Assembly: GCF_006546735.2 (NCBI RefSeq)
Contig: NZ_VICD02000069.1
Location: forward strand, 1 to 32,567
DNA: 32,567 nt
DNA from: Marilutibacter maris
GTDB taxonomy: Bacteria; Pseudomonadota; Gammaproteobacteria; Xanthomonadales; Xanthomonadaceae
Direction of reading: 5' to 3'
Made by a program: the position numbers and the translations under genes. The notes under the pieces were generated by a model. It had not been told where the DNA came from, searched no databases, and saw nothing but the letters and a program-made list of their open reading frames with translations. Below are positions 1 to 32,567 of the stretch, piece after piece (within the stretch, counting starts at the first letter, position 1; every line of letters starts with the position of its first letter).

Positions 1-133
1 CACCGCGCAGGTCGGCGGCGACCGCCCGGGCCAGGGCCGCGGCCAGTTCGGCGCCGTCGGCGAATTCATGTGCATGCATCGGCAGTGGCATCGGTTCGAT
101 CACCCTCAGTCCGGCTCCGGTTTCGGCGCCCAT
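1..133 (-). CDS. pgl: Probable 6-phosphogluconolactonase, N-terminal part (cut by window edge)
   Basis: About 44 codons are visible, reading off the left edge. An ATG at 133 lies only 4 bases after the zwf stop codon. The translation has a short leader followed by HEFADGAELAAALARAVAADL, which resembles the first helix of SIS-like 6-phosphogluconolactonases. In that family the enzyme hydrolyses 6-phosphogluconolactone, the product of Zwf, in the cytosol. Position directly downstream of zwf in the same direction supports the call, as zwf-pgl pairs are common in xanthomonads. Internal ATGs at about 91 and 82 are alternative starts. No catalytic residue is visible because the gene is truncated, so the call rests mostly on context. 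Confidence 0.65.
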   Translation of the reverse strand, partial: MGAETGAGLRVIEPMPLPMHAHEFADGAELAAALARAVAADLRG

Positions 134-137
134 GGCG

Positions 138-1643
<1,506 letters not shown>

Positions 1644-1721
1644 GTTCGGGCTCGTGGGGTGCCGCCGCGCGGGCGGACCGACTGGTCTGGAGGTGGTCAT
1701 GGAATCTGTCGTGCGATCGAC

Positions 1722-1739
1722 AATACCACTGCGATACCA
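1722..1739 (-). promoter_or_regulatory. Candidate NagQ-type operator, zwf side
   Basis: Read on the minus strand the site is TGGTATC-N4-TGGTATT, two 7-mers in direct orientation. A similar unit stands in mirror orientation at 1814-1831 before the regulator gene. TGGTATT-type half-sites are reported for the GntR regulator NagQ in Xanthomonas. The binding protein here is inferred to be the adjacent regulator. The half-site at 1722-1728 could also serve as a -10 element for zwf. Confidence 0.6.
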
Positions 1740-1813
1740 ATCCAGCAAATCCGGCCTGGGAACGCCCTTCACAAGCCAGAACAGGGGCTTTGTTGCCCCA
1801 ACTGGTTTGTTAC

Positions 1814-1831
1814 TGGTATCTTTCAGGTATG
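1814..1831 (+). promoter_or_regulatory. Candidate NagQ-type operator overlapping the regulator start codon
   Basis: TGGTATC-TTTC-AGGTATG, where the final ATG is the likely start codon (1829-1831). The first half-site could double as a -10 hexamer, with a weak TTGTTG -35 at 1790-1795. Transcription would then begin at or next to the A of the ATG, giving a leaderless message that its own product could shut off. A short hairpin, GGGGC-N6-GCCCC at 1784-1799, sits just upstream. Autoregulation and the leaderless mRNA are inference. Confidence 0.55.
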
Positions 1832-2587
1832 CAGGACTATCTGCTCAACGAATACCAGCGTCAGGTCGCCGCGCGTCGCGCGCCGGCCTACCAGCACCTG
1901 CGCCGGACCCTCCAGCACGCGATCGAGAACGGCTCGCTGACCGCCGGCCAGGCCCTGCCCGGCGAGCGCGAACTGGCGCGCCTGCTGGCGCTGTCGCGGG
2001 TGACCGTGCGCAAGGCGATCGCCGGCCTGGTCGCCGACGGCCTGGTGACCCAGCGCCAGGGCGCCGGCACCTTCGTCGCCGAGCGCATCGTCAAGTCGTT
2101 CTCGGCGCTGACCAGCTTCACCGACGACCTGCGCGCGCGCGGGCTGGACCCGCGTTCGGAGTTCCTGGAGCGCGGCACCGGCGAGGTCACCCCCGAGGAG
2201 GCGATGGCGTTGAACCTCTCCCCCGGGGCCCAGGTGATCCGCTACTACCGGCTGCGCACCGCGGGCGGCTCCGGCGAAAACCGTACCGCGCTGGCGCTGG
2301 AGCGCACGGTGGTGCCGGCCGAGGTGCTGTCCGACCCGGCCCTGGTCGAGAATTCGCTGTACGCCGCCTTCGACAAGCTCGGCCTGCGCCCGGTGCGCGC
2401 GCTGCAACGGTTGCGCGCGATCGCCTTCGACGCCGAGCAGGCGCGGCTGATGCGCCTGCCCGAGGGCAGCCCGGGACTGTTCATCGAACGCCGCACCTTC
2501 CTCGACGACGGCCGCGTCGCCGAGTTCACCCGGTCCTTCTACCGCGGCGATGCCTACGACTTCGTCGCCGAACTGCATACGGAGTGA
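1829..2587 (+). CDS. nagQ: GntR-family regulator with UTRA domain, NagQ-like
   Basis: A 252-residue transcription factor. The N-terminal GntR winged helix (about residues 15-80) contains LPGERELARLLALSRVTVRKAIAGL followed by the typical wing TQRQGAGTFV. The rest (about 95-245) is a UTRA ligand-binding domain of the type that senses phosphorylated sugars. Genes for GlcNAc-6-P deacetylase and deaminase follow directly, so glucosamine-6-P or GlcNAc-6-P is the likely effector, as in NagQ/NagR/YvoA proteins. I chose the ATG at 1829 because homologues start just before YQHLRRTLQ. The frame upstream to 1790 lies in the promoter. There is no clear ribosome binding site, consistent with a leaderless message. 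The stop is 4 bases before the next start codon, so the genes are an operon. Confidence 0.88.
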   Translation: MQDYLLNEYQRQVAARRAPAYQHLRRTLQHAIENGSLTAGQALPGERELARLLALSRVTVRKAIAGLVADGLVTQRQGAGTFVAERIVKSFSALTSFTDDLRARGLDPRSEFLERGTGEVTPEEAMALNLSPGAQVIRYYRLRTAGGSGENRTALALERTVVPAEVLSDPALVENSLYAAFDKLGLRPVRALQRLRAIAFDAEQARLMRLPEGSPGLFIERRTFLDDGRVAEFTRSFYRGDAYDFVAELHTE

Positions 2588-2591
2588 TGCC

Positions 2592-3668
2592 TTGAACGCC
2601 GCCGCCGATCCGACCGCCCTGTCCGCCCGGCCGCTGCGCGCCGAGGACACCCTGATGTTCGCCGAGGCCGCCGAGACCGCCGACGCGGTCGCGCGCCAGT
2701 TCGCCGCCAACGCCGACACCCTCGATGCCCTGGCCGAACGCCTGCGCGCCGATCCGCCGCGCTTCATCGTCACCTGCGCGCGCGGCAGTTCCGACCACGC
2801 CGCGACCTACGGCAAGTACCTGTTCGAGACCACCCTGGGCCTGGTCACCGCCTCGGCCTCGCCGTCGATCGGCTCGGTCTACGCGATCCGGCCGAAGATG
2901 GAGGGCGCGCTGTTCGTGGCGATCTCGCAGTCGGGCAAGAGCCCGGACCTGCTGCGCAACGCCGAGATCGCCAAGGCCGCCGGCGCCCACGTGGTCGCCC
3001 TGGTCAATGTCGCCGACTCGCCGCTGGCGGCGCTGGCCGACACCGTGGTGCCGCTGCACGCCGGCCCCGAGCGCAGCGTCGCCGCGACCAAGAGCTATCT
3101 GTGCTCACTGGCCGCACTGCTGCAGCTGACCGCGCGCTGGAGCGGCGACACGGCCCTGCGCGAAGCCGAACGCGGCCTGCCCGCGGCGCTGCGCCAGGCC
3201 TGGGCGCAGGACTGGTCGGCGGTGGTCGACGTCCTCCGGGACGCGCGCAACCTGTTCGTGCTCGGTCGCGGGCTGGGCCTGGGCGCGGCCCAGGAAGCCG
3301 CGCTCAAGTTCAAGGAAACCAGCGGCCTGCACGCGGAGGCGTTCTCCTCGGCCGAGGTCAAGCACGGTCCGATGGCGATCGTCGGCCCCGGCTTCCCGGT
3401 GCTGGCCTTCGCCCAGGACGACGACACCGGCGCCGGCACCGCCGCGGTCGCCGAAGAGTTCCGCGGTCGTGGCGCGCCGGTGTGGCTGGCCGCGCCCGGC
3501 CAGGCCGCCGGCGACGGGCACCTGCCGCTGGCCGCCTCGCCGCATCCGGCGGTGACCCCGCTGCTGACCGTGCAGTCGTTCTACCGCGCGGTGAACGCAC
3601 TGGCGGTCGCGCGCGGCCACAATCCCGACCTGCCGCCGCATCTGAACAAGGTCACCGAGACGGTCTGA
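2592..3668 (+). CDS. nagB-II: SIS-domain glucosamine-6-phosphate deaminase (NagB-II type)
   Basis: Two tandem SIS (sugar isomerase) folds of the AgaS/GlmS C-terminal type fill the 358 residues. The first carries CARGSSDHAATYGKY and ISQSGKSPD, which bind the sugar phosphate. The second carries LGRG and SAEVKHGPM, the conserved E-x-x-HGP region. NagB-II proteins convert glucosamine 6-phosphate to fructose 6-phosphate and ammonia and replace classical NagB in xanthomonads and Shewanella. The start is probably the TTG at 2592, because GGAG (2581-2584) lies 7 bases upstream and overlaps the end of the regulator gene. The in-frame ATG at 2655 would be a shorter alternative. There is no glutaminase domain, so it is not GlmS. 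nagA follows after 57 bases. Confidence 0.88.
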   Translation: MNAAADPTALSARPLRAEDTLMFAEAAETADAVARQFAANADTLDALAERLRADPPRFIVTCARGSSDHAATYGKYLFETTLGLVTASASPSIGSVYAIRPKMEGALFVAISQSGKSPDLLRNAEIAKAAGAHVVALVNVADSPLAALADTVVPLHAGPERSVAATKSYLCSLAALLQLTARWSGDTALREAERGLPAALRQAWAQDWSAVVDVLRDARNLFVLGRGLGLGAAQEAALKFKETSGLHAEAFSSAEVKHGPMAIVGPGFPVLAFAQDDDTGAGTAAVAEEFRGRGAPVWLAAPGQAAGDGHLPLAASPHPAVTPLLTVQSFYRAVNALAVARGHNPDLPPHLNKVTETV

Positions 3669-3725
3669 AGCCCAACGCCCCTACGGGTCGCTTCTGCGTA
3701 CGACACTCACCACGACGACACCGCC

Positions 3726-4859
3726 ATGTCCACCCTCGCCTTCCACAACGGTCCGATCCTTACCGAACGCGGATTCGCCGACGGCCTGTGCGTGATCGTC
3801 GAAGACGGCCGGATCGCCGCGATCCTGCCGGGCGGCGCCCCTCGTGGCAGCGAGGCGGTCGACCTGCGGGGCCGGCACCTGGTGCCGGGCTTCATCGACA
3901 CCCAGGTCAACGGCGGCGGCGACGTGCTGTTGAACGACACACCGACCGTCGACGGCGTGCGCCGGATCGCCGAAGCGCACCGGCGTTTCGGCACCACCGG
4001 CATGTTGCCGACCCTGATCAGCGACGACGTGGCGGTGATGGTCGAGGCGATCGCCGCGGTGCGCGGGGCGATCCAGGCCGGCGTCCCGGGGATACTCGGC
4101 ATCCACCTGGAAGGCCCGTACCTGGCCGAGGCGCGCAAGGGCGTGCACGACCCGGAAAAGTTCCATACTCCCGACCCGGCCGAACTCGACCGGATCGCCT
4201 CGCTCGACAACGGCCGTACCGTGCTGACCGTGGCCCCGGAACGCTTCGACGCGGCCACCCTGCGCGCACTGAGCGCGCGCGGGGTGATCCTCAGCGCCGG
4301 CCACACCGCCGCCGACTACGCGACGATGCGCGCCGGCCTGGACGCCGGCATCCGCGGCGTGACCCACCTGTTCAACGCGATGACGCCGATGAACAGCCGC
4401 GAGCCCGGCGGCGTCGGCGCCGCGCTCGACGACCCCAACGCCTGGTGCGGGCTGATCGTCGACGGCCACCACGTCCACGACGCCAGCCTGCGGATCGCGA
4501 TCGCCGCCCGTCCGCGCGGCAAGATGATCCTGGTCACCGACGCGATGCCCCCGGTCGGCGGCGAACGCGACACCTTCGAGCTCTACGGCGAGACCATGAC
4601 CTGCCGCGAGGGCCTGTGCGGCACCGCCGACGGCACCCTCGCCGGCTCCGCGCTGGACATGGCCAGCGCCGTACGCAACACGGTCAGACGCCTCGGCCTG
4701 CCACTGGACGAAGCCTGCCGGATGGCCTCGCAATACCCGGCCGATTTCCTCGGCCTGGATGCCGACCACGGCCGCATCGCGGTCGGCTGTCGCGCCGACC
4801 TGGCGATGCTGGACGACGACATCACCGTGCAGGGCACCTGGATCGGCGGCCAGGCCTGA
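3726..4859 (+). CDS. nagA: N-acetylglucosamine-6-phosphate deacetylase
   Basis: The 377-residue amidohydrolase-fold enzyme removes acetate from GlcNAc-6-P to give glucosamine 6-phosphate for the upstream deaminase. The first metal motif reads PGFIDTQVNGGG (about residues 54-65), with Gln in place of HxH, as in E. coli NagA, so a single-metal centre is expected. Next come HLEGPYL (H127, E129), AGHT (H193), THLFNAM (H214), DGHH (H248-H249) and the catalytic Asp in VTDAMP (D272), all intact. It is cytosolic and forms the third gene of the nagQ-nagB-nagA operon. No nagK kinase or GlcNAc transporter is in the window. Confidence 0.95.
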   Translation: MSTLAFHNGPILTERGFADGLCVIVEDGRIAAILPGGAPRGSEAVDLRGRHLVPGFIDTQVNGGGDVLLNDTPTVDGVRRIAEAHRRFGTTGMLPTLISDDVAVMVEAIAAVRGAIQAGVPGILGIHLEGPYLAEARKGVHDPEKFHTPDPAELDRIASLDNGRTVLTVAPERFDAATLRALSARGVILSAGHTAADYATMRAGLDAGIRGVTHLFNAMTPMNSREPGGVGAALDDPNAWCGLIVDGHHVHDASLRIAIAARPRGKMILVTDAMPPVGGERDTFELYGETMTCREGLCGTADGTLAGSALDMASAVRNTVRRLGLPLDEACRMASQYPADFLGLDADHGRIAVGCRADLAMLDDDITVQGTWIGGQA

Positions 4860-4880
4860 ACGCCACCGGACGCACATCTT

Positions 4881-4930
4881 CGTAGGCGGCGTAAGCCGCG
4901 ATCCCCGGGCTGCGCCCGGGAATCCCCAAA
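4881..4930. repeat. REP-like palindromic repeat, copy 1 (single arm)
   Basis: A copy of the TAGGAGCGGC / GCCGCGAT repeat, here with a 3-base loss (TAGGCGGC), followed by CCCCGGG-N-GCGCCCGGG and AATCCCCAAA. The same compound arrangement recurs at 27951-28002, so the downstream CCCGGG hairpin is part of a subtype of the repeat. Confidence 0.8.
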
Positions 4931-5016
4931 GTTTGCTGCGCAAACCTATGGGCCCCGCCGTTGCGCTGCCACACCCTTATTCGCGCTATGCGCGAATCGC
5001 CCCCTGACTCAGGGGG
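4931..5016. other. Cluster of three short hairpins downstream of nagA
   Basis: Three perfect inverted repeats follow each other: GTTTGC-TGC-GCAAAC (4931-4945), ATTCGCGC-TAT-GCGCGAAT (4979-4997), and CCCCCTGA-C-TCAGGGGG (5000-5016). None has a T-run, so intrinsic termination is not assured. They may stabilise the nagA 3' end or be relics of repeats. No gene is seen between 4860 and 5099. Confidence 0.6.
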
Positions 5017-5045
5017 GTGGGTGCATGGCGAAGGCAAACGCTCTT

Positions 5046-5115
5046 CGTAGGAGCGGCGTCAGCCGCGATGGAGCTTTCTCGGGATGGGCCGGTCGCGGCT
5101 TACGCCACTCCTACG
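5046..5115. repeat. REP-like repeat pair, copy 2 (two inverted arms)
   Basis: Left arm CGTAGGAGCGGCGTCAGCCG, right arm TCGCGGCTTACGCCACTCCT, with a spacer containing GGAGCTTTCTCG. The same two-arm form recurs at 32137-32205 and 32305-32372, and the GGAGCTTTCTCG spacer is shared with the latter. The right arm supplies the stop codon and last residues of the ankyrin reading frame. Confidence 0.85.
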
Positions 5116-5571
5116 GCCTGGGCCACGCCGCGCTTCCGTAGCCAATCGGCCACCTCGGTCCTGTCGTGCTCCAGAGCGACCTGCTCCGGCGTCCTGCCCT
5201 TGTGATCCCGCATTCCCGGGTCGGCCCCGTATCTGATCAACGCCCTTACTGCGCCAAGCCCACCCCAGCCGCTGGCCCAGTGCAAATGGGGTCATTCCGG
5301 TATCGCTGGCGGCCACATTCGGATTGGCGCCCGCGCGCAACAATACACGCAGTGCCGTTGCATTACCGTGCGATGCGGCGCCATGCAACGGCGACTCGCC
5401 GGTGTCGTCAAGAACCTCGATGTCGTGACCCCGGCGTATCAACCGCCGCAGCCGCTTGTGCGCACCGACCCAGGCTTCGCCGTGCATCGGGGTCTCGGCT
5501 TCGCCCCGCCTGGCCGATGCGTTTTCGTAGCCGCTTGGAGAACGCCGTCTACTCATGATGTCTGGTCTCAC
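5100..5571 (-). pseudogene. Ankyrin-repeat protein, frameshifted
   Basis: Two overlapping minus-strand frames together encode one small ankyrin protein of about 155 residues. The first frame (from a GTG at 5571 preceded by GGAG, or the ATG at 5556) gives DTGESPLHGAASHGNATALRV and ends in GMTPFALGQ. The second continues the ankyrin consensus as LHWASGWGGLGAVRALIRYG and KGRTPEQVALEHDRTEVADW, and stops at 5100. One extra base in the A-run at 5284-5286 (TTT on the coding strand) accounts for the break: ATG ACC CCA TTG CAC would read MTPLH. It is either a real frameshift mutation or a sequencing error. The last residues and stop lie inside the REP-like repeat. Such small ankyrin proteins occur among immunity proteins, but the function here is unknown. 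Confidence 0.75.
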
Positions 5572-5613
5572 CGTGACTCCAGGCCGATATCTGTTCCGGT
5601 GTCCTCACACCGC

Positions 5614-5639
5614 CGGTCGCGGCTCACGCCGCTCCTACC
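5614..5639. repeat. REP-like repeat, copy 3 (single arm)
   Basis: A single right-hand arm, TCGCGGCTCACGCCGCTCCT, lies between the ankyrin pseudogene and the downstream secreted protein gene. No inverted partner is seen. Confidence 0.8.
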
Positions 5640-5653
5640 TATCGCGGGCGTGC

Positions 5654-6124
5654 TCAATCCGCGCTTGCCTCGGGCCGGCAGCCGGTGCCTTTCACGACCA
5701 CCCCGTTCACCACGTCCTCGCAACCCCGGTACGGCAGCGCGACCGACAGCGTGAAACGCCCATCGACCGGTTTGCCGCCACAGGTCGCCTGCACATAGGT
5801 CGAACTGCCTGCAATCCGCAGTGCGTCCCTGTCCAGGCTCCTGGAGCCGCTGGAACGCGCGACCCTGACCGCCTGGAACCCGGGCGCCGAATCCGGCGTC
5901 ACCACGACCTCGAGCAGGGTCACCGCCTTGGGCGCCGCAGGCCACTGGCGTTCGGCCGCTTCGATCGCCGAGGTGTCCAGCTCAAGCAGTTCGGGGCCGA
6001 CGTAATCCTTGCATCCGCTCTCCGACAGCGCCTGCGCGTCGCTGTCGAAGGCGGCGAGCGACACGCCGCACAACACGGCGAAGGCCATGCCCGACGCCCG
6101 GATGGGTCGCTTCGTTGCGGACAT
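5654..6124 (-). CDS. Secreted protein with TonB C-terminal-like fold
   Basis: A 156-residue protein with an N-terminal signal peptide (basic MSATKRPIRASG, then a hydrophobic stretch, with cleavage likely after DAQA near residue 32). The mature part contains APKAVTLLEVVVTPD, VARSSGSRSLDRDALRIAG and KPVDGRFTLSVALPY. This is the pattern of TonB/energy-transducer C-terminal domains (the xVVxSSG, LDxxAL and DGRFTLPV region). There is no proline-rich linker, so it is not a standard TonB; it may be a stand-alone periplasmic TonB-C protein. Four Cys remain in the mature chain. The start is the ATG at 6124, which overlaps the stop of the DUF1877 gene as TGATG, suggesting translational coupling. The exact role is unknown. 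Confidence 0.7.
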   Translation of the reverse strand: MSATKRPIRASGMAFAVLCGVSLAAFDSDAQALSESGCKDYVGPELLELDTSAIEAAERQWPAAPKAVTLLEVVVTPDSAPGFQAVRVARSSGSRSLDRDALRIAGSSTYVQATCGGKPVDGRFTLSVALPYRGCEDVVNGVVVKGTGCRPEASAD

Positions 6125-6615
6125 CAACAGATCCACAGCAGCACCCCGTCGCCGCGTCCGGCGGCATCGCGATAGAACCGCCGCAGCTCGCGGTAGTGTT
6201 CGAGCAGATAGTCCAGGGCCTCGTTGCCGTCCCTGACCCAGATGCTGTCCGGGTAGACACCGGCCGCCTCCATGGCCTGCGGCGCATAGCGCGCGCGCAG
6301 CTCCGACACGTCGATCAGGGCATCGGCGATCGTCCTCACCCGCTCCGCCCGCAGCAGCCGTGCCGGACCGTAGCCCATGTCATCGCCGATCGGCTCGCCA
6401 CCCAGGATCGCCTGGCCCAATGGTCCGGCGCCGGGATCGGCGCTGCCGTGGAGCAGGTAGTGGATACCGTGCCAGGCCTTGTCGACGTCGATGGAATTGT
6501 CCGGATCGCCGTCGCCATCGTCCGGATAGAGATACCCCTCGATCCGGCCCGGATCGGCCTCCAGCTCGGCAAGCGTCTTGGTGTCGACCGCGGCAAAGCA
6601 TCCTGCCATTCCCAT
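6124..6615 (-). CDS. DUF1877 (YfbM-like) family protein
   Basis: A 163-residue soluble protein recognised from MGMAGCFAAVDTKTLAELEA at the start, LYPDDG, DKAWHGIHYLLHGSA, LGGEPIGDDMGYGPARLL, YPDSIW and EALDYLLEHYRELRRFYRDA near the end. These are the conserved blocks of DUF1877. The biochemical function is not known; members are common as singletons and in immunity-like clusters. The start at 6615 is supported by AAGGAG 7 bases upstream. The gene is linked on both sides by TGATG stop/start overlaps, to the small ORF upstream and to the secreted TonB-C-like protein downstream, so the three are probably one leftward transcript. Confidence 0.85.
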   Translation of the reverse strand: MGMAGCFAAVDTKTLAELEADPGRIEGYLYPDDGDGDPDNSIDVDKAWHGIHYLLHGSADPGAGPLGQAILGGEPIGDDMGYGPARLLRAERVRTIADALIDVSELRARYAPQAMEAAGVYPDSIWVRDGNEALDYLLEHYRELRRFYRDAAGRGDGVLLWIC

Positions 6616-6800
6616 CAGACTTCTCCTTGTTGAAAGACATTCCGGTCCGGACCGGCCGCGCCCCACTCGCGCAGGCGGCGGTTGGCCACCTCCGCCGACA
6701 GCGCACCGAGGCGCTGAAGGTGCCAGACCAGATGGATCGCAAGCAACTGCAGATGGCCCTGGGCGATCGTTTCGATCGCGGGGGTGCGCGCCGACAGCAC
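6615..6800 (-). CDS. Possible small protein, 61 aa, coupled to DUF1877 gene
   Basis: The frame opens at a GTG at 6800 and ends in a TGA that overlaps the ATG of the DUF1877 gene (TGATG). It encodes a helix-prone peptide with HLQLLAIHLVWHLQRLGAL in the middle and no recognisable domain. Codon third positions are mostly G/C, like real genes here, and the stop/start coupling favours translation. Both features can arise by chance in GC-rich DNA, and the start codon has no clear ribosome binding site. The rest of 6801-7018 is non-coding and should hold the divergent promoters of this cluster and of the gene at 7019. Confidence 0.4.
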   Translation of the reverse strand: MLSARTPAIETIAQGHLQLLAIHLVWHLQRLGALSAEVANRRLREWGAAGPDRNVFQQGEV

Positions 6801-7018
6801 GAACCGATGCCGCCCGAACGGCGATCGCGAGCGCCAAGGAACACGCGCCTCGCCGACATTCCGTGCACACCGATGTCGCGGAACACCGCTCGTCGGCGCA
6901 TGCGCCTGCGACGCGCCGGCTGCCGGCAGCGCGCGCTACCCTTGGCGAGCCCGGCCCCGGCCATCGCCACGCGCCCGGGGCCACGAGGCGTCCGCAAGGG
7001 ATCCGGAAGGAGCCGCCG

Positions 7019-8710
7019 ATGTTTCGCCATGGATTTCGCCACGGAACCGTGAGCTCGATCTCCCGTCGTACAGGGCCTCGCACCTGGGCGGCCCTGGCCC
7101 TGGTACTGACGTGCTCCGCCGGCATCGCCGCGCCACCGCCGCGACCGACCGGCCCGCCCACGCTGCGGCTGTCTCCGGCCGCGATCGAAGCGCTGCGCGC
7201 GCAGGTACCCGAGGCGACGCTGGCCTTCCACCAATCCGGCGAGATCCGTCGCCAGATCGACAGCGTCTACATCGACCCGGCCGGTCGCGCGCATGGCGTC
7301 GCCTTCGAAAGCAATCTCGGCCGCGATGCAAGGATCGCCCGGGTGCGCTGGCAGGTCGCCCGTGCCCCGTTCCATGGCGATGTCGACCATCCGGTCGGGC
7401 TGCTGCTCAGCGGCGACAGCGATCAGCGGGTGTTCGAGGTCGATTTCGCCGAGGTCGCGCGCAAGGCCGGACTCGCCAACGCCCCCAAGGCCGGCGCGGC
7501 GCGGATGAGCCCGGCGGCGGCGGTCGCACGTCGCTCCGGGCTTGAACGCAGGGTCGCCGTTCCCGACACCCCGCCGGATACGCCGACCGCCGGCACCCCC
7601 GCCCTCTCGCGTGGGGAGGTCAGCGGTACCCTCGCCTCGCTGCGCCTGCTCAATCCGCCGCGTTTCTACGTGCGTGCGATACCGGTGAGCGCCAGCGGGG
7701 CGGTGTCGGGACGGCCCTCGCCCGGCCTGCCGGTGATCTGGGCCGCGGCCCCGGTCCCGGCGACCGACATGTCGAGTTTCGAGGTCGTCTCCAGCGTCCC
7801 GTTCGACCTGCGGGTCACCGCGTTCCGCTATGTGCCGTCGGTGACCACCGAGAACTGGCCGGCCGGTTGCGAACCGATCCCGCGCGACGAGGGCAAGGAT
7901 GCGCTCGACGTGATCGGCGAGGCGCCGGGCGCCGTCGTCGACCTGGTGAACTGGGCATCGGAAGCCTATTCCGACCTCAAGAAGATGGTCGTCTCGGTGA
8001 TGGCCTCGCTGCTGCCTTTCGTGCCCGAGAGCGTGGTGTCGCTGGCCCTGGATTCGGCGCTGGCGGCGGCCGGCCTGCCGCCGTCGATCCCCAACGTCGA
8101 CGCGCTGATGGAGGGCGGCGCCGACTATCTGGCCGTGCAGATGGCCGCGCAGATCCCGACTCCGGCCTCCGGCCCGCTGGCCGAGATGGCCGCCGACGAG
8201 GCGCGCCGGCAGATCCGCGACAGGACCAAGGAAGCGCTGCTGGAAGCGGCCCAGGACATCGCCCGCCAGCGCGCCGCCGCCGCCCGCTGGTGCACGCGCC
8301 ACATCAGCGAACCGTATTTCGAGGTCACCGTCCGCAACGCCGGCAGCGCCGCCGCCGAACAGGTCGGCCTGCACGTCAGCGACTCGGCCGGCCTGTTCGA
8401 GAAAGTCACCCTGCCAATCGAGCGCATCGAGGCGGGCGAGCAACTGGTGCTCCCGGTCGCCTATCGCCAGGCCAAGGACATCCCGGTCCGCTACGTCTCG
8501 CAGATACCGCGCATCGATCGCGCCAATGCCAGGAGCGCGTGGTGGGATCGCTACCAGTCCACGCCGCTGTCGTTCCAGTTCGCGCTGCCGCAGCGCCGCG
8601 ACTGCTACGGCGACGGCCGCTGTCAGGCCTCGATGCGGATCGCCTACACCACCCCGACCCGGCTCTGGGACAACGGTCCGCCGTTCATGATGCTGCAGCA
8701 GAGCCAGTAG
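7019..8710 (+). CDS. Exported protein of unknown function, 563 aa
   Basis: The ATG at 7019 is preceded by GGAAGGAG at good distance. The protein starts with a long basic region, then a hydrophobic core (WAALALVLTCSAGIAA, about residues 24-39), so it is probably exported by a signal peptide. The mature part begins with a PPPRPTGPP linker. A middle segment (about 300-440) is helical and hydrophobic (LVNWASEAYSDLKKMVVSVM). Then comes a beta-rich segment with FEVTVRNAGSAAAEQVGLHV, which looks like a CARDB-type or other immunoglobulin-like domain. Cys pairs occur near ARWCTRH and DCYGDGRC. I do not recognise a named family. It stands alone, reading right among leftward genes. Confidence 0.75.
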   Translation: MFRHGFRHGTVSSISRRTGPRTWAALALVLTCSAGIAAPPPRPTGPPTLRLSPAAIEALRAQVPEATLAFHQSGEIRRQIDSVYIDPAGRAHGVAFESNLGRDARIARVRWQVARAPFHGDVDHPVGLLLSGDSDQRVFEVDFAEVARKAGLANAPKAGAARMSPAAAVARRSGLERRVAVPDTPPDTPTAGTPALSRGEVSGTLASLRLLNPPRFYVRAIPVSASGAVSGRPSPGLPVIWAAAPVPATDMSSFEVVSSVPFDLRVTAFRYVPSVTTENWPAGCEPIPRDEGKDALDVIGEAPGAVVDLVNWASEAYSDLKKMVVSVMASLLPFVPESVVSLALDSALAAAGLPPSIPNVDALMEGGADYLAVQMAAQIPTPASGPLAEMAADEARRQIRDRTKEALLEAAQDIARQRAAAARWCTRHISEPYFEVTVRNAGSAAAEQVGLHVSDSAGLFEKVTLPIERIEAGEQLVLPVAYRQAKDIPVRYVSQIPRIDRANARSAWWDRYQSTPLSFQFALPQRRDCYGDGRCQASMRIAYTTPTRLWDNGPPFMMLQQSQ

Positions 8711-8794
8711 CCGGAAGACCATGGGCCTGCGACTTTCCCGGCCCCTCGGGAGGGTCTACCCTGCTCCCGGTTTCCACCCCGCCCCTGCTAGCCA

Positions 8795-9070
8795 ATGCCG
8801 CCGATCAAGATCCTCGACATCTATTTCGTCCTGGCGACGACGGCCAAGCTGGCGCTTCTGCTGTCCGGGCACGACTGGAAGCACGCGGCGGCATTCCTGG
8901 CGGCGAGCCTGCTGATCTACTGGCACTGGCATCACTTCAAGCACGACCAGGACATGCACTGGGGCCCGCTCTTCAACGGCGCCTACGAGGGCGGCGCCAA
9001 TCAGGCCGAGCGCCGCAACATGATCGGGTGCCTGTTCGCATTCCACGCCGTGCTGCTGTTCGTCGCCTGA
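8795..9070 (+). CDS. Small membrane protein, 91 aa
   Basis: Three hydrophobic stretches are visible: ILDIYFVLATTAKLALLL (about residues 5-22), AAAFLAASLLIYWHWHHF (about 31-48), and CLFAFHAVLLFVA at the C-terminus. They are separated by a His/Asp-rich loop (HFKHDQDMHWGP). No family is recognised. The ribosome binding site is weak. Its last 70 bases overlap the end of the convergent DUF1294 gene. The reading frame and composition are plausible for a real protein, but the call is less certain than for its neighbours. Confidence 0.55.
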   Translation: MPPIKILDIYFVLATTAKLALLLSGHDWKHAAAFLAASLLIYWHWHHFKHDQDMHWGPLFNGAYEGGANQAERRNMIGCLFAFHAVLLFVA

Positions 9071-9531
9071 AACAGGCGCCCGGGCCCGGCCGGGCAAGCG
9101 CTCGCGGTCGCATCCTTCGGGGCCGGCACGCCGTCCGCCCATAGCAACCACCCCGCCACCGCGACATTGACCACGACGGTGACCCAGAACATCGCCTGAA
9201 ACGAAGTCTTCGCGGTCTTGTGGCGGAACTGCTGCTGGGCGATCAGGGCGCCGGGCCATCCGCCCAGCAGGTCGAACAGATGCAGGGTCTTCTCCGGCGT
9301 ACGCCACGCGCCCCGACCGGCGGCGGCCTTGTCCCATCCGTACAGGACCAGGGACACGCCGCTGGCGACGAAGTAGGCGATCGCGACGGCGCGCGGGACC
9401 ACCCCGACCAGGGCGGCGGCGGCCAGGAGCAGCAGGGCGACCACCGCGATCGCGGTCCGCGGCAGCCCCCGACGATCCGCGCCGTCCCTGCCGGCGTTGC
9501 GCCTGCCTCTGTTTGCTTTACCCGAAGACAT
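9001..9531 (-). CDS. DUF1294 family membrane protein
   Basis: A 176-residue protein. After a basic N-terminus there are hydrophobic segments (TAIAVVALLLLAAAALVGVV and AVAIAYFVASGVSLVLYGWD), then the DUF1294 signature KAAAGRGAWRTPEKTLHLFD and LLGGWPGALIAQQQFRHKTA, TSFQAMFWVTVVVNVAVAGW. Members are small integral membrane proteins, sometimes fused to a cold-shock domain, which is absent here. The role is unknown. The C-terminal 50 residues after the last membrane span lack similarity that I recognise and overlap the convergent small membrane gene, so the tail may be a recent extension. The start overlaps the upstream membrane protein gene by 14 bases. Confidence 0.85.
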   Translation of the reverse strand: MSSGKANRGRRNAGRDGADRRGLPRTAIAVVALLLLAAAALVGVVPRAVAIAYFVASGVSLVLYGWDKAAAGRGAWRTPEKTLHLFDLLGGWPGALIAQQQFRHKTAKTSFQAMFWVTVVVNVAVAGWLLWADGVPAPKDATASACPAGPGRLFQATNSSTAWNANRHPIMLRRSA

Positions 9532-9853
9532 GCGATCCCTCTCCCAGACGCTGGGCCAGCGCGGTCAGCGACAGGACCATCACCAGCCCCAGGCCCGCCG
9601 CGCCGATCGTCAGCCACACGCGCAGGCCGCACAGGGCAGCGGCCGCCGGGCTGTCGCCCGATATCGCCGCCGACAACCGCGTCATATGACGCCCGACGAA
9701 GAAGCCGATCAGCCCCAGCAGCGCGTAGATCGAGGCGACCACCAGACTGATCGCCAGCACCTTGCCGGGCCCGGCCCGGACGCCATCGCCGGCAACGATC
9801 AGGGCATTGGCCCAGCACAGCGCGCTGACCAGCGGGAACAGGATTCTCACCAT
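9518..9853 (-). CDS. Small integral membrane protein, 111 aa
   Basis: The ATG at 9853 has AGAGGTG 7 bases upstream. Likely membrane spans are ILFPLVSALCWANALIV (about residues 4-20), VLAISLVVASIYALLGLIGF (about 32-51) and WLTIGAAGLGLVMVLSLTAL (about 80-99). No named family is recognised. The 3' end overlaps the DUF1294 gene start by 14 bases, so the two are probably translated from one message. The 216 bases between this gene and 10070 hold the divergent promoter region and no gene that I can see. Confidence 0.7.
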   Translation of the reverse strand: MVRILFPLVSALCWANALIVAGDGVRAGPGKVLAISLVVASIYALLGLIGFFVGRHMTRLSAAISGDSPAAAALCGLRVWLTIGAAGLGLVMVLSLTALAQRLGEGSHVFG

Positions 9854-10069
9854 GCGTTAACACCTCTGGCGATGCGCAAAAGCCCGTCGACGATGGAAGT
9901 CGCCAACCGCAATGACCGTCCCGAGCGTATCAACCGCATCCACCGGGCCCTCGCATTCCGTCATGACATGCCCCCTCATTCTCACTGCCTGCCCATGCCT
10001 CGCGGAAGCAGGGCCTGAATTCCGCGGCGACTGCGTTGATCGTGATGCCCCCTTTTTCGGAGAGGCATC

Positions 10070-10636
10070 ATGAACAGAGTATCGCTTTGGACAATCGTGC
10101 TTTCGGGCGCGGCGCTGGTGGCTTCGCCCGCCGTGTTGGCCGACGACAAGGACGCGACCGACGCGGCGCTGATCGCGCGGGCCATGAGCGCGGGACCGAT
10201 GCAGATCGCCGCGCAGGCGAAGATCATGGACCACGACGGCAGCGTGCTGCGGGAAGGCTCCAACGGCTGGACCTGCATGCCGAGCATGGGCCCGGGCATG
10301 GACGTGCCGATGTGCAACGACGCGACCTGGATGGCCTTCATGCAGGCGTTCGCGCACAGGCAGGCGCCGAACCCGGTCAGTGTCGGCATCTCCTACATGT
10401 TCGGCGGCGACATCGCGACCAACAACGACGACCCGTTCGACACCACCCAGGACCCGGGCGAACCCTGGGTGACCGAGGGCCCGCACATCATGGTGATCGT
10501 CCCGGACCCCGAGTCCTCGCTCAAGGACATGACCAACGACCCCGACGCGGGCGGTCCATACGTGATGTACAAGAACACCCCGTACGCGCACATCATGATC
10601 CCGACCGGTCCGCGCCCGGTCGCCACGGACAAATAA
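10070..10636 (+). CDS. Exported protein of unknown function, 188 aa
   Basis: A good ribosome binding site (GGAGAGG) precedes the ATG. A clear Sec signal peptide covers about residues 1-24 (LWTIVLSGAALVASPAVLA, cleavage before DDKDATD). The mature protein contains GSNGWTCMPSMGPGMDVPMC, then WMAFMQAF, GISYMFGGD, GEPWVTEGPHIMVIVPDPES and PYVMYKNTPYAHIMIP. Met, Asp and Pro are unusually frequent. It resembles a conserved family of uncharacterised proteobacterial periplasmic proteins, but I know no function. The two Cys (in WTCM and PMCN) could form a disulfide. It is single and reads right. Confidence 0.8.
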   Translation: MNRVSLWTIVLSGAALVASPAVLADDKDATDAALIARAMSAGPMQIAAQAKIMDHDGSVLREGSNGWTCMPSMGPGMDVPMCNDATWMAFMQAFAHRQAPNPVSVGISYMFGGDIATNNDDPFDTTQDPGEPWVTEGPHIMVIVPDPESSLKDMTNDPDAGGPYVMYKNTPYAHIMIPTGPRPVATDK

Positions 10637-10730
10637 GCCGGCCTGTGCGCTCCGCCTCGCGGGACGTCGATCCGCAAGGACCGATCGCGCCGACCCGCGA
10701 CGTCCATCCGGTTGCGGACCCGGACGGACC

Positions 10731-11192
10731 TCAGCCCGCGATGCGGCGTCGCGCCCGCTCCAGCGAATGGCGGAGGAGTGCTTCGACCGTGGGGACAAGC
10801 TCCGCGTCCGGATTGATGATCGACACCCAGCCGCTCGGTCCGTACAGCGGATGCGGAAAGAGCCGGTTCAGCGCGGCGCAGTCGAACCGGTCGCGGTGGT
10901 TCTCCAGCTCGTTGGGCTTGAATCCGAACAACGCCTCGAACTCCTCCCTGCCGGTCTCGATGTTGAGCCGATACAGTCCACCGCGGTTCAGATCCGACTC
11001 GCTGTCGAATCCGGTGTAGTCCTTGGTCACGATCGTCGTGAAGGGCATCTTCCTTGGTTCGCCGTCCTTGTCGCGCACATGGAAGAAGGTGTCGCCCCAT
11101 GCGATCTCCGGGCTGCCGTCTCCGGGGCCGGCGATCTGGATATGGACGGAAGCGTCGCTGCCCAGCAGCGCGCGAATGTCATCTTGGGTCAT
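10731..11192 (-). CDS. DUF6194 family protein
   Basis: A 153-residue soluble protein recognised from EIAWGDTFFHV, RKMPFTTIVTKDYTGFDSES, LYRLNIETGREEFEALFGF, LFPHPLYGPSGWVSIINPD and the helical C-terminus. These are the conserved blocks of DUF6194. Members are small single-domain proteins of unknown function scattered among actinobacteria and proteobacteria. It stands alone and reads left; the ATG at 11192 follows a 190-base upstream gap. The sporadic distribution suggests it is an accessory gene. Confidence 0.8.
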   Translation of the reverse strand: MTQDDIRALLGSDASVHIQIAGPGDGSPEIAWGDTFFHVRDKDGEPRKMPFTTIVTKDYTGFDSESDLNRGGLYRLNIETGREEFEALFGFKPNELENHRDRFDCAALNRLFPHPLYGPSGWVSIINPDAELVPTVEALLRHSLERARRRIAG

Positions 11193-11305
11193 GGTCGGAT
11201 CGTCCGATCAGGCTGTTGAAGCGGACCCGCAGCCTGACACCCGGACGGCAACGAGTCGAGAAGCGAAGCCGGTAGACCTACGGAGGACCTGTTCCCTCTT
11301 CTTCC

Positions 11306-11512
11306 CTAGCCGCCGTCGGGCTGCCGGATCACCCCGTAGTCCTCGAAAACGGGGATCAGGCAGAGCCAGACGATCGCAAGCGCCACCAGAAGCTGTCCAA
11401 CCACATCGATGAGCCACGAGTGGTCGGGGAATAGCAGCATCAACGCATCCAGCACGACGCGCGCCACCAAGCCCGCCCCTATGCCCATGGCGACCCGCAG
11501 TGTGGCTTTCAA
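11306..11512 (-). CDS. Small membrane protein, about 68 aa
   Basis: Two hydrophobic stretches are visible: VAMGIGAGLVARVVLDALML and WLIDVVGQLLVALAIVWLCL, with a polar C-terminus EDYGVIRQPDGG. I placed the start at a TTG at 11512 preceded by CGAGGG. An ATG at 11488 (60 aa) and a longer frame to 11599 (97 aa) are also possible, but the extra N-terminal residues look non-coding. No family is recognised. Confidence 0.5.
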   Translation of the reverse strand: MKATLRVAMGIGAGLVARVVLDALMLLFPDHSWLIDVVGQLLVALAIVWLCLIPVFEDYGVIRQPDGG

Positions 11513-11644
11513 CCCTCGATGTAGCCTCCTGGCCGCCACGGTCGCGCTACCAGAACTGCAAGGGGGCGAGGAGACGTCCGGTATTGGGGACGGTGGCAAT
11601 CATGCCTCTCGAACGGTGAAAGCCGCTCCCTACCCTTGCTTGAA

Positions 11645-12058
11645 TCAACGAATCCCGCATTGGATGCTCCTGTCCCGGGAACGGTATTCGACCCAGGGCC
11701 CGTCGAACGACATGTACTGGATCCGGGTGGCATCGCTGCCATCGGTCGGCTCAACGGCGTATTCGATATCTCCGGGACGATCGGGCGACAGATGCATGAC
11801 GTAGGTGTCCTGTTCTCGCTCAAACCTCATCGGGTAGCCCTTGTCCAGGCCCAGCAAGCGGACATCCTGCGAGTCGAGCATATCGGGCAGGCGTCCGTGC
11901 CTGGACTGGAAGTTCTGGAACTTGTGATCGATGCTCAGCGCCTGCCAGTAGCCCCGCGGAAAGTAGGTACACGGTAGGTACGCGCCGACCAGGGAGTGCC
12001 CGATCTTGGCAAGAACCAGGGCTGCGATGAACATCATTGAATACTTGACGGTCTTCAT
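11645..12058 (-). CDS. Membrane-anchored or exported hypothetical protein, 137 aa
   Basis: The N-terminus KYSMMFIAALVLAKIGHSLV is a signal peptide or single anchor. The soluble part holds LPCTYFPRGYWQALSIDHKF, then QSRHGRLPDMLD, a pattern seen in small proteins with pilin-like N-termini, and YAVEPTDGSDATRIQYMSFDG. Two Cys are present, one near residue 30 and one near the C-terminus. No named family is recognised. The 228 bases from 12059 to 12286 hold no gene that I can support. Confidence 0.65.
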   Translation of the reverse strand: MKTVKYSMMFIAALVLAKIGHSLVGAYLPCTYFPRGYWQALSIDHKFQNFQSRHGRLPDMLDSQDVRLLGLDKGYPMRFEREQDTYVMHLSPDRPGDIEYAVEPTDGSDATRIQYMSFDGPWVEYRSRDRSIQCGIR

Positions 12059-12286
12059 GGCTTTTCGGCACCCGCCTCAAGAATCGCACACCCACGAATG
12101 GACTTGCGTCTGAATGGTGCCTCGATCCACGGCGTGGGGCGACGGTCCGCCTTGCCGATGCGTTCCGTTTGCCGAAGCCTGGGGCGAAAGCACTTCGCAG
12201 CTCACATGCCTCATGCCGCTGACCACGCCCCTGTCGCTATGGGTTAGCGCACGGCCGGACAACGCGCAGGCCTGCTCACTAACCGG

Positions 12287-12706
12287 CTACTCCGCGTCCG
12301 GCACCCTGCAGAACCACTCTCCGAACCCCAGCTCCGGGATCAGCACCCGGTAGCAGTTTCCGTCGAGTCTTACCTCGCGCAGCACGAGCTCTCCGGCGAC
12401 GAGGCGACTGACCTGGAAGACAGGACCCTTGCGGGAGACGACCTGCCAGGGCTCCCATGCCACGCTCTCCGGCGACTGGTCGGGGAAGTACGCGCGCGAG
12501 TACTTCTCGCGCGTCTCCACAACCAACTTGCCGAAGAAGTCGTTGCGAAACAGCAGACGCTGCTTCTCCGTCAACCGCACGCTCTTCTCCATCTCGGGGA
12601 GCGTCCGTGCGGCATCCGATCGCCAGCGACCGCACAGCTCGAAGGCCCCGGCGGCGCTGGAGGGCCATGCGGCCGCCAACAGCAGGATCAGCGGTATCGA
12701 TCTCAT
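12287..12706 (-). CDS. Exported hypothetical protein, 139 aa
   Basis: From the ATG at 12706 the protein has a clean signal peptide (SIPLILLLAAAWPSSAAGA, cleavage near residue 21) followed by FELCGRWRSDAARTLPEMEK. That is a lipocalin-like or copper-resistance-like opening (Gly-x-Trp with a molecule-binding barrel), but the resemblance is weak. The remainder (EKYSRAYFPD, VAWEPWQVVSRKGPVFQVSR, GNCYRVLIPELGFGEWFCRV) is beta-rich, with three Cys. The frame is open upstream to 12838, but those residues lack the signal sequence and look non-coding. Function unknown. Confidence 0.65.
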   Translation of the reverse strand: MRSIPLILLLAAAWPSSAAGAFELCGRWRSDAARTLPEMEKSVRLTEKQRLLFRNDFFGKLVVETREKYSRAYFPDQSPESVAWEPWQVVSRKGPVFQVSRLVAGELVLREVRLDGNCYRVLIPELGFGEWFCRVPDAE

Positions 12707-12755
12707 TCGACAGAGGCCCGTAGCGGATCGGTCCACTGGCAACCGCACGGCATCG

Positions 12756-13181
12756 TCATGCGGCCGGCGCCCGATGCCGGATCCATGCCAGCCAGACCAG
12801 GCAGCCCAGCAATCCGGCGGAGACAAGAATCGGCGCATCGAAGACGCGGCCGTTGGCGAAGACGAACACCAGGAAGGCCAGGGGCACCAGCGTCATGCAA
12901 AGCGCCATGCCCGGGGAGCGAGGCGCGCGGCTGATCGTGAGCCCGATGCAGAGCATCAGCAGCGCCAACAGCGCCGCCGCGCCGAAGGCCGCCAGCCGGC
13001 CCAGGCCGAACAGCCCCAGCGCGTCCAATGCCAGCAACCCGGTCAGGATGAAGGCGCAATAGCGGATGATCGCGCGCGGCAGGCTCTCGCGCGTTTCGGC
13101 CATGCGGCGCGCCGCGGCGTCCGAGGCGGCCCGCCTCGTATCAGGGGTGTCGAGTGCATCGACGAAGTCGTCTGGTTTCAC
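12756..13181 (-). CDS. Small multi-pass membrane protein, 141 aa
   Basis: It begins with a GTG at 13181 with CGGAG 4 bases upstream. An acidic/basic N-terminus (KPDDFVDALDTPDTRRAAS) is followed by four hydrophobic spans: YCAFILTGLLALDALGLFGL, LAAFGAAALLALLMLCIGLT, MALCMTLVPLAFLVFVFA and ILVSAGLLGCLVWLAWI. No family is recognised. It is separated from its leftward neighbours by 49 and 66 bases and may share a transcript with the genes at 12287 and 13248. Confidence 0.65.
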   Translation of the reverse strand: MKPDDFVDALDTPDTRRAASDAAARRMAETRESLPRAIIRYCAFILTGLLALDALGLFGLGRLAAFGAAALLALLMLCIGLTISRAPRSPGMALCMTLVPLAFLVFVFANGRVFDAPILVSAGLLGCLVWLAWIRHRAPAA

Positions 13182-13247
13182 GATGCTCCGATACCCGGTT
13201 CTGGTGGGGCCGCCGAGAGGCAGCGGCTTGAATGGATGTGCACGACC

Positions 13248-13508
13248 TCATCCCCGGCCCGCTCGTTTCCTGGTTCCCGGCAGAACTCCGGCCAGGGTGC
13301 CGGCGACGGAAAGCAGCAGCGCGCCCAGGACAATGGGCAGGCGATACCTCGCCATGAACTGCTCCGAGGCCATGCGTCCGCACTCGTAGCCGACCGAGAA
13401 CTCCTCGGTTTCCGGGCAGGTGTTCAGCGCGACAACCATCCCCGCCACGGTCAGCGAGACGAACGCCAACAACACGAACCAGAGCAGGCAGAACAGGACT
13501 CTACGCAC
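13248..13508 (-). CDS. Small two-span membrane protein, 86 aa
   Basis: The GTG start at 13508 has a strong AAGGAGG 5 bases upstream. The first span is VLFCLLWFVLLAFVSLTVAG. A loop with two Cys (NTCPETEEFSVGYECGRMAS) follows, and the second span is LPIVLGALLLSVAGTLAGVL before a basic tail. The two Cys in the loop would be periplasmic under the positive-inside rule and could pair. No family is recognised. Confidence 0.65.
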   Translation of the reverse strand: MRRVLFCLLWFVLLAFVSLTVAGMVVALNTCPETEEFSVGYECGRMASEQFMARYRLPIVLGALLLSVAGTLAGVLPGTRKRAGRG

Positions 13509-13601
13509 GGTGTCCTCCTTGTGGCCAAGGCCTGGGCCATACGGTACGGCAAGTAGCCGCCGGTCCGACGGCCCCTCCGGCAGGATAAAGGCGGCCCGGA
13601 C

Positions 13602-14318
13602 CTAGGCCATATCCCGGTGGATCCGGGTCGCCTCGACGTAGCGCAGGTAGGTGTCGCGGTGCTCGCTGAAGCGGTCCGCGCCTTCCTGGAAGGCCTTCTC
13701 GGCCTCGTCGAACTCGCCGAGCTTCAGCAGGCACTCGCCGCGGGAGAAGAACGCAGTGTGGCCGTTGGGATTGACCCGCAGCGAGGCTTCGAAGTCCGCC
13801 CGGGCCTTGTCGAACTCGCCCAGGTCCATGTGGGTGAAGCCGCGGTTGTCGATCGCCTCGTAGAACATCGGGAACAACTCCACCGCCCGCGTGTACTCCT
13901 CGATCGCCTCGGCGCCGCGGTCGCCATCGCTCAGGGCGTTCGCGGTCATGTAGTGGGCGTTCGCCTGCGACACGACCAGCTCCAGGTCCTGCCCGGTGGC
14001 CTCGATGTAGCGCGGAAAGTCGGTGTGCTTGAGGTACTCGTGGAAGCCGTCGAGCTCCTCATCGGCGACCGGGCGCGAGCACAGCACCTCGCCGTCGCGC
14101 TTGAAGCCGAGCGAATCGATCGGGACATGCCGGGCCAGCACGGTCAGGGCATCGAGCCCCTCCGCGGACGGCCGGGTGGCCGTGGGCGCGTAGCAAAGGC
14201 AATGGAAGGTCCTGCTCCCGTCCGACCACGCATCCACGGCCAGGATCCGGGTCGTCGCCCATTCGCCGTTGTCGCGCCGGGAAACGATGACATCGCCTGC
14301 TTTCAAGACTACCTCCAT
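13602..14318 (-). CDS. TPR-repeat protein, 238 aa
   Basis: From the ATG at 14318, the N-terminal about 100 residues (MEVVLKAGDVIVSRRDNGEW, FHCLCYAPTATRPSAEGLDA) form a beta-rich domain of unknown role. The C-terminal half has about three tetratricopeptide repeats (EAIEEYTRAVELFPMFYEAI, GFTHMDLGEFDKARADFEAS, LLKLGEFDEAEKAFQEGADR), which mediate protein contacts. There is no signal peptide, so it is cytosolic. The first 22 codons and the upstream region belong to a 160-bp sequence that is repeated 596 bases upstream (14851-15009). No catalytic motif is seen. Confidence 0.8.
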   Translation of the reverse strand: MEVVLKAGDVIVSRRDNGEWATTRILAVDAWSDGSRTFHCLCYAPTATRPSAEGLDALTVLARHVPIDSLGFKRDGEVLCSRPVADEELDGFHEYLKHTDFPRYIEATGQDLELVVSQANAHYMTANALSDGDRGAEAIEEYTRAVELFPMFYEAIDNRGFTHMDLGEFDKARADFEASLRVNPNGHTAFFSRGECLLKLGEFDEAEKAFQEGADRFSEHRDTYLRYVEATRIHRDMA

Positions 14319-14414
14319 GTACGTGTCTGATCCGGGTCGGGGTGCGCCTGCGCACGGCGCGGCATCCGCCACGCATCCGGAGGAGTTGAGCATGTTCGGG
14401 TGGGGAAGTCGACT
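14255..14414. repeat. 160-bp direct repeat, copy 1 (TPR gene 5' end and promoter)
   Basis: Nearly identical to 14851-15009: one substitution (at 14262) and one lost G in the second copy. It spans the first 22 codons of the TPR gene and about 95 bases of upstream DNA. Beyond GTCGACT the copies diverge, although CTTGCTGTC reappears in both a few bases later. Confidence 0.95.
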
Positions 14415-14492
14415 TTGCGCCTTGCTGTCGAGTCGGCTGTCTTCCTGCGCGAGAATAGACCCTGGCCGCTGTTCTTTTATTCGACCCACTTC

Positions 14493-14846
14493 CTATACGG
14501 AGCCCATGGGATCGATCCCCGCCTCTTCGAGCATACGGGCTTTCGTCTTCATGGACGGAACGAACGACGCAACCATCGCCACGCACCAATACAGATGAAT
14601 CAGGACCGGTATGGGTTCAGGAATCTGCAGCTCGACAATCAGCAGCCCCAGTTGCATCGCGATCAGGAGACCCGAGACCATCAAAGTGATAGCCACGGCA
14701 CCACGCCAGGTCGCGGGATCTCCCATGCCCGTCCGGCGATGGATCTCACGTCTGGCCACAACGGCAGCAAGTTTTGTCCCCAACCAAGCCAGGATCGCGT
14801 AATACAGCGTCACTTCCGCGACTACAAGTGCGATTTTCACTTCCAT
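14493..14846 (-). CDS. Small membrane protein behind a duplicated promoter, 117 aa
   Basis: From the ATG at 14846 there are three likely membrane spans: IALVVAEVTLYYAILAWLGT, WRGAVAITLMVSGLLIAMQL with LGLLIVELQI, and VLIHLYWCVAMVASFVPSM, then a basic tail KTKARMLEEAG. No family is recognised. Codon use is less GC-biased than in the TPR gene. It is preceded by a copy of the TPR gene's promoter and first 22 codons. That fused leader (14837-14914) ends in a TGA located inside this gene's first codons, so translation is probably coupled. Confidence 0.7.
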   Translation of the reverse strand: MEVKIALVVAEVTLYYAILAWLGTKLAAVVARREIHRRTGMGDPATWRGAVAITLMVSGLLIAMQLGLLIVELQIPEPIPVLIHLYWCVAMVASFVPSMKTKARMLEEAGIDPMGSV

Positions 14847-14914
14847 GCAATCGCCCACTCGCCGTTGTCGCGCCGGGAAACGATGACATCGCCTGCTTTC
14901 AAGACTACCTCCAT
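14837..14914 (-). pseudogene. Truncated copy of the TPR gene start, acting as a leader ORF
   Basis: MEVVLKAGDVIVSRRDNGEW, then AIAWK and a stop: 22 codons match the TPR gene exactly and the last few are new. The TGA (14839-14837) lies 8 bases inside the downstream membrane protein gene (ATG at 14846). The reading frame is intact up to the junction, so ribosomes starting here would terminate at the next gene's start. Confidence 0.8.
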
Positions 14915-15009
14915 GTACGTGTCTGATCCGGGTCGGGTGCGCCTGCGCACGGCGCGGCATCCGCCACGCATCCGGAGGAGTTGAGCATGTTCGGGTGGGG
15001 AAGTCGACT
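14851..15009. repeat. 159-bp direct repeat, copy 2
   Basis: Second copy of the 14255-14414 repeat, in the same orientation. It sits between the membrane protein gene (14493-14846) and the DUF7684-like gene (15022-15444), carrying the leader ORF and what should be the TPR promoter. Confidence 0.95.
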
Positions 15010-15021
15010 ACGGGCTTGCTG

Positions 15022-15444
15022 TCAGGCCTCAGCGTAGGTTCGCAGCATGTAAGGCTCCTGGGACCTGTCGGCGATATGTACCAGCAGTGTCCGTTGCAAC
15101 TCGACTTCACTGTGAAAGGCGTGACGCTTGGAGAAAGAAAAAACGTCGGATAGCGATTCGTGCTCATGCCATGAGGTCATGACGAGCTGGTCGTCCGGAA
15201 TCTCGCCATAGCCAAGAATCCGAAGGCTCGCCAGATCAACGGAATCATCCCAGTAGCCGCAGTCACGTCCCCAGGCCATCATGGAAAGGCAGCCGGAGCG
15301 GACAAGCCAATCGCTCACCGCCATCTGCCACTCCAGCGGAACGATCTGCTCCACCATCACTACCGCGCGAAACGGCGAGGGCCCGCCCAAGTCAGGCGGA
15401 GTCGAGCCGCCAGGTAGGTGCAAGTAGACCGGAACGTCTGACAT
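15022..15444 (-). CDS. Small soluble protein, probably DUF7684 type, 140 aa
   Basis: The core reads FRAVVMVEQIVPLEWQMAVS, DWLVRSGCLSMMAWGRDCGY, WDDSVDLASLRILGYGEIPD, VMTSWHEHESLSDVFSFSKR. I associate this W-D-x-S-V and TSWHE pattern with DUF7684, a family of unknown function; the name is given from memory and could be wrong. There is no signal peptide. The gene starts 5 bases after the stop of the ankyrin gene, so the two form an operon. Ankyrin plus small unknown protein pairs are typical of immunity-like clusters. Confidence 0.7.
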   Translation of the reverse strand: MSDVPVYLHLPGGSTPPDLGGPSPFRAVVMVEQIVPLEWQMAVSDWLVRSGCLSMMAWGRDCGYWDDSVDLASLRILGYGEIPDDQLVMTSWHEHESLSDVFSFSKRHAFHSEVELQRTLLVHIADRSQEPYMLRTYAEA

Positions 15445-15449
15445 GGGGC

Positions 15450-15845
15450 CTATCGTTTGGATTGAGTGGAACCGCCAGGCATCGTCTGCTCGACCAGCCC
15501 CGCGATGGCGTCTTTCCGGGCCGCCGCCATGCTTCTGGGCGTCTCGCCAAATTCGGAGCGAATGTCCGGATTGGCGCCCGCCAGCAGGAGCGCTTCCGCG
15601 ATGTCCACTCGCCCCTGGTGGATGGCAAGGTGCAGCGGCGTCTGGCCCATGTCGCCAATCGCATTGACGTCTGCGCCGGCCTCGATCAGGGCCTTGGCGC
15701 CGTCGAAATCCCTGCGCCATAGCAATACATGCAGTGGCGTATCGTTCTCGTAGCTGCGGCTGTCCATACTCACGCGGCGGCAGCCACCGTCGGCGGGAAA
15801 CAGGACATCGGACGTGGACTGCAGAATTTCCTCGATGGTGCGCAT
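15450..15845 (-). CDS. Ankyrin-repeat protein, 131 aa
   Basis: Three ankyrin repeats fill the protein: NDTPLHVLLWRRDFDGAKAL, GQTPLHLAIHQGRVDIAEAL and GETPRSMAAARKDAIAGLVE, with GADVNA and GANPDI turns. The N-terminus MRTIEEILQSTSDVLFPADG is a short non-repeat cap. I chose the ATG at 15845; the open frame upstream has low-complexity residues. It is cytosolic and presumably binds another protein. It is paired with the gene 5 bases downstream. It resembles the broken ankyrin gene at 5100-5571, though the sequences are not close copies. Confidence 0.85.
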   Translation of the reverse strand: MRTIEEILQSTSDVLFPADGGCRRVSMDSRSYENDTPLHVLLWRRDFDGAKALIEAGADVNAIGDMGQTPLHLAIHQGRVDIAEALLLAGANPDIRSEFGETPRSMAAARKDAIAGLVEQTMPGGSTQSKR

Positions 15846-15990
15846 GGCTTGTCCATTGAGCGGTTGGGGGTATGGGTGTGGACTCGGCAACCGTATCGAT
15901 TGGGCCCGAGCCACGCGAAACTCTCCTGATCCGTTATGTTCTGGACTCGTCGAGCCCCATGGACAAGAAATGAACCTGACCCCTTTTATT

Positions 15991-16038
15991 TATCCTGACT
16001 GCCTGTCTGTGAAAGCCGGGGCAGTCCAACCTGACCCC
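15991..16038. mobile_element. Solo right end of IS3-family element, copy A
   Basis: Matches the last part of the IS3-family element at 17370-18617 (TATCCTGACT...CTGTCTGTGAAAGCCGGGG...CAGTCCA) with one difference, followed by the same AACCTGACCCC flank. An AACCTGACCCC motif also precedes it (15973-15983), so the fragment sits between short direct repeats. The region 15846-16163 holds this fragment and otherwise no gene. Confidence 0.8.
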
Positions 16039-16163
16039 ATTTTTCAGTTCAAGGTGAGTCCCTTTTGCGTGGACGGCGCCAGTGTTGTGGGACCTGCAGG
16101 GCTGTGGTAGAAGTCTAAGTTGGACAAGGCGTGGACTGGTCTTTTACCAAGGGAGCTTGGTTG

Positions 16164-16967
16164 ATGAAAAAGTGGTTATATGGCGTTTCGCTTGTTATTG
16201 GATTTGCGGTTCCTTTGTCTGTCGCAGCGGAAAGCGCACCTGGCGATTTGTTTCCGGAAGAGGGGTTGAACCCTGAAGATATCCAGTCACTCTACATCGG
16301 GCAAAGCTACCATTCACAGCAGGTCGTTTTGGGGGCGAGGGCGGATGGTTTTACCGCTACGGCCATATATGATCGTGCTACCGATCGAATATATGTGGAT
16401 ACTGCATATGCGTCATTTGATGTTGGGCTAGGACAAGCTGCCCTTCAAGCGGCAAAAGGTAATTCGGCGCTTGCAAATTCAATGGCGAGTGATTTGCGGT
16501 CAAGTTTTCTAACGCAGCATTCGTTTGAGATTACGGTTGGGTCTATTGGGCTTCCATCGTACACGCCTCCTTCTGGAATCCCAGAGCCATGCGATCTTTC
16601 TCCATGCGATCCGTGGGCATACATGATTCGAGAAGGGTTTATGGAATCTTACTTAGGATTTCGGGTATGGGATCCACGTGTTGACCCGTGGTGGGAAATG
16701 GCTCATACCGACGAGGAGGTAGAAGAAGATAAGGCTGCGTTCAATCGAGCTAAGGATCACTGGTGTGATCAGGAGGCCTCGGATTCGATGCAGATTCTTG
16801 CCGGGCTGTTGAGCGGGACCCCCGCCTGTATTACCGGTGAAACAAATCCTTTTTCAGCTTCTGTCTGTGCTGGTTCTGTTGTTACCATATTGGATGGTTT
16901 TCGTAGCGATGCAAGCGAGAAGTGTCATCAAAAGTATCCCGGGCCGGGTGCATGGCATTTCCCATGA
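16164..16967 (+). CDS. Exported protein of unknown function, AT-rich, 267 aa
   Basis: The ATG at 16164 follows AGGGAG. The signal peptide is typical (MKKWLYGVSLVIGFAVPLSV, cleavage after VAAE or nearby). The mature part has SFDVGLGQAALQAAKGNSAL, SFEITVGSIGLPSYTPPSGI, a PEPCDLSPCDPWAYMI segment and a C-terminal stretch with four more Cys (DHWCDQ, TPACITG, SVCAGS, EKCHQ). Codon use is clearly more A/T-rich than in the rest of the window, pointing to horizontal transfer. It lies between two IS3 remnants. The next gene overlaps by 4 bases (ATGA). No family is recognised; an exported effector or adhesion protein is possible but unproven. Confidence 0.75.
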   Translation: MKKWLYGVSLVIGFAVPLSVAAESAPGDLFPEEGLNPEDIQSLYIGQSYHSQQVVLGARADGFTATAIYDRATDRIYVDTAYASFDVGLGQAALQAAKGNSALANSMASDLRSSFLTQHSFEITVGSIGLPSYTPPSGIPEPCDLSPCDPWAYMIREGFMESYLGFRVWDPRVDPWWEMAHTDEEVEEDKAAFNRAKDHWCDQEASDSMQILAGLLSGTPACITGETNPFSASVCAGSVVTILDGFRSDASEKCHQKYPGPGAWHFP

Positions 16968-17131
16968 GAAAAGAAATGATAGAAATGCTTTTGATTGTTT
17001 TTGTTGGGTTTGCGGTGGCTTCGAATCTGTATGCTACTGCGCATATCTCCGACAAAGTGGCAAGGGTGCGATATCAAGCAATATTCTCTATTGGTCTGCT
17101 GTTTCTGCTTGCGTACTACTTGCTCCGGTGA
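16964..17131 (+). CDS. Small two-span membrane protein, 55 aa
   Basis: The ATG at 16964 overlaps the upstream stop as ATGA, the classic sign of translational coupling. The peptide has two hydrophobic segments (EMLLIVFVGFAVASNLYATA and FSIGLLFLLAYYLL) joined by a short basic loop (HISDKVARVRYQ). Low GC matches the gene before it. A strong hairpin terminator follows at 17163. No family is recognised; the small size and coupling would fit an immunity or chaperone role for the exported partner, which is inference. Confidence 0.65.
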   Translation: MRKEMIEMLLIVFVGFAVASNLYATAHISDKVARVRYQAIFSIGLLFLLAYYLLR

Positions 17132-17162
17132 GTTTCATCACAAGCCTGTATGAGTGCTGTAG

Positions 17163-17190
17163 GAGAGGCCCCGCGGAAGCGGGGCCTCTC
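17163..17190 (+). terminator. Strong hairpin after the AT-rich gene pair
   Basis: GAGAGGCCCCGC-GGAA-GCGGGGCCTCTC, a perfect 12-bp stem with a GGAA tetraloop, followed by GTTG and only a weak T tract. It lies 31 bases after the stop of the small membrane gene. It could terminate in either direction. Confidence 0.75.
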
Positions 17191-17230
17191 GTTGCCGAGG
17201 TCAAGAGGGCGGCCATCGATACACTTCCGG

Positions 17231-17310
17231 AAAAAGGGTCGGATTCATTTGTCCCCATGAATGAGCGCCCGCTGTTTAGAGCCGGGGTCAGTAGAGCCGG
17301 GGTCAGAGTC
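17231..17310. other. Scar-like motifs before the IS3 element
   Basis: AAAAAGGGTCGGATTCATTT (17231-17250) is the inverse of the AAATGAACCTGACCCCTTTT motif at 15969 and 21448. Two GAGCCGGGGTCAG units follow at about 17279 and 17291. Between them, ATGAATGAGCGCCCGCTGTT (from 17259) nearly repeats the first codons of the gene at 19431-19721. The stretch 17132-17423 holds no intact gene apart from the terminator and the IS left end. Confidence 0.5.
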
Positions 17311-17426
17311 GAGTTTCGCGCATGCAGGCAGTCCACCCCGGCCGGATTCCCAGGAGTGGCTTCGCCCTGTGGACTGGCCCACCCTTCACAGACACCTGAA
17401 AATGGGGACAACCCCGGAGGTGTTTG

Positions 17427-17678
17427 ATGGTAAGGCAGAAGTTCACCGCAGAGTTCAAGCGCGAGGCGGTGCGGTTGCTGGAGCGCGGCGACAAGCCGGC
17501 TACCCAACTGGCGCTGGCGTTGGGCGTACCGCGTAACCTGCTCTACAAATGGCGCGATGCGATTGCCACTGATGGGGATCAGGCGTTCCGTGGCTCTGGC
17601 CGGCGTTCGCCACAGCAGCAGGAGCTAGCCCAACTGCGCCGACAGGTCGCTCGGCTAGAGCAGAAAGCACGATCTTAA
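17427..17678 (+). pseudogene. IS3 transposase orfA, truncated by a small deletion
   Basis: An HTH_Tnp_1 domain: MVRQKFTAEFKREAVRLLER, then LALALGVPRNLLYKWRDAI and a leucine-zipper-like QQQELAQLRRQVARLEQK. GGAGG lies 6 bases before the ATG. The usual orfA continuation ...DILKKATAHFA is present in the DNA, but a one-base loss near 17667-17671 throws the frame into TAA at 17676-17678, just before the A7 slippery run. The normal -1 frameshift to orfB can therefore no longer occur in frame. Confidence 0.85.
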
Positions 17679-17683
17679 AAAAA

Positions 17684-18587
17684 GCGACGGCGCACTTCGC
17701 GAGCGCATCCAAGCGCGGTACGCCTGGATCGACGGACAACGGATGACGTTTCCTCTGACAGACCTGTGCCGGGCGTTGAAGGTGTCGCTCAGCGGCTATC
17801 ACGCCTGGAAACGGCGTCCACCAAGCACCAGGGCAACGGAAGACGTGAAGCTGGCGGCAGTTATCGCAGCCACGCACCGGGAACTTCGAGAGAGCTATGG
17901 AAACCGTCGTCTGTGGCGCGAGTTGCGTCGGCGTGGCATCGACTGCGGACGTCATCGAATGGATCGCCTTCGTCGAGAGTTCGGCCTGTGGACGCGCCGC
18001 CGACGCCGCTTCTTGCGTGCTCGCGCCGCCTATCAGCGCACGCCAGCGGCACCACGGCTATGCTCGTGGCCGTTTGCCGCACCGACGCCGGACCGGCTGT
18101 GGGTCGGCGACATCACGCGGTTGCCCACGCGCGAAGGGCCGCTCCACTTCGCGGCCCTGATCGACGCCTGCAGCCGACGCGTTGTTGGCTGGGCGATGGA
18201 CAATCACCAGCGGCTCGATCTCACCGAGCGCGCCCTCGATATGGCCTTGCAGCAGCGTCGCCCCAAGCCGGGTCTGATCCTTCACCATGACCGCGGTAGC
18301 CAGTACACCGGCGCCGTTACCGGGCCAAAGCGGAGGCAGCGAAAATCCGTCTGAGTATGAGCAGGCCGGGGTTGCCCTACGACAACGCCATGGCCGAGAG
18401 TTTCTTCGCCACCCTCAAGCACGAGACTGGTGACGACAGACCCTTTGAAAGCCGCGAAGACGCACGCATGGCAGTGTTCGAGTATGTCGAGCTCTTCTAC
18501 AACCGCATCCGCATGCACTCGGCACTGGACTACCAATCACCGGTGCAGGCGGAGAGGAACTATCTATCGGTCAGGCTTGTATCCTGA
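17684..18587 (+). pseudogene. IS3 transposase orfB (rve integrase core), frameshifted
   Basis: The first part (readable from ATG 17743 to 18354) has the HTH_21 region ELRESYGNRRLWRELRRRGI and the integrase core with WVGDITRLPTREGPLHFAAL (first Asp) and LILHHDRGSQYTG (second Asp). A one-base deletion near 18314-18318 ends this frame early. The rest resumes in another frame as SMSRPGLPYDNAMAESFFAT (the catalytic Glu in AMAE) and ends ERNYLSVRLVS at 18587. The full protein would be about 290 residues, normal for IS3 orfB. Confidence 0.88.
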
Positions 18588-18629
18588 CTACCTGTCTGTG
18601 AAAGCCGGGGCAGTCCAACCTGACCCCTT
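18552..18629. repeat. 78-bp right-end repeat, copy B (IS3 right end)
   Basis: This segment covers the last codons of orfB, the right inverted repeat and the AACCTGACCCCTT flank. It is identical over all 78 bases to 21468-21545, and its last part matches 15991-16038. Confidence 0.95.
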
Positions 18630-18734
18630 CTATCCAACCCAGTCCTTCATGTCTTCACGAGTTGCCATCTCTCCTCCCAGTAGCGGTCAGAAGTCGCGGC
18701 TACATGACGCAACAACATCAATCTTGTCCAACGA

Positions 18735-19037
18735 TCACGCGCGTCCAGTCCATAACCGTGCCAGCTTGACGAAACCGGCCTGCAACAGCATTGGAAGCAT
18801 GCCAAAGACAAGAACGCAGAAGATCACCGAGCCAACCAGGACCCCTGCCAGGTTCATCGCATAGAGGAGCCAGTCCAGGAACCCCTCCGGACCCGCAACA
18901 CGCTCCGAGCGAGTCGCGATGGAGCCCAGTGCGGGCACAAGGCCCAGCACGGCACCCACGGCCGCGGTGCATATGATCGTCTGCCTGAATTGCGCTCTAT
19001 CCATCACGCTCCTGTCTGACTCACCCTGCATCTTCAT
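18735..19037 (-). CDS. Small two-span membrane protein, 100 aa
   Basis: The ATG at 19037 overlaps the stop of the upstream gene as ATGA. An internal ATG at 19004 with AGGAG 4 bases before it gives 89 residues and may be the real start. Spans: TIICTAAVGAVLGLVPALGS and LLYAMNLAGVLVGSVIFCVL continuing into VFGMLPMLL. A basic tail (KLARLWTGRA) ends the protein. No family is recognised. It is probably cotranscribed with the DUF6984-like gene. Between the IS end at 18617 and 18734 no gene is seen. Confidence 0.6.
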   Translation of the reverse strand: MKMQGESDRSVMDRAQFRQTIICTAAVGAVLGLVPALGSIATRSERVAGPEGFLDWLLYAMNLAGVLVGSVIFCVLVFGMLPMLLQAGFVKLARLWTGRA

Positions 19038-19372
19038 GACTCAGGCATGCCGCAGGGTGGGCCGGCGCGCAGATCCACGCGGGTGGGCCACGTCAGCAGC
19101 GGGCTGAAGTCCGCCTTGAACACATCGATTTCAAACGGAACGCCGGCCACGTCGAGATTGAGCGCAACCGAAACCAACACGCCATCCGAATCGTGGAAAT
19201 GACACTCGGCAGCGGATGAACCATAGCGCTCCCCTGGTGGCTGTATGGCCAGGCCGCCCATGCCACCGTCGTCCATTGGCTCCACGCGCAGTGCGTCCAA
19301 GTCTACCGATAGCCCCGCCAGCTCGAACAGGTAGCTGGCTAGGGGACGTTCGCAATCCAGCAATCCTCTCAC
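19034..19372 (-). CDS. DUF6984-like protein, 112 aa
   Basis: A GTG at 19372 is the first possible start after an in-frame stop. The sequence RGLLDCERPLASYLFELAGL, VEPMDDGGMGGLAIQPPGER, CHFHDSDGVLVSVALNLDVA, GVPFEIDVFKADFSPLLTWP matches the pattern I associate with DUF6984 (DGGMG and DxDGVxVSVxLNxD with ELDVxKxDFSPL). Function is unknown; such proteins are frequent in immunity-like clusters. It is soluble and linked by ATGA to the membrane gene downstream. Confidence 0.65.
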   Translation of the reverse strand: MRGLLDCERPLASYLFELAGLSVDLDALRVEPMDDGGMGGLAIQPPGERYGSSAAECHFHDSDGVLVSVALNLDVAGVPFEIDVFKADFSPLLTWPTRVDLRAGPPCGMPES

Positions 19373-19430
19373 GAGCGTTTGTCACCATGCGTTGGTCCTG
19401 GCCACGGAACGGCCCAGGTAATGAAGTTGG

Positions 19431-19721
19431 TCAATCTCCGACACGCTTCCACTGGTCTGCCGACGTTCCGAACTGCTGAGCGGCCTGCGCGAACGCCTCC
19501 TCCAGTGTGGGATGCCAGGTATCGCCATCGAGATGCGGATGGCCACTGGATTGGCTCACGAGCAGGAAGCCTTCGGGCAGGGCATGGATCACTAGGCGCA
19601 GCCGCGCGGTATGACGATGTGGCGGCCGAGGTGCGGCGCCTACGGGGTGCCCGTCCTGCTGATCCGGGCCATCAAGGGCGAGTGCGTGCTCCGCAATCTC
19701 GAACAGTGGACGCTCATTCAT
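19431..19721 (-). CDS. Small soluble protein, 96 aa, unknown
   Basis: From the ATG at 19721: MNERPLFEIAEHALALDGPD, a His/Pro-rich linker, RLRLVIHALPEGFLLVSQSS and a C-terminal DTWHPTLEEAFAQAAQQFGT. The last block resembles the end of several small uncharacterised proteins in which a TWHxTLEEAxxQA helix ends the chain. No family name can be given. A near copy of the first seven codons occurs at 17259 on the other strand. It follows 17 bases after the gene at 19739-20176. Confidence 0.6.
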   Translation of the reverse strand: MNERPLFEIAEHALALDGPDQQDGHPVGAAPRPPHRHTARLRLVIHALPEGFLLVSQSSGHPHLDGDTWHPTLEEAFAQAAQQFGTSADQWKRVGD

Positions 19722-19738
19722 GGAGACACCCTGCCCCA

Positions 19739-20176
19739 TTACTTTCTGCGATCGAGAAAGCTGAAGCTGAGCGTCGCACCGATTCGCTGCAGGTCCGCGA
19801 TGCTGGATGGCGAGATGAACCCGCCCTCCTGCTCGGGCGAATCCCTTACCGGAAGGACCAGATCGATATCGATGTGCTCGGGTTCGATCCGTCGCAGGCA
19901 TTCAGAGAGGCGATCGATCCCGCCCATGTGGTCAAGGATCGCTTGCACCATCCGGAACAGCGGGGTATCCGGCGCCAGATCGACATTGAAGCGGACGTAC
20001 GAGCGCTTGAGCAGCGCCTTGCCAGGCAAGGCCGGCGTGCTCGCCAGACCCGAACTGTCGGCGGCTACGCCAAAGAGAGCGATCACCTCATCGGTGGAGC
20101 CCGGGAATCCCCTGATCGTCAAGCTGACAGACCGGGGCCGTAACGTTTCTGGTTCCTGTGGCGAGCTTCTTTCCAT
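19739..20176 (-). CDS. DUF4279-like protein, about 145 aa
   Basis: The core reads RPRSVSLTIRGFPGSTDEVI, SYVRFNVDLAPDTPLFRMVQ, ILDHMGGIDRLSECLRRIEP, then a beta strand EHIDIDLVLPV and GGFISPSSIADLQRIGATLS. This order (N-terminal strand, central helices, then a glycine followed by an S-P-x-x-I helix and a final strand) resembles DUF4279 immunity-like proteins. The match is from memory and moderate. The start may be ATG 20176 or 20239, or TTG 20245; none has a strong ribosome binding site. It is soluble, of unknown function, and in line with the next gene. Confidence 0.6.
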   Translation of the reverse strand: MERSSPQEPETLRPRSVSLTIRGFPGSTDEVIALFGVAADSSGLASTPALPGKALLKRSYVRFNVDLAPDTPLFRMVQAILDHMGGIDRLSECLRRIEPEHIDIDLVLPVRDSPEQEGGFISPSSIADLQRIGATLSFSFLDRRK

Positions 20177-20270
20177 GGAGTCTGGTTCCCGAGTGGATCC
20201 GCACCGCAGAGCGGCGTCCGTGGAGTCGACCGCCTTCATGTGCAAAGGTCGATTCTGGCCGCGGCTCTGC

Positions 20271-20813
20271 TCATAGTCGCATCCCCAGCCAGATCACGGC
20301 TTCCGTAGACGCGGAGACCACGGGGGAAAGCACTCTGGGCCAGAATCTTCCGGCCTGGAGGTGCGTCGCGGACCGGTCGTGATGGCGTTGCTCATCCGAA
20401 ATGATGGCCGAGATGGCGGTTGCGGCGGCGGGATCGGCTCCACGCAAGGCCGCAAGCTGCTGCTCCAGATGCCGGAGTACGACGCTTTCCACTGCGACGG
20501 TCGTGGCGGCAATGGCATTGCGACCCAAGAGGCCGGTGAGCATTCCCAGCAGGAAGCCCCCAAGACCGCATAGCCAGTAGCTGCGGCAACGCCGCTGGCC
20601 ACGACGCTGCAACTCGGTGCCGAAGATTGCACGATGCCGTTGTTCATGTCGCCGAAACTCCGCGAGCTCATGAATCAGGTCTGGAGCCGTAAACCGGGCC
20701 AGCGCGATCTGACCGGAGTAGATGCTGATTGCGCCGTGTTCGCCCGCGTGGTTGACCTTGAGTATTCGGCTTCCCAGATCCGTGACCGAAGGGGCTCGGG
20801 TACATTCACCCAT
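20271..20813 (-). CDS. COQ7-family di-iron protein (demethoxyubiquinone hydroxylase-like)
   Basis: A 180-residue protein with the complete six-ligand di-iron set of the COQ7/ferritin-like fold: E25 in NHAGEHGAI, E57 and H60 in HEQRHR, E109 in VAVESVVLRHLE, E141 and H144 in DEQRHHD. A hydrophobic stretch (YWLCGLGGFLLGMLTGLLG, about residues 79-97) would dip into the membrane, as in COQ7. COQ7 hydroxylates demethoxyubiquinone in ubiquinone synthesis. Members with the CRSYWLCGLGGF segment form a distinct xanthomonad branch whose substrate is not certain. The ATG at 20813 gives a normal length. Confidence 0.8.
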   Translation of the reverse strand: MGECTRAPSVTDLGSRILKVNHAGEHGAISIYSGQIALARFTAPDLIHELAEFRRHEQRHRAIFGTELQRRGQRRCRSYWLCGLGGFLLGMLTGLLGRNAIAATTVAVESVVLRHLEQQLAALRGADPAAATAISAIISDEQRHHDRSATHLQAGRFWPRVLSPVVSASTEAVIWLGMRL

Positions 20814-20909
20814 GAAATTGATGCCTCGATTTCAGCAGAACTGGCACCCACCAGTGTGTCGCTCTATCAAAAGACAGAGCGCTGTCATCATCCCGTTGAT
20901 CTGACGTTG

Positions 20910-21347
20910 TCAGCGCGCGCGTCCCTGCCGGAACAGGGCGCTGAGCTCCTCACCGCTGTAGAAGCGGACATGGGAGATCGGGTAGTCGCCCGGGAAGGTG
21001 ATGATGGGCCCATAGATGTAGCCGTTCACATCGCCGACCCGATACATGCTCTGCATGACGGTGAGGTCGTAGTACTCGCACTCATAGTGCGTCGTACCGC
21101 CATCCGACTCGCCGCTGTCCGGGGTGTCCTTGCAGGCGGGGGGATGACCGCGAAGCACCAGGTCGATGTCCTTCTCCGCCGCCAGCACCGCGGATCGCGC
21201 GGGCTCGGGGAGTTTGGAAGGATCGACACCCACGAAGAACGTGTCTGTCGACTCGGACACGCGGTCGACACTGACCGGCTGGGGCGCCTGACCCGAACAG
21301 CCCGCGGCGACAAGGATGGATACGGCGGCAGCTGCGATGGTCCTCAT
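20910..21347 (-). CDS. Putative lipoprotein, 145 aa
   Basis: The ATG at 21347 has AAAGG 9 bases upstream; an ATG at 21353 lies too close to that site. The N-terminus RTIAAAAVSILVAAGCSGQ is a lipoprotein signal with Cys17 as the likely acylated residue (VAAGC is slightly off the lipobox consensus). The mature part holds STDTFFVGVDPSKLPEPARS, an acidic Cys-containing loop with THYECEYYDLTVMQSMYRVG, and GPIITFPGDYPISHVRFYSG. No named family is recognised. Expected in the periplasm or outer membrane. Confidence 0.7.
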   Translation of the reverse strand: MRTIAAAAVSILVAAGCSGQAPQPVSVDRVSESTDTFFVGVDPSKLPEPARSAVLAAEKDIDLVLRGHPPACKDTPDSGESDGGTTHYECEYYDLTVMQSMYRVGDVNGYIYGPIITFPGDYPISHVRFYSGEELSALFRQGRAR

Positions 21348-21467
21348 GGGCATCAACCTTTGGATGTGGCCTGCGGGATCAGGAACGTGGCGAACCAGCT
21401 CCGATTTCCGTACCAGTCCCCACGCCTTAACGTGAGACTCCAGAAAAATGAACCTGACCCTTTTCCC

Positions 21468-21545
21468 GAGAGGAACTATCTATCGGTCAGGCTTGTATCC
21501 TGACTACCTGTCTGTGAAAGCCGGGGCAGTCCAACCTGACCCCTT
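21468..21545. mobile_element. Solo right end of IS3-family element, copy C
   Basis: 78 bases identical to 18552-18629, including the last codons of orfB (ERNYLSVRLVS) and the right inverted repeat. It is preceded by AATGAACCTGACCCTTTT at 21448-21465 and lies 20 bases past the 3' end of the caspase gene, at the left edge of the defence operon. Confidence 0.92.
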
Positions 21546-21565
21546 TTATCTATCGTTCTTGCTGC

Positions 21566-22540
21566 TCATATGCGTCGCTTTTCAACGAGTCGGCGATAAT
21601 GTTCACCAAGGACGGTGAGCTTGCATGCTTTTCCCTGCATCGCAGCGTGCCACATATGTGGCGCATCAACTGGAACAACGAGATTCAGCCTGCTGTAGCG
21701 CTGAAGTATCGCAAACTTCCTTGTGTTCTCGGCGACTGGCGCCGGCATATCTGGATCACGCCCTTTTAATTCAGGTTCGAATGTAGGATCTAATCGAAAC
21801 TCTGCCCCAGGCGCGGGAAAAAATTCCGTAATGCGGCGCAGATCCTCAAGGTCAATCAACGGAGGAATTTTCCGAAGAGAGACAAACTCTCTGACGTTAG
21901 TCTTGAATACCGGCCGTTGCTCCCATGCTCCAAGCGATTGATCTATATGCGCGTAGACGCTACCCGGGGTTATGTCGCCGGTGAGGTTTGCAGCGCCACC
22001 ATGCAGTGCATCCACCAGAAGAGTGGTGAAAACTCCCTTTCCGTGTTCTTCTGTTGCATATTGATCATCTGTCGACGCTGTCAGCACAGTAAGCCCTTCG
22101 GCTAGCGCTGCGACGTTACCGGTTTCGGGAAGAGTTCCGGCAATACCAGAGTGACAGCTATCGAGCACAACAACCTTGTTGCGCGCAGGCGAAGCGTTCG
22201 CGAGCCTCAAGACTTCGGAAAGAGAAAGACCCTCGTCGCCGCGCCGAGAGTCTGTAGCTAGCAGATAACCACCCGCCGCTTCAATATGACCGTGTCCGGC
22301 GAAATAGAACAATGCGATCTCGGCCTGCGACTTAAACAGCTCGACAACATGGTCTTTAAGGTCGGTGCGATCGACCCGGTCAGTTGAGCCAGTGCCGGTG
22401 AGGAGCTTGCAGTCGAAATTGACTGCACCGTCACCATGTCGTTCCAAAACAGTCTTGACTGCATGCGCGTCGTCGACGCAACCAAACAGTGCGCCTCCAT
22501 GCTCATAGTAGTTTATGCCAACAATGAGTGCGATACGCAT
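21566..22540 (-). CDS. Caspase-like protease (peptidase C14), predicted Thoeris effector
   Basis: The N-terminal about 210 residues form a caspase p20-like domain. It starts [20 protein letters not shown], has the catalytic His in YFAGHGH (H83) and the catalytic Cys in VVLDSCHSG (C129), and [20 protein letters not shown] follows as in other prokaryotic caspases. The last about 110 residues ([13 protein letters not shown] ... [20 protein letters not shown] ... [19 protein letters not shown]) form a separate domain without a name I can give; it may hold the signal sensor. GGAG lies 7 bases before the ATG. It sits 13 bases after a TIR gene, the arrangement of type IV Thoeris. There, a TIR-made ADP-ribose-type signal activates the protease, which then degrades cell proteins and stops phage growth. 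Codon use is AT-richer than the flanks. Confidence 0.9.
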
Positions 22541-22553
22541 AACTTCACTCCGG

Positions 22554-22925
22554 CTAGAGACCGTTGATAAAGTTCTCGATGGCGGCCCAGGTCCACACCA
22601 CAGTACGAACGCCTTCTAGATTGGTTCTGTCGTCCTTGTATATCCAAAGACCGAGAACAGGCTTCTTCTCCTCGCGAGCGCAAGCAATCTCCCACTTCTG
22701 ACCACTAGATGAGAGTGAATTCTTGCTCACTAGGACGATCACCCCATCGGAACGCCGAATGCGGGTTCGCACCCGCTCCTTCCACTCAGAGCTATAGGCC
22801 TCCTTCACGGACATGTCGACGTAGTCAAAGGGTGACTTCGTGCTAAGGGATTGTCCCTTAAGGAAGTCTCGTTGCCGCTCGTCTTCAATCGCAAACGCTA
22901 CGAAAATAACCTTCTTACCTGCCAT
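22554..22925 (-). CDS. TIR-domain protein (ThsB-like), predicted Thoeris signal synthase
   Basis: The 123-residue protein is a single ThsB-type TIR-like domain (PF08937-type). It opens [20 protein letters not shown] and shows the hallmark [20 protein letters not shown], then [18 protein letters not shown] and the conserved Glu in KWEIACA (E79, the expected catalytic position), and ends [13 protein letters not shown]. In Thoeris systems such proteins sense phage infection and convert NAD+ into a cyclic ADP-ribose-type signal. AAAAAGGAG lies 5 bases before the ATG, so translation should be strong. The caspase gene follows 13 bases later, with its ribosome binding site just after this stop codon. 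Confidence 0.9.
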
Positions 22926-22976
22926 GTGAACTCCTTTTTCTTAAGTGTTTCTTCAATATGTCCGCTAGACCTGCTA

Positions 22977-22993
22977 CGCTCAATACTTGAGCG
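22977..22993 (-). other. Hairpin between the GYQP gene and the TIR gene
   Basis: CGCTCAA-TAC-TTGAGCG, a perfect 7-bp stem in the 80-base gap (22926-23005). There is no T-run on the coding strand, so it is not an ordinary terminator. It could be an RNA-processing or attenuation element that sets the ratio of the two gene pairs, or it could be of no consequence. Confidence 0.4.
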
Positions 22994-23005
22994 AGCTGTT
23001 TTTAA

Positions 23006-23170
23006 TCACTCCTCACCTGGAGGGTTAGCTGGATTGTCTCCCTCACTTGTGGGCTGATAGCCGCCTTGTGGGATTGGATCATCTCCTGGTTTTGGCGTGC
23101 TCGGCTGATAGCCTCTTTCAACTGGACTGGGTCGATAACCTTCATTGATTTCTTTGCGCTTTTCAGACAT
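23006..23170 (-). CDS. 54-residue proline-rich protein with GY(R/Q)P repeats
   Basis: The ATG at 23170 has AGGAG 7 bases upstream, overlapping the end of the DUF6338 gene 10 bases away. The peptide starts MSEKRKEINE and then has three repeats: GYRPSP (11-16), GYQPSTPKPGDD (20-31) and GYQPTSEGDN (37-46), before an acidic NPPGEE tail. There are no Cys, no signal peptide and no hydrophobic core, so it should be disordered. The codons are AT-rich like its neighbours. Short proteins with the same GYQP style occur next to TIR, caspase and DUF6338 genes in my recollection, but I know of no function. Possible roles are a tether between the membrane protein and the soluble proteins, or a protease substrate or inhibitor. 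Confidence 0.75.
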   Translation of the reverse strand: MSEKRKEINEGYRPSPVERGYQPSTPKPGDDPIPQGGYQPTSEGDNPANPPGEE

Positions 23171-23180
23171 TTACCGTCTC

Positions 23181-23765
23181 CTATTCCCGAAACTCAATAT
23201 GAGATATCTCACCCGAAAGCACCAAGACTCCAGAAGTCCTAGATACCTTTCTAACGAACTGCCCACGTTCCCCTAGCACCCAAGTTTCTTCCAGATAGAT
23301 CTGCTCATCTGCCGGAGCGCTTGAGGTAAAGGACTTGCCCGCATAACGACCGGCCACAATAGTGCCGTTCCGCAATGTGACCTTTACCCAGGACGACTTC
23401 CGTTGTTGAAATACAAAATCCCATGGCTTTGCTGTGGGATGAGGCGCGTTGCGCTGGAAGAAGTCTCTTGTTCTAACGTACTTCCAGATCAGCACCCATA
23501 AAACTGGAGCCAAAAAGAGTACAAATATATAGAACAGGTAGTAAAGGAATGCACGAGCCTGAAGCAATTCACTTCGCTGCACCAATGAAATTGGTACGGC
23601 GAGAATTGCGTAGTTAATACTGCTATACGCAATAGCGTCTACAAGCTGTTCAGATGACGGCCGTTCGGTCCCAGGAAAAGCTAGCTGATAGCACTTGATA
23701 CTAATAAACCCTGGAATTACGAATGCCAGGAACAGAACAAGCTTGTCCGCTCCCCAGATATCCAT
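23181..23765 (-). CDS. DUF6338 family membrane protein, first gene of the TIR-caspase operon
   Basis: A 194-residue protein. Three likely membrane spans: VLFLAFVIPGFISIKCYQLA (about 10-29), INYAILAVPISLV (about 50-62) and AFLYYLFYIFVLFLAPVLWV (about 72-91). The C-terminal about 75 residues (WDFVFQQRKSSWVKVTLRNG, IVAGRYAG, QIYLEETWVL, FVRKVSRTSGVLVLSGEISH) form a beta-rich, Sm/PRC-like cytosolic domain. This is the DUF6338 layout. GGAGGG precedes the ATG at 23765. It is the promoter-proximal gene of the operon. The family is known from defence and mobile regions, but its activity is unknown. A membrane-located sensor or effector of phage infection is a reasonable guess. Confidence 0.8.
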   Translation of the reverse strand: MDIWGADKLVLFLAFVIPGFISIKCYQLAFPGTERPSSEQLVDAIAYSSINYAILAVPISLVQRSELLQARAFLYYLFYIFVLFLAPVLWVLIWKYVRTRDFFQRNAPHPTAKPWDFVFQQRKSSWVKVTLRNGTIVAGRYAGKSFTSSAPADEQIYLEETWVLGERGQFVRKVSRTSGVLVLSGEISHIEFRE

Positions 23766-23799
23766 ACGCCCTCCATGACGCCCGCCTCTTTTTGCGAAC

Positions 23800-23822
23800 A
23801 CATCACATGTGTAGTGTGATGT
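23800..23822. promoter_or_regulatory. Inverted repeat upstream of the TIR-caspase operon
   Basis: ACATCACA-N7-TGTGATGT, perfect 8-bp arms, with a CACATGTG palindrome inside at 23804-23811. It lies 34 bases before the first ATG of the operon, a good position for an operator. No regulator gene is adjacent, so a chromosomal factor would have to bind. The TGTGA arm recalls CRP/Clp-type half-sites (TGTGA-N6-TCACA), but the arms are in the reverse order. Confidence 0.5.
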
Positions 23823-23940
23823 TGGTTGGAGACTACTACAAAGCCGGCCCCATAGACGCCATCACCGGCGCAGACCCCTCCCCCCCCAACCGCTAACCCC
23901 GCTCCCGGCCGTCACCCCTCACGGTCGACCAAGGCCGCAT

Positions 23941-23949
23941 TGCTATAAT
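23941..23949 (+). promoter_or_regulatory. Promoter of the indolepyruvate oxidoreductase gene
   Basis: TGCTATAAT, an extended -10 with a perfect TATAAT at 23944-23949 in otherwise GC-rich DNA. The -35 region (ACGGTC at 23921-23926) is weak, as allowed for extended -10 promoters. Transcription would begin near 23956 and leave a leader of about 105 bases before the ATG at 24062. Confidence 0.7.
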
Positions 23950-24061
23950 TTCGAGTCTTTGCTCGGACCCTGACCCGTGCCCGCCGGCGTTGCCGCGGAC
24001 CTGGGGCATGGCGCCGGGCGTTCTCCCGCAGCCACAGGCGATCCCCCGCCCGGAGCCACGT

Positions 24062-27000
24062 ATGACCAGTACGTCAGAACTTTCCGACCCGTCCTCGGCC
24101 AACACTTCGCTGACCAACAGCGTGATGGACCCGGACTACTCGCTGGACCACAAGTACACGCGCGAGGCCGGTCGCATCTATCTGTCGGGCGTGCAGGCGC
24201 TGGTGCGGCTGCCGCTGATGCAGCGGCTGCGCGACCAGGCGGCGGGGCTGGATACCGCCGGCTTCGTGTCCGGCTATCGCGGCTCGCCGCTGGGCGGTTT
24301 CGATCTGGAGCTGTGGCGCGCGCGCAAGCACCTGGAGAAGGCGGGGGTGAAGTTCACCCCGGGCCTGAACGAGGACCTGGGCGCGACCATGGTCTGGGGC
24401 ACCCAGCAGACCAATCTGTTCCCGGGCGCGAAGCACGATGGCGTGTTCGGCATGTGGTACGGCAAGGGCCCGGGCGTGGACCGCTGCGGCGACGTGTTCA
24501 AGCACGCCAACGCCGCCGGCACCTCGCCGCGCGGCGGCGTGCTGGCGCTGGCCGCCGACGACCACGCCTGCCGCAGCTCGACCCTGCCGCACGGTTCCGA
24601 GCACGAGTTCGTCAGCGCGATGATGCCGGTGCTGAACCCGGCCGGGGTGCAGGACATCCTCGACATGGGCCTGATCGGCTGGGCGATGAGCCGCTACACC
24701 GGGCGCTGGGTCGGCTTCAAGACGATCGCCGAGACGGTGGAGTCCTCGGCCTCGGTCGACGTCAATCCGCTGGCGCTGCAGATCGCGATGCCGGAGGACT
24801 TCGAGCTGCCGCCGGGCGGACTCAACATCCGCTGGCCGGACCCGCCGATGGAGCAGGAAATGCGCCTGCACCAGTACGCGGTGAAGGCGGCGCAGGCGTT
24901 CGCGCGCGCCAACCGCATCGACCGGATGGTGATCGACTCGCCGAACCCGCGGCTGGGCATCGTCACCACCGGCAAGAGCTACCTGGACGTGCTGCAGGCG
25001 CTGGAATACCTGGGCCTGGACGAGCGCGCCTGCGCCGATCTGGGCATCCGCGTCTACAAGGTCGGCATGACCTGGCCGCTGGAGCCGATCGGCATCCGCG
25101 CGTTCGCGCGCGGGCTGCAGGACATCGTGGTGGTGGAGGAGAAGCATTCCTTCATCGAGAGCCAGATGAAGGAGCTGTTCTACAACTTCGACGGGCAACG
25201 GCCGTCGATCGTCGGCAAGTACGACGAGTCCGGCGAGTGGATCCTGCCGTCGACCTCGGAGCTGACCCCGGCGCGGATCGCCGGCGTGATCGCGCGCCGC
25301 ATCCAGAAGTTCCACGACAGCGAGCAGATGCGCGAGGTGCTGCGCTGGATGGAGCAGAAGGAATCGGCGCTGGCGCTGCCGCGCGCGCAGTTCCCGCGCG
25401 TGCCGCACTACTGCTCGGGCTGCCCGCACAACACCTCGACGGTGGTGCCGGAGGGTTCGCGGGCGCTGGGCGGCATCGGCTGCCACTACATGGTCACCTG
25501 GATGGACCGCAGCACCGACACCTTCACCCACATGGGCGGCGAAGGCGTGACCTGGGCCGGCCAGGCCGCGTTCACCGACACCCCGCACGTGTTCCAGAAC
25601 CTCGGCGACGGCACCTACTTCCACTCCGGCTCGCTGGCGATCCGCCAGTCGATCGCCGCCGGGGTCAACATCACCTACAAGATCCTCTACAACGACGCGG
25701 TCGCGATGACCGGCGGCCAGCCGGTCGACGGCACCCTGAGCGTGCCGCAGATCGCCCACCAGGTCCGCAGCGAGGGCGTGTACACGATCGTGGTGGTGTC
25801 CGACGACGTGTCCAAGTGGTCGAAGCGCGAGCTGTTCCCGTCCGAGGTGGAGTTCTTCGACCGCCGCGAGCTGGACGCGGTGCAGAAGCGCCTGCGCGAG
25901 GTCAAGGGCGTGTCGGTGCTGATCTACGACCAGGTCTGCGCGACCGAGAAGCGCCGCCGCCGCAAGCGCGGCAAGATGGTCGACCCGGCCAAGCGGGTGA
26001 TGATCAACTCGCTGGTCTGCGAGGGCTGCGGCGACTGCGGCAAGAAGTCGTTCTGCGTGTCGGTGCTGCCGAAGGAGACCGAGTTCGGGCGCAAGCGCGA
26101 GATCGACCAGAGCAACTGCAACAAGGACTTCAGCTGCGTCAACGGCTTCTGTCCGAGCTTCGTCACCGTCGAGGGCGGCGATCTGAAAAAGGGCGTGTCC
26201 GGCAAGAGCGGGGCCGCCTCCAACGCCAAGGAGCGCCTGGGCGACCTGCCGATGCCGCAGCTGCCGACGCTGGAGCAGCCCTGGAACATCCTGATCACCG
26301 GCGTCGGCGGCACCGGCGTGGTCACCATCGGCGCGTTGCTGGGCATGGCCGGGCACCTGGAGGGCAAGGGCGCGACCGTGCTCGACCAGACCGGCCTGGC
26401 GCAGAAGGGCGGCGCGGTCACCACCCACATCCGCATCGCGCGGACGCCGGCGGACCTGCACGCGGTGCGCATCGCCGCCGGCGAGGCCGACCTGGTGCTG
26501 GGCTGCGACATGGTGGTGGTCAACGACTACTGGGCGCTGTCGAAGATCCGCGAGGGCCGCAGCCAGGTCGTGCTCAACAGCTACGAGGCGATGCCGGGCA
26601 CCTTCACCACCCGCCCGGACATGGAGTTCCCGGCCAACGACATCATCCAGGCGATCAGCACCGCGATGGGCGAAGGCGGCCAGCCGCACGTGGTCGACGC
26701 GACCCAGGTCGCGACCGCGCTGCTGGGCAACGCGATCGGCAGCAACCTGTTCCTGCTCGGCTATGCCTGGCAGCAGGGCCTGGTGCCGGTGTCGTTCGAC
26801 GCGCTGATGCGCGCGGTCGAGCTCAACGGCGCCGCGATCGAGATGAACAAGACCGCGTTCGCCTGGGGCCGGCTGGCCGCGATCGACCTGCCGGCGGTGC
26901 TGGCCGCGGCCGGCATCGTGCCCAGCGCTCCGGCCGCCGCCGCGCACCCCAGCGTGCTGCCGATGCTGGAGCCGGGCGCGTGGGAGAGCACCGAGTGGGG

Positions 27001-27784
27001 TTCGACCTCGGCGCCGCGCGCGACCCGCGACGAGGACGAGCTGCGCCACCTGCCCAACGCGCTGGGCAATGCCAAGTCCGATGCCGACAGCGTCGCCTTC
27101 CTGCCGCTGGACGACGAGCGCCTGTCGCGCTCGCTGGACGAACTGATCGCGCGCCGGATCAGCTTCCTGACCGAGTACCAGGACGCCGCCTACGCCGCGC
27201 GCTACAGCAGCTTCGTCACCCGCGTGCGCGACGCCGAGCAGGGCAAGGCGCCGGGCAGCACCGACCTGACCGAGGCGGTCGCCCGCTACGCGTTCAAGCT
27301 GATGGCCTACAAGGACGAGTACGAGGTCGCCCGCCTGTACACCAGCGGCGAGTTCCTGCGCCGGCTGGAGCAGCAGTTCGACGGCGACTACAAGCTCAAA
27401 TTCCACCTGGCGCCGCCGCTGCTGGCGAAGAAGAACGACAAGGGCGAGCTGATCAAGTCCGAGTACGGCCCGTGGGTGTTCACCGCGTTCAAGTGGCTGG
27501 CGAAGCTGCGCAAGCTGCGCGGCGGCACCTTCGACGTGTTCGGTTACACCGAGGAGCGCCGGATGGAGCGGCGGATGATCGAGGAGTACTTCGCCACGAT
27601 CGAGACGCTGCTGCCGAAGCTGGACGCCGGCAACGTCGCCCTGGCCGCCGAGATCGCCTCGATCCCCGAGCACGTGCGCGGCTACGGCCACGTCAAGGAA
27701 GCGCACCTGCACAAGGCCAAGGCCCGCGAGGCCGAGCTGCTGGCGGAATGGAACAATCCGCTGCGGGTGGTCCAGGTCGCGTAA
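24062..27784 (+). CDS. Indolepyruvate ferredoxin oxidoreductase, fused subunits
   Basis: A 1240-residue fusion. It begins with a pyruvate-ferredoxin-type pyrimidine domain (GYRGSPLGGFD, about 71-81). A thiamine-diphosphate-binding domain follows (HYCSGCPHNTS near 448, MGGEGVTWAGQ near 490, LYNDAVAMTGGQP near 543). Next is a Cys-rich Fe-S segment (CEGCGDCGKKSFC near 652, then SNCNKDFSCVNGFCPSF), and then the gamma-type domain with GVGGTGVVTIGALLG (near 747) and LDQTGLAQKGGAV. The last about 230 residues resemble DUF6537. The family oxidatively decarboxylates aryl pyruvates or branched-chain 2-oxo acids in amino-acid breakdown, passing electrons to ferredoxin. The ATG at 24062 has CGGAG upstream. 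It is monocistronic, with its own promoter and terminator. Confidence 0.93.
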   Translation: MTSTSELSDPSSANTSLTNSVMDPDYSLDHKYTREAGRIYLSGVQALVRLPLMQRLRDQAAGLDTAGFVSGYRGSPLGGFDLELWRARKHLEKAGVKFTPGLNEDLGATMVWGTQQTNLFPGAKHDGVFGMWYGKGPGVDRCGDVFKHANAAGTSPRGGVLALAADDHACRSSTLPHGSEHEFVSAMMPVLNPAGVQDILDMGLIGWAMSRYTGRWVGFKTIAETVESSASVDVNPLALQIAMPEDFELPPGGLNIRWPDPPMEQEMRLHQYAVKAAQAFARANRIDRMVIDSPNPRLGIVTTGKSYLDVLQALEYLGLDERACADLGIRVYKVGMTWPLEPIGIRAFARGLQDIVVVEEKHSFIESQMKELFYNFDGQRPSIVGKYDESGEWILPSTSELTPARIAGVIARRIQKFHDSEQMREVLRWMEQKESALALPRAQFPRVPHYCSGCPHNTSTVVPEGSRALGGIGCHYMVTWMDRSTDTFTHMGGEGVTWAGQAAFTDTPHVFQNLGDGTYFHSGSLAIRQSIAAGVNITYKILYNDAVAMTGGQPVDGTLSVPQIAHQVRSEGVYTIVVVSDDVSKWSKRELFPSEVEFFDRRELDAVQKRLREVKGVSVLIYDQVCATEKRRRRKRGKMVDPAKRVMINSLVCEGCGDCGKKSFCVSVLPKETEFGRKREIDQSNCNKDFSCVNGFCPSFVTVEGGDLKKGVSGKSGAASNAKERLGDLPMPQLPTLEQPWNILITGVGGTGVVTIGALLGMAGHLEGKGATVLDQTGLAQKGGAVTTHIRIARTPADLHAVRIAAGEADLVLGCDMVVVNDYWALSKIREGRSQVVLNSYEAMPGTFTTRPDMEFPANDIIQAISTAMGEGGQPHVVDATQVATALLGNAIGSNLFLLGYAWQQGLVPVSFDALMRAVELNGAAIEMNKTAFAWGRLAAIDLPAVLAAAGIVPSAPAAAAHPSVLPMLEPGAWESTEWGSTSAPRATRDEDELRHLPNALGNAKSDADSVAFLPLDDERLSRSLDELIARRISFLTEYQDAAYAARYSSFVTRVRDAEQGKAPGSTDLTEAVARYAFKLMAYKDEYEVARLYTSGEFLRRLEQQFDGDYKLKFHLAPPLLAKKNDKGELIKSEYGPWVFTAFKWLAKLRKLRGGTFDVFGYTEERRMERRMIEEYFATIETLLPKLDAGNVALAAEIASIPEHVRGYGHVKEAHLHKAKAREAELLAEWNNPLRVVQVA

Positions 27785-27820
27785 GCGCCCGGCCGTCGCC
27801 TAAGCCGCAGGCAGTACCGG

Positions 27821-27848
27821 AAGGCCCCGCGCGAGCGGGGCCTTTTTT
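27821..27848 (+). terminator. Intrinsic terminator of the ior gene
   Basis: AAGGCCCCGC-GCGA-GCGGGGCCTT, a 10-bp stem with GCGA loop running into a six-T tract (27843-27848). It lies 37 bases past the stop codon and is the clearest Rho-independent terminator of the window. Confidence 0.93.
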
Positions 27849-27950
27849 GTCTGGTAGGAGCGGCGCGGGTGCCGGCAACGCATCGCGATGTCGGCCAGCG
27901 CTGGCACCCGCCGGACAGGGTGTGGCCCAGACGAGGACCGGTCCGCCTTT

Positions 27951-28002
27951 CGTAGGAGCGGCGTGAGCCGCGATCCCCGGGCGGCGCCCGGGAATCCCCA
28001 AA
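27951..28002. repeat. REP-like repeat with CCCGGG extension
   Basis: CGTAGGAGCGGCGTGAGCCG followed by CGAT, CCCCGGGCGGCGCCCGGGAA and TCCCCAAA, the same compound form as 4881-4930. A degenerate arm (GGTAGGAGCGGCGCGGG) also lies at 27853-27869, followed by a CGGGTGCC...GGCACCCG hairpin. 27849-28016 contains nothing else. Confidence 0.85.
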
Positions 28003-28016
28003 GGGGCACCCAACCC

Positions 28017-28643
28017 TCAGCGTCGCCAGACCAGGCAGCGGTTGTTGGCCGGCATCGCCACGTCCTCGATCAGCGTCAGGCCGATGCAGCGGGCCAGCGC
28101 ATTCACCGCCTCGAAGTCGCGGATGCCCGAGGTCGGGTCGCGCGCCTTCAGCCAGGCATCGAACTCGCGGTTGCTGGCGCTGGTGTAGTCGCCGTCGTAG
28201 TTGAAGGGACCGTAGACGACGACGGTCGCGGTCTCGGCCATCGCCGTCGACAGGCCGGCGAACAGCGCCTGCACCTGCGGCCAGCCCATGATGTGCAGGG
28301 TGTTGGCGCTGAACACCGCGTCGAAGGCGGGCGCGTCGTGCGGCAGCGGCGGCGCCAGCGCGGGCACCGGCTCGACGGTCGCGGCCAGCTCCAGCGACGG
28401 CGGCGTGTTGGCCAGCGCGGCCTCGTCCAGCCAGGCGCGGATGCCGGGCAGATGCGCGGCGACGTCGCTGCACTGCCATCGCAGCCATGGCATCGCCGCG
28501 GCGAAGTGCACCGCGTGCTGGCCGCTGCCGCTGCCGATTTCCAGCACCTCGCGGGCATCGGCGAAGTGGCGTCGCAGCACATCGAGGATCGGGTCGCGAT
28601 TGCGCTCGCAGGCCGGCGAGAACGGTTTGGGGTCGTGGTCCAT
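28017..28643 (-). CDS. DUF938 family SAM-dependent methyltransferase-like protein
   Basis: A 208-residue protein with a class I methyltransferase fold: motif I VLEIGSGSGQHAVHFA (about 34-49), then WQCSDVAAHLPGIRAWL, FDAVFSANTLHIMGWPQVQA and the DUF938 hallmark YGPFNYDGDYTSASNREFD. It starts FSPACERNRDPILDVLRRHF after MDHDPK, typical of DUF938. The substrate is unknown. The ATG at 28643 is preferred; a further 10 codons are open upstream. Cytosolic. Confidence 0.9.
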   Translation of the reverse strand: MDHDPKPFSPACERNRDPILDVLRRHFADAREVLEIGSGSGQHAVHFAAAMPWLRWQCSDVAAHLPGIRAWLDEAALANTPPSLELAATVEPVPALAPPLPHDAPAFDAVFSANTLHIMGWPQVQALFAGLSTAMAETATVVVYGPFNYDGDYTSASNREFDAWLKARDPTSGIRDFEAVNALARCIGLTLIEDVAMPANNRCLVWRR

Positions 28644-28697
28644 GCCCACAGCATGAAGGCTGGCGCCGGCCACGGCGAGCCGGCGCCCGCGCGACCG

Positions 28698-29372
28698 CTA
28701 CGGCAGGCACAGATCCTCGTCGTCGAACAGCTCGCCCAGGGTGGCCTCGGGGCGCTCGCCCAGTTCGCGCGCCATGCAGGCGGCGTCCTTGACCGTCCGC
28801 GCATCCTCGCGCCAGTCGCACCAGGCCGGGTTGGTCCTGCCGAAGGTGCGCTTGCGCCAGGTGTTGCGCTGCCCGCCGCACTGGGTCGCGGCCGGGAACG
28901 CGTACCAGAGGCCGCCATCGTGCTTGCGGTTGAAACCGGTGACCTGGCAGGCGCCATCGTTGTAGCGGCAGACCCGCGCGCACTGCTGCAGTTCTTCGCG
29001 CGGCAGCGACGACGGGCAACCGCGATTGTCGTACTCGAGATTGCATTCGCAGTAGTCGTTGGGGGCGCTGGCGATGCGGGTGACCTGGTAGCGGATCGCG
29101 TAGGCGTTGGCCTGGGCCGCCACCGCGAGGATCGAGCGGAATGCCACCGCATCGGTCGCGTTGGCCTCCTGCAGCGACTGGAACGGGCGCCCCTGGGCGT
29201 CCTCGTCGATCGGCAGCCGCGACTGCAGACGGTATACGTGCACGGTCTCGCAGGGGTCGCCGTCGGGACAGTCGGCGCGCGCCGGCGCACTCCAACCCGC
29301 CAGCATCGATGCCAGCAGCGCCATCGCCGCCATCGCCATGCCCCGCCCGCGCCATGTCTCGATCCGGTCCAT
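28698..29372 (-). CDS. Exported Cys-rich protein of unknown function, 224 aa
   Basis: A signal peptide (MAMAAMALLASMLAGWSAPA, cleavage after ARA near residue 33) precedes a mature chain with at least 11 Cys, in ADCPDGDPCETVHVY, DYCECNLEYDNRGCPSSL, QQCARVCRYNDGACQV, TQCGG, WCDW, AACM and LCLP. This points to a disulfide-bonded periplasmic or secreted protein. A single domain is likely. I recognise no family. It is divergent from the helicase gene; the 156 bases between them (29373-29528) should hold both promoters. Confidence 0.75.
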   Translation of the reverse strand: MDRIETWRGRGMAMAAMALLASMLAGWSAPARADCPDGDPCETVHVYRLQSRLPIDEDAQGRPFQSLQEANATDAVAFRSILAVAAQANAYAIRYQVTRIASAPNDYCECNLEYDNRGCPSSLPREELQQCARVCRYNDGACQVTGFNRKHDGGLWYAFPAATQCGGQRNTWRKRTFGRTNPAWCDWREDARTVKDAACMARELGERPEATLGELFDDEDLCLP

Positions 29373-29528
29373 CCATCACCTCCTGGTCGTCGTCGATGAC
29401 GGACCGGCAGACGGCCGGCCCTGTCACCGACTCCAACGCCGCCGCGGGCGCGGCGTGAACCGGCGCCCGTCTCATCGGCTGAGACGGGGCTCTGGCCCAC
29501 TGGCCGCCTCTGGACGGGCGAGACGGCG

Positions 29529-32033
29529 ATGGCACGGGCACTGGCGCGGTACGACGATGGCGAGACACTGGCGTTCGGGACCGCGACCCCGCCGGCTCCG
29601 GTCCGCGGCGACGGTGGCACCCTGACCACGCGGTTGGCGCGGCGTTACCGCGACCGCATTACCGGCCACTTCACCCTGCCCGGCCGCGAGGGCCGCTACG
29701 CCGAGCTGCCGGCCGACCTGCCGCCGGCACTGGCGGCGGCATTGCGCGCGCGCGGCATCGAGTGGCTGTATTCGCACCAGGCCGAGGCCTGGGCGGCGAG
29801 CCGGCGCGGCGAGCACGTCGCCGTGGTCACCCCGACCGCCTCGGGCAAGTCGCTGTGCTACACCCTGCCGGTGGTGGCCGCGGCAATGCAGGGCCGCGCC
29901 GCCGCCGGCTCGAAGGCGGCGGGCTCGAAGGCGCCGGGGTCGAAGGCGTTGTTCCTGTTTCCGACCAAGGCGCTGGCGCAGGACCAGGTCGCCGAACTGC
30001 TGGAACTCAGCCGAGCCGGCGATCTGGGCCTGAAGGCCTTCACCTTCGACGGCGACACCCCCGGCGATGCGCGCCAGGCGATCCGCCTGCACGGCGACAT
30101 CGTGGTCTCCAACCCGGACATGCTGCATCAGGCGATCCTGCCGCATCACACCAAGTGGGCGCAGTTCTTCGAGAACCTGCGGTACGTGGTGATCGACGAG
30201 ATCCACAGTTACCGCGGCGTGTTCGGCAGCCACGTGACCAATGTGCTGCGGCGGCTCAAGCGGATCTGCGCGTTCTACGGCGCGTCGCCGCGCTTCATCC
30301 TGTGCTCGGCGACGATCGGCAACCCGCGCGAGCACGCGCAGGCGCTGATCGAGGCGCCGGTGACCGCGATCGAGCAGTCCGGCGCGCCCAGCGGCGACCG
30401 CCACGTGCTGTTGTGGAACCCGCCGGTGGTCAATCCCGACCTCGGCCTGCGCGCGTCGGCGCGCTCGCAGAGCAACCGGATCGCACGGATCGCGATCAAG
30501 GCCGGGCTCAAGACCCTGGTGTTCGCGCAGTCGCGGACCATGGTCGAGGTGCTGACCAAGTACCTCAAGGACGTGTTCGACCACGACCCGCGCAAGCCGC
30601 CGCGGATCCGCGCCTACCGTGGCGGCTATCTGCCCGGCGAGCGGCGCGCGGCCGAGCGCGAGATGCGCGCCGGCGGCGTCGACGGCATCGTCAGCACCTC
30701 GGCGCTGGAGCTGGGCGTGGACATCGGCGCGCTCGACGTGGTCGTGCTCAACGGTTATCCCGGCAGCGTCGCCGCGACCTGGCAGCGCTTCGGCCGCGCC
30801 GGCCGCCGCAGCCAGCCGGCGCTGGGGGTGATGGTGGCCAGCTCGCAGCCGCTGGACCAGTACGTGGTGCGGCACCCGGAGTTCTTCGCCGAGGCCCCGC
30901 CCGAGCACGCGCGCACCGCCCCGGACCAGCCGCTGATCCTGTTCGACCACATCCGCTGCGCGGCGTTCGAGCTGCCGTTCGAGGCCGGCGAACGCTACGG
31001 CCCGATCGAGCCGACCCCGTACCTGGAGGTGCTGGCCGAGAGCGAGGTCGTGCACCGCGAGGGCGAGCGCTGGGAATGGATCGCCGACAGCTACCCGGCC
31101 AACGCGGTGTCGCTGCGCGCGGTCGCCGACGGCAACTTCGTCGTCGTCGACCGCAGCGACGGCCGCCAGACCATCATCGCCGAGGTCGACTACTCCGCCG
31201 CCGCGCTGACCCTGTACGAGGGCGCGATCCACATGATCCAGAGCACGCCCTACCAGGTCGAGCGGCTGGACTGGGACGGCCGCAAGGCCTACGTCACCCG
31301 CACCCACGTCGACTACTACACCGACGCCATCGACTACACCCGGCTGAAGCTGCTCGAACGTTTCCAGGGCGGGCGCGCCGGCGCCGGCGAGGCCGGCCAC
31401 GGCGAGGTCCACGTGGTGCGGCGGGTGTCGGGCTACAAGAAGATCCGCTACTACACCCACGAGAACATCGGCTACGGCCCGGTCAACCTGCCCGACCAGG
31501 AGCTGCACACCACCGCGGCGTGGTGGCAGCTGCCGCAGGCCGCGCTGCTGGCCTGGTTCGGCTCGCGACAGGAGGCGCTGGACGGCTTCCTCGGCGCCGC
31601 CCACGCCCTGCATCTGGTCGCCAGCGTCGCGGTGATGGCCGATGCGCGCGATCTGCAGAAATCGGTCGGCAACGGCGACGGCAGCTGGTTCGCGACCGCC
31701 GACGCCGATGGCCGCGGCCGTCTGCGCGGCGCCGACGGCGCCGAGCGCAACCTCGACGACGAGGCCCGCTTCACCCCGACCGTCTACCTGTACGACAACT
31801 TTCCCGGTGGTGTCGGTCTCAGCGAACCGCTGTGGCAGCGGCAGGCGGAGCTGGTCCAGCGCGCGTGCGAGCTGGTCGAACGCTGCGACTGCCACGCCGG
31901 CTGCCCGGCCTGCGTCGGCCCGATCCTCGCCGCCGACGAGTCCGTCGGCGACACCGACACCGCCACGACCACCCCCAAGGCCCTGGCCCGGCGCGTGCTC
32001 GGCCTGCTGCAGGACGCCGACGATGCGCGCTAG
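29529..32033 (+). CDS. DEAD/DEAH-box helicase with C-terminal four-Cys domain, MrfA/YprA type
   Basis: An 834-residue superfamily 2 helicase. Motif I TPTASGKS (about residue 101), Ia FPTKALAQDQ, II DEIH in VVIDEIHSYRG (about 222), III SAT (about 260). In the second RecA domain are FAQSRTMVEVL, STSALELGVDIGALDVVVLN and motif VI QRFGRAGR (about 418). The C-terminal DUF1998-type region ends with CDCHAGCPACVGP (about 786), a four-Cys metal site. Bacillus MrfA, of the same layout, works with the exonuclease MrfB in repair of mitomycin C damage; Hrq1 in yeast is a relative. The start at 29529 gives a normal N-terminus. The probable MrfB-like partner begins 375 bases downstream. Confidence 0.92.
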   Translation: MARALARYDDGETLAFGTATPPAPVRGDGGTLTTRLARRYRDRITGHFTLPGREGRYAELPADLPPALAAALRARGIEWLYSHQAEAWAASRRGEHVAVVTPTASGKSLCYTLPVVAAAMQGRAAAGSKAAGSKAPGSKALFLFPTKALAQDQVAELLELSRAGDLGLKAFTFDGDTPGDARQAIRLHGDIVVSNPDMLHQAILPHHTKWAQFFENLRYVVIDEIHSYRGVFGSHVTNVLRRLKRICAFYGASPRFILCSATIGNPREHAQALIEAPVTAIEQSGAPSGDRHVLLWNPPVVNPDLGLRASARSQSNRIARIAIKAGLKTLVFAQSRTMVEVLTKYLKDVFDHDPRKPPRIRAYRGGYLPGERRAAEREMRAGGVDGIVSTSALELGVDIGALDVVVLNGYPGSVAATWQRFGRAGRRSQPALGVMVASSQPLDQYVVRHPEFFAEAPPEHARTAPDQPLILFDHIRCAAFELPFEAGERYGPIEPTPYLEVLAESEVVHREGERWEWIADSYPANAVSLRAVADGNFVVVDRSDGRQTIIAEVDYSAAALTLYEGAIHMIQSTPYQVERLDWDGRKAYVTRTHVDYYTDAIDYTRLKLLERFQGGRAGAGEAGHGEVHVVRRVSGYKKIRYYTHENIGYGPVNLPDQELHTTAAWWQLPQAALLAWFGSRQEALDGFLGAAHALHLVASVAVMADARDLQKSVGNGDGSWFATADADGRGRLRGADGAERNLDDEARFTPTVYLYDNFPGGVGLSEPLWQRQAELVQRACELVERCDCHAGCPACVGPILAADESVGDTDTATTTPKALARRVLGLLQDADDAR

Positions 32034-32136
32034 CGACGCCGCGCCTGCGGGATGTCCTGCAACCGCTCACGGCGACGCTTCGGCATGGCCGTCCGTGGCG
32101 AACGGGACGACCGCGACCCGCCTCTGCCCCGTCTTT

Positions 32137-32205
32137 CGTAGGAGCGGCGCAAGCCGCGATCGGGCTTTCATGGGAAGGCTTCATCGCGGCTTACGCCGCT
32201 CCTAC
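32137..32205. repeat. REP-like repeat pair (two inverted arms)
   Basis: Arms CGTAGGAGCGGCGCAAGCCG and TCGCGGCTTACGCCGCTCCT flank a 25-base spacer and would form a long cruciform or hairpin. It is the best-paired copy in the window, located in the 375-base non-coding gap 32034-32408. Confidence 0.9.
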
Positions 32206-32304
32206 GAAGAGCAGATGGACATTCGCCTGTCCCATCATCTCCGCTTGCGCCGTGCCGAGGCATACATCCACCCGCTCGCACGAACACCGCGCGCATCTGC
32301 CGCC

Positions 32305-32372
32305 TGTAGGAGCGGCGTGAGCCGCGATGGAGCTTTCTCGATGACCCTGATCGCGGTTCACGCCGCTCCTGC
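32305..32372. repeat. REP-like repeat pair, second copy in the same gap
   Basis: Arms TGTAGGAGCGGCGTGAGCCG and TCGCGGTTCACGCCGCTCCT with the GGAGCTTTCTCG spacer also found at 5046-5115. It begins 99 bases after the preceding pair, so the gap before the next gene is mostly filled with repeat pairs. Confidence 0.88.
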
Positions 32373-32408
32373 CGGTTTGCATCTGGAGACGCGTCGGGGG
32401 TGTCCGCG

Positions 32409-32567
32409 ATGAGCGCGGCGATCGAGCGTCTGCGGGTATTGCAACGCCAGGCCGGACAACCGGCGGCGGTTACGACGGCCGTGGCGATCGCGCGCGCGTC
32501 CGCCGGCGACGATGCGGCGGCGCTGCGGCGCCTGCTCGGCGTGCGTACCCGCAGCCGGGTGACGGTC
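32409..32567 (+). CDS. Probable MrfB/YprB-like exonuclease, N-terminal fragment
   Basis: 53 codons are visible before the window ends: MSAAIERLRVLQRQAGQPAA, then ALRRLLGVRTRSRV. The helix with LRxLxRQAG followed by LRRLLGVR resembles the start of xanthomonad RNase H-like (YprB) proteins that follow MrfA-type helicases. The catalytic domain is outside the window, so the call depends on position and a short match. The ATG at 32409 is the first good start after the repeat pairs. Confidence 0.5.
   Translation, partial: MSAAIERLRVLQRQAGQPAAVTTAVAIARASAGDDAAALRRLLGVRTRSRVTV

What the first reader, a model, noticed from the sequence alone, without database searches (positions are those of the whole stretch)
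23006..23170. Unannotated 54-residue GY(R/Q)P-repeat protein between the membrane and TIR genes
This gene is short enough to escape ordinary gene calling but has a good ribosome binding site, operon spacing and three spaced GY(R/Q)P motifs in a disordered, proline-rich chain. Repeated short motifs of this kind often bind a partner several times. Being in a caspase operon, with Arg and Lys near the N-terminus, it could be a protease substrate or inhibitor, or a scaffold between the DUF6338 beta domain and the TIR or caspase.
Basis: partly seen in the sequence, partly recalled or inferred. Interest (0 to 1): 0.74.

Follow-up and report, generated by a model that had tools for sequence, protein, structure and literature searches.

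The report
Disordered partner peptide of DUF6338 protein
A 54-residue gene beside a bacterial TIR–caspase immune system is real, but it belongs to a neighbouring membrane protein of unknown function (DUF6338), which it follows in most bacteria and prophages looked at, and its tail seems to have co-evolved with that protein as if the two touch.

Summary
The ORF at 23170-23006 (-) is exactly as described and is a genuine, conserved gene. It is the partner of the DUF6338 gene 10 nt upstream, not part of the TIR–caspase pair. A like ORF follows 72 of 88 non-redundant, uncut DUF6338 genes (G(Y/W/F/H)QP form: 62 of 88, against 1 of 583 control genes), in prophages, plasmids, a Tn7-like element and chromosomes. 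Fifteen related caspase loci without DUF6338 lack it. It is under purifying selection; very probable relatives were detected by mass spectrometry in Pseudomonas stutzeri and taken for non-conserved de novo genes. AlphaFold models give DUF6338 helices plus an Sm/LSm/Hfq-like barrel; the peptide is disordered, with a confidence rise at its C-terminal tail. The charge of the peptide's last residue varies inversely with that of DUF6338 residue 140 (tree-corrected r -0.84; the next strongest of 900 position pairs is 0.50), including two charge reversals. My reading: the peptide tail docks on the membrane-anchored Sm-like domain and presents GYxP repeats. The pair is a mobile cassette that turns up beside several immune systems. 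What it does is inferred: probably a membrane effector or platform whose state the peptide sets.

The parts
23006..23170 (-). GYxP peptide gene, 54 aa, proline-rich; the finding
23178..23182 (-). Shine-Dalgarno AGGAG, overlapping the DUF6338 stop codon (possible translational coupling)
   Evidence: sequence
23129..23140 (-). motif 1, GYRP (residues 11-14)
   Evidence: in 74 relatives the commonest form is GYQP, 111 occurrences
23102..23113 (-). motif 2, GYQP (residues 20-23)
23051..23062 (-). motif 3, GYQP (residues 37-40)
23009..23023 (-). C-terminal tail PPGEE; the charge of its last residue co-varies with DUF6338
23181..23801 (-). DUF6338 gene (PF19865, E 4e-39); likely true start ATG at 23765 (MDIW, conserved in relatives); N-terminal hydrophobic helices plus C-terminal Sm-like domain
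23181..23441 (-). Sm/LSm/Hfq-like C-terminal domain of DUF6338 (about residues 121-206)
   Evidence: AlphaFold models of two relatives and fold comparison
23382..23384 (-). codon of DUF6338 Lys140, proposed contact of the peptide's last residue
22554..22925 (-). ThsB-like TIR protein (PF08937), separate TIR–caspase module
21566..22540 (-). caspase-family protease (PF00656), separate TIR–caspase module

Best explanation
The ORF encodes the soluble subunit of a conserved two-gene module: a membrane-anchored DUF6338 protein with an Sm-like domain, and one to four small disordered peptides encoded just downstream. The end of the peptide (PPGEE here, PPPKKP in many relatives) docks on the Sm-like domain next to residue 140, and the GYxP repeats are left exposed as short linear motifs. 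[Shown: real gene, close linkage to DUF6338, purifying selection, charge co-variation. Predicted: folds, membrane anchoring. Inferred: binding, and what follows.] The pair is a self-contained mobile cassette, probably anti-phage, in which the abundant peptide sets the state of a scarcer membrane effector or platform; this TIR–caspase pair and some other immune operons carry it as an add-on.
For: Linkage: 72 of 88 non-redundant loci; 39 of 40 viral-contig loci, some of them duplicates; 48 of 49 genome loci, the last one cut by a contig end. Distant Pseudomonas-family DUF6338: 18 of the 21 recognised by my profile (of 23 fetched) are followed by a small ORF with a PP(P/L)K-type tail, without GYxP. 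Selection. Co-variation: last residue acidic with K/R140 in 13 of 15, not acidic without K/R140 in 55 of 56; tree-corrected contrasts r -0.84, next strongest of 900 defined pairs 0.50 in absolute value, sd 0.13; 0 of 5000 shuffles of the contrasts reach it over 100 columns, and it stays at -0.72 to -0.83 when telling rows are removed. Charge reversals: L072 (PPGDK, E140) beside L015/L073 (PPGEE/PPGDE, K140); L099 (PPGKK, E140) beside L095 (PPGAE, K140). Tail confidence in the models: 74 against 50-58 before it, 63 against 47. Company: E2–E1–JAB with metallohydrolase, SMODS CD-NTase, TIR, SIR2 plus HerA in L098, Gabija in L108 and L095. Translation: P. stutzeri peptides, 44-114 spectra, DUF6338 itself undetected (PMC10433244).
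Against: The models do not place the peptide with confidence: most of it is below pLDDT 60 and no strand forms; I saw no coordinates or PAE. On well-supported branches only three independent pairs exist (about 2 agree, 0 oppose), too few for the sign test. Exceptions: L092 (PPKKT with K140), L117 and L122 (acidic end without K/R140). Other position pairs that looked coherent, such as third-last residue with 205 (-0.47), do not exceed the background. The 48 further rows that agree include the window's own copy and other copies of set members; 7 are under 85% identical to the set and none of these has an acidic end. No DUF6338–peptide fusion in 174 domain hits. No phage-defence test exists for the pair, and I have no background rate for defence genes near it. 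Foldseek gave no PDB match at E <= 0.001.
Confidence: 0.72

Rival explanations
1. The peptide works with the TIR–caspase pair: substrate, inhibitor or scaffold of the caspase or TIR.
For: Same four-gene order in the window and in Proteus penneri; TIR and caspase also beside the pair in Photobacterium (L095) and Curtobacterium (L024).
Against: Not seen in 15 of 15 related caspase loci lacking DUF6338; 2 of the 40 listed of 52 plasmids with a related caspase also appear among the 20 plasmids with DUF6338; 153 of 156 other DUF6338 loci show no TIR plus caspase in the stretch held; order differs in L095 and strand in L024, whose downstream ORF is proline-rich without GYxP.
Confidence: 0.08
2. The pair is toxin–antitoxin-like: DUF6338 harms the membrane and the peptide neutralises it.
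For: Two-gene cassette on plasmids, in prophages and in a Tn7-like element; up to four peptide genes per DUF6338; peptides detected while DUF6338 was not (PMC10433244).
Against: Toxicity untested; the peptide gene lies downstream of the supposed toxin; no toxin or antitoxin family matched DUF6338 or the peptide in Pfam, NCBIfam, PADLOC or PHROGs.
Confidence: 0.3
3. Multivalent platform: DUF6338 holds the peptide at the membrane and its GYxP repeats recruit an unknown host or phage protein.
For: One to four motifs per peptide, while distant DUF6338 partners keep only the PP-K tail, so tail and repeats look like separate functions.
Against: No GYxP ligand known; some DUF6338 partners have no GYxP at all (L004-L006, L024, most of L155-L177).
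Confidence: 0.3
4. Chance ORF or decayed gene without function.
For: Short and low in complexity.
Against: Conservation and selection; mass-spectrometry detection of probable relatives.
Confidence: 0.01

Closest known systems
Three proline-rich SEPs in an operon with DUF6338 in Pseudomonas stutzeri ATCC 14405 (PMC10433244; section 19 and passages read)
   Same: Small proline-rich ORFs directly after a DUF6338 gene.
   Different: The authors found them only in P. stutzeri and suggested de novo genes. L171's ORFs have PPPPK tails and no GYxP. That L171 is this locus is my inference; the supplement with the sequences could not be read.
Type IV Thoeris (TIR plus caspase-like protease; seen in passages of PMC12847820, which cite Rousset 2025; that paper itself I did not see)
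   Same: The two genes downstream of the peptide are a ThsB-type TIR and a caspase-family protease.
   Different: Peptide and DUF6338 are not seen at 15 related caspase loci.
Sm/LSm/Hfq fold
   Same: Predicted C-terminal barrel of DUF6338; the 50 rows of each comparison are Hfq, Sm-like proteins and spliceosome or snRNP chains, with one unnamed archaeal protein in the first.
   Different: Joined to hydrophobic helices; ring formation and RNA binding untested; no sequence match in the PDB.
Hfq acidic C-terminal tip on its own basic rim (recalled, no call)
   Same: A disordered tail that touches an Sm core through charges.
   Different: Here the tail is a separate gene product and is basic in much of the family.

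Membership tests
DUF6338 partner peptides (family proposed here) | small ORF directly after DUF6338 | tested here: met
   10 nt
DUF6338 partner peptides (family proposed here) | GYxP repeats and PP-containing tail | tested here: met
   in the family 60 of 74 have the PP-type tail
DUF6338 partner peptides (family proposed here) | purifying selection | tested here: met
DUF6338 partner peptides (family proposed here) | tail charge matches DUF6338 residue 140 | tested here: met
   window: PPGEE with K140
DUF6338 partner peptides (family proposed here) | physical binding to DUF6338 | not testable with these tools
   models inconclusive
Type IV Thoeris | ThsB-type TIR next to a caspase-like protease | tested here: met
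   window genes
Type IV Thoeris | the peptide is one of its components | tested here: not met
   not seen at 15 of 15 related caspase loci without DUF6338
Type IV Thoeris | N7-cADPR signalling | not testable with these tools
   -
Sm/LSm/Hfq superfamily (DUF6338 C-terminal domain) | Sm-type barrel | tested here: inconclusive
   rows dominated by Sm-like chains, best Z 7.8 and 8.8, but Foldseek E above 0.001
Sm/LSm/Hfq superfamily (DUF6338 C-terminal domain) | ring assembly and RNA binding | not testable with these tools
   -
Type II toxin–antitoxin | toxic protein neutralised by its small partner | not testable with these tools
   -
Any existing protein family for the peptide | match in Pfam, NCBIfam, PADLOC or PHROGs | tested here: not met
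   window peptide; relatives in Pfam and PHROGs; best E 0.31

The most novel reading that the evidence does not exclude
DUF6338 and its GYxP peptides form an undescribed class of mobile immune module: a membrane-anchored Sm-like receptor whose state is set by a trans-encoded, abundant disordered ligand; phage proteins that pull the ligand off its Sm domain trigger the membrane effector, and several unrelated immune operons have taken the module up as a second line.
Probability: 0.22. Interest if true: 0.9.

Novelty: new variant of a known kind. Interest (0 to 1): 0.72.

Why it matters
It turns a stray small ORF into one half of a widespread gene pair that crosses phyla and is carried by prophages, plasmids and a transposon. 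It gives a domain of unknown function a predicted Sm-like fold and a specific, testable contact (last peptide residue with residue 140). It also suggests that peptides reported as non-conserved de novo genes in P. stutzeri belong to a conserved kind that short length and low complexity hide from searches.

Tried and rejected
Family look-ups for the window peptide in Pfam, NCBIfam, PADLOC and PHROGs, and for some relatives in Pfam and PHROGs: nothing above chance. Phage records: no tblastn match for the peptide; one Klebsiella phage record holds a DUF6338. PDB by sequence: nothing for the peptide; for DUF6338 one match at E 0.065 that I do not credit. Literature: 'DUF6338' in one held paper; 'GYQP' brings 183 papers, of which I saw the 15 listed, mostly on coronavirus spike, none on this; a five-term search found none; searches showed nothing on the peptide in their listings.

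Considered and dropped: terminator or promoter between peptide and TIR gene (one terminator-like hairpin, on the + strand; counts below the shuffled means); natural DUF6338–peptide fusion (0 of 174 domain hits); MscS-like channel (recalled resemblance, not among the rows listed). The co-variation of the third- and second-last peptide residues with DUF6338 205 and 179 is within the background once undefined values are set aside: said 1000 tests, of which 100 are undefined. Neighbour tallies: 139 of 159 selected neighbour ORFs, capped at 25 families shown; Pfam counts 3 caspases and 2 ThsB_TIR there, and my own profile puts caspases at L095, L072 and L107, only L095 having a TIR too. Rows dropped: one truncated locus and all above 85% identity; L017 and L114 from the co-variation set as frayed or misread peptides; L111, entered by hand only.

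Full report
What is there. On the minus strand the window reads DUF6338 (23801-23181), the small ORF (23170-23006), a ThsB-type TIR protein (22925-22554) and a caspase (22540-21566). The block lies in 51-57% G+C, while the flanks beyond 15 kb and 24 kb are mostly near 70%, so it looks acquired. The small ORF has 54 codons, three GY(R/Q)P motifs, no hydrophobic stretch by eye, and an AGGAG that overlaps the DUF6338 stop.

It is a real gene. tblastn against plasmids finds it in Proteus penneri (58%, E 8e-4) and weakly in five Acinetobacter plasmids, each time adjoining DUF6338. In viral contigs 39 of 40 have one to four GYxP-type ORFs directly downstream (some loci are duplicates, L067 has none). 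In species genomes 48 of 49 do, counting SYxP and GWxP variants and ORFs nested in the DUF6338 end; in L087 the contig stops. A mechanical count on loci at most 85% identical gives 72 of 88 uncut loci, and 62 of 88 in the G(Y/W/F/H)QP form; 583 other genes of the same loci give 27 and 1. Of the 16 that fail the rule, seven carry a variant or nested ORF by eye (L090, L109, L111, L112, L116, L127, L140), six a proline-rich ORF without GYxP (L004-L006, L024, L130, L133), and three nothing convincing within reach (L026, L067, L126). Of 23 distant Pseudomonas-family loci, 21 were recognised by my profile, and 18 of those 21 are followed by a small ORF with a PP(P/L)K-type tail but no GYxP. So the PP-K tail seems the more general feature and GYxP an elaboration. 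Synonymous change exceeds non-synonymous in nine comparisons with the window.

It goes with DUF6338. Profiles of the TIR and caspase find both at 3 of 156 other DUF6338 loci, within stretches that are often only 1.5 kb on a side: same order in Proteus, upstream in Photobacterium, on the other strand in Curtobacterium. Ten viral-contig and five plasmid caspase loci have neither DUF6338 nor a G(Y/W/F/H)QP peptide nearby; TIR was seen in 13 of the 15, some stretches are short, and one chance ORF lies 3 kb off in L180. The five plasmids were my choice among 40 listed of 52; two other listed ones hold a DUF6338.

Company. The pair sits beside an E2–E1–JAB protein with a metallohydrolase, a SMODS nucleotidyltransferase (also 2 kb away in L097), a TIR protein in L081, a SIR2 and a HerA-like protein in L098, and Gabija genes in L108 and in L095, where TIR–caspase, DUF6338–peptide and Gabija follow one another. 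It also occurs in prophage-like regions of E. coli (P2-type by my reading) and on a small plasmid with no immune gene annotated beside it. I have no background rate for such company.

Structure. I modelled two relatives as DUF6338 joined to its in-frame peptide by reading the stop as glycine. DUF6338 is several long helices plus a C-terminal barrel. The 50 rows of each comparison are Hfq, Sm-like and spliceosomal or snRNP chains, with one unnamed archaeal protein (best Z 7.8 and 8.8). Z below 8 can mean only a common arrangement, and Foldseek alone gives nothing at E <= 0.001, so the fold is likely but not proven. The peptide is unplaced except for a rise at its very end (pLDDT 74 against 50-58; 63 against 47), which is suggestive only.

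Co-variation. In 71 non-redundant pairs the last peptide residue is acidic with K/R at DUF6338 residue 140 in 13 of 15, and non-acidic without K/R in 55 of 56. Independent contrasts on a tree built without columns 140 and 205 give r = -0.84; of 900 defined position pairs the next strongest is 0.50 (which corrects). In 5000 shuffles of the contrasts the best column reached 0.62 at most, and removal of telling rows leaves -0.72 to -0.83; shuffling contrasts is not a full evolutionary null. Two charge reversals stand out: L072 with PPGDK and E140 beside PPGEE/PPGDE and K140, and L099 with PPGKK and E140 beside PPGAE and K140. Against this: L092, L117 and L122 break the rule, well-supported independent pairs are only three, and the 48 further rows that agree are mostly copies or close kin. 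I take this as good evidence of contact, not proof.

Known literature. The one held paper naming DUF6338 (PMC10433244; section 19 and passages read) reports three proline-rich peptides under 50 aa in an operon with DUF6338 in P. stutzeri, 44-114 spectra each, and calls them not conserved. L171 matches that layout in number, size, frames, genome size and rough position, so it is very probably the same locus; I could not read the supplement. Type IV Thoeris is taken from passages of PMC12847820.

Mechanism. Shown: gene, linkage, constraint, co-variation. Predicted: folds. Inferred: the tail docks on a membrane-held Sm-like domain and the repeats face outward; the peptide, made in excess, sets the state of a scarce membrane effector or platform; defence against phages is suggested by company and carriers only.

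Noticed in passing
window 18552-18634 and 21468-21550: An 83-nt direct repeat (99% identical, 2916 nt apart), one copy at the end of an ORF that reads like an IS3-type transposase, the other next to the caspase gene: perhaps an insertion-sequence end or remnant.
   Followed up: no
window 16001-24000: Stretch of lower G+C (50-62%) between flanks mostly of 65-73%, holding the transposase-like ORF, several small ORFs and the immune block: a likely acquired island.
   Followed up: no
L019 1522-6105 and L103 1522-6105: Acinetobacter operon of metallohydrolase, Prok-E2_A/ThiF/JAB protein, DUF6338 and three tandem GYxP peptides; in pieces in L016, L017 and L027.
   Followed up: partly
L155-L177: A distant DUF6338 group (MDDLVKEVIPLLQYLIPGF type) in Pseudomonas-family chromosomes with its own PPPPK-tailed small ORFs, sometimes three in a row.
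   Followed up: partly
L095 3482-9331: Photobacterium locus with TIR, caspase, DUF6338, GYxP peptide, GajA and GajB in a row.
   Followed up: no
L149 6001-12431: E. coli integrated element with DUF6338 and peptide, a TIR protein, a SIR2 protein and a DNA polymerase.
   Followed up: no
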